Shown: in pieces, positions 1-64,000 of the stretch | Position numbering within the stretch: the first letter of the stretch is position 1 | Layout of the letters: the number at the start of each line of letters is the position of its first letter | Assembly (NCBI GenBank): GCA_949840905.1 | Contig: CATKXW010000009.1 | Span: 1 to 64,000, forward strand | Length of the DNA stretch: 64,000 nucleotides | Origin: an uncultured Eggerthellaceae bacterium | Lineage (GTDB): Bacteria; Actinomycetota; Coriobacteriia; Coriobacteriales; Eggerthellaceae | Reading direction: 5' to 3' | Notes under the pieces: generated by a model | What the model was told of the DNA's origin: nothing | Seen by the model: only the letters and a program-made list of their open reading frames with translations | The model's database searches: none | Program-made: the position numbers and the translations under genes

Positions 1-1
1 T

Positions 2-73
2 CTCGATGGAGACGACATCGCAACCGATCCTTCCAGGCTCGAAGGCTATGACGGGGAGGGGGTCGTCTGGTAG
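2..73 (+). CDS. C-terminal end of an unidentified protein (partial)
   Basis: The window opens in a frame that reads 23 codons and ends at TAG (71-73). The peptide (LDGDDIATDPSRLEGYDGEG...) has a plausible acidic tail composition, but too little is present to name a family. It could equally be non-coding, because the sequence just beyond it is repetitive. It is listed only because the other two forward frames are less protein-like. Confidence 0.3.
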   Translation, partial: LDGDDIATDPSRLEGYDGEGVVW

Positions 74-312
74 GGAGAAGAGGCGCAGAGGAGCCATCCG
101 GCAGGAAGGAGCGAAGGTGAGAGGAGCCGTTCGGTAAGGTGGGGGTGAAGGCGAGCGGGGAGCCGTCTGCCAGGAAGAGGCGAAGGCGAGCGAGGAGGTC
201 GTCTGCCAGGAAGAGGGAGCCGTGAGCGGGGCCGGTTGTGAGCGGGAGCCGCTAGAGCGGAGGTCGGCAGAGCGGAGGCCGGCTGTGAGCGGGAGCCGGC
301 AGAGCGGAGGGC
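60..312. repeat. degenerate purine-rich short repeats
   Basis: This intergenic stretch is built of imperfect units of about 33-35 bp that share a GTCTGCCAGGAAGAGGCGAA-like core followed by GGCGAGCGAGGAG. These give way to shorter GTGAGCGGGAGCCG and AGAGCGGAGG units. The composition is strongly biased to G and A on the plus strand. No convincing gene is seen. It could be a decayed array or the eroded 3' end of the neighbouring gene. It lies downstream of the glycosyltransferase stop on the opposite strand. Confidence 0.45.
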
Positions 313-351
313 TTTCCCAAAACGAGGGATCTCTTCCTGGGCGCTATCGCC

Positions 352-1473
352 TTAGCGGGCGTGGCGTAGGAGCCAAAGAGCCTCGCTCATGCGGGCGCGC
401 AGGCGGGGCAGTGGGCTCATAGGCGGCATGGGCACGTCGGCCAGCATGGCGAACAGGCGCTTGTTGCGTAGTGACAGCTCCGGTTCGGCGAACACGATGG
501 CCGGGTCCAGCCGCTTCGCCACCGATGCCATGGCGTGGCGCACTTGAGGGGGCGACCAGGTGCGCGGGCCTGTATCGTCGATGACCTCTACGTAGGTCTC
601 CGCAGGGGGCGCTCCATCGCCCAGGTCGTGGGCGTCGGCGAGGATGCGCAGGTAGTTCACCGTGCGCTTGCTGTGAGCGCTCAGCACGCCTTCGTCGGTG
701 ACGGCCAGCTCCTCGATGATGGCGGCCATCTCGTTCAAGCGACCTATCACCTGTTCAGGATGATCGTGGGCGAACGCGGCCGTCTTCGCGGGCTTCTCTT
801 CCCGGTACTCATAGAATGCCTCGTTCAGATACGCGATCTTCTGGGCGCGCAGCAGCGTGTCGTAGAGGAAGGGGTTGTCGGTCCAGCCAGCTCCGGGTGC
901 TTCCACGAAGCGGATATGGTGCTCACGGAGAAAAGCGGTGCGATAGAGCGCCGACCAGATGGAGGGACGGTGCCGCAACAGGCGCGGTGTCTCCTCGATG
1001 GTGAACGGTTGACGGGCTGGATGCACGCGTCCGAAGTAGCGGCAGGGGATGGTGCGACCCTCGCTTCCGTCGGCGTTCGGCAGCACCGTCAAGTAGGGAG
1101 CCTTGATGATGTCGATAGCTATCTCTCCACTGTCTTCGCTGTCGATGTTGCGAGCGTGGGCCAGCATGCTCTCGAACATGGAAGGCCGGATGGTATCGTC
1201 GGGCTCCACGATGGCGATCCACGCACCGCGAGCCTCGTCGAGTCCGCGGTTGCAGGCGGCACCATAGCCGCCGTTCGGCTTGTCGATGACACGGAAGCGC
1301 TCGTCGCCGGCGGCGAACCGTTCCATCACCGCAAGGGTGCCGTCGGTGGAGCCGTCGTTCACGCACAGTACCTCAAGGGCCTCATGGGTCTGCGCCGCGA
1401 TGGAGCGCAGGCAGCGTTCGAGCGTTCCTTCGACGTTATAGCAAGGGACTATGACCGTTACGAGTTCTTTCAT
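352..1473 (-). CDS. family 2 glycosyltransferase (GT-A fold)
   Basis: A family 2 glycosyltransferase of about 373 residues, expected to transfer a sugar from a nucleotide-sugar donor to a cell-envelope glycan; donor and acceptor are unknown. The N-terminus has the GT-A nucleotide-binding strand (VTVIVPCYNVEGTLERC), then VNDGSTDGT, KPNGGYGAACNRGL and a DxD-like EPDD at about residue 95. No membrane segment is evident. The ATG at 1473 is chosen because the family motif starts 5 residues later. Upstream in-frame codons overlap a TATAAT box at 1481-1486, only 7 nt before this ATG, so the message may be leaderless. It stands alone, with no partner genes in view. Confidence 0.85.
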   Translation of the reverse strand: MKELVTVIVPCYNVEGTLERCLRSIAAQTHEALEVLCVNDGSTDGTLAVMERFAAGDERFRVIDKPNGGYGAACNRGLDEARGAWIAIVEPDDTIRPSMFESMLAHARNIDSEDSGEIAIDIIKAPYLTVLPNADGSEGRTIPCRYFGRVHPARQPFTIEETPRLLRHRPSIWSALYRTAFLREHHIRFVEAPGAGWTDNPFLYDTLLRAQKIAYLNEAFYEYREEKPAKTAAFAHDHPEQVIGRLNEMAAIIEELAVTDEGVLSAHSKRTVNYLRILADAHDLGDGAPPAETYVEVIDDTGPRTWSPPQVRHAMASVAKRLDPAIVFAEPELSLRNKRLFAMLADVPMPPMSPLPRLRARMSEALWLLRHAR

Positions 1474-1480
1474 GGACACC

Positions 1481-1486
1481 ATTATA
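1481..1486 (-). promoter_or_regulatory. -10 box of the glycosyltransferase gene
   Basis: A perfect TATAAT on the minus strand ends 7 nt before the chosen ATG, so transcription would begin at or next to the start codon. No clear -35 hexamer is seen. Confidence 0.5.
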
Positions 1487-1624
1487 GAGAAGTACCATGC
1501 TGGGTTGAGGTTTTGGGAGGGCGAGGCTAGAATATGCACGAGGCGGTCACCCGTGGGGCGGGAAAGCGGCTGCCAAATGTGTTATCAGCGTCAGCCGTTC
1601 CTGCGCCAGTAGGGCGGCTTTTCG

Positions 1625-1702
1625 CTATCTATGGGTCATGATGACCACGGATAGCATGAGCAGGAAACAAACTATCTCTAGCAACAAGATCAGTTCGCTC
1701 AT
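1625..1702 (-). CDS. 25-residue hydrophobic peptide, possible type I (holin-like) toxin
   Basis: The short minus-strand ORF reads MSELILLLEIVCFLLMLSVV followed by IMTHR and a stop. It is a single transmembrane helix with an acidic N-terminus and a short basic C-terminus. The ribosome site is unusually strong: GGGAGGTGAGG lies 5 nt before the ATG. A TATGAT -10-like box lies about 60 nt upstream (near 1760). Just beyond the stop, a hairpin (AGCCG/CGGCT) followed by TTTT reads on the opposite strand, as would suit a convergent RNA. The layout resembles the small holin-like toxins of Firmicutes type I systems, but sequence similarity is not demonstrable by eye. It could also be a small membrane regulator. 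Confidence 0.5.
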   Translation of the reverse strand: MSELILLLEIVCFLLMLSVVIMTHR

Positions 1703-1811
1703 AGGGCCTCACCTCCCACCTTCATGGGGGCTGCGCCGCTATGGCCGCCTAGCGCCTTCATCATAGCATTCGGATGGGCGCGGCGGGCGCAGGGTTTCTC
1801 CCATCTTCTTA

Positions 1812-1817
1812 TATAAT
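1812..1817 (+). promoter_or_regulatory. -10 box upstream of uspA
   Basis: TATAAT followed by GAGAGG, about 60 nt before the GTG start of the universal stress protein. The -35 region is not recognisable. Confidence 0.5.
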
Positions 1818-1876
1818 GAGAGGCTGTACGGAAAATGAGGCATCGGGCCTCGCATCCCTCGTTCAAAGGACGAACC

Positions 1877-2332
1877 GTGGCTTCTTTCTACCATCGCATC
1901 TTCGCGGCCATCGACGGATCGGCCACCGAAAGCGCTGTCATCGAGCGCACCCTGCAGATCGCATCCGCCAATGGGGCCGAGATACTGTTCGGCCATGTGG
2001 TGGACTCGCTCCCCTCTGATATGAACAGCACCAACGCCAAGCTTCTGGCCGAGGAGGAGGAGAAGCTGATGCGGGAGCGGCTGGCACCGGTGTTCGAGCG
2101 CATCGAGGCCGACCCGAGCATCCCGGAATACGATTTTCAGCTGCGCGTGGGGCGCGTGGCCGACGTGCTCCTCGACGACCTCATCGAGCCCTACGAGCCT
2201 GATCTGGTCATCTGCGGCGAGCGCGGCTATTCCAATTTCAAGTATGCGTTCGTGGGCAGCGTGTCGAAGCGCATCGTCCATGACGCTAAATGTGACGTGC
2301 TGGTCGTGAAGCCGAAGGACCTGCAGCTATGA
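1877..2332 (+). CDS. universal stress protein (UspA family)
   Basis: A 151-residue single-domain universal stress protein: cytoplasmic, alpha/beta, usually dimeric and nucleotide-binding. It opens with FYHRIFAAIDGSATE (the strand 1/Asp nucleotide site), has GHVVDSLP in the second strand and VICGERGYSNFKYAFVGSVS, a variant of the G-2x-G-9x-G-S/T ATP loop, then the closing strand CDVLVVKP. GTG at 1877 is preferred because AAAGGA sits 6 nt upstream and an earlier ATG would add residues outside the family. Its stop overlaps the aminotransferase ATG (ATGA at 2329), so the two are co-transcribed. Confidence 0.88.
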   Translation: MASFYHRIFAAIDGSATESAVIERTLQIASANGAEILFGHVVDSLPSDMNSTNAKLLAEEEEKLMRERLAPVFERIEADPSIPEYDFQLRVGRVADVLLDDLIEPYEPDLVICGERGYSNFKYAFVGSVSKRIVHDAKCDVLVVKPKDLQL

Positions 2333-3513
2333 TCGACGCCAAGATGTACGCTCTCGGCGACGAGCCGAGCGCCATCCGCGAGCTGTTCGCTTATGGCATG
2401 CAGCGCAAAGCCGAGATAGGCGCCCATAACGTGTTCGATTACAGCATCGGCAACCCCTCCATCCCGGCTCCGGCGCTGGTGCGGGACACCATCCTCGAGC
2501 TGATGGAGGAGGACCCGGTCACGCTGCATGCCTACACGCCCGCGGCGGGCGACCCGTCCGTGCGCCAGACCATCGCTGACGCCATCAGTCGCCGCTTCGG
2601 CGTGATAGCCACGCCTGGACAGCTCTATCTCACGCCCGGTGCGGCTGCGGCCCTTGCCATCTCGCTGAAAGCCGTGACCAACCCTGGTGATGAGGTCATC
2701 GTCATCAGCCCGTTCTTCCCGGAGTATTCCACTTGGATCGCCATGTGCGGCTGCGTTCGCGTGGAAGTGCCGGCTCAGGTGCCCAGCTTCCAGCTGGACG
2801 TGCCCGCTATCGAGGCGGCTATCACGCCGAAGACCAGCGCCATCATCATCAATTCGCCGAACAACCCGGTAGGTGCTGTGTACACGCGACAGAACCTCGA
2901 AGAGCTCGCCGCCATGCTGCTGCGCAAAGAAGAGGAGCTGGGCCATCCGATATACCTGGTGAGCGACGAACCCTACCGCGAGATCACCTATGGCAAAGAG
3001 GTTCCCTACGTTCCGACCCTCTACCCGCGCACCATCGTGTGCAATTCCTATTCGAAGTCGCTCTCGCTGCCCGGCGAGCGCATCGGCTATATATATGTAG
3101 CCGATGCCATGGATGATGCCCGCGAGGTCATCACCGCTGTGGCCGGAGCGGGGCGTGCGCTAGGCTATATCTGCGCGCCCACGCTGCTGCAACGCGTCAT
3201 CGCTCGGTGCGTGGACGAGCCCAGCGACGTGGCAGCCTATGCCGAGAATCGCGCGCTGCTCACTGATGGCTTGGCGAAGCTGGGCTATGAGTACGTGGAG
3301 CCCGACGGGGCGTTCTATTTGTGGGTGAAGGCCCTCGAAGACGACGCTCAAGCGTTCAGCGACCGCGCGAAGGACTACGAGCTTCTGCTGGTGCCCTCCG
3401 ACAGCTTCGGCGTGGGGGGCTGGGTGCGCTTGAGCTACTGCATCGCCCACGATACGATCGAGCGGTCCCTTCCCGCGTTCGCGGCCCTGAAGGAAAGCTA
3501 TCAGGAGGTCTAG
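2329..3513 (+). CDS. pyridoxal-phosphate aminotransferase, class I/II
   Basis: A 394-residue fold-type I aminotransferase of the aspartate/aromatic family. Seen motifs are PGAAAALAISLKA (cofactor phosphate loop), NSPNNPVGAVYT with the conserved Asn-Pro, SDEPYREITY with the pyridine-binding Asp and Tyr, and SYSKSLSLPGERIGY, whose Lys243 should form the Schiff base. An Arg typical of the alpha-carboxylate site lies near the C-terminus (GGWVRLSY). The amino donor cannot be read from sequence; aspartate or an aromatic amino acid are the obvious options, and aromatic transamination would feed the indolepyruvate oxidoreductase further along the window. It overlaps uspA upstream and is one base from glmS. 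Confidence 0.85.
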   Translation: MIDAKMYALGDEPSAIRELFAYGMQRKAEIGAHNVFDYSIGNPSIPAPALVRDTILELMEEDPVTLHAYTPAAGDPSVRQTIADAISRRFGVIATPGQLYLTPGAAAALAISLKAVTNPGDEVIVISPFFPEYSTWIAMCGCVRVEVPAQVPSFQLDVPAIEAAITPKTSAIIINSPNNPVGAVYTRQNLEELAAMLLRKEEELGHPIYLVSDEPYREITYGKEVPYVPTLYPRTIVCNSYSKSLSLPGERIGYIYVADAMDDAREVITAVAGAGRALGYICAPTLLQRVIARCVDEPSDVAAYAENRALLTDGLAKLGYEYVEPDGAFYLWVKALEDDAQAFSDRAKDYELLLVPSDSFGVGGWVRLSYCIAHDTIERSLPAFAALKESYQEV

Positions 3514-3514
3514 C

Positions 3515-5359
3515 ATGTGCGGCATCGTCGGATACACCGGAAGCCAAGCGGCTCAGCCCATACTGGTGGAGGGTCTGACGCGGTTGGAGTACCGCGGGTA
3601 TGACTCGGCTGGTGTGGCCATCCAGAACGGGGACGGCATCGACGTGGTGCATCGCAAGGGCAAGGTGGCGGAGCTGGCCCATACCTTGGCTCACTTCGAT
3701 TATGAGGGAACCTGCGGCATCGGTCATACCCGCTGGGCCACCCACGGCAAGCCGAGCGAGGCCAACGCTCATCCGCATACCTCATGCGCTGGTGACATCG
3801 CTGTGGTGCATAACGGCATCATCGAGAACTTCATGGAGCTGCGCGAAGAACTGGAAGTTCGCGGCCACCGTTTCACGAGCGACACCGACACCGAGGTGGT
3901 CGCTCATCTCATCGAAGAGGCTTACCGCGAGCGTGCGGCTGCCGGGGCGCCTGATCTTTTGGGGGCTGTGGCGGATGCGACGGCGCGCGTGGTGGGCGCC
4001 TATGGCCTGGCCGTCATCTGTGCGAACGAGCCTGGTACCATCGTGGTCACGCGGAAGGACTCGCCCATCGTGGTGGGGCAGGGGGCCCATGGCGGCTACG
4101 TGGCCTCCGACATCATCGCCCTGATCGACGCCACCCGTGATGTGGTGGTGCTGGCTGACGGGCAGTTCGCCAAGCTGAGGCCGGAGAGCATCGCCTACTT
4201 CGACGAGGCGGGTCGCTCCATCGAGCCGACGGTCACCCATGTGGATTGGGACCTCGACATGGCGGAGAAGGGCGGATACCCCGACTTCATGCTGAAGGAG
4301 ATACATGAGCAACCTCGCGTCATCCGCGATACCTTGGCCGGACGGCTGGTGAACGGAGCGCTCACCATCGACGAGCTTGACATGACTCCCGAAGAGCTCG
4401 ACCTGATCGACCGGGTGTACGTCATCGCTTGCGGTACGTCGTATCACGCCGGTCTCATCGCGAAGAACCTCATCGAGGGCTGGGCGCGCATTCCCACCGA
4501 GGTGGAAGTGGCAAGCGAGTTCCGCTATCGCAACCCCATCATCACGCCATCCACTTTGGTAGTGGCCGTGTCCCAGTCCGGTGAGACGGCCGATACCTTG
4601 GCGGCCATCCGCGATGCGCGGGTGAAGGGCGCCAAGGTGTTCGGCATCACGAACGTGGTGGGCAGCCCGGTGGCCCGCGAGAGCGACGGCGTCATCTACA
4701 CCAAGGCCAACAAAGAGATAGCAGTGGCTTCCACCAAGAGCTTCCTCGGTCAGGTGGTGTCCCTCACGCTTCTAGCCATGATGCTGGCTCAGTCGCAGGG
4801 CAAGCTGCGCACCGCTGAGGTGAAGCTGCTGTTCCGCGAGCTGGCCGATACGGCCGAGCAGGTGGAGACCATCTTGAGCAACGAAGCGGCCATCGAGGCG
4901 GCGGCCGAGGCGTGCAAAGACGCGACCAGCGCGCTGTTCATCGGCCGCGGCATGGGCTCGGCGGTGAGCTACGAGGGCGCGTTGAAGCTGAAGGAGATAA
5001 GCTACTTGCATGCCGAGGCCTATGCTGCCGGCGAGATGAAGCATGGTCCCATCGCGCTTCTGGAAGAGGGTTTTCCGGTCATCGCCATCGCGACGAAGAG
5101 CCCGGTCTATGACAAGGTGATATCGAACCTGCAGGAGTCGCGGGCGCGCGGGGCCATGATAGTGGCCATCGCCACCGAAGGCGACGAGGACATCTGCAAC
5201 CACGCTGATCACGTGATCCATATCCCGCCGGTGCGCGATGCTTTCAGTGCTATCACGGCCAGCGTGCCGCTGCAGCTGTTCGCCCGCGCCATCGCTCTGG
5301 CCCGCGGCTGCGACGTGGACCAGCCGCGCAACTTGGCCAAGTCGGTAACGGTGGAATGA
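3515..5359 (+). CDS. glmS: glutamine--fructose-6-phosphate aminotransferase (isomerizing)
   Basis: GlmS makes glucosamine-6-phosphate from fructose-6-phosphate and glutamine, the entry step to UDP-GlcNAc and peptidoglycan. The 614 residues match the usual length. MCGIVGY places the nucleophilic Cys2 directly after the start Met, which fixes the ATG at 3515. The glutaminase half carries GHTRWATHG and HNGIIEN. Two SIS domains follow (CGTSYHAG, SQSGETADTLAA, STKSFLGQ, GRGMGSAVSYEGALKLKEISYLHAEAY), and the end PRNLAKSVTVE is the conserved C-tail. AGGAGG lies just upstream. It overlaps acpS by ATGA. No glmS ribozyme-like leader is possible, since the aminotransferase gene abuts it. Confidence 0.97.
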   Translation: MCGIVGYTGSQAAQPILVEGLTRLEYRGYDSAGVAIQNGDGIDVVHRKGKVAELAHTLAHFDYEGTCGIGHTRWATHGKPSEANAHPHTSCAGDIAVVHNGIIENFMELREELEVRGHRFTSDTDTEVVAHLIEEAYRERAAAGAPDLLGAVADATARVVGAYGLAVICANEPGTIVVTRKDSPIVVGQGAHGGYVASDIIALIDATRDVVVLADGQFAKLRPESIAYFDEAGRSIEPTVTHVDWDLDMAEKGGYPDFMLKEIHEQPRVIRDTLAGRLVNGALTIDELDMTPEELDLIDRVYVIACGTSYHAGLIAKNLIEGWARIPTEVEVASEFRYRNPIITPSTLVVAVSQSGETADTLAAIRDARVKGAKVFGITNVVGSPVARESDGVIYTKANKEIAVASTKSFLGQVVSLTLLAMMLAQSQGKLRTAEVKLLFRELADTAEQVETILSNEAAIEAAAEACKDATSALFIGRGMGSAVSYEGALKLKEISYLHAEAYAAGEMKHGPIALLEEGFPVIAIATKSPVYDKVISNLQESRARGAMIVAIATEGDEDICNHADHVIHIPPVRDAFSAITASVPLQLFARAIALARGCDVDQPRNLAKSVTVE

Positions 5360-5889
5360 TGGCGCGCTCGAAGAAGACCCAGGAGGCCATCGACGATGCC
5401 CTGGCGGCTCCCATCGCCAACGACCAGGTGGGCTTAGGCGTCGACATCGTCGAGATAGCGCGCATGAAGCGCATCTTGGAGCGCACGCCGTCGTTTTCGG
5501 CCAAGGTGTTCTCGGAAGAGGAGCGCGCCTACTGCGATGCCCACGTGAATCCGGAGGTGCACTATGCCACTCGCTTCGCAGCTAAAGAGGCGGTGCTGAA
5601 AGCTCTTGGCACCGGTTTCGCGGACGGCATCGGCGTGCGCGATGTGGAAGTGCAGCGCAACGCCAAGGGCAAGCCGCTGGTGCGCTTGAGCGGCCGCGCC
5701 GAGGAGGTCGCCGCTGAGCTGGGCGTGCGCGAGATACCGCTCTCTCTCTCGTTCACCCATAGCGAGGCGGTGGCTTGCGCCATGGCCATCACCCATGATG
5801 CCGTGCGCGCCACGCAAAAGCGCGTCGATCCCATGGAAGAGCTCACCAAGCAGTTCAAAGAAGCGCGATCGCTGCTGGACGAGATGTGA
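5356..5889 (+). CDS. acpS: holo-[acyl-carrier-protein] synthase
   Basis: AcpS transfers 4'-phosphopantetheine from CoA to apo-ACP. The core starts at GLGVDIVEIARMKRILER (magnesium-binding Asp) and includes the FAAKEAVLKALGTGF motif with the catalytic Glu/Lys pair, then LSLSFTHSEAVACAMAI. At 177 residues it is longer than the usual 120-130: there are about 25 extra residues before the core and about 30 after it, the latter charged and helical (DPMEELTKQFKEARSLLDEM). The start is at 5356 or at the adjacent ATG 5359. It overlaps glmS and precedes nnrD, a common actinobacterial neighbourhood. Confidence 0.93.
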   Translation: MMARSKKTQEAIDDALAAPIANDQVGLGVDIVEIARMKRILERTPSFSAKVFSEEERAYCDAHVNPEVHYATRFAAKEAVLKALGTGFADGIGVRDVEVQRNAKGKPLVRLSGRAEEVAAELGVREIPLSLSFTHSEAVACAMAITHDAVRATQKRVDPMEELTKQFKEARSLLDEM

Positions 5890-5983
5890 CAAGCTATGGT
5901 CGGAACGGGGCGCTGAGGGCGCCTCGTTCTCGTCAGGGGAGGCGCTGGCTCGCCGCCCGCCGATGGGAAAGGTGAGGATCGTC

Positions 5984-6853
5984 ATGGACGTTTCGGAGCT
6001 CGGTGCGCTGCTGCCCTGGCCGGCGGCGGATGCCAACAAGTACTCCCGCGGCAAGGCGCTGCTGGTGGCTGGCAGCGCGGCCTACCCTGGTGCGGCGTGC
6101 CTCGCGGCGCTGGCTACCGAGCGCATCGGTGCGGGCTACACCGAGGTGTACTGCGCGCCCGAGGCGGTGGGGGCGCTGCAGGCTTTCCGTCCTACCCTGG
6201 TCGTGCGCTCGTGGGAGGCTTGGGATGGCGAGCCGGTGGCCACCGCGCGGATGGACGAGCATCGTCCGCTTGCGGTCCTCGTGGGCAGCGGCATGGAAGC
6301 TGACGATGACGAACAGAGGCGCTTGGTCTTGAGCGTGCTGGCCGAAGCGGAAGCGCCCGTGCTGGTGGATGGCGGCGCTCTGGGAGCGCTCGCTAGCGAG
6401 GAGGGTCGTGCTGTGGCCCACGAGCGGGCCGAACGCGGTCTGCCCACCGTGCTCACCCCGCATGGCGGGGAGGCGGTGCGGCTGGCCCATGGCATCGACG
6501 TCGCGTCGGAAGAGGGCGATGCGCTCGCTCGTGCGCTCGCCGATGGCTATCGAGCGACGGTGGTGCTCAAGGGTCCGCGCACCTTCATCGCCGCACCGCG
6601 GGGATCGAGCCATGAGGTCATCGCTCTGGCTCCCGGCTCAGCGGCTCTTGCGAAAGCGGGCACAGGGGATGTGCTCGCGGGAATGATAGGCGGTCTGCTC
6701 GCCCAAGGCATAGAGCCCATGGGCGCGGCGGCCTTGGGCGTCGCCCTTCATGGGAAGGCCGGCCGCATCGCCGCGAAGCGCCTCACCGCCATCGCGGTCA
6801 CCGCCCTCGATGTAGCCGAGAGCATTCCCGAGGCCATCGCCTCCTTCGCGTGA
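5984..6853 (+). CDS. nnrD: ADP-dependent NAD(P)H-hydrate dehydratase
   Basis: NnrD repairs hydrated NADH/NADPH at the expense of ADP. The 289-residue protein is the YjeF C-terminal (ribokinase-like) domain alone: KYSRGKALLVAGSAAYPGAA at the N-terminus, PHGGEAVRLA, VLKGPRTFIA and the signature AKAGTGDVLAGMIGGLLAQG containing the catalytic Asp. The NnrE epimerase domain, fused in many bacteria, is missing here and not seen nearby. ATG 5984 is chosen because GGTGAGG precedes it at good spacing; the frame is open further upstream but there it overlaps the acpS end. It probably shares the glmS-acpS transcript. Confidence 0.9.
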   Translation: MDVSELGALLPWPAADANKYSRGKALLVAGSAAYPGAACLAALATERIGAGYTEVYCAPEAVGALQAFRPTLVVRSWEAWDGEPVATARMDEHRPLAVLVGSGMEADDDEQRRLVLSVLAEAEAPVLVDGGALGALASEEGRAVAHERAERGLPTVLTPHGGEAVRLAHGIDVASEEGDALARALADGYRATVVLKGPRTFIAAPRGSSHEVIALAPGSAALAKAGTGDVLAGMIGGLLAQGIEPMGAAALGVALHGKAGRIAAKRLTAIAVTALDVAESIPEAIASFA

Positions 6854-6877
6854 GCACGCGGGAGAAGGCTCCTCGCC

Positions 6878-6903
6878 AGCGCTTCGACGATAGCGCTATT
6901 TAG
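6878..6903 (+). terminator. possible terminator after nnrD
   Basis: AGCGCT (6878-6883) and AGCGCT (6892-6897) form a short palindromic stem followed by ATTTAG. The stem is only 6 bp with a weak T run, so this is a soft call, but it sits correctly between nnrD and the ligA promoter. Confidence 0.35.
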
Positions 6904-6938
6904 ACACGCTACAGTGGGAACTCTTCGCCGCGATTTGA

Positions 6939-9086
<2,148 letters not shown>

Positions 9087-9098
9087 CCCTATCCTTTG

Positions 9099-9632
9099 AT
9101 GACGGCTGAGCTGTTCGCGGTGTGGTGGTGCGTTGCCGTCGAGGTGGCGGTGGCGGCGCTGTTGGCGGTCATGGTGCGCAGCGACCTGCGCAGCCGTCGC
9201 ATCCCGAACGGCGCGGTGCTGGGTTTGGCGCTCAGCTGGGCAGCGCTGCACCTCGGCCTTTTGCTGGCGGGCATCCCGGCTGAGGGACTGCTGGTCACGG
9301 CGCAGGCTCAGGGCATCCCTGGGTGGGCGCTCGGGTTCTTCCGGCCCGCGAGCGTGGGACAAGGGCTGCTCGCTGCCGTGGTGGCCGGGGCTGTGCTGAT
9401 GGGAGCAGGCTTGCTCTATGAGCGGATCAGCGGAAAGACGGGCATGGGGGCTGGCGATGTGAAGCTCATCGCTGCGCTCGGTCTGTTCGCGGGCCCGAGC
9501 CGCCTCATGGTGGCGGTGATGGTGGCCTGTGCGGTGGCGTTGGCGACATCCCTGGTGACGCGCAGCCGTACGTTCCCCTTCGCGCCGGCCCTCGCGATCG
9601 GCTTCGTTTGTGTGATGTCGATCGAACTCTGA
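9099..9632 (+). CDS. prepilin peptidase (A24 family)
   Basis: A polytopic membrane aspartyl protease of the type IV leader-peptidase family, 177 residues. Both family landmarks are present: DLRSRRIPN in the first cytoplasmic loop and the active-site GAGDVKLIAALGLF motif with the second catalytic Asp. There are about five hydrophobic segments. The N-terminal methylase/zinc domain of long PilD enzymes is absent, as in short archaeal- or Tad-type peptidases. No pilin or Tad genes are in the window, so its substrate is unknown. It begins 12 bases after the ligA stop, with only a weak ribosome site. Confidence 0.8.
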   Translation: MTAELFAVWWCVAVEVAVAALLAVMVRSDLRSRRIPNGAVLGLALSWAALHLGLLLAGIPAEGLLVTAQAQGIPGWALGFFRPASVGQGLLAAVVAGAVLMGAGLLYERISGKTGMGAGDVKLIAALGLFAGPSRLMVAVMVACAVALATSLVTRSRTFPFAPALAIGFVCVMSIEL

Positions 9633-9708
9633 GGGTGGTTCATGGACAAGAACAGCCCAGTTCGCTATCATCTTTTTCAAAATGTCCCCTTTCTGAATAG
9701 GAGCTTTC

Positions 9709-10884
9709 GTGTCGTCCTCGATGACCATGATCACGATCGCAGACATCGTGCTGCTCGTTCTGCTGATCGTCGTGCTCGTGGTGGCCCTGATACGCATCCG
9801 ATCGTTGAGCCGACGGATGGAAGGCCTTGAGGAGGATCTCAACAAGGAGCGTAAGCGCATCGCTGAGGTGCAGGCGTTCATCGAGCGGCGCAGCGGTGCG
9901 AACACCCGCCCGGTGCGTGAGCTGCAGCAGCCGATGCCCCAGCGCCCGCGCGAAGAGGATATGGCTCCCCGTGACTTAGGCCAGGCCTACTATCTTGACA
10001 ATGCTCATCGTCCTGACATGGGGCAAGGGGGCGAGCAGGCTCAGCAGATGCAGCGCATGAGGGAGGCTCAGGCACGGCAGCGAGCTTATGCGCAGCAGGC
10101 CGAGCAGCGGGCCGCCCAGGCTCGGGCGGAGCAGGCAGCTCACGAGTACACCCAGCGGCAAGCGCGCATGCAGGCGCAGGCCGAGTTCATCCAGAAGCAG
10201 GCATATATGCAGGCTCAGCAGCAAGCCCAGGCCGATGCCCAAGCGGTCGCTCAGCGTCAGGCGCGGGAGCGCGCCCGGGCGCAGCAGCAGGCGGAGGCTC
10301 AGCGGCGTGCCCAGATGGAGGCCGAGCGCCAGGCTCAGGCCCAGGCACGCGAGCAGCAGCGCATCATCGGTGAGGCTCAAGCTGAGGCGAAGCGACGGGC
10401 CCAAGCGGAAGCTCAGGCGCGGGCCGAGGCGGAGGTGCGTGCGCAGGCAGAGGCGCAGCAGCGTGCTCAAGCCCAGGTGAACGCTCAGGTGCTGGCTCAG
10501 CAGCGGGCGCGCCAGGCCCAGGTGGCACAGCAACCTCAGCAGATGCAGCCCCAACAGACCCAGCACGCCCAGCAAGTCCAGCCCATGCAGCAAGCGCAGC
10601 AGGTCCAGCAGGCTCAACAGGCTCAGCAGGCTCGGCCCATGCAGCCGGTCCCGCAGGCTCAACCTATGCAACAGGCTCAGCAGGCCCAGCCCATGCAGCA
10701 AGCGCGGCAGGTCCAGCCCGTGCAACAGGCTCAGCAGGCCCAAGCGGCCCAGCAGCGCATGGCCCAGCAGCAGGCCCCTATGGCCCAGCAGCAGGCCCCT
10801 ATGGCCCAGCGTGCCGTGCGCCCGACCCAACCGACCATGAGCCCGGCGGGCACCCAGTCCCCGCAACAGGGTTGGGGCAGATAG
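9709..10884 (+). CDS. membrane-anchored Gln/Ala-rich coiled-coil protein of unknown function
   Basis: I do not recognise a family. The GTG start has AATAGGAGC 5-8 nt upstream. Residues about 8-27 (TIADIVLLVLLIVVLVVALI) are a single transmembrane helix, followed by a short charged coil (RRMEGLEEDLNKERKRIAEVQ) and then about 270 residues that are almost entirely Q, A, R, E and M. The first half (to about residue 260) is EAQ/RAQ-rich and should form a long helix. The second half is PMQQAQQ/QAQQ repeats with proline. At the DNA level, CAGCAGGCCCCTATGGCC is tandemly repeated near 10768-10803. It could be a spacer or scaffold like the TolA central domain. Confidence 0.7.
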   Translation: MSSSMTMITIADIVLLVLLIVVLVVALIRIRSLSRRMEGLEEDLNKERKRIAEVQAFIERRSGANTRPVRELQQPMPQRPREEDMAPRDLGQAYYLDNAHRPDMGQGGEQAQQMQRMREAQARQRAYAQQAEQRAAQARAEQAAHEYTQRQARMQAQAEFIQKQAYMQAQQQAQADAQAVAQRQARERARAQQQAEAQRRAQMEAERQAQAQAREQQRIIGEAQAEAKRRAQAEAQARAEAEVRAQAEAQQRAQAQVNAQVLAQQRARQAQVAQQPQQMQPQQTQHAQQVQPMQQAQQVQQAQQAQQARPMQPVPQAQPMQQAQQAQPMQQARQVQPVQQAQQAQAAQQRMAQQQAPMAQQQAPMAQRAVRPTQPTMSPAGTQSPQQGWGR

Positions 10885-10968
10885 CGCCTCTTCTGTGACC
10901 TTCTCGTGAGGCGAAACGAAAAGGTCGCGTTCATCGGATCAGCAGGTTCCCACGACCAAGGAGCACAG

Positions 10969-11832
10969 GTGGAAAGCGACAACGGCGACAAACGACCGAG
11001 ACCGACCTTCCTCGAACGGATCGGCCTGACCAAACGAGAAGCGGTCTCCGAAGAGGAGATCAAGGATATGGTGGCCGACACCCAGGAGCTGCGCGAAGAC
11101 GAGAAGCGCATGATCCATGACATCATCGATCTGTCCGACATGGCGGTGCACGAGATCATGACGCCGCGCGTCGACATGATGCTGGTGGAAGATACCGCCA
11201 CCACTCGCGCGGCTTTGGAGCGCATGCGCGGCACGGGCCATTCGCGACTTCCCGTCTATCATGATGACATCGATGGCGTGGTGGGCATCGTCTACTACAA
11301 AGACCTCATCGGTCCGCTCATGGAGGGCCGCATCGACGAGCCGGTGACGAAGTACATGTACGAGCCCATGTTCGTTCCTGAGACCAAAGACGTGATGCCC
11401 CTGCTCGGCGAGATGCAGGCGGCCCGTCAGCAGATGGCCATCGTGGTGGACGAGTACGGTGGCACCGACGGCTTGATAACCATGGAGGATATCGTGGAGG
11501 AGATCGTAGGCGAGATCCTCGACGAGAGCGACCTGGTGCGCGACGTGATCGCAGATGTGGCGCCAGGCGTGTGGCGCGTCGATGGCCGCTATCCGATCGA
11601 GGATGCGCTGGCTATGGGCTGGCCGGTGGTGGATTCGCCCGAGTACGAGACCTTGGCTGGCTGGCTGATGGACGCGTTCGATTCGGTGCCGAGCCCCGGA
11701 GATGCGGTGACAGTGGGAACGTTCCGTTTCAAAGTGGAGCGCATGCGCCGCTCGCGCATATCGGTGGTGCGCGTGGAGAAGCTGGACGAAGAAGAGACGA
11801 ACGACTCCGAAGAAGCCGTGCCTAACCCCTAG
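10969..11832 (+). CDS. CBS-pair/CorC-domain protein (hemolysin C/CorC-like)
   Basis: A 287-residue soluble protein with a CBS-domain pair (IMTPRVDMMLVEDTATTRAALERM...GIVYYKDLIGPL and KYMYEPMFVPETKDVMPLL...VVDEYGGTDGLITMEDIVEEIVGEI) and a C-terminal CorC_HlyC domain (YPIEDALAMGWP...ETLAGWLMDAF...FRFKVERMRRSRI). The DUF21 membrane domain found in CNNM/CorB transporters is absent, so it is of the cytoplasmic CorC kind linked to magnesium/cobalt efflux. GTG 10969 is preferred: AAGGAG lies 5 nt upstream. No DUF21 partner is in the window. Confidence 0.85.
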   Translation: MESDNGDKRPRPTFLERIGLTKREAVSEEEIKDMVADTQELREDEKRMIHDIIDLSDMAVHEIMTPRVDMMLVEDTATTRAALERMRGTGHSRLPVYHDDIDGVVGIVYYKDLIGPLMEGRIDEPVTKYMYEPMFVPETKDVMPLLGEMQAARQQMAIVVDEYGGTDGLITMEDIVEEIVGEILDESDLVRDVIADVAPGVWRVDGRYPIEDALAMGWPVVDSPEYETLAGWLMDAFDSVPSPGDAVTVGTFRFKVERMRRSRISVVRVEKLDEEETNDSEEAVPNP

Positions 11833-11854
11833 GCAGACCTTCATGAAGAGCGCT

Positions 11855-11886
11855 GTGGGCCCCCTCGACAGATAGAGGGGTCCCAC
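11855..11886 (+). terminator. strong hairpin after the CorC gene
   Basis: GTGGGCCCCCTC (from 11855) pairs with GAGGGGTCCCAC (to 11886) around an 8-base loop, giving a near-perfect 12-bp stem. A short TTTT follows 9 nt later. It probably terminates the CorC transcript. Confidence 0.55.
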
Positions 11887-11996
11887 GAGCTCGATTTTGC
11901 GCTATCATGTTCTGACCGCAAAAATCGCAGACGATGTTATTCAAACGCTCTCCAAACACCGAACCATTCGCGATCGTCGTTGCTGCGTGACCGTAT

Positions 11997-12875
11997 ATGA
12001 AGGAGAGCAGTTCCTCAGCCGTGTCCGTTACGAAGTCCATATCGCTCCGCTCGGTGCTGTTTCGCGCCGTCATGGCCATCGCTCTGACAGCGATCGCCTG
12101 CGCATGCGTGACCTTCGGCCTTGAATTCGCTTCGGCTGAGGGAACACCTCAGGGCGGTTCTGGCACCTTCGGTTTCGCTGCGGTGCCTGAAGCTCAGATC
12201 CTCCACGCGGCAAACGATGAGCCCGCTGCCGAAGAACCCACTGACACCGCCGATGTGGAAGCGGTCGACCACGCCACCGCTGACACGGCCATCGACGGTT
12301 TCTTCGGCCAGGGCATCACGGAGAGCTTCGTGCTGGAGACCACCGTGCAGCGTGATATCTCGGCCAGCATCGAGTTCATCGAGTCGGAAGAGGAAGTGCG
12401 TCGCTTCGAAGAGCAACAGCGCGAGCAGTCCCATATCGCAGAGGTGAATCAGAAGAAGGGCCTCTCCTACGCCAATGGCGGCATCGGCGTCTACGATGTC
12501 GACTTCTCCTGTGGTCGTGATGAGTTCGTCACTACGTGGACTGCCCGCATCAACGAATACCTGAGCGGATCGCCGCTGGCAGGCTATGGTTCGGTGTTCG
12601 CCGAGGCTGCTTGGCAATACGGCGTCGATCCGCGCTGGTCGCCCGCCATCTCGAACACCGAGAGCACCAAGGGCCGCAACTGCTTCGCCGCCCATAACGC
12701 TTGGGGCTGGACCGGTGGCAGCTGGTCGAACTGGGCTGCCGCTATCAACACCCATGTGGCTGGCCTCGCCGAGATATACGGCTACACCATCAGCTATGCC
12801 AACGCTGAGCGGTATTGCCCGCCCAATGCGGCGAACTGGTATAGCGATACGCTGAACGAGATGCAGAAGATATAA
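11997..12875 (+). CDS. secreted lysozyme/glucosaminidase-like protein
   Basis: A 292-residue exported protein. Residues about 18-45 are a signal peptide (RSVLFRAVMAIALTAIACACVTFGLEFASA), followed by a roughly 110-residue low-complexity acidic spacer. The C-terminal 120 residues resemble the Bax/glucosaminidase or lytic-transglycosylase fold: YGSVFAEAAWQYGVDPRWSPAISNTESTKGRNCF with a candidate catalytic Glu in the NTES motif, then HNAWGWTGGSWSNW and AEIYGYTIS. It probably trims peptidoglycan. A 5' leader of about 85 nt follows a possible -10 (TATCAT, 11903-11908). The ATG lacks a good ribosome site and AAGGAG lies inside the ORF, so the start is uncertain. Confidence 0.7.
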   Translation: MKESSSSAVSVTKSISLRSVLFRAVMAIALTAIACACVTFGLEFASAEGTPQGGSGTFGFAAVPEAQILHAANDEPAAEEPTDTADVEAVDHATADTAIDGFFGQGITESFVLETTVQRDISASIEFIESEEEVRRFEEQQREQSHIAEVNQKKGLSYANGGIGVYDVDFSCGRDEFVTTWTARINEYLSGSPLAGYGSVFAEAAWQYGVDPRWSPAISNTESTKGRNCFAAHNAWGWTGGSWSNWAAAINTHVAGLAEIYGYTISYANAERYCPPNAANWYSDTLNEMQKI

Positions 12876-12879
12876 GACC

Positions 12880-13542
12880 ATGAGCAATGTCATCGTGGTA
12901 GGGTGCGGGCGTGTGGGCTCTCAGCTCGCGAACATGCTCTCCGACAACGGCAACAACGTGTGCGTCATCGACCGCGATCCTGACTCTTTCGCCAATCTTG
13001 GTCGCAACTTCAATGGCACCACGGTGCAGGGCGTCGGCTTCGATGAGGATGTGCTCATGCGGGCCGGGGTGGACGAGTGCGACGTGCTGGCCGCCGTGAC
13101 CCAATTCGATAATGCGAACCTCATGTGCGCTGAAGTGGCCAATCGTCTGTTCGACGTGCCCCATGTGATAGCGCGCCTCTACAATCCCGATCATGAGAAG
13201 ACCTATCTACAGCTGGGCATCGACTATGTATGCGGCACCTCTTTGGTGGCTGAAGAGGTGTTCTCGAAGGTGCTGTCGGGCTATGGCTCGCACATCGACA
13301 CCTTCGGTGACTGCGAGATACTGGAGTTCGCTCTCGATCTGTCGAGCAGGGAAGACGCCCGTGCTATCCGCGTGTTCGAGCTCGAGCGCGACCACGAGGT
13401 GCGCATCGTCGCATTCGAGCGCAGTGACGGGTCCACTTCGTCGATACCCACGGCCGACTCGGTGCTCTACAACGGGGATCGGGTGCTCGCCTGCGTGCGC
13501 CATGATGCCATCGAGGCGTTCTCTCGCTATATCCAGGACTGA
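12880..13542 (+). CDS. TrkA-family K+ uptake regulatory protein, copy 1
   Basis: A 220-residue cytoplasmic RCK protein that gates Trk/Ktr potassium channels in response to nucleotides. The Rossmann nucleotide site is clear (NVIVVGCGRVGSQLANMLSDNG, then VCVIDRDPDSF and QGVGFDEDVLMRAGVDECD), followed by a TrkA_C domain (AIRVFELERDHEVRIVAF...VLYNGDRVLACV). It starts 4 bases after the preceding stop and is followed 24 bases later by a second TrkA. No TrkH/KtrB channel gene is in the window. Confidence 0.88.
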   Translation: MSNVIVVGCGRVGSQLANMLSDNGNNVCVIDRDPDSFANLGRNFNGTTVQGVGFDEDVLMRAGVDECDVLAAVTQFDNANLMCAEVANRLFDVPHVIARLYNPDHEKTYLQLGIDYVCGTSLVAEEVFSKVLSGYGSHIDTFGDCEILEFALDLSSREDARAIRVFELERDHEVRIVAFERSDGSTSSIPTADSVLYNGDRVLACVRHDAIEAFSRYIQD

Positions 13543-13566
13543 TGCTGTGGGAGAGGGGAGCCTGCA

Positions 13567-14238
13567 ATGTATGTGGTGATAGCCGGCGGTGGCAAGATCG
13601 GCTCCTACCTGGCCACGGTGCTCCTGGCTGGCGGCAACGAGGTGGCCGTCATCGAGGAGAACCTCAAGACCGCCGACAAGCTGTCGGTGGAGTTCGAGGG
13701 CGAGTACCTGGTCATCCGCGGTGACGGGTGCGATTCTCGCTTCCAAGAAGACGCCGGCATCCGCAAGGCCGATGCCTTCGTGGCGGCCACAGGCAAAGAC
13801 GACACGAACCTGGTGTCGTGCGAGGTGGCCCAGCGCGTGTTCCACGTGCCGCGCTGCATCGCTCGCGTGAACAACCCGCGCAATATCCGCATCTTCCGCG
13901 AGGTGGGCATCGAATGCGTATCGGCAACCACGCTCATCGCGAACATGATCGAAGAAGAGGCCGTGTTCGGCTCGGTGTCGGTGGCGTCGTCGCTGAACGA
14001 TGGCAACGTGTCGCTGTCGGAGATGACGGTGCCGCGCATGCGCCATCATCGCGAAGAAGAGGGGGTGCTCGTCGATGACGTGCCCATGCCAGAAGGCACC
14101 CTCATCGCGGCGGTATCCACCAAAGACGGCATCGAGGTGACGGGGCAGGATACCCGTCTGTTCCCCGGAGATACGGCCATCGTGGTAGCCGATAACGACA
14201 AGCTCGACGAAGTGAGAGGCGTGTTCCGCGGCCTGTGA
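13567..14238 (+). CDS. TrkA-family K+ uptake regulatory protein, copy 2
   Basis: A second RCK protein, 223 residues, with its own Rossmann site (MYVVIAGGGKIGSYLATVLLAGG, VAVIEENLKTADKL, IRGDGCDSRFQEDAGIRKAD) and C-terminal TrkA_C domain (EGTLIAAVSTKDGIEVTGQDTRLFPGDTAIVV). The pair is divergent enough that the two are not a recent duplication. Two separate single-module TrkA proteins in tandem may assemble as a heteromeric ring, replacing the two-module TrkA of Enterobacteria. GAGGGGAG precedes the ATG. Confidence 0.88.
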   Translation: MYVVIAGGGKIGSYLATVLLAGGNEVAVIEENLKTADKLSVEFEGEYLVIRGDGCDSRFQEDAGIRKADAFVAATGKDDTNLVSCEVAQRVFHVPRCIARVNNPRNIRIFREVGIECVSATTLIANMIEEEAVFGSVSVASSLNDGNVSLSEMTVPRMRHHREEEGVLVDDVPMPEGTLIAAVSTKDGIEVTGQDTRLFPGDTAIVVADNDKLDEVRGVFRGL

Positions 14239-14281
14239 GCTACGGTGCTCTTCACGCCGCCAAGACGAAAGGACGCTGGTT

Positions 14282-15625
14282 ATGATCGAACGCTATACTC
14301 GCGAGGCCATGGGGAAGATATGGGATCTACAGAACAAGTTCGACATCTGGCAAGAGATAGAGGTGTTAGCCTGTGAGGCCCAAGCGGAGCTGGGACAAGC
14401 CGGCATCACGCGCGAAGAGGCGCGATGGATCCGCGACCACGCTGCTTGCACCGCCGAGCGCATCGCCGAGATAGAGGCCGTCACCAACCATGATGTGATC
14501 GCCTTCACCACCAACCTGGCCGAGTCCATCGATGCCGAGGTGCCCGAGGGCGCCGAGCCGCCGAGCCGCTGGGTGCACTACGGCATGACCTCCTCGGATC
14601 TAGGCGATACGGCCCTGAGCTATCAGATCACCCAGGCGTGCGACATCATCTTGGAGGACATCGCGAAGTTGGGGGAGACCTGCAAGCGCCGTGCCTTGGA
14701 GTTCAAAGACGTGCTGTGCGTGGGCCGCACCCATGGCATCCATGCGGAGCCCATGACCTTGGGCATGAAGTTCGGCAGCTGGGCCTGGGCGTTGAAGCGC
14801 GCGCAGACGCGCATGGAACAGGCCCGCGAAGTGGCCGCCACCGGCGCTATCTCGGGCGCGGTGGGCACCTACTCCTCCATCGATCCGTTCGTGGAGCAGT
14901 ACGTATGCGAAAAGCTCGGCCTGACTCCCGACCCCCTGTCCACCCAGGTGCTCGCTCGCGACCGCCATGCGCAGGTGATGAGCGCTCTGGCTGTGTGCGC
15001 CGCCACTTTGGAGTCCATCGCATTGCAGGTGCGTCTGTTGCAGCAGTCCGATGTGATCGAAGCAGAAGAGCCGTTCACCAAGGGCCAGAAGGGCTCCTCG
15101 GCCATGCCTCATAAGCGCAACCCCATCACTGCCGAGCGCGTGTGCGGTCTTGCCCGTGTGGTGAAGGCGAACGCGCAGGTGGCTTTCGATGATGTGGCCT
15201 TGTGGTACGAGCGCGACATCTCCCACTCTGGTGCCGAGCGTGTGACGCTAGCGGACAGCTTCATCGCCCTGGATTATATGTTCGCTAAGATGCAGTGGAT
15301 GCTCGATGGGCTGCAGGTGTATCCTGCCAAGATGGAGCACGACCTATGGCGCACCCGCGGCCTCATCTTCAGCAGCAAGGTGCTGTTAGCCTTGGTCGAC
15401 ACGGGCATGAGCCGCGAGGATGCGTACGTCATCGTACAGCGCAACGCCATGAAGGTGTGGGAGGATATCCAGAACGCTATCGATGGCCCCAGCTATCGCG
15501 AACGCCTCGAAGCCGACCCCGATTGCCCCCTCACCTCCGAACAGCTCGATGCCATCTTCGACCCATGGGCCTTCCTCACCCGCATAGACGTGGTCTTCGA
15601 TCGCTTAGGAGATCTGGAGTTCTAG
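14282..15625 (+). CDS. purB: adenylosuccinate lyase
   Basis: PurB performs two fumarate-releasing steps of purine synthesis (SAICAR to AICAR, adenylosuccinate to AMP). The 447 residues contain TSSDLGDTA, GRTHGIHAEPMTLGMKFGSW with the catalytic His, VGTYSSIDPF, and the fumarase/aspartase signature GSSAMPHKRNPITAE with the mobile catalytic Ser loop. The start ATG has GAAAGGACG upstream. It is followed by a very strong hairpin (15654-15683). Confidence 0.96.
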   Translation: MIERYTREAMGKIWDLQNKFDIWQEIEVLACEAQAELGQAGITREEARWIRDHAACTAERIAEIEAVTNHDVIAFTTNLAESIDAEVPEGAEPPSRWVHYGMTSSDLGDTALSYQITQACDIILEDIAKLGETCKRRALEFKDVLCVGRTHGIHAEPMTLGMKFGSWAWALKRAQTRMEQAREVAATGAISGAVGTYSSIDPFVEQYVCEKLGLTPDPLSTQVLARDRHAQVMSALAVCAATLESIALQVRLLQQSDVIEAEEPFTKGQKGSSAMPHKRNPITAERVCGLARVVKANAQVAFDDVALWYERDISHSGAERVTLADSFIALDYMFAKMQWMLDGLQVYPAKMEHDLWRTRGLIFSSKVLLALVDTGMSREDAYVIVQRNAMKVWEDIQNAIDGPSYRERLEADPDCPLTSEQLDAIFDPWAFLTRIDVVFDRLGDLEF

Positions 15626-15653
15626 CTGGTCTTTGAAGGAGAGGGCGACCATC

Positions 15654-15683
15654 AGAGGGCGCGAGCACGAGCTCGCGCCCTCT
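15654..15683 (+). terminator. bidirectional terminator between purB and the AlbA_2 gene
   Basis: AGAGGGCGCGAGC (15654-15666), loop ACGA, GCTCGCGCCCTCT (15671-15683): a perfect 13-bp stem between two convergent genes. The T run is weak (TCTTCGCGTGTT). Confidence 0.7.
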
Positions 15684-15704
15684 TCGCGTGTTGAGGGACC
15701 CTCT

Positions 15705-17087
15705 TTAGGGAAGGTGATAGCGCCGCTGTCTTCCTTTGCCGCGGGCTACCAAGAGCCCCTTTTCTACTAGATCGTGTATGATGCGCTGCGCGGTTCGGGA
15801 GGATCGTCCGTTTGTTACGAGCTCTGCCGTGCGAAGCCCCTCGGGACGTTCGGCGAGCTTCAGGATGTTCGCGATCGTGTCGTCTGGATCAGCTGTTGTC
15901 CCCGGGGGTTCTTCCGTTGCTGGTTGGGTGGGAACGAAAGCCTTGAACACGATCCCTTCCTCTAGCTCGGGCTCGCGGCCAGTGTAAAGATGAGAACATC
16001 TGAATATCTCGCGCGTTCCGCTTCCGAGTTCTTCTGCGAGGCCTATATGGCAGAAGAACGAAGAAAGAGTAGGGTTCTTCGGCAGTGGGGCGAAGGCATC
16101 GGGCTCTAAGGGGCCCTCGAAGGAGGCGCGGCTCGCATTCTCGGTATGGATGCCCATGGGGTCTATGATCACCTTGGCGGGAGAAGGGCTTGTGAACTCC
16201 CGATGGATCAAGCAATTGATCATCAATTCGCGAATGATGATATCGCGAGGGCTGATCGCCTGATCCCCTTCTAGTAAGAACCGATCGGGAAGATGTTTTC
16301 GGCAAAAGCTAGCGAGCAGCGTATAGGCGTCCATGAGATTCGTCGTGATGGTGAGTCTGTCGTCATATCTGTCCTTGTCTGCGATGCGAGCAATGGCGTC
16401 GGTCTTATAAGTGGGACAGACAGAGCGTATGACCTCGTCTTTTCCGAGAGCGAGAACCGCGGCGAGAGTATAGCCCCTTTTTCCGGTCGTATAGTCCTTT
16501 CCGAAGAGTCCGGCCGACTCGAGAAGTTCTAAGTCGGTCATCTTCTGCCAAGGATGATCCTTGCGTTTGATCCGAGCGAGCTTTCGCGCTTCATCGATGA
16601 GGTCAGCGCGAAGATCTTCAGCAGATACGTGCTCTATAACGCGCCGTTCGGTGAATATGCCTTGCTTTCTTATGTAGAGCTCAGCGAGCGGTATGCTCCC
16701 GCGCATGACCGTGTCGCTATCTGCTTTGCGAATGTAGACCTTTCCTTTAAAGCTATGAACTTGCGGGCTATTCGGTACGGTGATCTTGACCACCTGTCTG
16801 CCCCCGGTGTCGATATGCTCAAAGCCGATCGCTATGGGGATGTCGAAGGTGTTTGGGTTGTTGATCACATTATGGATATTGCGCATGATAGGAAGGACCT
16901 TGGTCGCTTCGATCCCGCGGACGACCCCATCATCCTCGACACCAAGAAAGATAGTGCCGCCGAAGCCATTAGCGAAAGAGCATATCGTTTCGAAGATATC
17001 GCTCCCGGGGTTGTTGCTGCAGCGTTTGAACTCAACGTATTCATTTTCTCCCATGGTGAGCACTTGCTGGAGTTCGTCTATATTCAT
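15705..17087 (-). CDS. ATP-binding Schlafen/AlbA_2-domain protein with C-terminal winged helix
   Basis: A 460-residue protein of the COG2865 type. The N-terminal AlbA_2 (Schlafen-like) domain shows ENEYVEFKRC and ETICSFANGFGGTIFLGVEDDGVVRG. A middle GHKL/HATPase_c_4-like region has DIIIRELMINCLIHREF, IDPMGIHTENASRASFEG and GLAEELGSGTREIFR. The last 60 residues form a predicted winged helix (AELVTNGRSSRTAQRIIHDLVEKGLLVARGKGRQRRYHL). A regulatory or defence-linked role is possible, but none is proven for the family. The ATG at 17087 has AGGTGGGGG upstream. GC content is lower than in neighbouring genes, suggesting acquisition. An iterated repeat lies directly in its promoter region. Confidence 0.85.
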   Translation of the reverse strand: MNIDELQQVLTMGENEYVEFKRCSNNPGSDIFETICSFANGFGGTIFLGVEDDGVVRGIEATKVLPIMRNIHNVINNPNTFDIPIAIGFEHIDTGGRQVVKITVPNSPQVHSFKGKVYIRKADSDTVMRGSIPLAELYIRKQGIFTERRVIEHVSAEDLRADLIDEARKLARIKRKDHPWQKMTDLELLESAGLFGKDYTTGKRGYTLAAVLALGKDEVIRSVCPTYKTDAIARIADKDRYDDRLTITTNLMDAYTLLASFCRKHLPDRFLLEGDQAISPRDIIIRELMINCLIHREFTSPSPAKVIIDPMGIHTENASRASFEGPLEPDAFAPLPKNPTLSSFFCHIGLAEELGSGTREIFRCSHLYTGREPELEEGIVFKAFVPTQPATEEPPGTTADPDDTIANILKLAERPEGLRTAELVTNGRSSRTAQRIIHDLVEKGLLVARGKGRQRRYHLP

Positions 17088-17110
17088 GAATCCCCCACCT
17101 TCTCTAGGCC

Positions 17111-17192
17111 ATGGCGCGATTATGGCGCGATTATGGCGCGATCGGCGCGATTATGGCGCGATTGGCGCGATTATGGCGCGATTGGCGCGATA
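17111..17192. repeat. eight-copy GGCGCGAT tandem array before the AlbA_2 gene
   Basis: Units are 11, 11, 11, 9, 11, 9, 11 and 9 bp: ATGGCGCGATT three times (the third ends in C), then GGCGCGATT alternating with ATGGCGCGATT. Read on the gene's strand this is (AT)AATCGCGCC repeated, ending 24 bp before the ATG. The junctions create CATAAT, which is -10-like, so the array may overlap the promoter. It looks like a multi-site operator, plausibly for the wHTH protein it precedes. Confidence 0.85.
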
Positions 17193-17265
17193 CTGAAGCG
17201 GAAGAGCGCTGGAGCTTGCGGCATTTTTGGTTAATTGCCATCCGAAGCGCATTTTCGAGGTTGCG

Positions 17266-17350
17266 CTTAGTCTGTCATAGCCCCATGGAGAATCTTCACG
17301 TTGACGATGTAGCATCAGGGCAGCGTCCTTCTCCTCGGGCGAGGAAGGAG
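17266..17350. repeat. 85-bp imperfect direct repeat, left copy
   Basis: The segment beginning CTTAGTCTGTC and ending GGGCGAGGAAG aligns without gaps to 22662-22746, with about 16 mismatches, mostly transitions. The two copies bracket the IS30 remnant and the large surface-protein gene. Confidence 0.8.
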
Positions 17351-17360
17351 GGACCATCAC

Positions 17361-17597
17361 GTGGAGCTGCGCAAGATCCTGCCCAAGGGCACGAGCTTCG
17401 AGGGCCTCGACCCGCACGTCCTCGCCGAGATATGCTCCCATGTCAATTCGACGGTGAGGCGCGGATGCGGTGATGCCGCCCCCTTCGACCTGGCGGCACT
17501 CATGTTCCCGCCGTATCTGTTCGAGAACCTGGGGCTGCGCCGCGTCCCGCCTGAAGATGCGATCGCAGCCCCCAACATCCTGTATCGCCCCGAGTAG
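17361..17597 (+). pseudogene. IS30-family transposase, C-terminal remnant
   Basis: The 78-residue frame reads ELRKILPKGTSFEGLDPHVL...ICSHVNSTVRRGCGDAAPFDLAAL...LFENLGLRRVPPEDAIAAPNIL. It matches the tail of IS30-type transposases, which have (L)RKFLPKGTSF, then HINSTPRKSLG-like and GLE.I.PDEV segments. The DDE catalytic core and N-terminal HTH are absent, so the element is dead. No terminal inverted repeats were identified. It shows that the region between purB and the surface-protein gene has received mobile DNA. Confidence 0.75.
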
Positions 17598-18011
17598 GGG
17601 ACGCTGCAGGAAGCTACATCATCCGCCCGTTCCGAGGAGAAGCTGCGCGACGATACCGATTCATCTTCCTGCTTCGTGCGTAAGTCTGACAGAGGGCATG
17701 CGCGAGGCCTGCGTCAGCATGCCCTGGAACGCCCCCTTTTGCGCTTGGGCTGTCGCAACTCGGCGATATCGAGACTCCGAAGATGCGTTCGTGCGCCGAA
17801 TCCGTGCGGTAGAGCTGCGGCTCTGCACTTCGTTTGGCAGTATGGCTCTTGCCCTGGCGATCAACCCCTTGGAGGGGATTGCTAAAGGAGGGTGCTCGGT
17901 GGCGCACAAAAAACACACGGGGATGTTTAAACGGGGATTTTCTGGCATTCTGAGGAACGGGGCCCGTGATGGCGTTTGAAGTAGGTTCGCACGTCTGCTA
18001 TATTCCGGAAT
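17598..18011. other. non-coding accessory stretch
   Basis: No convincing gene was found over about 410 bp; frames are interrupted or of shadow type. TGGCATTC near 17952 is complementary to GAATGCCA at 18008-18015, and GATGTTT near 17930 echoes the arm of the inverted repeat that follows. The stretch may therefore be a decayed part of the same structured element or of the IS30 insertion. Confidence 0.4.
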
Positions 18012-18181
18012 GCCAAACATCACCTCCTGGTAACAGGAACGTGACTAATCGAATAAGGGAGCCTTTCGCTAGCCTCCGGTTTGCTGACCTTTCGCTAGAA
18101 ACAGTTGACGAGGGTATCCACCCACCGTGCTGTTTCTAGTCTTTTGGGAATCCTGAGATTAGCCACATGGTGATGTTTGGC
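18012..18181. repeat. 170-bp element with nested inverted repeats
   Basis: Three colinear nested arm pairs are seen. GCCAAACATCACC (18012-18024) pairs perfectly with GGTGATGTTTGGC (18169-18181). GTGACTAATC (18041-18050) pairs with GATTAGCCAC (18157-18166) with one G-T-type mismatch. CTAGAAACAG (18095-18104) pairs perfectly with CTGTTTCTAG (18130-18139). A small CCTG-GTAA-CAGG hairpin and two copies of CTTTCGCTAG lie inside. It could be a MITE-like element with 13-bp terminal inverted repeats or a structured RNA in the leader of the next gene. Confidence 0.75.
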
Positions 18182-18298
18182 GACTGTGGTGGATGCCCTT
18201 TTCACTTTGTCGCCGGGAATCGACTTTGAGAAGAGCTCGCATAGACGGGGCCTCCTCCACGGTGTGACGAGAACACACGCCGAAAGGAGCTGATCGCT

Positions 18299-21200
18299 AT
18301 GCGGTCATCTGTCGCTGTGCGCTTGCGCACGCTGTTCGCGCCCTTGTTGGTCATGCTGCTCGCATGCGCCATGGCGCCCACCATCGCTCTCGCCGATGAG
18401 GCGGAAGAGGGCGCTGGCTCTAAGGTCGGCATCTCTGTCGACGGGCCCGAAGAGGGGTCGACCGAGGACGCCTCTCCTCTCGTCGGCGCTCTGACCAAGA
18501 GCCGCACCTACGTCATGGTCGCCGATACCCTCTCCGACTTCTCGGTGGTCACCATCGCATCGGGCACCGTCGAGCTCGCTTCTGATGCGGGCGAAGAGAT
18601 GAACGTTCCGACCATATCCTCGACCTATATCGCGCAAGGGTGCGTCTATTCGTTCGACGAGGAGGAGAAGACCTTCTCCCTTGTGAACGCCGCTAATGCC
18701 GAGGTCTCAGAAGAAGGCCTCTTCATCGTCCCGAGCGCCCTTGAGCTCGAAGGTGCCGCATATCCTGTGACGGGGGTGTCGGCCGGGGCCTTCTCGGGCT
18801 CGGATGCTCTTCTCGTGGCGCTCTCGCGCAACGTGGTCTTCGTGGACGATGACGCTTTCACAGGAGCGGGGACGCTCCGGGGCGTCTACGTCTCCTCCGC
18901 TAACGATTCCTACTCATCTTACGACGGCTGTCTCTATGATCGGCCGCAAAAGAGCCTCTTGCTCGTTCCCGAGGGCAAGCTGGGCGCTGTCCGCATCCCT
19001 TCCGGTGCGGAGAACATCGGATCGGAGGCGTTCTCGCATTGCGCCTCTGTGGATTCGATCTCCGTCGATGCGGGCAGCGCAGCCATCTCATCCCTCGAGG
19101 ACGTTGAGATCCATAACGCGAACGGCGACCCGATAGAGGTCGTCGTCATGGAAGGAAGCTCCCTCAACGATGGCGTTCCTTCCGATCGGAACGCTTCCGA
19201 TGAAGCGCCTCTTCTTTCCGAGGACGATGGATTTGGTGGCGAGGTTTCTGACGATATGGTCGAAAGCAATAACTTGACGGAATCGATCGATCTCGAGCTT
19301 GATTCCGGTATGGTGGATAACTGCGTTGTCATCCTTCAGGTGGCAACAAATGGCGAACCTTCCGACACTGCGCTCGTCGATAGAGGGTCGCAGGGTGCCC
19401 CGATCCTGACCGAAACAGTTCCTCTTTCTGATGAAAGGCTTTCCGCGCGATCTGATAGCTCCATATTTCACATGGAGCTGCTGGGCGACGGCAGTGGCTT
19501 CAGGCTTGCCTATATCGAAGCTAGCGCTTCCGGTGCCGTTGCGATTCCGGCACTTTGGACCCAGGATGGTAGGACCTTGCCAGTAGTTTCTATTGGCAGC
19601 TGGGCTTTGTGCGGTGGGTTTCGAGAGGGAGATCATGCGAACAATGTGACCTCCATACATATACCTGCGACGATCACATCTATCGGTGGGGAATATCCGT
19701 TTGGCTGGGGCAGCCAGCGGCAACTTGCTTCGATCACGGTAGATCCAGGAAACAGCGTGTACGCTTCGCTCGAGGGCGTCCTGTTCACAAAAGACATGGA
19801 AGCGCTCATCTTCTATCCGGTGAAAAAGACCGACGAGCATTATCGTATTCCCGCCAGTGTTCAGTCTGTCTATGGGGCCGCATTCACTCGTTGCTATGAT
19901 TTGCGCGCGGTCACGATCCCGGCAGCGCTTTCTCAGAGACTAGGAGATCGGGTTCTTCTGGACGCATGCTCGAATGTGCGCGACCTATATGTTGCAGATA
20001 GCACGAATCCGTCCATGACCAATAGGGTCTGCATCATGATGGATAATTCCTTGATCACGGTGCACCTTGCGGTGTTTACTGCGGACCAAGTGAGTATCTG
20101 GAGCAATGCGGGATTTCCCGTGGAGAATATCGTGCAAGGCGAGCCGCGGTTCACGTTCGTGCGAAACGATGGAGGTACGGGTTTTATTCTGACTGCCGTC
20201 AGTAGTCTAGTGGTCGGTGACGTGGATGTTCCTGCTACTTGGACCCAGGATGGGGTGACTTTGCCTGTGGTCGGTATCGGGTCGTATGCTTTTGCTAGTG
20301 GACACGAAGCGGGCGCTCAAGCTGTGGGCGTGACGTCCGTTCATATTCCAGCATCCGTTGTATGGATATCCCCAGCTCATCCTTTTGGTTGGTGTGACGC
20401 CATGAGCATGGCGTCGGTGACGGTCGATCCTGAAAACCCGAGCTTCACGGCCCTTGATGGCATTCTTTACGACAAGAGCGTTACGGAGCTCGTTTTCTAT
20501 CCATTTGCGAAGCGTGATAAGAGCTATGCGATGCCTTCGACGCTCACGAATTACCGCTACAGCTCAATGACTCGCTGTAGGTATCTCGAATCGGTGACGT
20601 TCAGCGCATCGTTCATGGGTTCTCTCGGTCATGATGCCCTGATGGATGCATGCTCTACGGTGCGCGATGTATACATTGATGGTGTGACCCCTTCAGGCAT
20701 GCAAGGACATTGGTTTCTTTTCGCAAACAAGGCCGAGGTGACCATTCATCTCCTTAATTATGTGGACGCTGAGATCCAGACATGGGTGAATGCAGGGTTT
20801 TCGCTGAGCAAGATCGTTCCAATGGGCTCTGCTCTATCCTTTGCGGAGAGCGCTGATGGCGGCGGCTACGTTCTTGTTGGCATCGATTCTTCCGTCAGCG
20901 GCGTCGTTGTTGTTCCTTCGCAGTGGTCGCAGAACGGGAGAACGCTGCCCGTTGTGGGCATCGGCGGAGACACGCTTGGTTGTGGATGGACCTCGAGCCC
21001 TGCCGCCAATGTGACATCGATCCAGATTCCTGCCAGTTTGACCTACATATCTTCCGACTATCCATTCGGCTGGACGCCGGGCCGAAAGCTTTTTGAGATC
21101 AAGGTAGATAGGGAGAATCCAGCTTTTTGTTCAGTAGATGGGGTGCTGTTCAGTAAGGACAAGAGCCAGCTTATCTTCTATCCGCCGGGCAGAACGAACC

Positions 21201-22528
21201 GATCATATAGCATACCGGCTGGTACGACGATCTCGGGATACCAACCCTTTGTTCGGTGTTCTTATTTGCAATCTATCGTTTTTCCTGTGAGTTATGCCGC
21301 GAGCCTTTCCAATGCGGGGCATTTTGATTCGAACAGCTATTTGACGGATATTTACGTGGAGGGTGCTACTTCATCAGCGTTAGGGCCAAACCACGTTAAC
21401 AACACCGACAAATCGAAGTACTGGATCCATCTTGCGAACTACACTGCTGAGGAAGTGCAGTTGTGGGTGAACGCGGGCTTTCAGAGAGACCATATCGTTC
21501 CATCTGCTGGAACCGCTTCTTTTTCGGTTACGTTCGATGTTGCTGGCGGTGACCCACAGCCGAGCGATCAGGTGGTCTTGCGCGATGGGCATGTGCGCGA
21601 ACCTGCAGATCCGACTCGTCCGGGATATGATTTCAAGGGATGGTATTCGTTCAAACAAGACAAGATATGGGACTTCGATACTAACGCCATAGACTCCGAT
21701 ATGACGCTCATCGCCGTTTGGGAGCCGCATAAGACGACCCTTCGGCTTTATCTTGGAGATCGTGCTGAGCTTGCGGATGTCGAGGGAGCCCCAGAGGTAG
21801 AGTCTGATGATGTAGGCCGCTATGTTGAATACGTGATCCCCTATGATCAGACATTCACCTTGCCTTTGATCGGTCGCAAAGGGCATAAGTTGATCGAATG
21901 GCATGATTCTGAGGGCGTAGCAGTGAAAGACATGAATGGTGATACGCTCATTAATGGCGGTAAAGTGCGAAATCTATCGAGAGATGACGGTGCATTTTTT
22001 GCCTACACTCCCGTTTGGAGGGCTGTTTACAGCGTTGAGGTTCCGGTAAGCATCGATCTAACGATCCATGCCGATTTTCTTCATGGGGATATTGAAGTGT
22101 CGGCTGCCTCTGCTGGTTCCTCGGCAGGAGCATTCTTGAACTATTCCGAGGGCGCTGTCGAGATAGTCTCTATCGCGGACGAATCGGATGGTGCTGGCGC
22201 TAAGGCTCTTTTCCCGCACGGCGGGTACGAAAGGTCCTTCCTCACGGTGTCCTCTGGTGCTGAGACGGATAAGGTGTCCATTGCGCTCGGAAAGGGCACG
22301 GTGATCGGTAAAGGTGATGAGGGCTGGGCTTGGACGCCTGTGGTGCCGAGCGGTTCGTCATCGGATGGGTTTGTTGACGGAGCGTCCGAGTCGACCGTAC
22401 CTGGTAAGCTCGAGGTAGTGTATGGCGTAGATGTTACGACTCTCAAGCCGCAAGATATGGCTCTTGTGGCAGACGATACCGAGTTGGCGCGACTTATGTA
22501 CACAGTGCAGTTTGCGAATCCGCAGTAA
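18299..22528 (+). CDS. very large secreted BspA-type leucine-rich-repeat surface protein
   Basis: A 1409-residue exported protein. The signal peptide is residues 1-32 (LRTLFAPLLVMLLACAMAPTIALA). LRR_5-type repeats occupy about 160-280 (VTGVSAGAF..., RIPSGAENIGSEAFSHCASV). Three modules of about 225 residues follow at roughly 390-615, 617-844 and 844-1070, each with LPVV-IG, a SI-IPA strand, a YPFGW or HPFGW motif, GVLF-KD and LIFYP. An InlB-type B-repeat (GYDFKGWYSF) sits near 1100-1135, and a beta-rich tail ends in MYTVQFANPQ. There is no LPXTG motif or C-terminal membrane anchor. AAAGGAG precedes the ATG. From about 19.2 kb the GC content is clearly lower than in the first 900 bases. Binding to host or microbial surfaces is the usual family role. 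Confidence 0.85.
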   Translation: MRSSVAVRLRTLFAPLLVMLLACAMAPTIALADEAEEGAGSKVGISVDGPEEGSTEDASPLVGALTKSRTYVMVADTLSDFSVVTIASGTVELASDAGEEMNVPTISSTYIAQGCVYSFDEEEKTFSLVNAANAEVSEEGLFIVPSALELEGAAYPVTGVSAGAFSGSDALLVALSRNVVFVDDDAFTGAGTLRGVYVSSANDSYSSYDGCLYDRPQKSLLLVPEGKLGAVRIPSGAENIGSEAFSHCASVDSISVDAGSAAISSLEDVEIHNANGDPIEVVVMEGSSLNDGVPSDRNASDEAPLLSEDDGFGGEVSDDMVESNNLTESIDLELDSGMVDNCVVILQVATNGEPSDTALVDRGSQGAPILTETVPLSDERLSARSDSSIFHMELLGDGSGFRLAYIEASASGAVAIPALWTQDGRTLPVVSIGSWALCGGFREGDHANNVTSIHIPATITSIGGEYPFGWGSQRQLASITVDPGNSVYASLEGVLFTKDMEALIFYPVKKTDEHYRIPASVQSVYGAAFTRCYDLRAVTIPAALSQRLGDRVLLDACSNVRDLYVADSTNPSMTNRVCIMMDNSLITVHLAVFTADQVSIWSNAGFPVENIVQGEPRFTFVRNDGGTGFILTAVSSLVVGDVDVPATWTQDGVTLPVVGIGSYAFASGHEAGAQAVGVTSVHIPASVVWISPAHPFGWCDAMSMASVTVDPENPSFTALDGILYDKSVTELVFYPFAKRDKSYAMPSTLTNYRYSSMTRCRYLESVTFSASFMGSLGHDALMDACSTVRDVYIDGVTPSGMQGHWFLFANKAEVTIHLLNYVDAEIQTWVNAGFSLSKIVPMGSALSFAESADGGGYVLVGIDSSVSGVVVVPSQWSQNGRTLPVVGIGGDTLGCGWTSSPAANVTSIQIPASLTYISSDYPFGWTPGRKLFEIKVDRENPAFCSVDGVLFSKDKSQLIFYPPGRTNRSYSIPAGTTISGYQPFVRCSYLQSIVFPVSYAASLSNAGHFDSNSYLTDIYVEGATSSALGPNHVNNTDKSKYWIHLANYTAEEVQLWVNAGFQRDHIVPSAGTASFSVTFDVAGGDPQPSDQVVLRDGHVREPADPTRPGYDFKGWYSFKQDKIWDFDTNAIDSDMTLIAVWEPHKTTLRLYLGDRAELADVEGAPEVESDDVGRYVEYVIPYDQTFTLPLIGRKGHKLIEWHDSEGVAVKDMNGDTLINGGKVRNLSRDDGAFFAYTPVWRAVYSVEVPVSIDLTIHADFLHGDIEVSAASAGSSAGAFLNYSEGAVEIVSIADESDGAGAKALFPHGGYERSFLTVSSGAETDKVSIALGKGTVIGKGDEGWAWTPVVPSGSSSDGFVDGASESTVPGKLEVVYGVDVTTLKPQDMALVADDTELARLMYTVQFANPQ

Positions 22529-22582
22529 CGAATAGCGCGGATTCTGAAGCGGTCGTTGCAGTAGTCGCTTAAAGGTGGACGG

Positions 22583-22613
22583 GGCGATCGGGGCCAGCAG
22601 CTTCGATCGCCCG
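22583..22613 (+). terminator. hairpin downstream of the surface-protein gene
   Basis: GGGCGATCG (22583-22591) pairs perfectly with CGATCGCCC (22605-22613) across a 13-base loop. There is no T run, so it is only a candidate terminator. Confidence 0.4.
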
Positions 22614-22661
22614 GTCGCTGCACGCCCGATCGTCCTTCGAAGCACCAAGCTCGGGGGCGCT

Positions 22662-22746
22662 CTTAGTCTGTCGTGGCCTCATAGAGGATCTTCGCGTCGA
22701 AGATGCAGCGTCAGAGCAGCGTTCTTTTCCTTGGGCGAGGAAGAAG
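22662..22746. repeat. 85-bp imperfect direct repeat, right copy
   Basis: Gap-free match (about 81% identity by eye) to 17266-17350. On the minus strand both copies can be read as related peptides (SSP-EK-AAL-LH--RED), but the right copy has an in-frame stop. They look like two decayed copies of one mobile or coding element. Confidence 0.8.
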
Positions 22747-22759
22747 ATGGTAAAGAGGC

Positions 22760-22894
22760 GAGCGCATCAAGGGCCTTTTGGATGATATGCCCCTCAAGGA
22801 TAACGACCTTCTGCTCGACTACGAGAAGAAGGGTGGCGCTTGGAAGAAGAGCACTTGGTCTGAATCCGAGATAGCCGAGGTGTTCAACGCCTGA
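22760..22894 (+). pseudogene. C-terminal scrap of an unidentified protein
   Basis: An open frame of 44 codons (ERIKGLLDDMPLKDNDLL...YEKKGGAWKKSTWSESEIA...) ends at TGA 22892-22894 and begins right after an in-frame TAA at 22751-22753. There is no start codon with a ribosome site. The composition is convincingly protein-like, so I read it as the tail of a gene destroyed by rearrangement at the island edge. The family is not recognised. Confidence 0.45.
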
Positions 22895-23015
22895 GGAGGG
22901 GAACCTGACCTTTTCGCTCTTCCGTCGTCAACAACATGGTTTCAAAGCGCCCTGGCCAAGGCCGGGGCGTGGCATACTACGGGGCAGATGATGGGCCGAG
23001 AACGGAGGTGCGGCG

Positions 23016-23471
23016 ATGAAGCTGGCAGAGGCTTTGCAGGAAAGAGCGGATCTGAACCGGAAGATCAGCCAGTTGGAATCGCGGCTCTTGGAGAATAGCT
23101 TCACCCAAGATGGCATCGAGCCAGCGGAGGATCCGGACAAGCTGCTGGAAGAGCTGGACCGATGCGTCGCGCGCCTTGAACGATTGATCGCCGCCATCAA
23201 CGAGGCGAACACCCAGACGAAGGTGGACGGTCGCACGCTGACCGAGATCATCGCGCGGAAGGATTGCCTAGGTGTGGAATCGGGCGTTCTCAACAGCGTC
23301 ATCGGCTCGGCTAGCGGGGCCATCACTCGCTATACGCGCACCGAGATAAAGATAGTCCGCACGGTGGACGTGCGGGCGTTGCAGAAGAAGGTCGACAAGC
23401 TGGCGAAGGAGGTCCGCGAGCTGGACAACCAGCTCCAACAGGCCAACTGGACGACCGACATAGCGATCTGA
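23016..23471 (+). CDS. DIP1984 family protein
   Basis: A 151-residue, highly charged helical protein. MKLAEALQERADLNRKISQLESRLLENSFTQDGIEPAEDP is the hallmark N-terminus of the DIP1984 family (older annotations call it septicolysin). A central KVDGRTLTEIIARKDCL and a C-terminal coil (LQKKVDKLAKEVRELDNQLQQ) follow. The molecular role is not established. GGAGGTG sits 6 nt before the ATG. It is monocistronic, on the edge of the accessory region, and its stop is followed directly by a tRNA-like segment (23472-23580). RNA-related functions have been suggested for relatives, which makes that neighbour worth noting. Confidence 0.85.
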   Translation: MKLAEALQERADLNRKISQLESRLLENSFTQDGIEPAEDPDKLLEELDRCVARLERLIAAINEANTQTKVDGRTLTEIIARKDCLGVESGVLNSVIGSASGAITRYTRTEIKIVRTVDVRALQKKVDKLAKEVRELDNQLQQANWTTDIAI

Positions 23472-23580
23472 TCGCGCAAGCTGGTAGCCCAACGGGGCGA
23501 ACACCGAGAACAAGACCGCGTGTCTCAGAAGGTACGCCACAGCACGGCGCAGGGTTCGATTCCCTCCAGGATGATGCAAG
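23472..23580 (+). other. tRNA-like structured segment or tRNA remnant
   Basis: A T-arm-like hairpin AGGG-TTCGATT-CCCT (23551-23565) has the canonical 7-base TTCRANY-type loop. Upstream are GCCC-AACG-GGGC (23487-23498), preceded by the D-arm-like AGCTGGTAG, and a GAGA...TCTC hairpin (23506-23525). No 7-bp acceptor stem or proper anticodon arm can be assembled, so it is not a normal tRNA gene. It may be a tRNA-like RNA, or a tRNA 3' fragment left by an integrating element. Confidence 0.4.
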
Positions 23581-23726
23581 TGCTATCGTGCATGCTCGCA
23601 TCGTCATCGTGCATCGTCACTACCATGGTGTTGACCGAAGGGCGAGGGAGAGGTTCGGGGGGTAATATGACGGAACAGGGACGCCCTGCCGGATAGGCGG
23701 CGGCTCGTCGTGGGTGCTGGGGAGGG

Positions 23727-25145
23727 CTAGACGCCCCAGATGCGCACGAGGGAATACTTCTCCTGTTCGCCGTTCAAGGGCGTGTGATCGACGTTGGAGA
23801 AGGTGACGATGCGGTTTCCCATGCCCGTGGAGGCCAAATGGTCGCCGAAGTCATTGGCACCGTCGTGGGTCTCTAACGAGAAGTACTCATGGGAGTCGAG
23901 GTTCACGCCGCAAACGGCTCCTGTCGACTTCACCATGAAATAGGGACCGCACCATGCGGGGGCTGCCGTGGGCGTGCGGGGGAATCGGAACCACCCGCCC
24001 TGACCGTAGCGAGCGGCGGCTTCGATGGGGTCTTCCGTCTCGACGGGCTTCTGGTCTACCGGCACGTAGGTGCCCAGATTCGCGATGCCGCCACCGTAAT
24101 TGTAGATGCCGTCGAAGCAGAACGAGAAGCCGGTGCGGCCGTAGGTGGCCTCCATGGGGCGCATCGAGGAGGGCAGGATGAGCGTGTCGAGCACCGCGGC
24201 ATCAGCAGCATCGAGATAGGTGAGCTGGTAGTTCACCGTGTCCATGGCGGCGCGTGGCGTGACCGTGATGCCGGTGGTGGTGGCCGAAGGCGGCGTTGCC
24301 ATGCGGCCCTCGGAGGTGAGCACCACTTCGGGTTCCGTATCGGCTGCGCTTCCGAAGCGTACGCGTTTCAACAGCGAGTTCTCCTTCGAGGCCTCACCAT
24401 CGAGCCGTGGTAGCTCTTGCCAGAACGCGTAGGCTCCCGCCGCCGCTAGGGTGGGCATCTCCCAGTCGCCGCCGCCTTCGGCGCAGCGATGGGCCTCTCC
24501 CAGGCTCGGCCCTGTGCCGCCGGGCGAGAGGGTGAGCGGCGCTTGGTAGACGCGCCAGACATCCTTCAATATGTTCGCTTCGATCCATACCATGCCGCTA
24601 TCGCAGGTGCGCACATCGTAGACCTCATAGCCTTCATCGGCGCCCACGGCCCGGTCGAGCACTGTGGTGCATACCCCATCGGTCAAGGTGATGATGCCCA
24701 CCTGGGTGAGGGGCGTCGAGGATTCGGCAGGGATCAGGCATGCGGCTGTGTTGTCGGTGCTCGACCACGCTTGGGTGCCGTAGGGCAGCTTCAGCTCGCG
24801 CTGCAGCTTCACTGGCGTGGCAGAGGTTTCGAGGAAGGCGAGGTCGTCGGTGGTGAACACCGCGGTGGTGGGCACCGAGAGCACTCGCTCGCTCGCCTCG
24901 GCGATGCTCATCTGGTCGAAGGCGTAGCTGCTGCCGCCCACTACGGCGAGCGCGGCCATGCCGGCCAGCCCGTAGAGGAAGTGGCGTCGCGTGAGCAACA
25001 GCTCTTCGCCGCCTGGCAGGCTGACGCGCAGCCCTTCCTGGCCGCTGTTCACGCCATAGCCGCCGTAGGCGCGGTTCCGTTCGGGGCGCGGCCGCGCTGA
25101 GGAGCGCACGCTCGGTCGCTTGCTATCGCTACGCTTTCGTGACAT
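23727..25145 (-). CDS. Tat-signal secreted protein of unknown function, propeller-like
   Basis: A 472-residue protein of no recognised family. A basic N-terminal tail of about 50 residues leads to a twin-arginine signal, LTRRHFLYGLAGMAALAVVGGSSYA, so it is exported folded or stays anchored. The rest is beta-rich with repeated W and G positions (GTQAWSSTDN, VWIEANILKDVWRVYQAPL, YAFWQELPRLDGEASKENSL, AWCGPYFMVKSTGAVCGVNL), suggestive of a beta-propeller. ATG 25145 is chosen; there is no ribosome site, but CACAAT lies 7 nt upstream, fitting a leaderless transcript. It is divergent from the response regulator. Confidence 0.7.
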   Translation of the reverse strand: MSRKRSDSKRPSVRSSARPRPERNRAYGGYGVNSGQEGLRVSLPGGEELLLTRRHFLYGLAGMAALAVVGGSSYAFDQMSIAEASERVLSVPTTAVFTTDDLAFLETSATPVKLQRELKLPYGTQAWSSTDNTAACLIPAESSTPLTQVGIITLTDGVCTTVLDRAVGADEGYEVYDVRTCDSGMVWIEANILKDVWRVYQAPLTLSPGGTGPSLGEAHRCAEGGGDWEMPTLAAAGAYAFWQELPRLDGEASKENSLLKRVRFGSAADTEPEVVLTSEGRMATPPSATTTGITVTPRAAMDTVNYQLTYLDAADAAVLDTLILPSSMRPMEATYGRTGFSFCFDGIYNYGGGIANLGTYVPVDQKPVETEDPIEAAARYGQGGWFRFPRTPTAAPAWCGPYFMVKSTGAVCGVNLDSHEYFSLETHDGANDFGDHLASTGMGNRIVTFSNVDHTPLNGEQEKYSLVRIWGV

Positions 25146-25152
25146 GAACGCA

Positions 25153-25158
25153 ATTGTG
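25153..25158 (-). promoter_or_regulatory. -10-like box directly before the Tat protein start
   Basis: CACAAT on the minus strand is separated by exactly 7 nt from the ATG at 25145. The ATG has no Shine-Dalgarno sequence, so the mRNA may start at the codon. Confidence 0.4.
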
Positions 25159-25198
25159 CCATTTTTCACGAGGAAGCGCTGCTACATTGGGTAAATGC

Positions 25199-25204
25199 TA
25201 CAAT
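25199..25204 (+). promoter_or_regulatory. -10 box of the two-component operon
   Basis: TACAAT in TGCTACAATAAACGC lies 112 nt upstream of the response-regulator ATG, divergent from the Tat-protein promoter. The -35 is not clear. Confidence 0.45.
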
Positions 25205-25315
25205 AAACGCAAATGAGGGCCGCAGCGTTGGCATAAGGCGGAAAGAAGGGCCTCACCTCCCGAAACCTCCGTTCATAACGCCCGCAGACGGCCAGCACTC
25301 ACGTGAGGAGCACCC

Positions 25316-26026
25316 ATGAGCAACGACACGCGCCGCATCCTTTTGGTGGAAGACGAAAAGAACATCCGCGATGCTGTGACCGCCTATCTCGAACGCGAGA
25401 ACTACTGGGTGACGGCCGTAGGCGACGGCCAGGAGGCCCTTGAGGAGTTCAGCAAGCATAGCTTCGACCTGATCATCCTCGATCTGATGCTGCCCCATGT
25501 GTCGGGCGAGCGCGTCTGTCGCGTCATCCGAGACAACTCGGACGTGCCGATCATCATGCTGACCGCCAAAGGTGAGGTGGAGGATCGCATCATCGGGCTG
25601 GAGCTGGGTGCCGATGACTATCTGGTGAAGCCGTTCAGCCCGCGCGAGCTGGTGGCCCGCGTGCGCGCTCTGCTGCGTCGCGTGCACTCTGATTCCGAGC
25701 CGCAGCGCGAGGTGTTCGAGTTCGGCGAGCTCACCATCGACGTGTCCGGACACAAGGTGCTGGTCAATGGCGAGGAGGTCGACCTGACAGCTAGCGAGTT
25801 CAAGCTGCTCACCACCTTGTCGCGCTATCCGGGCCGGGTCTATTCCCGTATGGAGCTGGTGGAGAAGGTGCTCGGCTACGACTTCGAGGGCTACGAGCGC
25901 ACCATCGACTCCCACGTGAAGAACCTTCGTGCCAAGCTGGGCGACAACCCGCGCTCGCCGAAGTGGCTCCATACGGTGCACGGCGTGGGCTATCGCTTCG
26001 AAGATCCCACCAAAGCCGAACGGTGA
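25316..26026 (+). CDS. OmpR/PhoB-family response regulator
   Basis: A 236-residue transcription factor. The receiver domain has RILLVEDEKNIRDAV with the acidic pocket, phospho-acceptor Asp56 in LIILDLMLPHVSG, the Thr of IIMLTAKG and Lys of DDYLVKPFSPRELVARVRALLRR. The C-terminal winged helix has VDLTASEFKLLTTLSRYPGRVYSRMELVEKVLGYDFEGYERTIDSHVKNLRAKLG. GAGGAG lies 5 nt before the ATG. It is followed 40 nt later by its histidine kinase. The regulon is unknown; the divergent exported protein is a candidate target. Confidence 0.93.
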   Translation: MSNDTRRILLVEDEKNIRDAVTAYLERENYWVTAVGDGQEALEEFSKHSFDLIILDLMLPHVSGERVCRVIRDNSDVPIIMLTAKGEVEDRIIGLELGADDYLVKPFSPRELVARVRALLRRVHSDSEPQREVFEFGELTIDVSGHKVLVNGEEVDLTASEFKLLTTLSRYPGRVYSRMELVEKVLGYDFEGYERTIDSHVKNLRAKLGDNPRSPKWLHTVHGVGYRFEDPTKAER

Positions 26027-26066
26027 TCCTTGCTGCTTCCCATAGGGCCGCTGAAGGCGCTTCTGC

Positions 26067-27557
26067 GTGAAGCCCCGCTGGCTCGATATCTCCTTCGCCG
26101 CCCGCATCACGCTGGCGTTCGCTGCCATCGCCGCGATGACGGTGCTGGTGGCTGTCGGCGTCATATCTTTGGCGTGGCAGCAGTACTTCCGCTCCTACAC
26201 CGCCGATAACATGCAGACCATGGCCAGCAACACGGCGCTGCGCATCGCCACGGTGTACGAGCAGGCAGGCACCCTTGATGATAAGGACGTCACGCGCCCG
26301 GCTGAGCAGGCTGTGGACATGACCAGCGGCATCGGCATTCGCGTGGTCGACCTCGACGGGAACACCGTGTACGACTCGTCGCTGGTGGGCAGCCAAAGCG
26401 ATGGAGTGCAGAAGTCCATGGAGCCGAACGATCCGGAGCAGATGGCGTATGCCAACATCATGGTGAACAACCATGCGGTGGGCAGCGTGCATCTGTGGGT
26501 GTACGGATCGGACACGCTCATGCGTCAAAGCGACGTGGAGCTGCTGAACAACTCCTATCGCGCGGTGCTGGTCGCCGCGGTGGCGTCCATCATATTAGCG
26601 TCGCTTCTGGGCTATCTGTTCGCTCGCACGCTGGTGAAGCCCATCGTGCGCATGACCAAGACGGCTACCGCCATCAAGGAAGGCGACCTGTCGGCTCGCA
26701 CCCACCTGCACGGCGATGACGAGATCGCGCGCCTGGGCGAGACCTTCGATGCCATGGCTGATTCGGTGGAGAAGGATCGCGAGCTGGAGCGGCGCCTGAC
26801 CACGGACGTGGCCCATGAGCTGCGCACGCCGCTGATGGCCATCCAAGCTACGGTGGAGGCCATGATAGATGGCGTCTACATCGCTGACGAGGAGCGGCTG
26901 AATACCGTGAACTCCGAGGTGCAGCGCCTCTCGCGCCTGGTGGATGCGCTGTTGCGCCTCTCGCGCTTGGAGAATCGCACCACTCCCATGAAGCAAGAGG
27001 TGGTGGATGTGGGCGAGCTGATCGAGAAGGTGGTCAGCTCCCATGCCATGTTCATCAACGAATCGGGCCTGTCGCTGTCCTACGAGGCGCAGCGGAAGGT
27101 GCTGGTGAAGGGCGATGCCGACATGATCCGCCAAGCGGTGGCGAACCTCATATCCAACGCCGTGCGCTACACCCCTGATGGGGGCCATATCGACGTGCGC
27201 GTGCGCAAAGACGACATCGCGGCCGCCATCTCGGTGCGCGATACCGGCATCGGGCTTTCCAAGGAAGAGGCCCGCATGGTGTTCTCGCGCTTCTGGCGCG
27301 CCGATTCGGGTCGCAACCGCGAGAACGGTGGTCTGGGCGTGGGCCTGGCTGTGGTGAAGGAGATAGTGGAGCGCCACGGCGGTTGGGTATCGGTGGAAGG
27401 CGAGCGGGACAAGGGCGCCTGCTTCACCATCCACATCCCGCTGTACAAACCTGAGCTGGACGAGAACAACCCGCGCCTCACCCGTGCCAACGTGCGTCAG
27501 ATCCGCAACTCCCAACGCTTGCTCGATCGCGAGCGTCGCAAGAGCCAGACGTTCTAG
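26067..27557 (+). CDS. sensor histidine kinase
   Basis: A 496-residue membrane kinase. TM1 is about residues 14-35, an extracellular sensor of about 120 residues (IGIRVVDLDGNTVYDSSLVG) follows, and TM2 is about 165-188. HAMP starts at RTLVKPIVRMTKTATAIKEGDLSARTH. The dimerisation/phospho-acceptor motif is TTDVAHELRTPLMAIQATVE with His250. The ATPase boxes are N (NLISNAVRYTPDGG), G1 (VRDTGIGLSKEE), F (FSRFWRADSGRNRENGG) and G2 (GLGVGLAVVKEIVERHGG). The GTG start at 26067 has only a poor ribosome site, so translation may be coupled to the regulator. The C-terminal tail of about 35 residues is basic. Confidence 0.92.
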   Translation: MKPRWLDISFAARITLAFAAIAAMTVLVAVGVISLAWQQYFRSYTADNMQTMASNTALRIATVYEQAGTLDDKDVTRPAEQAVDMTSGIGIRVVDLDGNTVYDSSLVGSQSDGVQKSMEPNDPEQMAYANIMVNNHAVGSVHLWVYGSDTLMRQSDVELLNNSYRAVLVAAVASIILASLLGYLFARTLVKPIVRMTKTATAIKEGDLSARTHLHGDDEIARLGETFDAMADSVEKDRELERRLTTDVAHELRTPLMAIQATVEAMIDGVYIADEERLNTVNSEVQRLSRLVDALLRLSRLENRTTPMKQEVVDVGELIEKVVSSHAMFINESGLSLSYEAQRKVLVKGDADMIRQAVANLISNAVRYTPDGGHIDVRVRKDDIAAAISVRDTGIGLSKEEARMVFSRFWRADSGRNRENGGLGVGLAVVKEIVERHGGWVSVEGERDKGACFTIHIPLYKPELDENNPRLTRANVRQIRNSQRLLDRERRKSQTF

Positions 27558-27686
27558 CGTCGGCCTCGGCGCCGTTGTCGCCTCCCCTCTGTTGCGGCGG
27601 CAGGGGGTTCGTCGTGAGCGGCGCTCGTCGCGGTCTCGGCTGCTCGCGCTCCTTTCCGCTCTCGCCTTTGGAGGACGTTCGGAGGA

Positions 27687-27718
27687 CGTTCGGCCACCGA
27701 ACGCACCGCTTCCGGTGC
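27687..27718 (+). terminator. two adjacent hairpins upstream of iorA
   Basis: CGTTCGG-CCA-CCGAACG (27687-27703) is followed directly by GCACCG-CTTC-CGGTGC (27703-27718). An 11-bp tandem repeat GGAGGACGTTC (27670-27691) feeds into the first stem. There is no T run. They may end the kinase transcript, or act as an anti-readthrough element before the ior promoter. Confidence 0.35.
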
Positions 27719-27760
27719 ATCGCGATGGCCTTCGTTGCCTCTCGGGTCGATCTGCGGGAT

Positions 27761-27766
27761 TACAAT
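27761..27766 (+). promoter_or_regulatory. -10 box of the ior operon
   Basis: TACAAT followed by GGAGGC. With a start near 27773 the ATG at 27765 would be upstream of the transcript, which supports the TTG start for iorA. Confidence 0.45.
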
Positions 27767-27809
27767 GGAGGCTACTGATATAAGTAGGAGGGCGAGGGAA
27801 GAGGCTCTT

Positions 27810-29750
27810 TTGGCACAGCGATTGTTGATGGGCAACGAGGCGTTCGCCCATGGGGCGCTGGAGGCGGGAGTGCGCGTGGTGGCAGGGTATCCCGGCACGC
27901 CGTCTTCGGAGCTGATCGAGACGGTGGCGAAGCTGCACGGCGAGGGCAGCGCTCATGGGGTGCACGTGGAGTGGTCCACCAACGAGAAGGCGGCCTTGGA
28001 GGTGGCAGCAGGAGCCTCCATGGCGGGGGCGCGAGTGCTGTTCACCTGCAAGCAGGTGGGCTTGAACGTGGCCAGCGACGCGCTTTTGTCGTTGGCGTAC
28101 GTGGGCGCGCGCGGCGGCTGCGTGCTGTTCGTAGCCGACGACCCGGGTCCCATCTCCAGCCAGACCGAGCAGGACACCCGCCGATTCGCGGCCTTCGCGA
28201 AGGTGCCGGTGCTCGATCCTTCCACGCCCGAAGAGGGCTTCGCCATGATGAAGGAGGCCTTCGAGCTCTCGGAGCGCTATGGCACGCCGGTCATCGTGCG
28301 ACCCACTACGCGCATCTGCCATGCTTCCACGTTCTTCGACGTGGCCGAGGAGACCCACGCCCGGCCTGCGCCGGCCGAAGGATTCGAGAAGGATCCACGC
28401 TGGGTCATCTTCCCGAAGCGCTCGTTCGAAGCTCATGGTGAGATCAACGAACGGCTGCCCCGCATCGCGAGCGATCCAACCTTCACCCGGTTCACGGTGG
28501 TCGAAGAGGTGCCGGGCGAGGGGGAGCGGCCGACCGTGGCCATCGTGGCCTGCGGGGTCTCGGCTGCCTACGGGCGCGAAGCGCTCGCTGCTCTTCAGCG
28601 GCGTGCTGCTGAAGAGGGCATGGAGCTGCCGCCCTATCGCTTCATAGCGGTGGGCTCGCCCTATCCCTTCCCGGCCGACCTCATGGAGCAAGAGCTGGAA
28701 GGCATCGAGCGCGTCATCGTGTTCGAAGAGCTCGATCCGGTGGTGGAAGAGGAGCTGTTGAAGCTGGCCGGCGCACGGCATCTTCCCTATGCGGTGCTCG
28801 GGAAGCTGACCGGGGATGCGCCCGACCGCGGCGAGAATGCCAGCGACGTCATCCGTGAATGCCTCCTGCGCTTCTTCGCGACGGAAAGCCCTGACCTGGC
28901 CTCATGGGCTGCCGCCTTGCAGCCCGAGACGCTCCGCTTCGAGGGTCCTTTGCCCGTCCGGCCGCCGGTGCTGTGCGCAGGATGCCCCCATCGCGGTAGC
29001 TTCTATGCTGTGAAGCGGGCGTTGAAGGAGCTGAGCAAGCAGGCGGAGCGCGCGGGAGAGCCGGCGGTCCAAGCCGTGCTATGCGGCGACATCGGCTGCT
29101 ATACGCTGGGCAACGCCGCGCCGCTCGATGCGGTGGACACCTGTCTGTGCATGGGTGCGGGCATCACCATGGCCCAAGGCCTCGCGGTGGTCGAGCCGCA
29201 GAAGAAGCACGTGGCGTTCGTGGGCGACTCCACGTTCTTCGCCAGTGCCCTCACTGGCATCGCCAACGCGGTCTATAACGGCCATGACGTCACCTTCGCC
29301 ATCCTCGACAACGCGACCACGGCCATGACCGGCTCCCAGCCTCATCCAGGCACCGGCCTCACCCTCATGGGCGAGCGCCGTGCGCCGATCGTCATCGAAG
29401 GGGTGCTAGAGGCCCTCGGCGTGGAGCGCATCCGCATCGTGGATCCCCTCGATACCGATGCATCCATCGAGGCTGCGCGCGACTGCCTCGCCTTCGCGGG
29501 GCCGGCTGCCATCATATTCCGCTCGCCCTGCATCCAGATCGTGGCACCGGAAGAGCCGCTGAGCATCGACCCTGTGACCTGCACCGGCTGCAAGCGCTGC
29601 ATCACGCAGATCGGCTGTCCTGCTATCGGCTTCGACGGCACGGTGGCCTTCATAGACGCGAGCCTGTGCGTCGGCTGCGGTCTGTGCGTGCCGGTGTGCC
29701 CGTTCGGTGTCATCGGCGCTGTGGGCGATGGGAAAGGGGAGAGCGCATGA
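27810..29750 (+). CDS. iorA: indolepyruvate ferredoxin oxidoreductase, alpha subunit
   Basis: IorA oxidatively decarboxylates arylpyruvates (indole-, phenyl-, hydroxyphenylpyruvate) to aryl-acetyl-CoA and reduces ferredoxin; it requires anaerobic conditions. The 646 residues show the N-terminal pyrimidine domain (RLLMGNEAFAHGALEAGVRVVAGYPGTPSSE), the ThDP-binding region (CPHRGSFYA, CGDIGCYTLG, GDSTFFASALTGIANAVYN) and two C-terminal [4Fe-4S] sites (CTGCKRCITQIGCP and CVGCGLCVPVCPFG). The TTG start at 27810 has GAAGAGG 5 nt upstream and matches the family N-terminus. Its stop overlaps iorB (ATGA). Confidence 0.92.
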   Translation: MAQRLLMGNEAFAHGALEAGVRVVAGYPGTPSSELIETVAKLHGEGSAHGVHVEWSTNEKAALEVAAGASMAGARVLFTCKQVGLNVASDALLSLAYVGARGGCVLFVADDPGPISSQTEQDTRRFAAFAKVPVLDPSTPEEGFAMMKEAFELSERYGTPVIVRPTTRICHASTFFDVAEETHARPAPAEGFEKDPRWVIFPKRSFEAHGEINERLPRIASDPTFTRFTVVEEVPGEGERPTVAIVACGVSAAYGREALAALQRRAAEEGMELPPYRFIAVGSPYPFPADLMEQELEGIERVIVFEELDPVVEEELLKLAGARHLPYAVLGKLTGDAPDRGENASDVIRECLLRFFATESPDLASWAAALQPETLRFEGPLPVRPPVLCAGCPHRGSFYAVKRALKELSKQAERAGEPAVQAVLCGDIGCYTLGNAAPLDAVDTCLCMGAGITMAQGLAVVEPQKKHVAFVGDSTFFASALTGIANAVYNGHDVTFAILDNATTAMTGSQPHPGTGLTLMGERRAPIVIEGVLEALGVERIRIVDPLDTDASIEAARDCLAFAGPAAIIFRSPCIQIVAPEEPLSIDPVTCTGCKRCITQIGCPAIGFDGTVAFIDASLCVGCGLCVPVCPFGVIGAVGDGKGESA

Positions 29751-30352
29751 TCGACATCCTGTTGGCGGGCGTGGGCGGCCAGGGCACCGTGCTGGCAGCC
29801 AAGCTGCTGGCGAGCGCGGCTGCTTCGAAGGGCTGGAAGGTGCGCACGGCCGAGACCATCGGCATGGCCCAACGCGGCGGCTCGGTCACCTCTCATGTGC
29901 GCATGGGCTGTCAAGGCGAGGCGGTGTTCGCTCCGCTGCTCACGCCCGGTACGGCCGACCTCATCGTGGCGTTCGAGCCGGCCGAGGCTGCCCGTGCGCT
30001 GCCATATCTCGCACCTGACGGGCTGTTGGTCACTGCTAGCAGCGCGCTGCAGCCGGTCACGGCGGCGCTATCGGCGCAGCCTTACACGGCGATCGCCGTT
30101 CTCGACGATGTGCGCGCCGCCCTGGCGAGCCAAGCGCCCGAGGCTGCTTTCCTGGTGGTGGAAGAGGCTCCCATCTTGGAGAAGGTGGGAGCTTCGCGTG
30201 CTCTGAACGTGGTGCTGCTGGCGAGCGCTCTCGCCCAAGGCCGCGTGCCGATCTCCATCGAGGAGCTAAAAGAGGCGGTGAGCGCCTGCGTGAAGCCCCG
30301 CTTCGTCGCCATGAACCTCGAGGCCATCGACCTCGCTTGCGTGTCCGAATGA
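29747..30352 (+). CDS. iorB: indolepyruvate ferredoxin oxidoreductase, beta subunit
   Basis: A 201-residue gamma-type subunit of the 2-oxoacid:ferredoxin oxidoreductase family (POR_N/gamma fold). MIDILLAGVGGQGTVLAAKLLASAA is the conserved CoA-side motif, then TAETIGMAQRGGSVTSHVR, LIVAFEPAEAARALPYL and the C-terminal helix region VVLLASALAQGRV. ATG 29747 overlaps the iorA stop, so the subunits are translationally coupled. GGGGAGAG precedes it. Confidence 0.92.
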   Translation: MIDILLAGVGGQGTVLAAKLLASAAASKGWKVRTAETIGMAQRGGSVTSHVRMGCQGEAVFAPLLTPGTADLIVAFEPAEAARALPYLAPDGLLVTASSALQPVTAALSAQPYTAIAVLDDVRAALASQAPEAAFLVVEEAPILEKVGASRALNVVLLASALAQGRVPISIEELKEAVSACVKPRFVAMNLEAIDLACVSE

Positions 30353-30353
30353 C

Positions 30354-30359
30354 TATAAT
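30354..30359 (+). promoter_or_regulatory. -10 box of the aryl-CoA ligase gene
   Basis: TATAAT begins one base after the iorB stop, 42 nt before the ligase ATG. It gives the ligase its own promoter in addition to any readthrough. Confidence 0.45.
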
Positions 30360-30401
30360 GGGCCTTGAGCCACCGAATCGTCGCGAAGAAAGAAGCATCC
30401 C

Positions 30402-31637
30402 ATGCAGATGACCCCCGAGCAGCTCTCCCTCGTCACCGAAGAGCTGGCCACGCTGAAAGAGCGCTCGCCCTTCTACGCCGAGAAGCTCTCCGCCGTCGAT
30501 CTGGGAGACGTGAAGACCCAGGCCGACTTCGAGAAGCTGCCCTTCACCGAGAAGGCCGATCTGCGCGCAGCCTATCCGTTGGGGCTGGCCGCGGTGCCGG
30601 CGGAGCGCATCGTGCGCATCCATAGTTCGTCAGGCACCACCGGCACGCCGGTCATCATCCCCTACACCCAAAAGGACGTGAACGACTGGGCCATCCAGTT
30701 CGCGCGCTGCTACGAGATGGCGGGCATCACCCGCGAGGACCGCATCCACATCACGCCCGGTTACGGCCTGTGGACCGCCGGCATCGGCTTTCAGTTGGGG
30801 GCCGAGCTGCTGGGTGCCATGGCCATCCCCATGGGTCCGGGCAACACCGACAAGCAGCTGAAGATGATGGAGGATCTGGGCTCGACGGTGCTGGGAGCCA
30901 CCTCTTCTTACGCGCTGCTGTTAGCCGAAGAGATCGCCGAGCGGGGCATTCGCGACCGTCTGCGCCTGCGCAAGGGCGTCATCGGCAGCGAGCGCTGGGG
31001 CGAGAAGATGCGAAACCGCATCCAGAACGAGCTGGGCATCCAGATCTACGACATCTACGGCCTGACCGAGATATACGGCCCCGGCATCGGCATATCGTGC
31101 GATGAGCATGCCGGCATGCACATCTGGGACGATTACGTGTACATAGAGGTGGTCGATCCTGACAGCGGTGCTCCGCTGCCCGATGGGGAAGTGGGCGAGC
31201 TGGTGCTGACCACGCTGCAGAAGGAGGGCGCACCGCTCATCCGCTATCGCACCCATGATCTCACGCGCATCATTCCCGGCACCTGCGCTTGCGGCTCGCG
31301 CCACCCGCGCATCGACACGCTGGTGGGTCGCACCGACGACATGTTCAAGGTGAAGGGCTGCAACATGTTCCCCGCCCAGGTGGAAGAGGTCATCAAGATC
31401 ACTAACGGCACCAGCTCCGAATATCAGGTGATGATCGAGAACATCTCGGGCAAGGACATCCTCACCGTGCTGTTCGAGACCGAGCTAGTGGGCGAGGAGA
31501 AGAGCCGTTGCGAGGAGGAGCTGGCCACCATCTTCAAGGCGAAGCTGGGCTGCACCCCTGATGCCAAGGGCGTCCCTTTGGGCGAGCTGCCACGTTCCGA
31601 GAAGAAGACCAAGCGCATCTTCGATAGCCGCTATTAG
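30402..31637 (+). CDS. paaK: phenylacetate--CoA ligase (PaaK-type AMP-forming)
   Basis: A 411-residue ANL-superfamily enzyme. The P-loop is HSSSGTTGTPVIIPYT, followed by GYGLWTAGIGFQLGAE, DIYGLTEIYGPGIG (adenine/acyl site), GELVLTTLQKEGAPLIRYRTHDL, GRTDDMFKVKGCNMFP and the C-terminal Lys motif PRSEKKTKRIFDSR. It links an arylacetate to CoA with ATP or, run backwards, could recover ATP from arylacetyl-CoA. Directly behind iorAB, the fermentative direction (arylacetyl-CoA to arylacetate plus energy capture) is an attractive inference. No ring-oxygenase paa genes are present, consistent with an anaerobe. Confidence 0.9.
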   Translation: MQMTPEQLSLVTEELATLKERSPFYAEKLSAVDLGDVKTQADFEKLPFTEKADLRAAYPLGLAAVPAERIVRIHSSSGTTGTPVIIPYTQKDVNDWAIQFARCYEMAGITREDRIHITPGYGLWTAGIGFQLGAELLGAMAIPMGPGNTDKQLKMMEDLGSTVLGATSSYALLLAEEIAERGIRDRLRLRKGVIGSERWGEKMRNRIQNELGIQIYDIYGLTEIYGPGIGISCDEHAGMHIWDDYVYIEVVDPDSGAPLPDGEVGELVLTTLQKEGAPLIRYRTHDLTRIIPGTCACGSRHPRIDTLVGRTDDMFKVKGCNMFPAQVEEVIKITNGTSSEYQVMIENISGKDILTVLFETELVGEEKSRCEEELATIFKAKLGCTPDAKGVPLGELPRSEKKTKRIFDSRY

Positions 31638-31715
31638 GCCTGTGCTCGTCGTAGGTCGACAGCGCGCTCGCTTCCCGTCAGCTGCGGGAAACCCACATAG
31701 CGCGGTATTCGTCCG

Positions 31716-31743
31716 TTGCAAACAGGGGCCCTTGTTGTACAAT
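31716..31743 (+). promoter_or_regulatory. ftsZ promoter
   Basis: TTGCAA (31716-31721), 16-bp spacer, TACAAT (31738-31743). This is one of the few promoters in the window with both hexamers. Transcription would begin near 31750, giving a leader of about 58 nt. Confidence 0.6.
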
Positions 31744-31769
31744 TGGGCAGAATGTATGCATGCGTGGAT

Positions 31770-31789
31770 TCGTGGCTGACGAGCCACGA
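31770..31789 (+). promoter_or_regulatory. hairpin in the ftsZ leader next to the ribosome site
   Basis: TCGTGGCT-GACG-AGCCACGA is a perfect 8-bp stem with a 4-base loop, ending 3 nt before the GGAGG ribosome site. It may tune ftsZ translation or mRNA stability. Confidence 0.6.
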
Positions 31790-31807
31790 TAGGTGGAGGA
31801 AGAACAG

Positions 31808-33013
31808 ATGCCAAACTATACGAGCGATTCGCTGGCGGTCATCAAGGTAGTCGGCGTGGGCGGGGGCGGCACCAATGCCGTGAACCGCATGGTGGAAGCG
31901 GGGGTGCGCGGCGTGGAGTTCATCGCCGTGAACACCGATAGGCAGGCGCTTCTCATGTCCGATGCCGATGTGACCATCCATATCGGCGAAGAGCTCACCC
32001 GCGGCCTGGGCGCCGGCGCGAACCCCGAGGTGGGTTGCCAGGCGGCCGAAGAGAGCCGCGCGGAGCTGCGCAACGCGCTGGCCGAGGCCGACATGGTGTT
32101 CGTCACTGCCGGCGAAGGCGGCGGCACGGGCACGGGCGCGGCCCCCATCGTGGCCGAGATCGCCCGTGAGGAGATAGGCGCGCTCACGGTGGGCATCGTC
32201 ACCAAGCCCTTCACATTCGAAGGGCGCCTCCGTCGCAATCAGGCCGAGCAGGGCATCGAGCTGCTCGCTCAAAAGGTCGATACGCTCATCATCATCCCCA
32301 ACGATCGTCTGCTCGAGATCGTCGACAAGAAGACCTCCATGGTCGATGCGTTCCGCATCGCTGACGATACGCTGCGTCAGGGCATCCAGGGCGTCACCGA
32401 CCTCATCACCATCCCAGGCCTCATCAACCTCGACTTCGCAGACATCCGTACCGTCATGAAGGATGCAGGCACGGCCATGATGGGCATCGGCGTGTCCTCC
32501 GGCGAGAACCGGGCTCTCGACGCTGCCCAGCAAGCGACCAGCTCCAGCCTGCTCGAAACATCCATCCAGGGCGCTTCGCGCGTGCTGTTCTCCATCGCTG
32601 GCGGTCCTGACCTCACCCTCACCGAGGTGTCTGAGGCGGCGCGCACCGTCGAGGCGTGTGCCGATGACAACGCCAACATCATCTATGGCCAGATCATCGA
32701 CGAGGCCATGCGCGATGCTGTGCGCATCACCGTCATCGCCACCGGTTTCAAGAACCAGCCGGCCCAGTCGGCCATGGACTTCGGCCTGCCGCCGCTGACC
32801 AGCTCGCGCAATCGCCAAGACCTGTTCGCCTCCACCACCGAGTCTTCGGCGGGCATGGCTTCCGCCGCAGCGGCTCCGTCCATGGGAGGCTATGGCAGCA
32901 CCATGGCGCAGCCCGCACCCACGCCGGCCCCGGTCACCTACAGCTCTTCTGCGAGCAACAATCGCTTCGCCGACGAGGACTACATCCCTGACTTCCTGAA
33001 GCGTCAGCACTAA
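31808..33013 (+). CDS. ftsZ: cell division protein FtsZ
   Basis: FtsZ is the GTP-dependent tubulin homologue that forms the division ring. The 401 residues show [15 protein letters not shown]-type nucleotide site ([15 protein letters not shown]), the tubulin signature [10 protein letters not shown], the T5/T7 loop regions ([22 protein letters not shown]), a flexible S/A/P-rich linker (about 330-385) and the C-terminal interaction peptide [13 protein letters not shown] 31808 has GGAGG at 8-nt spacing; a GTG at 31793 is the alternative. It heads the pgeF-yggS-sepF-proC-yggT-divIVA cluster, the same order as in Firmicutes and Actinobacteria. ftsA/ftsQ are not upstream. Confidence 0.97.
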
Positions 33014-33038
33014 GCGACGGAGAGCGGGAGAGGGGGGC

Positions 33039-33965
33039 GTGTTGCGCCCTGCGGCCAAAGGAAGGGAAGACGGACCGACGTCGATGGCTGACACCAAAGA
33101 GACACCGCCCTCATCGCTGCCGCTCCCTACGCTAATACCCTCTGATCATCCGACGCTCGACCTGCTCACCGACAACGCGCTCGCCGATCACCTCGGTGTG
33201 CGCGTTGCTTTCTCCGGCCGCTCCGGCGGTGTGAGCACGGGTGCGGAAGGAGCGTTCGCCAGCCTGAACCTGGGGGCTCATGTGAACGACGACGTTGCGT
33301 GCGTGAGCGAGAATCGCCGGCGATTGCTGCGGGCGTTCTGCGATGATGAAGAGATGCGCCTGGTGGTGCCCACCCAGGTGCACGGCACCGATGTGGTGCT
33401 GGTGGAGCCGGAGGCGAAAGAGGAAGCTATCGCCCGGGCTGAGGAGGCGGCCGATGCTGTGGCCGTGGCATCGATGGTGGACGATGTGGCGGTGCTGCTA
33501 TGCTTCGCCGATTGCGTGCCGCTGATAGTGGCATCCCCCAGCGGTGCCTATGCGGTGGCCCACGCCGGATGGCGGGGCGCCTATGGCGGCATCGCGAGCG
33601 GCACGGTGCGCACGCTGGCAACAGCGGATGTGGCTCGCGGGATCTTCTCCTCCGTCGAGGAGGCTGCGGCGGCTTACAACGTGTATCGCGGCCCTTACAT
33701 CCATAGCGAGTGCTTCGCGGTGGGCCACGACGTCCGCGCGCGGTTCGTGGAGCGTTTCGGCGAGAGATGCGCTCCCGATGCCGAGCATGTGGACCTGGGG
33801 GCTGCGCTCGACGTCGATCTGCAGCGCTGTGGCGTGACCGCGGAGCGCATAGCCGATGCCGAGCAGTGCACCCTGTGCCATAATGGAAGGTACTTCTCCT
33901 ACCGCGCCCAGAACGGCGTGTGCGGGAGACATGGAGCCTTGGCGCTGCGGGAGCGTCCCTGCTAG
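33039..33965 (+). CDS. pgeF: peptidoglycan editing factor / laccase-domain protein (YlmD, PgeF)
   Basis: A DUF152 (Cu-oxidase_4) protein of about 308 residues. Zinc/copper-site motifs are VPTQVHGTDVV (His), CFADCVPLIVAS (Cys), AVAHAGWRGAYGGI (His) and a final CTLCHNGRYFSYR. Relatives hydrolyse mis-incorporated amino acids from UDP-MurNAc or act on purine nucleosides. GTG 33039 is used because GGGAG lies 8 nt upstream; ATG 33084 is a credible alternative, since residues before it are not conserved. There is an insertion of about 25 residues near GIFSSVEEAAAAYNVYRG. It is in the ftsZ cluster. Confidence 0.88.
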   Translation: MLRPAAKGREDGPTSMADTKETPPSSLPLPTLIPSDHPTLDLLTDNALADHLGVRVAFSGRSGGVSTGAEGAFASLNLGAHVNDDVACVSENRRRLLRAFCDDEEMRLVVPTQVHGTDVVLVEPEAKEEAIARAEEAADAVAVASMVDDVAVLLCFADCVPLIVASPSGAYAVAHAGWRGAYGGIASGTVRTLATADVARGIFSSVEEAAAAYNVYRGPYIHSECFAVGHDVRARFVERFGERCAPDAEHVDLGAALDVDLQRCGVTAERIADAEQCTLCHNGRYFSYRAQNGVCGRHGALALRERPC

Positions 33966-34014
33966 GGAGGGGCGGTCTTGACCGCGAGAGACTGGAACGG
34001 AAGCGAAGGGAGCT

Positions 34015-34713
34015 ATGGCGGATACGCTGGCACAACGATATGACGAGGTCCTCGCGTCGGTACGCGCGGTATGCGCAGAGGTTGGGCGGTCTGCCGAAGA
34101 GGTGCGCCTCATCGCTGTGTCGAAGACCGTCGGGCCGGAGGCCATCCGCGAGGCTATCGCTGCTGGCGCTCGTGATCTGGGCGAGAACCGCCCCGATCGC
34201 ATCGTGGAGATGGCGGGGCTGTTCCCTGAGCAACGTTGGCATTTCATCGGTAACATCCAGTCGCGGCGCATTCCCGACATCGTAGGGGCTGCTGCGCTCA
34301 TCCATTCCCTCTATCAGGTGCGCCACGCTGAGAAGATAGATGCGGCAGCCGCCGCTCTCGGCAAGGTGCAAGACGTGCTCATCGAGGTGAACGTCTCGGG
34401 GGAGGAGTCCAAGAGCGGCGTTACGCCGAAGGAGGCGCAGCTGTTGGTAGAGCAGTGCGCGGCGTTGCCCCATGTGCGCGTGCGCGGTCTGATGACCATG
34501 GCACCGCAGGGCGACGCGCAGCGGGCTCGGGAATGCTTCGAGGATCTGGCCGCACTGGCGGCGAGCATCCGTGCGGCATTGCCGAGCGATAAGGCCGCGG
34601 CCTTCTGCGAGCTTTCCATGGGCATGAGCGAGGATTGGCCGCAAGCCATCGCGGCAGGGGCCACCATGATACGGGTCGGACGCGCCATATTCAGCGACGC
34701 GTTCTCGGCATAG
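34015..34713 (+). CDS. YggS/PLPBP-family pyridoxal-phosphate homeostasis protein
   Basis: A 232-residue fold-type III PLP-binding protein without known catalysis that maintains vitamin B6 balance. Lys of LIAVSKTVGPEAI is the PLP lysine. GENRPDRIVEM, WHFIGNIQSRRIPDIV, VNVSGEESKSGV and the phosphate-site motif ELSMGMSEDWPQAIAAGATMIRVGRAIF complete the signature. GAAGGGAG sits before the ATG. Position between pgeF and sepF matches YlmE in the classical division cluster. Confidence 0.93.
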   Translation: MADTLAQRYDEVLASVRAVCAEVGRSAEEVRLIAVSKTVGPEAIREAIAAGARDLGENRPDRIVEMAGLFPEQRWHFIGNIQSRRIPDIVGAAALIHSLYQVRHAEKIDAAAAALGKVQDVLIEVNVSGEESKSGVTPKEAQLLVEQCAALPHVRVRGLMTMAPQGDAQRARECFEDLAALAASIRAALPSDKAAAFCELSMGMSEDWPQAIAAGATMIRVGRAIFSDAFSA

Positions 34714-34735
34714 GAACGCCAAAAGGAGGCATCTT

Positions 34736-35626
34736 TTGGATCTGAGCAACGGAAAGCGCCTGTTCGGCGACTTGAAGTCGAAACTTGGCCTAGGCGCCAG
34801 GCAGGACGCGCAGCCCTACGACGAGGCCTATGAAGAGGGTTATTACGAAGAGGGCTACGTCGATGATTACGGTGATGGCTATGGTGATTACAGCGAGTTC
34901 GACGCCTACGGCCAAGGCTATGCCGATGATGGCTACGGCTACGATGACGGCTATGGCTACGACGATGGTTACGGTGCTGAGGAAGGGTACCGCGAGCAGC
35001 GTCGCATGAACGCTGGCACGCGCGCCCGCAGCGTTGGCCGCGACGGCGGCTACGACGAGCGCCGCACCTCGCGTTCTCGTTCGCGGGGTGCGGGCACCGT
35101 GCCGCGCCTGCTGTCCATCGATGAGGTGCGAGAGCGCACGCGCGCGACCGCCTATCCGCCGCGAGAGAGCGCCTCTTCGGGCAGCTTCGCCGAAGGACGC
35201 TCCTCCCGTCCCATCAGTGCGCCGCTGTCGCGTCAGAGCGGCAGCTTCGCGGCCGCCTCTGCCGATATCGCCCTCGACCAGCCGGCCGAGGGCCATTCGG
35301 GACGCTTCCTGTCGCTGTTGGATGCCGAGCCCGGCTCGGTCAATGATGACGTGTCCCGTATCCGGGCGCTCACGGTGCTCAAGCCCACCCGCTACGGCGA
35401 GGCGGAGCGCATCACCGAGGTACTGAAGAAGGACGATGTGGCCGTGCTCGACCTGCGGGGCGCTGCCAAGGGCCTCGACAAGCGCATCCTCGATTTCTCG
35501 TTCGGTGCGGCCAGCGTGTTGGATGCTTCGGTGGAGTGCGTGGCCGACAAGGTGTTCGTCGTGTGCGCACAAGGCGGCATCACCGCCGAGGAGCGTGCTC
35601 AGCTTCAGGCTCAGGGCGTGATCTAG
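34736..35626 (+). CDS. sepF: cell division protein SepF with extended Tyr/Gly/Asp linker
   Basis: SepF tethers FtsZ to the membrane. Starting with TTG (AAAGGAGG 7 nt upstream), the N-terminus is the usual amphipathic anchor followed by residues about 27-85 rich in Y, G, D and E with tandem DDGYGY units. A basic R/S-rich stretch and a long disordered linker follow, then the folded SepF core (LTVLKPTRYGEAERITEVLKKDDVAVLDLRG...RILDFSFGAASVLDASVE...VFVVCAQGG) in the last 90 residues. At 296 residues it is nearly twice the Bacillus length. Confidence 0.92.
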   Translation: MDLSNGKRLFGDLKSKLGLGARQDAQPYDEAYEEGYYEEGYVDDYGDGYGDYSEFDAYGQGYADDGYGYDDGYGYDDGYGAEEGYREQRRMNAGTRARSVGRDGGYDERRTSRSRSRGAGTVPRLLSIDEVRERTRATAYPPRESASSGSFAEGRSSRPISAPLSRQSGSFAAASADIALDQPAEGHSGRFLSLLDAEPGSVNDDVSRIRALTVLKPTRYGEAERITEVLKKDDVAVLDLRGAAKGLDKRILDFSFGAASVLDASVECVADKVFVVCAQGGITAEERAQLQAQGVI

Positions 35627-36490
35627 ATGATGCTAGACGATAAGCGCGTCGCCATCATCGGCGGCGGGAAGATGGGGGAGGCCCTCTTAGCCGGATGGCT
35701 CGATTCCGACAGTCGCGTAGCATCGCCTGATGGCAACGTCGCGTTCGTGGTGGTGGAGCCCAATGAGGTGCGCCGCGACCATTTCAAGAAGACCTATGGC
35801 GTCGGGGCGGTGGCGTCGGTGGCCGATATCGAAACGGGGCTCGACTACGAGGCGTTCGACCTGGTGGTGCTGGCGGTGAAGCCTCAGATGCTCGGCGAGG
35901 TGCTCGACCAGCTGGCCTCCGAGATAGACGAAGGCGCTGATATGCCCCTGTTCGTCTCCATCGCGGCCGGCAAGACCACCGCGTGCATCGAGGCGGCCTT
36001 CGCCCCTCGGGAGGCCCATGTGGTGCGCGTCATGCCGAACACGCCGTTGATGGTGGGCCAGGGTGCCAGCGTCATCGCGGCGGGCGCCCATGCGACGCCC
36101 CAAGAGGCGAACCTGGTGGAGGCGCTGTTCTCTGCCTTGGGGCTCGCCCGTCAGGTGGATGAGGCGGACATCGACGCGGTGTGCGCCCTTTCTGGTGGCG
36201 GTCCGGCCTATTTGGCCGCCATGGTGGAGGCGCTGCGGGATGCGGCGGTGGAAGAGGGGCTCGAGCCTCATCTGGCTGAGCAGCTGGTCATCCACACTAT
36301 CGCGGGCACGTGCGCTCTCATGCAGAAGACCGGTCGGACGCCAGAAGAAACGCGCATAGCCGTCTGCTCGCCCGGCGGTACCACCTTGGCTGCTCTGGCG
36401 GCCATGGAGGAGGGCGGGTTCACCCCGTCATTGCAGGCAGGCATCCATGCGGCCGTGCATCGAGCGAAGGAGTTGGCAACATGCTCATGA
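35627..36490 (+). CDS. proC: pyrroline-5-carboxylate reductase
   Basis: ProC makes proline from pyrroline-5-carboxylate with NAD(P)H. The 287 residues begin with the Rossmann motif VAIIGGGKMGEALLAGWL, then LVVLAVKPQML, VVRVMPNTPLMVGQGAS and the dimer-site signature ALSGGGPAYLAAMVEALRDAAVEEGL and SPGGTTLAALAAMEEGGF. The start lies directly after the sepF stop; its own stop overlaps yggT. Insertion of proC in the division cluster is common in this gene order. Confidence 0.95.
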   Translation: MMLDDKRVAIIGGGKMGEALLAGWLDSDSRVASPDGNVAFVVVEPNEVRRDHFKKTYGVGAVASVADIETGLDYEAFDLVVLAVKPQMLGEVLDQLASEIDEGADMPLFVSIAAGKTTACIEAAFAPREAHVVRVMPNTPLMVGQGASVIAAGAHATPQEANLVEALFSALGLARQVDEADIDAVCALSGGGPAYLAAMVEALRDAAVEEGLEPHLAEQLVIHTIAGTCALMQKTGRTPEETRIAVCSPGGTTLAALAAMEEGGFTPSLQAGIHAAVHRAKELATCS

Positions 36491-36744
36491 CCCTGCTCAC
36501 CATCATCGTGAAGCTGGCCGATCTGTACTCCATGTTGATCGTGGTGTACGTGCTCATGTCGTGGTTCCCGTCCATGAACGGCATCATCGGCGACATCTAC
36601 CGCACGCTCGGGCGTGTCTGCGACCCGTATCTGAACCTGTTCAAGAAGTTCATCCCTCCGATCGGAGGGATGCTGGACATCAGTCCCATAGTGGCGCTTC
36701 TTGTATTACAATTCGGAGTACGTTTGATCGTGGGGATCTTCTAG
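36481..36744 (+). CDS. YggT family membrane protein (YlmG)
   Basis: An 87-residue protein with two membrane helices (MTLLTIIVKLADLYSMLIVVYVLMSWF and ISPIVALLVLQFGVRLIVGIF) around the conserved loop GDIYRTLGRVCDPYLNLFKKFIPPIGGMLD. Family members act in membrane or nucleoid organisation near division sites. ATG 36481 has AAGGAG at 8-nt spacing; the ATG 36487 overlapping the proC stop is an alternative. Confidence 0.9.
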   Translation: MLMTLLTIIVKLADLYSMLIVVYVLMSWFPSMNGIIGDIYRTLGRVCDPYLNLFKKFIPPIGGMLDISPIVALLVLQFGVRLIVGIF

Positions 36745-36822
36745 GCGAAGGTCCGATCGAGCGCCGCGCGCAGAGGAAAGGAACCTGCGCGAAAGGCCGC
36801 ACACTGCTGAAGGGGAACGCAT

Positions 36823-37623
36823 ATGGCTATCACCGCTGCCGACATCCATGAACAGAGCTTCAACATCGAGCGCAAGGGCTACGATATTGACGAGGTGGAC
36901 GTATTCCTCGAGCATGTCGCTGACGAGATCGACGATCTGAACGCCCATATCGAATCTTTGGAGCGCCAACTGGAAGAGGCGAAGTACGAGAGCCGTCCTT
37001 CCCGTTCCAGCAGCCGCTCTTCTGACGATGCCGAGCGCATCTCCAGCTTGGAGCGCGATGTGTCCGACAAGGACAAGCGCATCGGAGACTTGGAGCGCCA
37101 ACTGGAAGAGCGCAACGCCGACAACAACGCCATCTCCCAGGCCCTCATCATCGCCCAGCGCTCTGCTGATGACGTGCTCGCCAAGGCGAACGTGCAGGCT
37201 GGCGAGACCATCCAGGAGGCTCGCGAGGAGGCGGCTCGTATCCTCGATCGCGCTAACAGCGACAAGCAGGAGATCTTGGAGGCCATCCGCCGTTTGGAGG
37301 ACGAGCGCGAAGATGCCCGCGAGGGGTATCAGGATATGCTCAAGGACTTCATCTCCGATGCGTCCCGCAAGCTGGTGGACCTCGGTGGCAGCGCGGCGTC
37401 GCCCATCGCTTCGAGCTATGCGGCTCCCGCGCCGTCTGCGCGCTACGAAGAGCCCATCGTGGAAGTGGAGGAGGCCTACAGCGCCCAGGTGGCCAACGAG
37501 TACCTGACGCCTCAGGCCAGCGACACGGTCGTGGCCACGGCTACGCCGGTGGCGAGCTCGGTGGAGAAGGACCTGTCCGGTTATGGTGATGTGGACGACT
37601 CTTCCTTCGACGAGATCGACTGA
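36823..37623 (+). CDS. divIVA: DivIVA domain-containing protein
   Basis: A 266-residue polar/septal coiled-coil scaffold. The N-terminal membrane-curvature domain is ITAADIHEQSFNIERKGYDIDEVDVFLEHVADEID. Two coiled coils follow, each with the repeated LERQLEE segment, then EAREEAARILDRANSDKQEILEAIRRLEDEREDAREGYQDML. The last 80 residues are Ala/Val/Pro-rich and disordered, ending in an acidic tail. In Actinobacteria such proteins (Wag31) direct polar growth. It ends the ftsZ cluster and has its own ribosome site. Confidence 0.92.
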   Translation: MAITAADIHEQSFNIERKGYDIDEVDVFLEHVADEIDDLNAHIESLERQLEEAKYESRPSRSSSRSSDDAERISSLERDVSDKDKRIGDLERQLEERNADNNAISQALIIAQRSADDVLAKANVQAGETIQEAREEAARILDRANSDKQEILEAIRRLEDEREDAREGYQDMLKDFISDASRKLVDLGGSAASPIASSYAAPAPSARYEEPIVEVEEAYSAQVANEYLTPQASDTVVATATPVASSVEKDLSGYGDVDDSSFDEID

Positions 37624-37627
37624 GCGC

Positions 37628-37656
37628 TTGACGGAGCACGCGGTTTTTCGTAACAT
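37628..37656 (+). promoter_or_regulatory. tRNA-Gln promoter
   Basis: TTGACG (37628-37633), 17-bp spacer, TAACAT (37651-37656): a good sigma70-type promoter 37 bp before the tRNA. Confidence 0.65.
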
Positions 37657-37693
37657 ATCGTCTTGCGCCCGCAGACTTCGCGAGCAGACACAT

Positions 37694-37767
37694 TGGGGTG
37701 TCGTCTAATGGCAGGACAGCGGTTTCTGGTGCCGTATGTGAGGGTTCGACTCCTTCCACCCCAGCCA
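37694..37767 (+). tRNA. tRNA-Gln (anticodon CTG)
   Basis: A full cloverleaf: acceptor TGGGGTG/CACCCCA, D-arm GTC-TAATGGCAG-GAC, anticodon arm GCGGT-TTCTGGT-GCCGT with anticodon CTG reading CAG codons, variable loop ATGT, T-arm GAGGG-TTCGACT-CCTTC, discriminator G and an encoded CCA at 37765-37767. Confidence 0.95.
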
Positions 37768-37777
37768 TAGAATGCAG

Positions 37778-37807
37778 ACCCGCTCTCGATCCGAGGGCGG
37801 GTTTTTT
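37778..37807 (+). terminator. rho-independent terminator of tRNA-Gln
   Basis: ACCCGCTCTCG-ATC-CGAGGGCGGGT followed by TTTTTT, 10 nt after the tRNA end. It is the cleanest intrinsic terminator in the window. Confidence 0.85.
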
Positions 37808-37842
37808 ATGGGCGGGGTCTGCCAAGGAAGATACGAAGAGCA

Positions 37843-38229
37843 GCGAGCGGGTCGGTAAGCCGGGTTCTGTCGTGGACGACCATTTATCTCGAGCGCGTGT
37901 CGCCACGCGCCTCTAGCACGCTACCCGAACGCACGGCAGGGCTCAGCCGTATGGCGTTCCTATTCGCGCTTGCTCCAGATGGGGTTTACCAAGCTACGCT
38001 GTTACCAGCGTACTGGTGCGCTCTTACCACACCGTTTCAGCTTTTCTCCCGCCGCATCCGCCGCGGTCCGAAAAGGACCTGAGGGGATGGCTGTTGGCGG
38101 GGGAGTTTTCTTTTCTGCGGCACTTTCCGTCGAGTCGCCTCGCCCAGCCGTTAGCTGGCATCTAGCCCGTTTGGAGCCCGGACTTTCCTCACAGACCGAA
38201 GGCCTGCGCGATCGTCTGACCCACTCGCG
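37843..38229 (-). ncRNA. rnpB: RNase P RNA, bacterial class A
   Basis: The catalytic RNA of RNase P, which matures tRNA 5' ends. On the minus strand it begins near GCGAGTGGGTCAG, has the universally conserved GAGGAAAGTCCGGGCTCC (complement at 38173-38190), and ends with ACAGAACCCGGCTTACCGACCCGCTCGC (complement near 37843-37870), which closes helix P1 with the 5' end. Length is about 387 nt, usual for type A. It converges on tRNA-Gln. Ends are estimated from the P1 pairing. Confidence 0.95.
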
Positions 38230-38235
38230 TGTGCT

Positions 38236-38241
38236 ATTCTA
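38236..38241 (-). promoter_or_regulatory. -10 box of rnpB
   Basis: TAGAAT on the minus strand, about 6-7 nt before the inferred 5' end of RNase P RNA, which fixes the spacing well. The -35 is not canonical. Confidence 0.55.
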
Positions 38242-38313
38242 GCAAACCAATGGCACGAGCGCACCGCTTCGGGGGACGCCCGTGAGCTCGCCTCAGAGGA
38301 AACGAGAGGGACG

Positions 38314-39111
38314 ATGGCTGCTTGCGCGCTGGTAGGTGCAGCGGACTTCAATGAGAGATGCTTCCTAGCCCAGTGGGAAGCTGGTCGCTTCGCGCAGGTG
38401 ATAGCCGTCGATCGTGGCTTCGCGGCGCTGAGCGCGATCGGCTGCTCGCCCGATGTGGCCATGGGCGACTTCGACTCGCTGGGCTTCGTGCCCGCCGCGG
38501 GGCCCGAGACCACCGAGGTCCTCACGTTTCCTACGCAGAAGGATGAATCGGACATGGAGCTAGCGCTGCGGCTCGTGCAGGAGCGCGGCTTCGACGAAGC
38601 AGTGGTCTACGGCGCGTTAGGCGGTCGGCTCGACCACACCCTCGCCAACTTGCAGCTGCTAGCCGCGTTCAGCGAGCGGGGCTTGCGGGTGTGCGCCGTC
38701 GACCGCCTCCGCGAGGACGGGGGGCGCGTGAAGAGCGGGGCGTCAACGGGCCATTCAGCGAGCGATGACGAGAAGATGGCGAAGCTGCCCTTGGAACTTC
38801 CGATCGGCACGGCGCTCACGTTCCTCACAGGACCGGCAGAGCTCGTCTTGGAACCCTTGGAGCCGCACTCGGGGGGGACCGTATCGGTGTTCTCTCTGAG
38901 CGATGCGTCCCTAGAAGTGACGGAGCGGGGTCTTGCCTATCCTCTCGACGGGGTGACCCTCACGAACCGCACCACCTGGGGCCTTTCCAACGAGCTCACT
39001 GACCAGCCTGCCGTCGTGAGCGTAGCCGCGGGCACGGTGGTCGTCTTCCATCCGCTCTATGATGCCCGAGCGGGCTCGCCAAGGTCCTGTGCGCAAGGTC
39101 CTGTGCGTTGA
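38314..39111 (+). CDS. thiamine pyrophosphokinase
   Basis: A 265-residue enzyme that transfers pyrophosphate from ATP to thiamine, forming TPP. Motifs are VIAVDRGFAALSAIGCSPDVAMGDFDSL (ATP/Mg acidic cluster), TFPTQKDESDMELALRLV, VYGALGGRLDHTLANLQLL and the C-terminal thiamine-binding domain SVFSLSDASLEVTERGLAYPL...NRTTWGLSNEL. A loop insertion rich in G, S and D lies near residue 140. GAGAGGGA precedes the ATG. It converges on the transporter gene with a gap of only 13 bp. The product is the cofactor of IorA. Confidence 0.92.
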   Translation: MAACALVGAADFNERCFLAQWEAGRFAQVIAVDRGFAALSAIGCSPDVAMGDFDSLGFVPAAGPETTEVLTFPTQKDESDMELALRLVQERGFDEAVVYGALGGRLDHTLANLQLLAAFSERGLRVCAVDRLREDGGRVKSGASTGHSASDDEKMAKLPLELPIGTALTFLTGPAELVLEPLEPHSGGTVSVFSLSDASLEVTERGLAYPLDGVTLTNRTTWGLSNELTDQPAVVSVAAGTVVVFHPLYDARAGSPRSCAQGPVR

Positions 39112-39124
39112 GGTTCCGGAGGCA

Positions 39125-40396
39125 TCAAGCGGGGAAGCGGATGACCAAGTAGAGCGCGGCGATGACCACGGTGAGCATCATGACCGGGAAGCCCACCTTG
39201 GTGAATTGCGCGAACGTGATGGGATGGCCGTTCTTCTTGGAGATGTCGGAGAGCACCACGTTGGCGCTAGCACCGATGAGAGAGCCATTGCCGCCGAGGC
39301 AGGCACCCAGAGAGACGGCCCACCACAGGGGCGTGACGTCCATGCCGGAGGCCTCCATCGACAGCAGGATGGGCAGCATGGTGGCCACGAACGGGATGTT
39401 GTCGAGGAAGCTGGAGATGACGGCCGAGGCGAACACCAGCACGATCATGGTGACGAACACATCCCCGCCGGTGACGTCGATGAGCCACAGGGCCAGCATG
39501 TTGATGACCCCGGTCTCCTCCATGCCGCCCACGATGATGAACAGCCCGGCGAAGAACACCAGGGTGGTCCATTCTACGTTCGATAGAGCATGGTCGATGC
39601 TCTCGCGTGATACCAGCAAGATGATGCCGGCGGCACCGAGAGCGATGACGCTCGACTCCAAGCCAAGCGCGCCGTGGAGCATGAAGCCCATGACCACCAG
39701 GCCGATCATGACCACCGATATCTTCAGCAATCGCGGGTCTTTGATGTAGTCGCGCGCGTTGAGGTCGAGCACTTTCTCGACATCGGCGTGCTCCACCGTC
39801 ATCTTGCGCCCGTACATGAAGTAGAACAGCACGATGATGACGGCCAAGATGACCACCACCACAGGCGCATCGTAGACGATGAAGTCGGCGAAGTCGAAGC
39901 CGGCGGCGGAGCCGATCATTATGTTGGGCGGGTCGCCGATGAGGGTGGCCGTGCCGCCGATATTGGAGGCCATGATCTCGGCGATGAAGAACTGCACCGG
40001 GTTCACGTTCAGCATCGAGCAGATGGTGATGGTCATAGGACCGATGAGCAGCACGGTGGTCACGTTATCGAGGAAGGCGGACAGTACGGCCGTGAGCAGC
40101 ACGAACAGCACCATGATCTTCCATGGGTCGCCCTTGGCGAGGTGAGCGCACTTGATGGCTAGGAACTCGAAGATGCCCGACAGCTTCACCACGGCCACGA
40201 ACAACATCATGCCGAACAGCACGCCCAAGGTGTTGAAATCGAGGGCCATCATGGCGTCTTCGAAGGGGATGACGTTGAGCACGATGAGGAGCACCGCGCC
40301 CACCAGGGCCACCAGCGCGCGGTGGACCTTCTCCGAGACGATGAGACCGAGGGCGCAGATGAACACTGCGACTGAGAGTATCTGTTGGGTATCCAT
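39125..40396 (-). CDS. ArsB/NhaD-family ion transporter (SLC13-like permease)
   Basis: A 423-residue polytopic membrane protein with about 11 helices and the two inverted halves typical of the ion-transporter superfamily. Each half carries a conserved SAFLDNVTTVLL or SSFLDNIPFVATML hairpin motif and a helix break (SNIGGTATLIGDPPNIMIG and LGGNGSLIGASANVV). The pattern fits ArsB/NhaD/P-protein members that move arsenite, Na+/H+ or dicarboxylates; the substrate is not decidable here. No arsenic genes are nearby. It is divergent from the murT-gatD gene. The ATG lacks a ribosome site. Confidence 0.88.
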   Translation of the reverse strand: MDTQQILSVAVFICALGLIVSEKVHRALVALVGAVLLIVLNVIPFEDAMMALDFNTLGVLFGMMLFVAVVKLSGIFEFLAIKCAHLAKGDPWKIMVLFVLLTAVLSAFLDNVTTVLLIGPMTITICSMLNVNPVQFFIAEIMASNIGGTATLIGDPPNIMIGSAAGFDFADFIVYDAPVVVVILAVIIVLFYFMYGRKMTVEHADVEKVLDLNARDYIKDPRLLKISVVMIGLVVMGFMLHGALGLESSVIALGAAGIILLVSRESIDHALSNVEWTTLVFFAGLFIIVGGMEETGVINMLALWLIDVTGGDVFVTMIVLVFASAVISSFLDNIPFVATMLPILLSMEASGMDVTPLWWAVSLGACLGGNGSLIGASANVVLSDISKKNGHPITFAQFTKVGFPVMMLTVVIAALYLVIRFPA

Positions 40397-40426
40397 AGGG
40401 TGGGGCCGTGCCTATTCGTGAACGCC

Positions 40427-40455
40427 TATAATATATGTATGAAGATTCGATTATA
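40427..40455. promoter_or_regulatory. divergent promoter region of transporter and murT-gatD
   Basis: Plus strand: TATAAT at 40427-40432, serving the fusion gene. Minus strand: TATAAT (40450-40455) and TATTAT (40428-40433), serving the transporter. The two promoters overlap back to back, so they probably interfere with each other. Confidence 0.5.
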
Positions 40456-40478
40456 GCTCGTTGCCGAAGGGAGCGACC

Positions 40479-42680
40479 TTGGGATTGCGCTTTACACTGG
40501 CGAAAGCGGTGGGCTCGGTGCTCACCTGGGGCTTGCGCGACGTGGTGCACCGTCCGGCCGCCAACATGCCGGGGAAGATCGCGCTCTATGCCGACCCGTC
40601 GCTGATCGCTGATCTGCGGGGACGGCTGGCGGTAGGCTCCATCGTGGTGGCGGGCACCAATGGCAAGACGTCCACCACCAACCTACTGGCTGATGCTCTG
40701 GAGGCAGCCGGGGAATCGGTGGTATGCAACCGCACGGGTGCCAATCTCGATTCGGGAGTGGCTACCTCGCTGCTCCAGACCGAGCATGCTCGCTGGGGCG
40801 TGTTCGAGAGCGACGAGCTGTGGCTGGCGAAGGTGCTGCCGGGGCTGCAACCGCGTTATCTGCTGCTGTTGAACCTGTTTCGCGACCAGCTGGATCGGGT
40901 GGGGGAGATAGAGCGCATCCAGGAGAGCATCGCGAGCGCGTTGCGCACCTCGCCGAGCACGGTGCTCATCTACAACGGTGACGATCCTCTGTGCGCGGCC
41001 ATCGCCGAAGCGGTGCCCAACGAAAGCGTCGCCTTCGGCGTAGACGAGGATATGGGCCTCGTGCAGAACCGGGTGAGCGATGCGCAGATGTGCCAGGAAT
41101 GCGAAGGGATGCTGTCCTATGAGTATCGCCAGTACGGCCAGCTGGGCTCTTACCGCTGCGAGCGCTGCGGGTTCGCGCGTCCTGCCTTGCGGTTCGCAGC
41201 CAAGGAGGTGAGCTTGGGCGCCTCGGAGCTCGGATTGCTGGTGACCAACGAGGCTCTCGAGGTGCGCACGCCTTGCGGCGAGATCCATGTGGCGGCGGCC
41301 CATGAGCGCCTGAGGAGCTCTCAGGTCTCGCCGTATCTGGTCTACAACCTGGTCGCAGCCTATGCTGCTTGTCGCATGATGGGGGTTGCCGCAGCCGATC
41401 TGCAGCGAGCTATCGACGAGTTCGATCCGCGCAACGGGCGCTTGCAGAACTACGTCATCGGCGGTCGACGCGTGCTGCTGAACCTGGCGAAGAACCCCAC
41501 CGGCTTCAACCAGAACCTGCGCATCGTGGAAGCTGATAGCGGGCCTAAGGCCGTGGCATTCTTCGTCAACGACAAGGAGGGCGATGGCCGCGATGTGTCG
41601 TGGATATGGGACATCGACTTCGAGGAGCTGGCCGCGCAGCCTGAGCGCGTCGTGTACGCGGGCGGCAGGCGCAAGCATGACGTGCAGGTGAGGCTCAAGT
41701 ACGCGGGCATGGATGCGCGGCTGATAGACAGCATCGACGAGGTGCTGGATGATCCGGCCCTGGGGCCGGAGGCTTCCGTCTACGCCATCGCGAACTACAC
41801 GGCGCTGCCCATCGTGAAGGCGGCGCTCGATGCCCGCGAGCAGGCGGATGCTGCTAGTGGACCGGATGACGTGGCACGACCGGCGCGCCCCGAAGATGGG
41901 CTGGCGCGCCGTGAGGGCGCGCTCGCGGCTGCTGTGGTGCCCATGTTGGACGCGACCTGGGCCGACCGCGAACCGGTGGTCATCTTGCACGTATTCCCCG
42001 ACCTGTTGAACCTCTACGGCGATGGCGGCAATGTGCGCATCCTGCAGCAGCGCCTGGAGCGCCGTGGCATCCCCGTGCGCGTGGAAGAGGTGCGCCACGG
42101 TGAGCTGCTCGACCTCTCCCGGGTCGATATAGTGGTGCTAGGTGGTGGGCCTGATCGCGAGCAGAAGCTGGCTGCCGAGGAGCTGATGGTCCATCGCGAT
42201 GCTCTGGCGGCCTATGTCGAGGGGGATGGCGTGCTGCTGGCCATCTGCGGAGGCTATCAGATACTCGGCCGCACCTGGCTGCTCGGCGGAGAGGTGGTGG
42301 AGGGCCTGGGCATCTTAGGGCTGGAGACGCAGCGACCCGGCACGTCGGCTGACCGGCTGGTGGATAACATCGTGTTGGAGTCGCCGATGGCATCGCTGCC
42401 CGTGGTGGGCTATGAGAACCACGCGGGACGCACTTATCTCGACGCGGGCATGGAGCCGTTCGGCCGCGTGGTGTCGCGGACCGGCGCGGGCAACAACGAG
42501 CGCGATCGGGTCGACGGCGTGCTCTATCGCAACGTGGTGGGCACCTACCTCCACGGGCCGCTTTTGGCGAAGAACCCGGAGGTGGCCGATGCGCTCCTAG
42601 CTCGTGCGCTCGGGGTCGACGCCCTCGACCCACTGGACGATGGGCCCGAAAGGGCGGCGAACGCCTTTATGCGAAAATGA
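40479..42680 (+). CDS. MurT-GatD fusion: lipid II isoglutaminyl synthase
   Basis: One 733-residue polypeptide carries both subunits of the enzyme that amidates D-Glu of lipid II to D-isoglutamine. MurT part (1 to about 455): Mur-ligase P-loop GTNGKTST (59-66), LLNLFRDQLDR, a four-Cys zinc ribbon (C205, C208, C227, C230) and the DUF1727 domain with NPTGFNQNLR and FFVNDKEGDGRDVSWIWD. A linker of about 45 residues is followed by the GatD-type class I glutaminase (about 500-733): FPDLLNLYGDGGNVRILQ, VLGGGPDREQ, nucleophile Cys590 in LAICGGYQILG and His692 in TYLHGPLL. The TTG start has GGGAG 5 nt upstream. In Staphylococcus, Streptococcus and Mycobacterium, MurT and GatD are usually separate. Confidence 0.9.
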   Translation: MGLRFTLAKAVGSVLTWGLRDVVHRPAANMPGKIALYADPSLIADLRGRLAVGSIVVAGTNGKTSTTNLLADALEAAGESVVCNRTGANLDSGVATSLLQTEHARWGVFESDELWLAKVLPGLQPRYLLLLNLFRDQLDRVGEIERIQESIASALRTSPSTVLIYNGDDPLCAAIAEAVPNESVAFGVDEDMGLVQNRVSDAQMCQECEGMLSYEYRQYGQLGSYRCERCGFARPALRFAAKEVSLGASELGLLVTNEALEVRTPCGEIHVAAAHERLRSSQVSPYLVYNLVAAYAACRMMGVAAADLQRAIDEFDPRNGRLQNYVIGGRRVLLNLAKNPTGFNQNLRIVEADSGPKAVAFFVNDKEGDGRDVSWIWDIDFEELAAQPERVVYAGGRRKHDVQVRLKYAGMDARLIDSIDEVLDDPALGPEASVYAIANYTALPIVKAALDAREQADAASGPDDVARPARPEDGLARREGALAAAVVPMLDATWADREPVVILHVFPDLLNLYGDGGNVRILQQRLERRGIPVRVEEVRHGELLDLSRVDIVVLGGGPDREQKLAAEELMVHRDALAAYVEGDGVLLAICGGYQILGRTWLLGGEVVEGLGILGLETQRPGTSADRLVDNIVLESPMASLPVVGYENHAGRTYLDAGMEPFGRVVSRTGAGNNERDRVDGVLYRNVVGTYLHGPLLAKNPEVADALLARALGVDALDPLDDGPERAANAFMRK

Positions 42681-42763
42681 CGAAAAACTGCGGCTAGGGT
42701 TGCGTGATGGGGGCTCTTCGGGCAATATAGGAGATTCAAAAGCTGAATTGAGGAGCATTTTCC

Positions 42764-44398
42764 TTGCCGAGATCTTTTAACTTCAACAGAAGACCTGCGC
42801 GCAAAGAGGCTTACGATAGAAGCGCCTATCGCAGTCAGCATGGTGCTCGTGCGGCTACGCGGCGGCGGAAGCGCGGCGAGTCCGCCGAGGACAGCGATGC
42901 GCTCGAAGCGATGGACGCGCTCTACGGTTCGTCCGAGGAAGCAGGCTCTCGACGGACCCGCACGAGGCGCGGTGCTCGCGGCGGTGCTTCCAGCGATGCG
43001 GCGTTCGGTCGCGACTCCTATTCGTCGAAGAATCCCTATTCTCGTGAATCCTCGAACCACGATTACGGCGAGGTGCGCAAGAAGCGCAAGCGCCATCGGG
43101 TGGCCATCACGGCGCTGGTAGTGCTGCTCGTGCTGGTCTTGGGCGGTGGCGGGGCGGCCTTCGCCTACATGGTGACATTGCAGTCGAGCCTGAACGCTGG
43201 CGTGGACGACGCGGTGTTGGATGCTCTGACCGATGTGGAGCACCAGAACGATCCGTTCTACATGCTGCTCATGGGCACCGATGGCTCCAACGACCGTGCG
43301 GAGCAGAGCGAGTTCCGTGGCGATAACTTCCGCACCGATTCCCTCATGCTCGCGCGCATCGATCCCACCAAGAAGAACGTGGCGATCGTGTCGCTCATGC
43401 GCGACACCCAGGTGGACATGGGGGAATACGGCGTGCAGAAGATCAACGCTGCCCATGCTATCGGCGGTGCGGCATACACGGTGGAAGTGGTGTCGGAGCT
43501 GGCGGGCGTGCCCATCTCCCATTATGCCGAGATCAACTTCGATGGCTTCCGTGACGTGGTGAATGCGCTGGGCGGCATCGACGTGAACGTGGCCGTCGAG
43601 ATCGACGATCCTGAGGCTGGTGGCTACGTGGCGGCTGGGCAGCAGACCCTCGACGGCGACGAAGCGCTCATCTTGTGCCGTTCGCGCCATACCTACGAAG
43701 AGATAAACGGCCGAGGCGACGACATGCGCGCCGCGAATCAGCGCCTGGTCATCGGTGCCATCTTGAAGAAGGTGCTCCAATCGGACGTGGGCACCATGAT
43801 GGCCACCGTGCAGTCGCTGGCCACCTACGTGACCACCGACTTCTCCATCCCCGCCATCTTGGGCCTGGCCAATGACATGCGGGGCATGAACCTTGAGACC
43901 GACTTCTATACCGCGGTGAACCCCACAGAATCGCAATACATCGACGGTATTTGGTGGGAGATCCTCGACGAGCCCGCATGGAAGGCCATGATGAAGCGCA
44001 TGGATTCCGGCCAGCCTCCGGCGGCCGAAGCCGTGATCGACCCGGCTACCGGCATCGTGTTGGCATCGGGCGGCGAGGCCATCGACGACGAGACCATCCG
44101 TTCCTCCATCCGTCGCAGCGGCACCGTGGCCGTGCGCAACGGCACCGGTGCCACCGGTGTGGCCGCCAAGGCGCAGGAGAGCGTGGAGAGCCTGGGTTAC
44201 AGCACCACGGTGGGTAACGCCGACAGCTACAAGTACACCAAGACCGAGATCGTCTACAAGGAAGCGAAGCAGGAGAAGTACGCCGAAGAGATCCGCGACG
44301 CACTGGGGTGCGGCGAGGTGATCCGCGACAATGGCGATTACCTGTTCACCACCGACTTCTTGGTCATCACCGGTGCCGATTTCGAGGGCGAGGACTGA
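42764..44398 (+). CDS. LytR-CpsA-Psr (LCP) family wall-polymer ligase
   Basis: A 544-residue membrane enzyme that attaches undecaprenyl-linked polymers to peptidoglycan. A basic/disordered cytoplasmic N-terminus (about 110 residues) precedes one TM helix (VAITALVVLLVLVLGGGGAAFAYM). The LCP domain includes PFYMLLMGTD, GDNFRTDSLMLARIDPTKKNVAIVSLMRDT, GGIDVNV and RSRHTYEEINGRGDDMRAANQR with the catalytic Arg/Asp set. A LytR_C domain (VAVRNGTGATGVAAKAQESVESLGY) closes the protein. The TTG start has GAGGAG 8 nt upstream. It follows murT-gatD in the same direction, fitting a shared wall-building role. Confidence 0.92.
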   Translation: MPRSFNFNRRPARKEAYDRSAYRSQHGARAATRRRKRGESAEDSDALEAMDALYGSSEEAGSRRTRTRRGARGGASSDAAFGRDSYSSKNPYSRESSNHDYGEVRKKRKRHRVAITALVVLLVLVLGGGGAAFAYMVTLQSSLNAGVDDAVLDALTDVEHQNDPFYMLLMGTDGSNDRAEQSEFRGDNFRTDSLMLARIDPTKKNVAIVSLMRDTQVDMGEYGVQKINAAHAIGGAAYTVEVVSELAGVPISHYAEINFDGFRDVVNALGGIDVNVAVEIDDPEAGGYVAAGQQTLDGDEALILCRSRHTYEEINGRGDDMRAANQRLVIGAILKKVLQSDVGTMMATVQSLATYVTTDFSIPAILGLANDMRGMNLETDFYTAVNPTESQYIDGIWWEILDEPAWKAMMKRMDSGQPPAAEAVIDPATGIVLASGGEAIDDETIRSSIRRSGTVAVRNGTGATGVAAKAQESVESLGYSTTVGNADSYKYTKTEIVYKEAKQEKYAEEIRDALGCGEVIRDNGDYLFTTDFLVITGADFEGED

Positions 44399-44435
44399 TG
44401 ACGGCCCGCTTCGAGCAGGATCGGTCGAGCCGTTC

Positions 44436-44906
44436 ATGAACATCACCGTCATAGCCGTGGGCAAGCTGAAGGAGCGCTTCTGGGCGGATGCCTGCGCGGA
44501 GTATCTGAAGCGCACCCAGCCCTATGGGAAGGTGCGCGTGGTAGAGGTGTCCGATGTGGATCCAGCCCGTGGCGGCGGCGATGCTCAGGCGCGCCAGCGG
44601 GAAGGAGCGCGCATCGTGGAGGCGCTCCCATCGCAGTGCCACGTCATCGCGTTGACCATCGACGGGAAGCAGCGGAGCAGCGAGGGCCTCTCCGCCCATC
44701 TCGATCAGCTCGCTTTGCGGGGCGTGAGCGACATCGCGTTCGTCATCGGCGGTTCCACCGGGCTCGACGGGGCGGTTCTGCAGCGGGCGAACGAGACGCT
44801 CTCCTTCGGCGCGATCACGCTGCCCCATAACCTTGCGCGGGTCGTCTTATTGGAGCAGGTCTATCGCGCCTTCAAGATATCTCGCAGGGAGCCTTACCAT
44901 AAATGA
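44436..44906 (+). CDS. rlmH: 23S rRNA (pseudouridine-1915-N3)-methyltransferase RlmH
   Basis: A SPOUT-class methyltransferase of 156 residues that methylates pseudouridine 1915 in helix 69 of 23S rRNA. MNITVIAVGKLKERFWADACAEYLKR is the family N-terminus; the knot motifs are VIALTIDGKQRSSEGLSAHLD, IAFVIGGSTGLDGAVLQRA, LSFGAITLPHNLARVVLLEQVYRAFKI and the end REPYHK. It starts 37 nt after the LCP stop. Confidence 0.95.
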   Translation: MNITVIAVGKLKERFWADACAEYLKRTQPYGKVRVVEVSDVDPARGGGDAQARQREGARIVEALPSQCHVIALTIDGKQRSSEGLSAHLDQLALRGVSDIAFVIGGSTGLDGAVLQRANETLSFGAITLPHNLARVVLLEQVYRAFKISRREPYHK

Positions 44907-44984
44907 GGGTCATTTAGCGCTCTACTGTGGTAAAGTATCTTCCAGTTTCATTTCGCTCGCTCCGAAAAGGAAAAGGGAGGATAC

Positions 44985-45863
44985 ATGAAAAGATCGACCA
45001 AGGTGGTGGCCCTCGCCGCTGCGCTCGCTCTGAGCGTGGGCATGCTCGCCGGCTGCACCAGCACTGGCGGCAGCGCCAGCAGCGCGAGCTCCAGTGCGAG
45101 TTCGAGCAGCGCTGCGGAGACCGCCCCCGCTTACGCAGCCCAGACCGGCAAGCTCATCGTGGGCTTCGACAGTGCGTACCCGCCCTATGGATTCGTGGGC
45201 GATGACGGCCAGTACACTGGCTTCGACCTGGATCTGGCCACCGAAGTGGCCCAGCGCAACAACTGGGAGGTGCAGTTGGAGGCCATCGACTGGGACGCCA
45301 AGGACGCGTTGCTCGGCCAAGGTTCCATCAACTGCATCTGGAACGGCTTCACCATGGAAGGTCGCGAGGCCGACTACCAGTTCTCTCAGCCCTACATGCT
45401 CAACGAGCAGGTGGTGGTGGTGAAGAAGGACGCTGGCATCGGCGCTCTCACCGACCTTGCGGGCAAGAACGTGATCACCCAGGTGGATTCCGCTGCGCTG
45501 GAGGTGCTGGAGGGCGATCAATCGATGCTGACCGAGACCTTCGCCAAGCTCGACCAGATCGGTGACTATAACAACGCCTTCATGCAGCTGGAGAGCGGCA
45601 TGGTGGACGCGGTGGCCTGCGACCTTTCCATCGCTGCCTATCAGATGGCCGCCAAGCCGGATGCCTATGTCATGATCGAGGAGCCGCTGAGCGCCGAGCA
45701 CTATGCCGTAGGCTTCAAGCTGGGCGATGAGGAGACCGCTTCTTTGGTGAACTCCACCCTGTTGGAGATGTATCAGGATGGCACCATCGAGAAGCTGTGT
45801 CAGAAGTATGCCGAGTATGGTCTGAGCTTCGATAACTGGGTGCTGAAAGAAGCCGTCAGTTAG
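44985..45863 (+). CDS. amino-acid ABC transporter substrate-binding lipoprotein
   Basis: A 292-residue SBP_bac_3 family lipoprotein. The signal ends in the lipobox LAGC (Cys at about 23), followed by a Ser/Ala/Gly-rich linker of about 20 residues. The periplasmic-type fold starts LIVGFDSAYPPYGFVGDDGQYTGFDLDLATEVAQRN (polar amino-acid signature) and includes GFTMEGREADYQFSQPYMLNEQVVVVKKD. AGGGAGG precedes the ATG at ideal spacing. It heads an operon with permease and ATPase and is separated from them by a 16-bp hairpin. Confidence 0.93.
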   Translation: MKRSTKVVALAAALALSVGMLAGCTSTGGSASSASSSASSSSAAETAPAYAAQTGKLIVGFDSAYPPYGFVGDDGQYTGFDLDLATEVAQRNNWEVQLEAIDWDAKDALLGQGSINCIWNGFTMEGREADYQFSQPYMLNEQVVVVKKDAGIGALTDLAGKNVITQVDSAALEVLEGDQSMLTETFAKLDQIGDYNNAFMQLESGMVDAVACDLSIAAYQMAAKPDAYVMIEEPLSAEHYAVGFKLGDEETASLVNSTLLEMYQDGTIEKLCQKYAEYGLSFDNWVLKEAVS

Positions 45864-45885
45864 GTTTCGCTCTACATTCGCGATC

Positions 45886-45922
45886 GACAGCGGATGGGTG
45901 CTTCGCGCGCCCATCCGCTGTC
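45886..45922 (+). terminator. 16-bp intercistronic hairpin in the ABC operon
   Basis: GACAGCGGATGGGTGC, loop TTCGC, GCGCCCATCCGCTGTC: one wobble pair in 16. There is no T run. It sits between the binding-protein gene and the permease gene and could act as a partial terminator or 3' stabiliser that makes the binding protein more abundant. Confidence 0.65.
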
Positions 45923-46065
45923 GTCACGTCGGGCAGGCTCGGCGGATCCCCTTCAGGTCGTCTGCCCTGAAAGGTCGGCTCTTCCGCATCAGGAAGATGT
46001 AACAGGAGAACCGACCCTTCGTTGCATACGCCCGCACGGGGGAGGGCGCAGAAAGGGAGGGACCG

Positions 46066-46719
46066 TTGGAATTCTCGGTGATGATGGGGATACTCGCTGA
46101 TGGCTTCGTGCTGACAGCGGAGATATTCGTGGTCACGCTCGTGGGCGCGCTGCCCTTGGGCGTGTTGGTGGCGCTCGCGCGCATGAGCAAGTTCAAGCCA
46201 CTGTCGCTGGTGGCGCGCCTCTACATATCGGTGCTGCGTGGCACGCCGCTCATGTTGCAGCTGATGGCCATCATGTTCGGCCCGTACTACCTGTTCGGCA
46301 TGCAGCTGGGCTCCGATTGGAAGTTCTATGCTTGCGCCATCGGCTTCATCTTGAACTACGCCGCCTACTTCGGCGAGATCTACCGTAGCGGCATCCAGTC
46401 CATCCCACGCGGGCAGTACGAGGCGGCCGCCGTGCTGGGCTATACCCGCGCTCAGACATTCATGAAGATAGTGCTTCCCCAGGTGATGAAGCGCATCATG
46501 CCCGCCATGGGCAACGAGATCATCACGCTGGTGAAGGACACGTCGCTGGCTTTCGTGCTGGGCATCATGGAGATGTTCTCTGCCGCTAAGGCGCTCGCTG
46601 CCCGTGAGGTGTCCATGATCCCCTACGCCATCGCGGCACTCATCTACTGGGTGTTCTGCCTGGTCATCGAGATGATACTGAACCGCGTCGAGAAGCGCAT
46701 GGCGTATTACCACGACTAG
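46066..46719 (+). CDS. amino-acid ABC transporter permease
   Basis: A 217-residue HisM/ArtQ-type permease with about five helices. LTAEIFVVTLVGALPLGVLVALARMS, YISVLRGTPLMLQLM, NYAAYFGEIYRSGIQSIPRGQYEAAAVLGYTRAQTFMKIVLPQ (the EAA coupling loop) and NEIITLVKDTSLAFVLGIMEMF are characteristic. The TTG start has AAAGGGAGG 5 nt upstream. It presumably forms a homodimer, since only one permease gene is present. Confidence 0.93.
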   Translation: MEFSVMMGILADGFVLTAEIFVVTLVGALPLGVLVALARMSKFKPLSLVARLYISVLRGTPLMLQLMAIMFGPYYLFGMQLGSDWKFYACAIGFILNYAAYFGEIYRSGIQSIPRGQYEAAAVLGYTRAQTFMKIVLPQVMKRIMPAMGNEIITLVKDTSLAFVLGIMEMFSAAKALAAREVSMIPYAIAALIYWVFCLVIEMILNRVEKRMAYYHD

Positions 46720-46735
46720 AGGAGCGCATCGAACA

Positions 46736-47497
46736 ATGGCTGTTGTCACGTTGGAACACGGGAAGAAGAGCTTCGGGCAGACGATGGTCTTGAAGGACAT
46801 ATCGCTGACGGTGAACGAAGGTGATGTGCTGGCCATCATCGGGCCGTCCGGTGGCGGGAAGTCGACGCTGTTGCGTTGCTTGACGCTATTGGAGACGCTC
46901 GATGCTGGAGCGCTCAGCTACGGCGACATCGCGGTGGCCCGCGAGGAGGCCGGCCGTGCCGTCTATGGGAGCAAAGATGTGCTGCGCCAGGCGAAGACCC
47001 GCTTCGGTCTGGTGTTCCAGAACTTCAACCTGTTCCCTCACTACACCGTGCTGAAGAACGTGATCGATCCGCTGGTGGTGGTGGAGAAGATGCCGAAGGC
47101 CGAAGCCGAGGCCCGCGGGCGCGAGCTGCTGGCGAAGATGGGGCTTTCCGGTAAGGAGGATATGGTGCCATGCGAGCTGTCGGGCGGCCAGCAGCAGCGT
47201 GTGGCCATCGCTCGCGCACTGGCCATGAACCCGAGCGTGCTCTACTTCGACGAGCCCACTAGCGCGCTCGACCCCGAGCTCACTCGCGAGGTGCTGCGCG
47301 TCATCCGCGAGCTGGCGGCCGAGCATATGACCATGGTCATCGTCACCCATGAGATGACCTTCGCCCGCGACGTGGCCGACCAGATCATCTTCATGGATGG
47401 CGGCAGCGTGGTGGAACGGGGCGTGGCCTCCGAGGTGATCGACCGTCCTCAGCATGAGCGCACCAAAGCGTTCCTGACGAACTATCAGCATGGTTAG
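46736..47497 (+). CDS. amino-acid ABC transporter ATP-binding protein
   Basis: A 253-residue GlnQ-type ATPase. Walker A is [10 protein letters not shown]-loop [17 protein letters not shown], signature [15 protein letters not shown], Walker [14 protein letters not shown], switch His in [14 protein letters not shown], and the GSVVERG tail. A somewhat longer loop ([25 protein letters not shown]) separates Walker A from the Q-loop. It begins 16 nt after the permease stop. Confidence 0.95.
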
Positions 47498-47649
47498 ATG
47501 AGCAGCGGTGCGTCGGTGCTCGATAGCGCTGGTGAGAGCGAGGGCTTAAGAAAATCTGACGTGTCGGTGACGATTATGTTAAGGAGACGGCCCGGCTCAT
47601 GCATAACGGTAGAATTGACGGGACATATGAACGTTTCCGAGGAGGAACC

Positions 47650-49143
47650 ATGCAGGACATGAACCCTATGAACACCAATGGCTCGCAGGGCAACCCCGGA
47701 CCTGCCTTGCCTAATCAGTCTCAGCCGGGGCAGCCGGCCTCTGCCGGACCGAGCCAGCCTCTGCCGCCGGGCACGGGCCAGCCTCAGCCTCAGCCTCAGC
47801 CGCAGCCGGCTACGAGCCAGCCTTTGCCGCCGGGCACGGGCCAGCCGATCAACGGGGGTCCGAGCCAGCCTTTGCCAGCGCAGCCTTCTTACGGTTCGCA
47901 GCCGAGCTCTCATCCGGTGACCGCGCTGCCCCAGCATGCTGTGAAGGAGGGCAAGGGAGGCGGTCATGGGCTGAAGACGTTCCTGATCGCATTCGCTGGT
48001 GCGCTTCTGGCCTGCGTGCTCACCTTCGCTGTGGTGTCCCTGTTCCCGACCGACACCGGTACGGGAGGCGATCTATCCTCTCAGACTACGAGCGACCTCG
48101 GTGCCGATCAGACCACTGACATCAATGTCGAGGACGGTAGCACCACCTTGGCCACGGCCGTGGCATCGAAGTGTCTGCCTTCGGTGGCGGCAGTGGACGT
48201 CTACGCTCGCTCCTCCAATAACTATTCGAACATCTACGGCTTCGGCTTCGGCCCAGACAGTTCCGATGAGCTGAGCGCAACAGGCCTGGGCTCGGGCGTG
48301 GTTCTCTCGGATGACGGCTATGTGGTGACCAACTACCATGTGGTGAGCGGTGGAGAGCGCTTCGAGGTGACCGTGGACGGCGAGACCTACGAGGCCGAAC
48401 TGGTGGGAAGCGATCCTAGCTCTGATCTTGCTGTGCTGAAGTGCCGCAATGCCAGCGGCCTCGCTGCCATGGAGATCGGCAACTCCGACGATCTGGTCAT
48501 CGGAGAGTGGGTCATGTCCATCGGCTCGCCCTTCGGCCTGGAGCAGTCGGTGGCCACCGGCATCGTGTCGGCTACCAGCCGCTCCCAGATCATGGACAGC
48601 ACCGATGCTTCATCGGAAGTGACCATCTATCCGAACATGATCCAGACCGATGCGGCCATCAACCCTGGTAACTCCGGTGGTGCGCTGGTGGATGCCAATG
48701 GCCAGCTCGTGGGCATCAACACGCTGATCACCTCCTACTCGGGCAACTACTCGGGCGTGGGCTTCGCCATCCCGGTGAACTACGCCATCAACATCGCCCA
48801 GCAGATCATCGATGGCAAAGCGCCCACCCATGCACAGTTGGGCGTGTCGCTGGTCACCATCAACTCCCAGATGGCTGCCCGCTATGGCCTCGCTGTTGAC
48901 GAGGGCGCTTACGTGAGCTCCGTTTCCGCCGGTTCTGGTGCTGCGGCGGCCGGCCTGCAGGAGGGCGATATCATCACGGCCTTCGACGGCCAGGCGGTGG
49001 CTTCGGCTTCCGACCTCATGTTGGACGTGCGAACGAAAAACCCCGGTGACACCGTCACGCTGACGGTGGTGACCGAAGACGGTCAGAGCCATGATGTGCA
49101 GGTATCGTTGGGCTCTGATGCATCATCGCCTCAGCGTCAGTGA
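47650..49143 (+). CDS. HtrA/DegP-like membrane-anchored serine protease
   Basis: A 497-residue envelope quality-control protease. The cytoplasmic N-terminus (about 100 residues) is Pro/Gln/Gly-rich and contains two SQPLPPGTGQP units and a QPQPQPQP run. One TM helix follows at about 107-131. The trypsin-like domain has TNYHVVSGGE (His), SSDLAVLKC (Asp) and GNSGGALVDANGQLVGINTL (nucleophile Ser). A single PDZ domain is at the end (GAYVSSVSAGSGAAAAGLQEGDIITAFDGQAV). GGAGGAACC precedes the ATG. A TAGAAT box is at 47619-47624. The stop overlaps the next gene's GTG. Confidence 0.93.
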   Translation: MQDMNPMNTNGSQGNPGPALPNQSQPGQPASAGPSQPLPPGTGQPQPQPQPQPATSQPLPPGTGQPINGGPSQPLPAQPSYGSQPSSHPVTALPQHAVKEGKGGGHGLKTFLIAFAGALLACVLTFAVVSLFPTDTGTGGDLSSQTTSDLGADQTTDINVEDGSTTLATAVASKCLPSVAAVDVYARSSNNYSNIYGFGFGPDSSDELSATGLGSGVVLSDDGYVVTNYHVVSGGERFEVTVDGETYEAELVGSDPSSDLAVLKCRNASGLAAMEIGNSDDLVIGEWVMSIGSPFGLEQSVATGIVSATSRSQIMDSTDASSEVTIYPNMIQTDAAINPGNSGGALVDANGQLVGINTLITSYSGNYSGVGFAIPVNYAINIAQQIIDGKAPTHAQLGVSLVTINSQMAARYGLAVDEGAYVSSVSAGSGAAAAGLQEGDIITAFDGQAVASASDLMLDVRTKNPGDTVTLTVVTEDGQSHDVQVSLGSDASSPQRQ

Positions 49144-49967
49144 TCCGTGTCGAGGAGCCGCTGACCTTCATGCGCGCGGACCTTCGCGCCCAAGCCCTTG
49201 ATCTGAACGCGCTCACCGCGGTCTTCTACGACCGGGTGAGCGCTTCCTTTTCTGCGACCCGCTCTCGTCCGTGGCAGGGGTGGGAGCGGTTGTGGGAGCT
49301 CGTGGGCGACGAGCTGCAGGCTCGCGACCCGGTGCGCGTGCTCGATGTGGGATGCGGCAACTTGCGGTTCGCCCGCTTCCTCGCGGACAGGGTGCCCGGG
49401 ACCGTGGAGGCGTACGGGATCGACGCGTGCGAGCCGCTCCTTGCTGAGGGCATGCGGGCGTGCGAGGCCATGCGGACAGCGCGCTTGCAAGTGCGCGCCA
49501 TTCGTCGCGATGTGGCGAAGAGCCTGTTGGACGGGGAGGACTTTCGACGGGATGCGCCTTCGTGCTCCCTTGCGGTGGCATTCGGCTTCATGCATCATCT
49601 TCCCACGGCCGAGCAGCGATGGGCGTTGTTGGATCGCATGGTGGATGCGGTAGTTCCCGGCGGCCTGGTGGCGGCATCGTTCTGGCGGTTCGCCGACGAT
49701 GAGCGTTTGCGGGCGAAAGCCGAGGAGGCGACGGTGCGGGCTCAGGATCGTGGGGCGGTGGGCGCGCTCGGTCCTGGCGACTACGTGTTAGGCTGGCAGG
49801 AGGACCAAGGGGCGCTGCGCTATTGTCACCACCTCACCGAAGAGGAGATGGACGAGCTGTCCGTCCATGTGGCGGGAACAGCGGAAGAGATAGCGCGCTT
49901 CTCAGCCGATGGCAAGAGCGGCGTTCTGAACCGCTATGGGCTTTGGAGGCGCCATGATCGATCGTGA
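49140..49967 (+). CDS. SAM-dependent methyltransferase with Trm9/ALKBH8-type signature
   Basis: A 275-residue class I methyltransferase. Before the SAM site is YDRVSASFSATRSRPWQGWERL, which closely matches the FSxTRxxPW element of eukaryotic Trm9 and the ALKBH8 methyltransferase domain, the enzymes that methyl-esterify cm5U34 to mcm5U34 in tRNA. The SAM motif is VRVLDVGCGNLRFARFL, followed by AYGIDACEPLL, AVAFGFMHHLPTAEQRWALLDRMVDAVVPGG and VAASFWRF. A GTG at 49140 overlaps the htrA stop (GTGA); ATG 49170 with GAGGAG upstream is an alternative. It overlaps the Elp3 gene by 14 nt, which makes tRNA wobble-uridine modification its likely job. Confidence 0.82.
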   Translation: MIRVEEPLTFMRADLRAQALDLNALTAVFYDRVSASFSATRSRPWQGWERLWELVGDELQARDPVRVLDVGCGNLRFARFLADRVPGTVEAYGIDACEPLLAEGMRACEAMRTARLQVRAIRRDVAKSLLDGEDFRRDAPSCSLAVAFGFMHHLPTAEQRWALLDRMVDAVVPGGLVAASFWRFADDERLRAKAEEATVRAQDRGAVGALGPGDYVLGWQEDQGALRYCHHLTEEEMDELSVHVAGTAEEIARFSADGKSGVLNRYGLWRRHDRS

Positions 49968-51765
49968 AGAGCAAGATCGCTGTGCCATGGAGGCTGCGCT
50001 GCGCGAGGTGCTGGATGCTCTGGCGACCGGACAGCCCGATGCAGCGTGGCTCGACAAGACGCTGCGCCGTCACAATCGGCTCGCCCATGATGGTACGCGG
50101 CGCATCGCCAAGAAGCGCCTGCTGCCGTTCTACCTGGAGACGAAGGCGCACGACCCGCAGCGGTGGGCCGGATGGGCCGTGGATGAAGCGACCGAGCAGG
50201 CTCTCATCCGCTTGCTGCGGGCTAAGCCGCGCCGTACGGCATCGGGGGTGGCCACCATCACCGTGCTGACGAAGCCATGGCCCTGCTCGAGCCGCTGTCT
50301 CTATTGCCCCAACGACGTGCGCATGCCGAAGAGCTACCTGACCGACGAGCCGGCTTGTCAGCGAGCGGAACGCAATCGGTTCGACCCGTATCTGCAGGTG
50401 ATGGCTCGCCTGCGCGCACTGTGGGCCATGGGGCATCCGACCGACAAGGTGGAGCTGATCGTGCTGGGAGGCACCTGGAGCGATTATCCGGAGCAGTACC
50501 AGCGATGGTTCATCGAGCAGCTGTTCTGCGCGCTGAACGATGCGGGGTCGAAGACCGAAGAGGAGCTGCGCGATCGCATCGCGCAACGAGAAGCGTTCTA
50601 TGACGAGCTGGGCATCAGCGGGGATGGGGCCGTTCTGGCGACAGCGGCAGCGCCCTTCCAGCGACGCGTGAACGAAGGGGAGCTCACCTATGCTCAGGCC
50701 ATCGCCAAGCTCTACGACACCGCAGGTCAGCGCCGGGCCGCCGAGGAGCAAGAGGCGACGTTCGAGGCGGTGGAGAAGGCCCATCGGCAGAACGAGGAGG
50801 GTCACCATCGAGTGGTGGGCCTGGTCATCGAGACGCGCCCCGACCTCATCACCGTCGAGAGCCTGACGCTGATGCGGCGCCTTGGCTGCACGAAAGTGCA
50901 GATGGGCATCCAGAGCCTGGATGAGACCGTGCTCGCTCGCAACAAGCGCGCCATCGCCGTCGAGCGCATCGCTGAGGCGTTCTGTCTGCTGCGTCGCTTC
51001 GGGTTCAAGATACACGTGCACTTCATGGTGAACCTGTTGGGCGCTACCGCCGAAGGCGATGTGGCCGACTACGGGCGCCTGGTGAGCGAAGAGCCGTTCC
51101 TTCCCGACGAGGTGAAGCTGTATCCCTGCTGTTTGGTGGAGAGCGCAGCGCTGCGGAAGGCGCACGACGAGGGTGCGTGGCAGCCCTACGACGAGGAGGA
51201 GCTGGTGGGGGTGCTAGTGGCCGACACTCTGGCGACCCCGGCCTATATGCGCATCTCGCGTATGATCCGCGACATCTCGGCCGGCGACATCGTGGCGGGC
51301 AACAAGAAGACGAACCTGCGGCAGATAGTGGAGCAGCGGGTGGAGGCAACCGGTGCGCCGGTGCGCGAGATCCGCCATCGCGAGATAGCTACCGACGGCA
51401 TCGGCGCTGACGAGCTCCTCTTCGACTGCGTGGTCTATCGCCCGCTCGGCAGCGAGGAGCGGTTCTTGCAGTGGGTGACGCCCCAAGGGCGCATCGCCGG
51501 TTTCCTGCGCCTATCGCTGCCCGATGAGGGACTGGTGGCCATGATACGGGAGGTGCATGTGTACGGCATGGCGGCGCGCCTGCATGAGGAAGGCGAGGGC
51601 GTCCAGCATCGCGGCCTCGGGCGCGCCCTGGTCGAGCGCGCGTGCGACCAGGCCCGACAGGCTGGCTATCACGCCATCGACGTCATCAGCGCCGTGGGCA
51701 CTCGCGGCTACTACCGCAAGCTCGGCTTCGAGAACAACGGGTTGTACCAGCGCCGGCAGCTATAG
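49954..51765 (+). CDS. Elp3-type tRNA uridine-34 carboxymethyl synthase (radical SAM + GNAT)
   Basis: A 603-residue homologue of Elongator catalytic subunit Elp3, which uses acetyl-CoA and SAM radical chemistry to make cm5U34. The [4Fe-4S] Cys are C111, C115 and C118 (PCSSRCLYCP). Elp3 landmarks follow: EPACQRAERNRFDPYLQV, VELIVLGGTWSDYPEQYQ, GLVIETRPDLIT, CTKVQMGIQSLDETV, EVKLYPCCLVE and MRISRMIRDIS. The C-terminal acetyltransferase lobe has IREVHVYG, GVQHRGLGRALVERA and ISAVGTRGYYRKLGFENNGLYQ. A helical insertion of about 70 residues (EEELRDRIAQREAFYDELG...) lies between the two radical-SAM halves. ATG 49954 has TGGAGG 5 nt upstream. Confidence 0.92.
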   Translation: MIDREEQDRCAMEAALREVLDALATGQPDAAWLDKTLRRHNRLAHDGTRRIAKKRLLPFYLETKAHDPQRWAGWAVDEATEQALIRLLRAKPRRTASGVATITVLTKPWPCSSRCLYCPNDVRMPKSYLTDEPACQRAERNRFDPYLQVMARLRALWAMGHPTDKVELIVLGGTWSDYPEQYQRWFIEQLFCALNDAGSKTEEELRDRIAQREAFYDELGISGDGAVLATAAAPFQRRVNEGELTYAQAIAKLYDTAGQRRAAEEQEATFEAVEKAHRQNEEGHHRVVGLVIETRPDLITVESLTLMRRLGCTKVQMGIQSLDETVLARNKRAIAVERIAEAFCLLRRFGFKIHVHFMVNLLGATAEGDVADYGRLVSEEPFLPDEVKLYPCCLVESAALRKAHDEGAWQPYDEEELVGVLVADTLATPAYMRISRMIRDISAGDIVAGNKKTNLRQIVEQRVEATGAPVREIRHREIATDGIGADELLFDCVVYRPLGSEERFLQWVTPQGRIAGFLRLSLPDEGLVAMIREVHVYGMAARLHEEGEGVQHRGLGRALVERACDQARQAGYHAIDVISAVGTRGYYRKLGFENNGLYQRRQL

Positions 51766-52359
51766 GGCAGCCTTGATGGCCTCTAGCAGCTCGTCGTAGG
51801 TCTCATAAGCAGGAAGGTCGGGGTGTTCAGCCTTGATGGTATCGGTGGAGCGGAACAGGAAGCCCGCTTTGGAGTGCTCGATCATGCCCAGGTCGTTATG
51901 GGAGTCACCAGCGGCGATCGTATCGAGTCCGGCGTCTTGCAGGGCGCGCACCGTGGTGAGCTTCGTCTCGGGGCAGCGCATCTCGTAGCCGGTGATGGTG
52001 CCGTCTTCTTCCACGATGAGCTCGTTGCAGAAGATAGTGGGCCAGCCCAGCTTCTCCATCAGCGGCTTGGCGAACTGGTTGAACGTGTCGGAGATGATGA
52101 TGGTCTGAGCGAGCGGCTTGAGGGCATCGAGGAACTCGCGTGCACCTTCCATAGGCTCTATCTCGGCGATGGTGCGCTGTATCTCGGGCAGTCCGAGGCC
52201 GTTCTCGCGCAGGATGTTCAGGCGATATGCCATGAGCTTGTCGTAGTCGGGCTCGTCTCGGGTGGTGCGCTTCAGCTCTGGGATGCCGGAGGCTTCTGCG
52301 AAAGCGATCCATATCTCGGGAACCAACACGCCTTCAAGGTCCAAGCAAACCACGTTCAT
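51760..52359 (-). CDS. thrH: bifunctional phosphoserine phosphatase / homoserine phosphotransferase
   Basis: A 199-residue HAD-superfamily enzyme of the ThrH type. It dephosphorylates phosphoserine and can pass the phosphate to homoserine. MNVVCLDLEGVLVPEIW contains the nucleophile motif DxE (instead of DxD, as in ThrH), then AREFLDALKPLAQTIIISDTFNQF (motif II) and TTVRALQDAGLDTIAAGDSHNDLGMI (motifs III/IV). ATG 52359 has AGGAGA upstream. Its stop overlaps the Elp3 stop by 6 bp in convergent orientation. Confidence 0.92.
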   Translation of the reverse strand: MNVVCLDLEGVLVPEIWIAFAEASGIPELKRTTRDEPDYDKLMAYRLNILRENGLGLPEIQRTIAEIEPMEGAREFLDALKPLAQTIIISDTFNQFAKPLMEKLGWPTIFCNELIVEEDGTITGYEMRCPETKLTTVRALQDAGLDTIAAGDSHNDLGMIEHSKAGFLFRSTDTIKAEHPDLPAYETYDELLEAIKAAL

Positions 52360-52465
52360 GGGAATCTCCTCTGGAAAACGGCTCATCAGGATACGGTCAC
52401 CCATTGTACCTATGAACCGACAGCATTCCCTTCCCGACCCGCGGAAAATAGCCCGGCGGATGCGC

Positions 52466-52471
52466 TACAAT
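52466..52471 (+). promoter_or_regulatory. -10 box directly before the HdrD-like gene
   Basis: TACAAT is 8 nt upstream of the ATG at 52480, and no ribosome-binding sequence fits in between. A leaderless mRNA is likely. Confidence 0.5.
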
Positions 52472-52479
52472 CTTGAATC

Positions 52480-53799
52480 ATGAAACCACGGCCGCTGACA
52501 CGACACGATCGAGAGAACCTCCAGCTTCTGGGCGATAAGAAGCTGGACATCATCGCCGCGTGGGCGAACAAGCAGCTGCAGTGCTCCCACTGCGGCAAAT
52601 GTACCCGCCGTTGCGAGGTGCTCGCCACGCCCGGACTCGACATCGGGCGCGTGCAGGCGGCCTACGAGCGCATCATGGCATTGCCGTTCGACGAGCAGCC
52701 CGCTGCCGTCATCGAGACGGTGCAGCAAGACTACGCGCTCTATAACGCTCTGCGCCAATGCTGCTTCTGTGGATTCTGTACCGCGGCGTGCGCTCATCAT
52801 GTGCTGGCGGCTGAAGCGATGCGCGAGTGGCGCGAGCTGTTCATGCGTGCGGATCTGATGCCGCCGAACGACTCGAAGCTGGTCATGGTCGACGACCAAT
52901 GGCATATCTTCTCGGCCTATCGAGCCATCTACGGCATCGCCTATCCGGAGTTCCTGTCCCTCGATGGGGCGGTGGAAGCGGCGGAAGCCGGGAAGCCTTC
53001 TGGCGCGGATACGCTGTTCTTCCCTGGTTGCTCACTGGTGAGCTATGCGCCCGAGCTCATGCGAACGGTGGGGAACTGGCTCACCGAGACAGGCGTGCGC
53101 TGGGCGTTCAGCGATGCTTGTTGTGGCAGTCCCCTCATGAGCGCTGGGCTGTTCGAGCGAGCTCAGGAGCTGCGTGCCGGCGTGTTCGAGAAGATGCGCC
53201 GTGCGGGCATCACCCGCATGGTCACCGTGTGTCCCGGTTGCGGTGAGGAGTTCGCCGAGGACATGCCCGATGGCATCGAGATCGTTCCTTTGCCTGAGGT
53301 GCTGCTGGAAGGGGCGCGCGAGCGCGTGGCGGCAGGAGGATCGAGCGGGTTCGCCCCGCTGGCTCGAAAGTCGGTGACGTTCTTCGATTCGTGCCATGAC
53401 CGCTTCGATAATCGTCACGGGAACGCTATCCGCGCGCTCGTGGGGGAGTTCGCGCCGGATGCGAAGCGGTGCGAGATGGATCACGAGAAGCACGGCACGC
53501 TCTGCTGTGGCGCGGGCGGCGCGGTGGCCTCCTATGATCCGGCCATCACTGATCGGCGCGTATGGCGCGTGATCGAGGAGGGAAGGGCTACTGGAGCTGA
53601 GACCATGCTCACCATGTGTCCCACCTGCACCTACACCATCGCGCAGGCGAACCTCGCCGATGCGGCCCGCGGGATGGACTCCTGCAACTACTTGGAGATG
53701 CTGTTCGGTCAGACCATCGATTGGGGCCAGGTGTTCGCGCAGCTTGGTGCCATGTGGACCGGGGAGTACGCCGAGTGGCTGAACGCCACGTTCTTCTGA
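52480..53799 (+). CDS. HdrD/GlpC-like iron-sulfur (CCG-domain) protein
   Basis: A 439-residue cytoplasmic electron-transfer protein. Two ferredoxin-type [4Fe-4S] sites are at the N-terminus (CSHCGKCTRRC and CCFCGFCTAAC), followed by two CCG domains (FFPGCSLVSYAP...DACCGSPLM...VCPGCGEEF, and FFDSCHDRF...LCCGAGGAVASYDP...MCPTCTYT). The layout is that of heterodisulfide reductase subunit D, GlpC and LldE-like proteins, which couple disulfides, quinones or flavoproteins. No flavin oxidase or cytochrome subunit is adjacent, so the partner is unknown. Translation probably starts on a leaderless message. Confidence 0.87.
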   Translation: MKPRPLTRHDRENLQLLGDKKLDIIAAWANKQLQCSHCGKCTRRCEVLATPGLDIGRVQAAYERIMALPFDEQPAAVIETVQQDYALYNALRQCCFCGFCTAACAHHVLAAEAMREWRELFMRADLMPPNDSKLVMVDDQWHIFSAYRAIYGIAYPEFLSLDGAVEAAEAGKPSGADTLFFPGCSLVSYAPELMRTVGNWLTETGVRWAFSDACCGSPLMSAGLFERAQELRAGVFEKMRRAGITRMVTVCPGCGEEFAEDMPDGIEIVPLPEVLLEGARERVAAGGSSGFAPLARKSVTFFDSCHDRFDNRHGNAIRALVGEFAPDAKRCEMDHEKHGTLCCGAGGAVASYDPAITDRRVWRVIEEGRATGAETMLTMCPTCTYTIAQANLADAARGMDSCNYLEMLFGQTIDWGQVFAQLGAMWTGEYAEWLNATFF

Positions 53800-53809
53800 T
53801 ACTGTCGTT

Positions 53810-54631
53810 CTACGCAGCTACGATGATGCGATAGTATGCGCCGCCCTGGATGCAGGTCTGCAGCGCGATGGATTCTCCGTGACCGCTGATACGGCCTTGC
53901 AGCTGTTCGAGGGTGGTGGTGTTCGGGATGTCGAACAGGTCGATCACGTGATAGGTGAGATCGTTGCCGTCGCTGTCCCATACGGTGATGGGGCTGCCCG
54001 CGCTCAGGCCGAGCAAGCAGGTGAACACGCCAGGATTATGGCCGATGAAGTAGCCCAACCGTCCATCGGTGGTGCTGTCCGATCCCCACCAGATTCCCGC
54101 GGTGGAATCGGGTGCGGTAGCGGTGAGCTGGGAGTCGACATAGGGCACTTCTGTTTCCCCCACTTTGATCACATTGAAGAGCTGCGCCGGCTCAGCCGAC
54201 GCCGGTGTGGCCGTCTGGGGCTCGGCGGCCGGACCGTTCGCTGCGCGCAGGGTGCGGTCCTCTAGTTCGTTGACGACCGGTGCCTGTGCAGGCGCAGGGT
54301 CAGCTCCTTCTTGGGCCAGCTCGATCTGCGCCTGGGCTTGGGCGGCGTACACCTTCGATGCATCGGAGTCGATGACAGCTTCGATGGTATCGATGAACGT
54401 GGAAACGCCGTCATGGGCTGACCCCGCTACGGCGACGGCGGGCGGCACCAGGCTCGTTTCCGTAGCGTGCGCTGATGGCTCGTCGGCGAAAGCCGGAACG
54501 GTGCACGCCGTCCCGATCATGAGGAACATAGCCAGCAGGAATCCAAGGACGCTCTTCACGGCGTCGAGGCTATGGGCGGCACGGGCAGGGTCGTCGCGTC
54601 GTGCAGTGGAAGTGTGGGCGCTCGCTTTCAT
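53810..54631 (-). CDS. sortase-domain exported protein
   Basis: A 273-residue membrane/exported protein. The signal or anchor is residues about 27-50 (SVLGFLLAMFLMIGTACTVPAFA), with a roughly 100-residue Ala/Pro/Glu-rich spacer. The C-terminal 115 residues read as a sortase beta-barrel: GIWWGSDSTTDGRLGYFIGHNPGVF (catalytic His at about 197), DLTYHVIDLFDI, then LQTC (Cys260) and YYRIIV (Arg268). The Cys and Arg spacing fits sortases. It may anchor surface proteins, though no LPXTG protein is seen in this window. The upstream region is long and hairpin-rich (54632-55217). Confidence 0.75.
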   Translation of the reverse strand: MKASAHTSTARRDDPARAAHSLDAVKSVLGFLLAMFLMIGTACTVPAFADEPSAHATETSLVPPAVAVAGSAHDGVSTFIDTIEAVIDSDASKVYAAQAQAQIELAQEGADPAPAQAPVVNELEDRTLRAANGPAAEPQTATPASAEPAQLFNVIKVGETEVPYVDSQLTATAPDSTAGIWWGSDSTTDGRLGYFIGHNPGVFTCLLGLSAGSPITVWDSDGNDLTYHVIDLFDIPNTTTLEQLQGRISGHGESIALQTCIQGGAYYRIIVAA

Positions 54632-55217
54632 GGCGCAACCTTTCCGCTCGATGGCTTCCAGTTCCGCCTGCGTGCTGTGGACCGTGCTTCACGGTGATGT
54701 GCCTTCGGTCGTCCTTCGACCGCACGTACCGTATCCCTTATGTCGACAGGCCGCTTCTACGCTCTTAGCGCTGCGGCTCATCTCTCATCTCGTGTTCTAT
54801 CGTAGGAGCGCGTTCGGGCTCCTCGCTATGGCGCAGGGATTCCGTAACATCCCTGCTCGCACACTGTTTTTTTCGCCATCGATCCGATGCCTCCCCGATA
54901 CCTGTCCGAAGCAGCCTCGACGTCTTCCTGACATCGTTTCGTTGAAAAGCTCGCGCGGGATTCCCTCATCGTCTGCGGGCATCAGGGCCCTATGCGATCC
55001 TGTCACCGCTCCATGGGTTCATTCTCGGATGGATAGGAGAGAGTTGCCGAACGCCGCATGCTCCCCCTCACCTTCGCTTTCCGATTCGTGCGTTTGACCT
55101 TCTGCGCGCACATGAAAAAGACAAGATCCCGCTCTGAGGGACAGTTTGAGCACGAGCACGACTTGCGCGTAGGGATCCGGAGAGCCTCTATGGTGTTTGC
55201 GTGATCGCTTGGCTCCC
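54632..55217 (-). promoter_or_regulatory. long hairpin-rich region upstream of the sortase gene
   Basis: 586 bp without a convincing gene. On the minus strand it holds several stems: GCAGGGAT/ATCCCTGC near 54834-54857, GGAGC/GCTCC near 54804-54821, GGTCG-AAGGA-CGACC near 54707-54721, and ACCGTG-AAG-CACGGT near 54690-54704. It could be a structured 5' leader or riboswitch-like element. I found no match to a consensus I know. The part near mnmA contains that gene's 3' hairpin (GATCGCTT/AAGCGATC, 55203-55227). Confidence 0.4.
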
Positions 55218-56318
55218 TTAAGCGATCGTGCCGCCCCCGAGGACCAGGGTCTCATCGTAGAGGACGAGGGCTTGGCCGGGTGCAGCCTTGCGTTGGGGGG
55301 AGTCGAAGGTGAGGACGAGCTCATCGGATGCTGTCAGCTCGGCCCAGGCGGGTTGGGGGTCCTGCCGGTAGTGGGTCTTCGCTCGGATACGGAAGGGGCC
55401 ATGAGGGGAGGAGCCGCTGATGAAGTTGAGACTGCGGGCGCGTACCTCGCAGGTGAGCAGCTCTGCGGCGGTGCCCACCACAAGAGCGTTGGCTGCGGCA
55501 TCTTTAGATAGCACGTAGAGCGGCTCGCTTGCGGGTATTCGCAAGCCCTTGCGCTGACCGATGGTGTAGCGTGGCAAGCCCTGGTGGGTGCCGCACCTCC
55601 TCCCGGTACTGTCGAGGATGGGTCCGGGTCGCAGCACGGCGGTCTTCTCGTGGTGCTCGATGAAGGCGATATGGTCGCCGTTGGGAACGAAGCAGATGTC
55701 TTGGCTCTCTTCCTTCTGTGCGATGGGCAGGCTGCGGGAAGCGGCGAGGGCGCGGGCTTCGTCTTTGGTGAGCTCGCCTAAGGGCAGGAGCGTATGGGCG
55801 AGCTGGTCTTGACCGAGGTGATAGAGCATATAGCTCTGGTCTTTGGCCTCATCCTTCGCGCGATGCAGCTGCCAGAGCCCTGTGCTCTCGTCGAAGACGA
55901 TGCGCGCATAGTGACCGGTGGCTACGAAGTCGAGCCCCAGCTCGCGCCGACGTTGATGCAGCGCACCGAACTTCAAGTGCTTGTTGCAGTCGATGCAGGG
56001 GTTCGGCGTGTTTCCGGCCAGATAGCCTTGGCAGAACGAGGTCATCACGTTGGTCTCGAACTGGCGGGTGAGGTTGAAGGTGTAGTGCGGGATGCCGAGC
56101 TTGCGACAGACGTCGTGGGCGTCCTCGATATCGTCGAGGACGGAGCTTTCCGTGGCGGGGTCGGCGAGGGCGAGCATGCTGTAGGAGAACAGCTTCATGG
56201 TCACGCCAGTGAGCTGTCGCCCCGCGTCTTGCAGGAGGATCGCAGCTGCCGAGCTGTCCACCCCGCCGCTCATGGCCATCAGAACGGTCGCGGAGTCGGG
56301 GTTCGTCGAAGCTGTCAT
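55218..56318 (-). CDS. mnmA: tRNA 2-thiouridine(34) synthase
   Basis: MnmA (TrmU) puts the 2-thio group on U34 of tRNA-Lys, -Glu and -Gln. The 366 residues contain the PP-loop VLMAMSGGVDSSAAAILL, NPCIDCNKHLKFG (catalytic Cys), FVATGHYARI, AKDQSYMLYHL, EESQDICFVPNGDH (second catalytic Cys) and the C-terminal barrel (YTIGQRKGLRIP). ATG 56318 overlaps the upstream gene's TGA (ATGA). Together with Elp3 and the Trm9-like gene 4-5 kb away, the window holds three enzymes that would act on the same wobble uridine. Confidence 0.95.
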   Translation of the reverse strand: MTASTNPDSATVLMAMSGGVDSSAAAILLQDAGRQLTGVTMKLFSYSMLALADPATESSVLDDIEDAHDVCRKLGIPHYTFNLTRQFETNVMTSFCQGYLAGNTPNPCIDCNKHLKFGALHQRRRELGLDFVATGHYARIVFDESTGLWQLHRAKDEAKDQSYMLYHLGQDQLAHTLLPLGELTKDEARALAASRSLPIAQKEESQDICFVPNGDHIAFIEHHEKTAVLRPGPILDSTGRRCGTHQGLPRYTIGQRKGLRIPASEPLYVLSKDAAANALVVGTAAELLTCEVRARSLNFISGSSPHGPFRIRAKTHYRQDPQPAWAELTASDELVLTFDSPQRKAAPGQALVLYDETLVLGGGTIA

Positions 56319-58111
56319 GGGCGGCGGCACCGGTCGCGGGCCATGTGCTCTTCCCGTTCGACGGCAGCGGAAGGGGGGACGGAGCGCACCTCCGAAGGAA
56401 GGGGCGGAAGCGATGCGGTCACGCCCTTCACCTCGCCGTTCACGATGGGCAGCGCTCCGGTGTCGCCGACCACCGCGCTGCGGATGCGCTCGCCTTTGAG
56501 CGCTTGCCGCTCCCATTCGGTGGTAGCGCGAATCTCGTTGTCAGGACCCATGATGTTCTCGCGTGCGCGTTCTGCCAAAGGCTTCCGCGTGGCACGCTCG
56601 CTCTTGGTCTGCTCGGTGATGGACGGCCGTTCGGAAGCCTTCGTCTTCCCGCTCTCCTTCTCGGCCTTTCGTGCGGCGCGGCGCTCGCGGAACACGACCA
56701 CATCTTGCTTCAGCTCTCCGATGCGGGTGCGCAGGATGGCCGCGCTGAACGGTTGGTCGAAGGCATCACGCTTCCAGAATAGCCAGATGCACAGCAGCAC
56801 GCCGGCGATGCCTACCTGCAACGTGCCATGGAACAGGAACTCCGCGCCGGCGACGAGCACCAGCGCGCCGATGGTGATGGCCCAAGCGGTACGGAAGCGC
56901 AGCACGAGGCCCACGGCGCACAGCATGAGGAAGACAGAGCTGATGATGAGCGGCACGCCCACGATGAGGGAGCTCATGTTCACCCAGGAAGTGAGCATGG
57001 TGAACGGACTGAAAGCGCTCGGGATGAGGGAGATGCCGATGTTCACCAGGCCGACGAGAAAGACGAGAGTGCCCGATATCCAGGCGATATCCTTGTGCTT
57101 CTGAAGCTGGGTGTCGGTCTTCTTCGAGGCGAAGAAACCAGATTGGGAGAGAAGCACCGCGCCGATGCAGAACGGCACCCAGAACATGATGCCGCGATAG
57201 ACCAGCGCGATAGCGGCGGCCGTTGCGAGGGAACAGCCGTAAGCGGTGAGGATGGCGGTGATGGCCGCTTCCACCACGCCCACGCCTTGGGGGGTGGGGC
57301 TGAGGATGACCGAGATGGCGGCCAGGCTGAACGCCGCTACCAGCGCGCCCACGTCCTCGAAGCCGAACGCGTAGCCGATGGCCACCAGGCACAGCATGTT
57401 CAGGATGGCCGAGAACGAGGCATAGGCCACGGTGATGAGCGTGCCTTTCAAGTTCTCGGCCAGGATGTTCGCCGTGTTGATGAACGAGCGGGTGGTCTTG
57501 CGCCCCCAGCCGCTGGGCAGGCCCTTGTGGATGATCCCGAGCACCTTGTTGGCCAGCTTCTCTGCGAACATCATGATGCGGAAGAGCACCCGTGGCTTGA
57601 AGCGGCCGATGAAGAACAGGCTTGAAAGGGCGATGAGCGTGCCGCCCAGGGCCAGCGCCCCCACGACGAACACCCAGTTCACGCGCCCGGATATGAGCAT
57701 GGTGAGGAAGCCGATGATCGAGATGAGGAACACGGCGGCGAAGTACCCTATCTGCGAGAGGATGGCACCACCGGTAGACTGGCCGGCATCGCAGCCACGC
57801 CGATGGGCATCGTCTATGATGAACGCCACGCCCGTAGCGCCGCTGAACAAGCAGAAGGTGTTGATGAACACGAGGGAGAAGATGAGCACCACGTTGTGCC
57901 AGAAGCCCGTGCGATGACCCACGGCTTCGAAGGCGGCATCGTAGCTGGCGGCCTGCACGAAATGGCGGCCTAGCATGAGGATGATGGAGATGATGAGGGG
58001 GATGAGCGCGCCGGTCTGCAGGGTGTTCGCGAAATCGGCGAGATAGTCGGCGTTGGCGAGCAAGAAGCACACGGCAATGATGCCGAGCACCAGCAGCAGC
58101 GCCTTCTTCAT
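56315..58111 (-). CDS. flippase-like/LPG-synthase-type integral membrane protein
   Basis: A 598-residue polytopic protein with about ten or more helices over residues 1-450. It resembles the lysylphosphatidylglycerol synthase TM (UPF0104) family: LIISIILMLGRHFVQAASYDAAF, INTFCLFSGATGVAFIIDDA, SPTPQGVGVVEAAITAILTAYG and ALVYRGIMFWVPFCIGAVLL. The C-terminal 150 residues are cytoplasmic, charged and disordered. No acyl-transfer (MprF synthase) domain follows, so lipid translocation is a more likely role than aminoacylation. ATG 58111 is chosen for the GAAGGTGG upstream. Co-transcribed with mnmA. Confidence 0.8.
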   Translation of the reverse strand: MKKALLLVLGIIAVCFLLANADYLADFANTLQTGALIPLIISIILMLGRHFVQAASYDAAFEAVGHRTGFWHNVVLIFSLVFINTFCLFSGATGVAFIIDDAHRRGCDAGQSTGGAILSQIGYFAAVFLISIIGFLTMLISGRVNWVFVVGALALGGTLIALSSLFFIGRFKPRVLFRIMMFAEKLANKVLGIIHKGLPSGWGRKTTRSFINTANILAENLKGTLITVAYASFSAILNMLCLVAIGYAFGFEDVGALVAAFSLAAISVILSPTPQGVGVVEAAITAILTAYGCSLATAAAIALVYRGIMFWVPFCIGAVLLSQSGFFASKKTDTQLQKHKDIAWISGTLVFLVGLVNIGISLIPSAFSPFTMLTSWVNMSSLIVGVPLIISSVFLMLCAVGLVLRFRTAWAITIGALVLVAGAEFLFHGTLQVGIAGVLLCIWLFWKRDAFDQPFSAAILRTRIGELKQDVVVFRERRAARKAEKESGKTKASERPSITEQTKSERATRKPLAERARENIMGPDNEIRATTEWERQALKGERIRSAVVGDTGALPIVNGEVKGVTASLPPLPSEVRSVPPSAAVEREEHMARDRCRRP

Positions 58112-58156
58112 GCCGGGTCCACCTTCCGCACGGCTCGTCCTCTTCGGTACATGCCC

Positions 58157-58162
58157 ATTATA
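58157..58162 (-). promoter_or_regulatory. -10 box of the flippase-mnmA operon
   Basis: TATAAT on the minus strand, about 45 nt before the ATG at 58111. Confidence 0.5.
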
Positions 58163-58250
58163 CCCGTTATGGCCATAGGGATGGTTTCCGCTGGTCGCAG
58201 CTGGGAGCAGCGGTGGCGCAGGAGCGCTAGTGCTCTGCGCTTCGAACAAA

Positions 58251-58276
58251 AGAAAAAGCCCACGAGGTGGGCTTTT
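58251..58276 (-). terminator. intrinsic terminator of rpmB
   Basis: AAAAGCCCAC-CTCG-TGGGCTTTTTCTTTT on the minus strand: 6-bp GC stem extended by A-T pairs, with a good T run. Confidence 0.85.
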
Positions 58277-58324
58277 CAAAGGGTTCGCGCCTTCGGGAGG
58301 CGGAAGAGGAGGTTCGCGCAGGCG

Positions 58325-58516
58325 TTATGCGCGCTCCACCTTGCCAGCCTTCATGCAGGAGGTGCACACATGGGCTTTGCGCACGCGACCCTTGTCATCC
58401 TTGATGGTGATCTTCTGCACGTTCGGATAGAACACGCGATTGCTCACGCGATGGGAGTGGCTGATGCTCTTGCCCGCCACCGGATGCTTCCCGCAAACTT
58501 CGCAAATCTTCGACAT
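58325..58516 (-). CDS. rpmB: 50S ribosomal protein L28
   Basis: A 63-residue ribosomal protein. MSKICEVCGKHPVAGKSISHSHRVSNRVFYPNVQKITI is typical L28, and the end AHVCTSCMKAGKV supplies the second Cys pair, making this the zinc-binding (C+) form. It is monocistronic with its own terminator. Divergent from the asp23-family gene. Confidence 0.97.
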   Translation of the reverse strand: MSKICEVCGKHPVAGKSISHSHRVSNRVFYPNVQKITIKDDKGRVRKAHVCTSCMKAGKVERA

Positions 58517-58762
58517 GGTTACCGATCCTTTATGCCCGCATGGTTTCCAGATTCAACGTATGCGCTTCGCTCGAGCGGCGTCGTAGTCGCCAGTTCCCAG
58601 CTGTAGGAACGGAACGTCGTTTGAACAAAGCCTTACAACTATAGCATAACGAAATTAGCGGTTGCAATGCATTTTTCTCCTGCGGGTGCCCTGGCCCTCG
58701 GCTCTCTTCGGTCGATTACGCTATACTCTCTACTTATTATATAGGTAGAGGAAAGGAGCCTC

Positions 58763-59110
58763 ATGGCTGAGCCGATAGCGGGCGATCTGCATGTTGCCAA
58801 CGATGCCCTGGCCGACATGGTGGCGAAGGCGGCCACGGAATGCTATGGCGTGGTGGGCATGACGAACGCGGCGGCATCGCGCGGCCGGGTGAAGATCCTC
58901 CCCGAGAGCAAGCAGAAGCGCGGCGTGGTGGTGCGCGATACCGAGGGGGGCGTGCAGGTGGAGGTGTTCGTGGTGATCGAGTACGGCACCAACATCTCCA
59001 TCGTGTCGCAGAACCTGATCGATTCCGTGAGCTTCGCGCTGAAAGAGCACGCTCACGTACCGCTGGCAGGCGTGCAGGTGCATGTGCAGGACATTCGCGT
59101 GAAGCGCTAG
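58763..59110 (+). CDS. Asp23/Gls24 family envelope stress protein
   Basis: A 115-residue Asp23/Gls24 protein (AVANDALADMVAKAATECYGVVGMT-like start, VQVEVFVVIEYGTNISIVSQNLIDSVSFALKEH, VQVHVQDIRV). In Firmicutes, small members (YloU) lie before the DAK2 gene yloV exactly as here. AAAGGAG precedes the ATG; AT-rich -10-like boxes TATACT and TATTAT are near 58721 and 58735. Confidence 0.92.
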   Translation: MAEPIAGDLHVANDALADMVAKAATECYGVVGMTNAAASRGRVKILPESKQKRGVVVRDTEGGVQVEVFVVIEYGTNISIVSQNLIDSVSFALKEHAHVPLAGVQVHVQDIRVKR

Positions 59111-59137
59111 ACGAGGGCAAAGGGAAAGCAAGAGCTG

Positions 59138-60841
59138 ATGACGAAAAGAACCGTCGAAGAGAAGACCTATTCCAAAGAGGATGTACGTCGCGCGATAGTG
59201 GCGGCGAGCCGAACGCTGAGCGCCCGCAAAGCCGAGGTCGATCGCTTGAACGTGTTCCCGGTCCCCGATGGAGATACGGGCACGAACATGGCGCTGACCT
59301 TGGAGAGCGTGGTGCAGAACGTGGCGGCGCTGCCGGCTGATGCCGAGGGCGATGCGGTGCGCAAGGCCATCACCACCGGAGCCCTCATGGGCGCGCGCGG
59401 CAATTCCGGCGTCATCACCTCGCAGATACTGCGCGGTCTGTGCGAGGGCAGCGCTGGCAGCGAGTCTCTATCGGTGGCCTCGGTGGCTGCGGCGTTCGAG
59501 CGCGCTGAGGAGGTAGCGTTCCAGGCGGTGCGCAAGCCAGTGGAAGGCACGATCCTCACCGTGCTGCGAGATACCGCCGCCGCAGCGCAGAAGGCGCGCA
59601 AGAAGAAGATGGCGCTGGACGATGCGCTGCAGTTCATCGTGGCGAGCGCCTATGGATCGGTGGAGCGCACGCCCGAGCTCTTGCCGGTGCTGAAGGAGAA
59701 CGGCGTGGTGGATGCTGGCGGTTTCGGCCTAGCTATCATCCTCGATGCATTCGCGGCCTCGTTGCAGGGCAAAGACGATGCGCTCGACAGCGAGGTGGTG
59801 TTCGAGCGCTTCACCAAGGGTGCTGCGCCCAAGGTGGAGATCGAGCGCAACGAGGATTGGGAGGATTCGCGCTTTCGCTATTGCAACGAATTCCTGGTGG
59901 ATTCCGATACCCTCGACCCGAACGCGGCCTTGGAGTTCCTTGCCACCATGGGCGATTGCGAACTGTGCGTGGGCGAGGTGCCGAAGTTCAAGGTGCATGT
60001 GCATTCCGACCATCCCGACCAGGTGCTGGCCTACTTCCTGAAGCAGGGACAGATATCCGAGGTCTACATCCATAACATGCAGTTGCAGGCCGTCGAGCGC
60101 ACCGAGATGTTGGAGCGGGAGCACGATGCGGAGCGCGCGCAGGTGGCCGCCGATCGTGCGGAGCGGACGGAGAAGCCCCATCGGGCCCTCGGTTTCGTGG
60201 CCGTGGCCCCAGGTGCGGGCAATGCCCAGATCCTGGAGAGCTTGGGCGTGGATGTCGTGGTGTCGGGCGGCCAGACCATGAACCCCTCCACGAAGGACCT
60301 GCTCGATGCGGTGACGCAGGTGAATGCCGATGCGGTCATCATCCTGCCCGACAACTCGAACATCATCATGGCGGCCAATGCGGCTCGTGAGCTGGCCGAC
60401 GTGCCGTGCGGCGTGGTGCCCACCCGCTCGATCCCCGAGGCGTTCGCAGCGTTGTTCGCGGCTGACCAGGATGCCACGCTGGAAGAGAACGTGTCTGCTA
60501 TGGAAGCGGCCATGGCCGATGTGCGCACGGGGGAGGTGACCACGGCTGTGAAGCGGTCGAAGGATGCCCATGACAACCCCATCAAGAAGGGGGATGTGAT
60601 CGGCATAGCCGACGGTTCCATCGAGGTGGTCGCCCATGATGTGCTCGACGCAGCTATGGGTCTGCTCGCGGTGATGGAGGCTGAGGACGCCGACACGTGC
60701 ACGATCTTGGCCGGGGAGGATATGGCCGATGAGACGCTGACCGAGCTGGTCGAGCGCATCGAGGAGACCTACGACGAGCTGGAAGTGGACGCGCATCGAG
60801 GCGGACAGCCGCTGTATCCGGTCATCCTTTCTGTTGAATGA
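59138..60841 (+). CDS. DAK2-domain protein, FakA/YloV-like fatty acid kinase
   Basis: A 567-residue protein with an N-terminal DhaL/DAK2 ATP-binding domain (NVFPVPDGDTGTNMALTLESV with the Mg-binding Asp residues, GALMGARGNSGVITSQILRG, EGTILTVLRDTA, ENGVVDAGGFGLAIIL) and a C-terminal DegV-like region (VAVAPGAGNAQILESLGVDVVVSGGQTMNPS, IILPDNSNIIMAA, VVPTRSIPEAFAALFA). FakA phosphorylates fatty acids delivered by a FakB (DegV) carrier; no fakB is in the window. Overlaps recG by ATGA. Confidence 0.92.
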   Translation: MTKRTVEEKTYSKEDVRRAIVAASRTLSARKAEVDRLNVFPVPDGDTGTNMALTLESVVQNVAALPADAEGDAVRKAITTGALMGARGNSGVITSQILRGLCEGSAGSESLSVASVAAAFERAEEVAFQAVRKPVEGTILTVLRDTAAAAQKARKKKMALDDALQFIVASAYGSVERTPELLPVLKENGVVDAGGFGLAIILDAFAASLQGKDDALDSEVVFERFTKGAAPKVEIERNEDWEDSRFRYCNEFLVDSDTLDPNAALEFLATMGDCELCVGEVPKFKVHVHSDHPDQVLAYFLKQGQISEVYIHNMQLQAVERTEMLEREHDAERAQVAADRAERTEKPHRALGFVAVAPGAGNAQILESLGVDVVVSGGQTMNPSTKDLLDAVTQVNADAVIILPDNSNIIMAANAARELADVPCGVVPTRSIPEAFAALFAADQDATLEENVSAMEAAMADVRTGEVTTAVKRSKDAHDNPIKKGDVIGIADGSIEVVAHDVLDAAMGLLAVMEAEDADTCTILAGEDMADETLTELVERIEETYDELEVDAHRGGQPLYPVILSVE

Positions 60842-63114
60842 CAGCACCAGCGGGAAGCGAAGCTGCGAAGCGGAGAGGGGCCGCCCGGTCGAGCGCGCCC
60901 GATCGCGTGACGGCCACTCTCTCCTTGGATGAGCCGGTCGGTCGTGTGAAGCTGGTGAGCCCTGGGCGAGCAGCGGCCTTGGAGAAGCTCGGCATCACGA
61001 CCGTTCGCGATCTGGTGAATCATTATCCGCGTCGCTACCTCGACCTGTCTCAGGTGTGCACCATCGCTGAAGCTCCTATCGGGTCGTCGTGCACCCTCAG
61101 CGCCACGGTGCACGCGGCGAAGCTGAAGCGCCCGCGCCCCCGGCTGTCGCTGACCGAGATAACGCTGGTGGACGGCACCGGTACGCTCATCGTCGCCATG
61201 TTCCGTCAGCCCTGGCTGGCCGAGAAGCTAAGACCAGGCATGATCGTGGCCGTGGCCGGGAAGGTGACCTTCGACTACGGATTCAAACGCATGATCAACC
61301 CCTTCCTCGATGTGCTGAGCGAGGCGGAAGGTGCGGGCGGCGGCGCAGCTCCGCGGAAGGTGGAAGGCTCCATCGTGCCCGTGCATGGAGCTACCGAGAA
61401 GGTGCCGGTGGCCATCATGCGCAACATGGTGGGCAACGCCCTCGAGATGACCCAGGGGATGCTGGATCCCCTCCCGCTCGATGTGCGCTGCCGCTATCGC
61501 CTGATGAGCCGCGGCATGGCGTTGCAGTGCATCCAATTCCCGAAGACCATGGATGAGGTCCATCAGGCACGTCGGCGCCTCGCCTACGAGGAGCTGCTGT
61601 TCTTGGAGCTGTTCATGATGCAGCAGGCTCGCGCTCGCACCAAAGGGATGCTGGCCGCTGTTCATACCGTGGATGGACCGCATCTGCGAGCGCTAGCGGA
61701 AGCGCTGCCGTTCACGCTGACCGACGAACAGCAGCGTGCTCGCGACGAGCTGCTCGCTGTGATGGGCTCGCCCTTCGCGGCGAGCCATATGCTCTTCGGC
61801 GATGTGGGCACCGGCAAGACCGTCGTGGCAGCCCATGCTCTGGCGGCAGCGGCCGACTCCGGTGGGCAGGCGCTGCTGATGGCGCCCACCGAGGTGCTGG
61901 CACGTCAGCACGAGAAGAGCCTGTCGCCTCTGCTGGATGCGGCCGGGGTGACCCATGGCGTGCTGACGGGCTCTACTGCGGCCGCTGAGCGCGAGGACCT
62001 GCTCGAACGGTTGGCGTCCGGCGAGCTGCAAGTGCTCATCGGCACCCACGCTCTGTTGGAGGACGCTGTGCGGCCAGCGCGGATGACCTTGGCCGTCATC
62101 GACGAGCAGCAGCGCTTCGGCGTCGACCAGCGCGAGAGGCTGTTGCGCAAGGGCGAGCCGGCCGGCCTGGTGGCCGATGCGCTGTTCCTGACGGCGACCC
62201 CCATCCCTCGCTCCATGGCGCTGGCGCTGTTCGGCAGCTTCACGCTGTCCTATCTGCGCCATGGTCCTCACGATGCTGCGAATCGCACGACGAAGGTGCT
62301 GGCGAAGAAGGACGTGGGGCTGGCATACGACGCGGCTCGTGCCCAGTTGGAAGCAGGGCATCAGGTCTACGTGGTGTGCCCGCTCATCGGCAAGAGCGCC
62401 GAGGAGCGCGATGGACTGGCCGTTGGTGGTGGCCGTCAAGGCGATGACGAGGAAGAGCTCGCCTTCCCGTGCGTTGCTATCGAATCCGATGACGACCTGG
62501 CCGATGACGATATAACGGCTGCCACGAAAGAGGCGGCGTTCCTGCAAGCCAAGGTGTTCGCCGACTACGAGGTGGGGCTGCTCCACGGCGGGATGGACGC
62601 TGCGAGCAAGCAGGATGTGATGGAGCGGTTCTCGCGGGGCGAGATAGACGTGCTGGTGGCCACCACCGTGATCGAGGTGGGCGTGGATGTGCCCAACGCG
62701 ACGGTCATGGTGATCCAGGATGCTGACCGGTTCGGTCTCGCGCAGTTGCACCAGCTGCGCGGGCGCGTGGGTCGCGGCGAGGCACCAGGCGAGGTGTTCC
62801 TCGTGTCGGCGTCGCAAACGGAGGCGGCCCTTGCCCGATTGGCGGCCATGGAGCGCACCGACGACGGCTATGAGCTGGCTGCCTACGACCTCTCGTTGCG
62901 GCGCGAGGGCGATATCATGGGGAACCGGCAGTCGGGCGCGGGCGTTCTGCGCCTGGTGAACGTGGTACGCGATGGTGCGCTGATCGAGTGCGCCCACGCC
63001 GATGCCCGTGCCATCATGGAGGCTGATCCGGAGCTGGCGCTGCCTGACCATGTGGCGCTCGCGCGGGAGATGCGGCTTCTGTTCAAGAACGATCGAGTGG
63101 GGGCGGGAGGCTGA
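60838..63114 (+). CDS. recG: ATP-dependent DNA helicase RecG
   Basis: RecG reverses stalled forks and processes branched DNA. The 758 residues have the wedge/OB domain (LITLVDGTGTLIVAMF-like), Walker A in LFGDVGTGKTVVAAHAL, motif Ia APTEVLARQH, motif II as DEQQRFGVDQRERLL where most RecG proteins have DEQHRFG, LTATPIPRSMALALFG, and lobe 2 with LLHGGMDAASKQDVM, VATTVIEVGVDVPNATVMVI and QLRGRVGRGEAPG. An acidic insertion (GDDEEELAFP...DDDLADDDIT) of about 40 residues lies in lobe 2. The first 25 residues are a nonconserved basic tail. Confidence 0.95.
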   Translation: MTAPAGSEAAKRRGAARSSAPDRVTATLSLDEPVGRVKLVSPGRAAALEKLGITTVRDLVNHYPRRYLDLSQVCTIAEAPIGSSCTLSATVHAAKLKRPRPRLSLTEITLVDGTGTLIVAMFRQPWLAEKLRPGMIVAVAGKVTFDYGFKRMINPFLDVLSEAEGAGGGAAPRKVEGSIVPVHGATEKVPVAIMRNMVGNALEMTQGMLDPLPLDVRCRYRLMSRGMALQCIQFPKTMDEVHQARRRLAYEELLFLELFMMQQARARTKGMLAAVHTVDGPHLRALAEALPFTLTDEQQRARDELLAVMGSPFAASHMLFGDVGTGKTVVAAHALAAAADSGGQALLMAPTEVLARQHEKSLSPLLDAAGVTHGVLTGSTAAAEREDLLERLASGELQVLIGTHALLEDAVRPARMTLAVIDEQQRFGVDQRERLLRKGEPAGLVADALFLTATPIPRSMALALFGSFTLSYLRHGPHDAANRTTKVLAKKDVGLAYDAARAQLEAGHQVYVVCPLIGKSAEERDGLAVGGGRQGDDEEELAFPCVAIESDDDLADDDITAATKEAAFLQAKVFADYEVGLLHGGMDAASKQDVMERFSRGEIDVLVATTVIEVGVDVPNATVMVIQDADRFGLAQLHQLRGRVGRGEAPGEVFLVSASQTEAALARLAAMERTDDGYELAAYDLSLRREGDIMGNRQSGAGVLRLVNVVRDGALIECAHADARAIMEADPELALPDHVALAREMRLLFKNDRVGAGG

Positions 63115-63115
63115 C

Positions 63116-63715
63116 ATGCGCATCATCGCAGGAGAGCATCGAGGGCGTCGGCTGGTAGCGCCGAAGGGGGAGGGCACTCGTCCCACCACCGATCGGGTGC
63201 GGGAATCGCTGTTCAGCGCATTGGCGAGCGCTCGCGGCGGCTTCGAGGGCGCTGTGGTGCTGGACGCTTTCGCCGGCTCAGGCGCGCTGTCGTTAGAGGC
63301 GCTCTCGCGCGGTGCGGCCTTCGCGTGCTTGTGCGAGCGAGCTGCGAGCGCTTCGAAGGTCATCGCCCAGAACGTGGAGACGCTCGGTCTTGATGGGAGG
63401 CGAGCGCGGGTGGTGCGCGGCGATGTGCTGAAGGCGAGCGTTCCGCGTCCTCCGGCGAGCGCAGGGCTCGAAGGCTATGACCTGGTGTTCCTCGACCCTC
63501 CCTATGCGCTGGCCGCCGAAGATGTGCTCGGGTTTGCGGCTTCCCTCGATGAGCGGGGCCTCTTGCAGAGAGAGGCGCTCGTGGTCTACGAGCATGACAG
63601 CGCCGATGCGGCAGCTGTGGATGCTGCGCTCGAACGGTCGTTGGTCCCGCGCGGCTTCGCCCTGGCGACACGGCGCGCCGCCGGTTCCACCACCGTTGAC
63701 ATCCTGCGGCGCTGA
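63116..63715 (+). CDS. rsmD: 16S rRNA (guanine-966-N2)-methyltransferase
   Basis: RsmD methylates G966 in 16S rRNA. The 199 residues begin [36 protein letters not shown] (family signature), then [21 protein letters not shown] (SAM site) and the catalytic [14 protein letters not shown] 63116 follows the recG stop by one base, with GGGAGG upstream. Confidence 0.95.
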
Positions 63716-63730
63716 ATGCCCGTTTCCCTC

Positions 63731-63736
63731 TATAAT
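63731..63736 (+). promoter_or_regulatory. -10 box of folE
   Basis: TATAAT, 43 nt before the folE ATG. No clear -35. Confidence 0.5.
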
Positions 63737-63779
63737 GGTCACTCACGGTAACGTCGATGGAGCGAGCGGAAAGCGCAGG

Positions 63780-64000
63780 ATGGATAAGCAGAAGATAGAG
63801 CAGGGCGTGCGTCTCATCTTGGAGGGCGTGGGCGAGGATCCCGATCGCGAAGGACTGCTCGACACCCCAGCACGAGTGGCGCGCATGTATGAAGAGGTGT
63901 TCGCCGGATTGAACGAGGACCCTGCGCGACATTTCGCGGTGACCTTCGACGAGCGCTACGATGGCATCGTGCTAGTGCGCGACATCCCGTTCTATTCCAT
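63780..64000 (+). CDS. folE: GTP cyclohydrolase I (N-terminal part, cut by the window end)
   Basis: The first 73 residues are recognisable: [41 protein letters not shown], then the core strand [20 protein letters not shown] just before the zinc-binding Cys region, which lies outside the window. FolE converts GTP to dihydroneopterin triphosphate, the first step of folate synthesis. Only a weak GCAGG ribosome site is present. Confidence 0.92.

Follow-up and report, generated by a model that had tools for sequence, protein, structure and literature searches.

A direct-repeat array beside a Schlafen-like gene as the probable binding site of the encoded winged helix

Plasmid iterons are direct repeats spaced about one or two helical turns apart that lie by the gene of the winged-helix Rep initiator that binds them, and MraZ boxes are direct repeats in tandem, with a spacing of about 10 bp, in front of the gene of their own repressor, although MraZ is not a winged-helix protein. 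The locus described here resembles the iterons in having repeats beside the gene of a predicted binder. It differs from the iterons in that no replication gene context was found, and from the MraZ boxes in that no cell-division gene context was found around it; both are taken as leads only. The BldC protein of Streptomyces is a winged-helix protein that binds direct repeats head-to-tail, with about one turn of DNA between molecules at an extended site (PMC5859096, PMC11963761). RptR, a repressor of E. coli defence islands, represses its own promoter via three 9-bp direct repeats, and both protein and site are conserved across genomes (PMC12255303). RdfS, the excision factor of an ICE, is a winged-helix protein that oligomerises along DNA at sites without a clear consensus (PMC11963761). 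Winged-helix-bound arrays are already known. The titles and abstracts on AlbA_2, COG2865 and bacterial Schlafen proteins contained no array of the kind described below, and no report of a DNA target of any prokaryotic AlbA_2 (COG2865-type) protein, a widespread group, was found in the literature searched. Arrays by AlbA_2 and Fic genes, repeat units that track the recognition helix, and arrays located 3′ of the gene were likewise not found in that literature.

The window, the whole 64,000-nucleotide stretch of DNA analysed here, contains eight exact copies of GGCGCGAT on the forward strand at 17113..17191 (starts 17113, 17124, 17135, 17144, 17155, 17164, 17175 and 17184), which read as ATCGCGCC on the minus strand, that of the Schlafen-like gene at 15705..17087. 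A sequence-only reading had described an array of eight repeats before a Schlafen/AlbA_2 gene, and this description was confirmed; the array lies upstream of the gene, at 25 bp from its ATG and not the 24 bp counted earlier. The steps from unit to unit are 11, 11, 9, 11, 9, 11 and 9 bp, and the alternation of 11 and 9 bp claimed in that reading holds for most steps but is broken once, by the pair of 11-bp steps at the gene-proximal end. The linkers are TAT (four), C (one) and T (two), and Tandem Repeats Finder scored the array at 137 with a period of 20. The bare 8-mer GGCGCGAT is not rare in the window, the sequence of which is GC-rich (11 copies compared with 10.4 expected). The pattern of two neighbouring copies, on the other hand, matched seven times in the 1.98-Mb genome, always within the array of the window, while the reversed control pattern matched zero times; no second target with adjacent units was found in the whole 1.98-Mb genome. 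Apparent unit copies 3′ of the gene are located in a GC-rich hairpin and were rejected as an array.

The gene encodes a protein of 460 amino acids. Its SLFN_AlbA_2 domain (residues 14-128, 16704..17048, minus strand) matched PF04326 with an E value of 2.4e-18 and 67.2 bits, above the curated cut-off of 25.3, and a HATPase_c_4 match of 23.6 bits, below the cut-off of 26 bits, covered residues 336-377 only. An AlphaFold2 model built from 22 sequences (mean pLDDT 87) places a winged helix at the C-terminus (residues 401-460, 15708..15887, minus strand), with helices at 401-412, 420-425 and 430-442 followed by strands at 447-449 and 456-458. Pfam returned no HTH match in this protein; the model, in which a helix-turn-helix is followed by a beta wing, supports the earlier suggestion that the protein ends in a winged helix. 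The predicted recognition helix consists of residues 430-442 (15762..15800, minus strand), with SRTAQR in its first turns, as judged from the model and from the alignment to RRTAQR homologues. The best PDB match was DIP2311 (3lmm), which aligned with the AlbA_2/ATPase body including the HATPase_c_4 region at 16-17% identity. The likeness to DIP2311 is one of body fold, and the C-terminal domain of DIP2311 is named a 'transcriptional regulator' in Pfam (PF22168, DIP2311-like_C); the literature searched yielded no reported DNA target of DIP2311. The protein of the window had no match to PADLOC families at an E value of 0.01, and so no assignment to a known anti-phage system, and no match in NCBIfam.

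The search for arrays upstream of homologous genes in other genomes, which the sequence-only reading had proposed, was positive: 5-9 exact ATCGCGCC units stand before the genes of Eggerthellaceae homologues, two of which are 66% and 63% identical to the protein of the window. The cores are exact, as the search itself required, while copy number and linkers (A, ATA, AAA, ACA, AA, G) differ. A global scan with the triple ATCGCGCC pattern returned mostly coding repeats of GC-rich genomes, and only loci with A-rich linkers are informative. Such arrays were found by more remote AlbA_2 genes, in Olsenella (L134), Polyangiaceae (L122) and Pirellulales (L165). They were also found in Patescibacteria (L080), Alphaproteobacteria (L118) and Saccharibacteria (L173), where the adjacent genes encode Fic proteins without AlbA_2 and with the helix motif [RK]RT[AL]QR. 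The proteins encoded beside these arrays, AlbA_2 and Fic alike, share a winged helix that bears a [RK]R[TS]xQR-type motif. Because the array is shared by AlbA_2 and Fic genes, and because the winged helix of the L118 protein is N-terminal, the array is tied to the winged helix rather than to the enzyme body. Motif and array also co-occurred among AlbA_2 loci that were not fetched through the ATCGCGCC pattern (p=3e-5, a count in which three loci come from array-selected genomes and L322 is miscounted as array-less). In a sample of Coriobacteriia Fic genes, 0 of 30 had an upstream array and one had a downstream array, and arrays are therefore not general to Fic genes. No AlbA_2 match was found in the viral contigs searched. 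Two further loci carry the unit in other settings: in Thiothrix (L136, 2792-2916), 14 ATCGCGCC units in strict 9-bp steps lie within an ORF and are probably an unrelated coding repeat, and in Herpetosiphonaceae (L152, 6295-6475) there are two ATCGCGCC arrays with A-rich linkers, of 5 and 6 units, with no AlbA_2 or [RK]RTxQR gene found within the 6.8-kb locus.

Arrays of other units were sought beside more than 300 AlbA_2 genes sampled across several classes and phyla, using a detector for at least three near-identical 8-mers at a step of 8-13 bp. In the first set, arrays were present upstream of 36/233 genes and downstream of 29/217, compared with 2/452 random windows and 0/450 shuffles; in loci fetched later, the counts were 6/84 upstream and 13/84 downstream, with 1/254 in the controls. 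Among AlbA_2 genes obtained otherwise than through the ATCGCGCC pattern, 67/308, or about one in five, had an adjacent array by this detector and 241/308 had none, with controls at about 0.4%. The enrichment is more than 30-fold over controls. Replication slippage may produce tandem arrays and change their copy number, and the array of the window could be a neutral repeat of this origin. This explanation is nevertheless the least probable of those considered and is largely refuted by the comparative data, since homologues at 63-66% protein identity keep exact cores between differing linkers, genes in other phyla are accompanied by the same unit, and arrays are enriched as stated above.

The unit differs from gene to gene. 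GAATCGGTTA occurs with the helix SQSAAIRLL, TTTTCACTTGCT with SNASQISRLI, CTTCCTGAAT with SKRSASTHL and TAATTGCA with SRNTAxN, while TTCGGAGTAG is located 3′ of its gene and is paired with a WHG-type winged helix, and the L013 array consists of TTTCCTAAA units. In the genome of the window itself, three AlbA_2 genes were found with three units, namely ATCGCGCC, GATTAGAAT (L212) and TCAATTATCAT (L455). At L126 (the same region as L227) and L394, both with the helix SERQV, a single AlbA_2 gene is flanked by two unlike arrays, AGCTGTGACA upstream and a GGGGCG-type array downstream.

The relation between helix and unit was measured over 65 array-gene pairs that were left after winged helices more than 60% identical had been dropped, using gene pairs with a body identity below 30% and helix identity over 12 columns. 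Unit similarity was correlated with helix identity (r=0.208, p=0.002), a value reached by 0/500 permutations, whereas no correlation was seen for the remainder of the winged helix (r=-0.01, p=0.56) or for the body (r=-0.05, p=0.90). The pattern had been seen qualitatively before the formal test was written, and the later loci alone agree with it (r=0.266, p=0.014). The ATCGCGCC arrays of L118, L122, L165 and L173 were entered by hand; in L173 the detector had chosen a different repeat, TACCGATA. An array of a neighbouring gene was probably sometimes credited to the wrong gene, as in L495. It is predicted that each protein would bind the array adjacent to its own gene. The array could instead be the operator of some other regulator, with the winged helix of the neighbouring protein serving a different purpose. 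We consider this quite improbable, because the unit tracks the neighbour's own recognition helix across unrelated bodies, and because, in several phyla, Fic and AlbA_2 genes that share the helix motif also share the unit.

In terms of spacing, two successive steps mostly add up to 20-22 bp. Where an array mixes short and long steps, the two kinds alternate more often than in within-array shuffles (p=0.0004, with homologues that are not independent), which lends support to the earlier view that the units pair with a period of about 20 bp (11+9). A -10-like hexamer was found 3-10 bp beyond the 3′ end of 7/42 upstream arrays compared with 1.9 expected, and the same test gave no -10 signal for downstream arrays. 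In the homologues L061 and L322, which have 10-bp steps, TATAAT or TATACT lies 6-7 bp past the array, and the array would therefore cover the -35 region there; L080 has a -10-like box at the same distance. In other classes, CATAAT or TAGAAT lies inside the unit itself. In the window, CATAAT boxes, noted earlier at unit junctions, occur on the minus strand at all four 11-bp junctions (17119-17124, 17130-17135, 17150-17155 and 17170-17175) and may serve as -10 elements; a promoter scan detected no -10/-35 pair on the gene's strand inside the array. With repeats close to the helical turn that end 25 bp before the ATG, and a promoter that is presumably located there, this array has the form of a direct-repeat operator. 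The geometry of the upstream arrays suits an operator role.

Arrays at both ends of the coding region could also be transcribed, and eukaryotic Schlafens act on RNA. An array working as RNA, in the leader or at the 3′ end of the transcript, where the AlbA_2 domain or the winged helix would bind it, is nonetheless very unlikely, and somewhat more so than another regulator. The -10-like boxes past the arrays of L061, L322 and L080 would mean that transcription begins downstream of the array, a spacing by helical turns fits DNA, and the array family at L118, L122, L126 and L165 can face either way with respect to the gene.

These comparisons point to the array as the cognate site of the winged helix of the neighbouring Schlafen-like protein, through which the protein would control its own transcription, most simply by repression; we give this reading a probability of roughly 65%. 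Most likely, the protein binds the array that adjoins its gene, and for upstream arrays autoregulation is the role with the best support. One winged helix would occupy each unit, with units repeating about once per helical turn or in 9+11 or 8+12 pairs, and because of this recurrence the protomers are proposed to be aligned on one face of the DNA, where they may oligomerise and bind cooperatively. The winged helix would sit on the array in the manner of BldC (PMC5859096), and an array upstream of a gene would govern that gene's promoter in the manner of RptR (PMC12255303). Since the array of the window lies over the likely promoter, binding would control transcription of the gene itself. Repression might be relieved when the AlbA_2/ATPase-like body senses a ligand or nucleic acid. 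The likeness to the described systems has its limits. BldC is a 68-residue MerR-like protein that acts at many promoters, whereas here a 460-residue AlbA_2 protein carries the winged helix as its tail, and its own gene adjoins the genome's sole site with adjacent units. The small dimer RptR reads a 6-bp palindrome and has one conserved site sequence, while the units described here are non-palindromic, more numerous and gene-specific. The sites of RdfS differ from the exact cores found here, and the resemblance consists of the winged helix and the predicted oligomerisation, without implying excision.

The view that the array serves promoter control, as first proposed, holds up for the promoter-like geometry upstream and is too narrow otherwise, in that a similar number of arrays is located 3′ of the stop codon and some AlbA_2 genes are bracketed by units on both sides. 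No consistent partner was found when the next downstream gene was considered as the target of 3′ arrays. Copies of the 3′-array unit are weakly enriched in the gene's own promoter region (p=0.03), and looping is therefore not established. For 3′ arrays, mobility, titration and tethering are the main alternatives.

Direct repeats flanked 37/306 AlbA_2 genes (12%) and 6/30 Fic genes, compared with 3/201 ordinary genes and 0/297 swapped flanks, and this flanking is solid for the genes sampled. The repeats are 28-312 bp long with 81-100% identity (among others at L016, L013, L450, L321, L440, L362 and L226), and look as if single AlbA_2 genes had been inserted as cassettes. L450 has the order repeat-gene-repeat-gene-repeat; by eye, the L016 repeat seems to be a copy of the 3′ end of the neighbouring gene, and the L013 repeat a copy of a tRNA-like stretch. 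Arrays were more common in AlbA_2 genes flanked by direct repeats (20/35, 57%) than in unflanked ones (46/262, 18%; p=1.5e-6), and 22/24 arrays of the flanked genes lie within the repeat-flanked unit or overlap the direct repeat.

These data allow for a main task other than promoter control, in which the bound array would act in cis for a mobile cassette of one gene (in its excision, its copying or an iteron-like maintenance) or would serve to titrate or tether the protein. Arrays on the 5′ side, the 3′ side or both would all be acceptable for such a task. We regard it as unlikely, though well ahead of the other alternatives. No direct repeat flanks the gene of the window within about 1.2 kb, and the gene does not classify as a direct-repeat-flanked cassette; the promoter-like geometry of the upstream arrays fits transcription control, and no recombinase or replication function is known or predicted for the domains of these proteins. 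The link between arrays and cassettes may also merely reflect recent insertions in which the arrays are still intact. In a bolder form, which we hold to be equally tentative, AlbA_2 and Fic winged-helix genes would be portable single-gene units with private, helix-matched arrays; the array would act in cis, whether in movement, in self-recognition or in maintenance of the unit, and helix and array would co-diversify so that paralogues could share a cell without cross-reaction.

If control by the protein's own winged helix is correct, every array-bearing gene displays its own site, which would provide targets for dozens of uncharacterised proteins, and the natural pairs of helix and array could yield a helix-to-DNA recognition code for the winged helix. 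The association of arrays with direct-repeat cassettes may explain the single-gene spread of Fic and Schlafen-like genes.

Two other repeats were observed in the window. A 13-bp perfect inverted repeat (GCCAAACATCACC / GGTGATGTTTGGC, 18012-18181) with arms 144 nt apart is located in a 1.1-kb stretch ahead of the gene at 18299, where no Rfam match was found. Tandem repeats of 9-54 bp at 10417-10810 lie inside a 391-aa ORF (9709-10884) and encode a long Gln/Ala-rich stretch.
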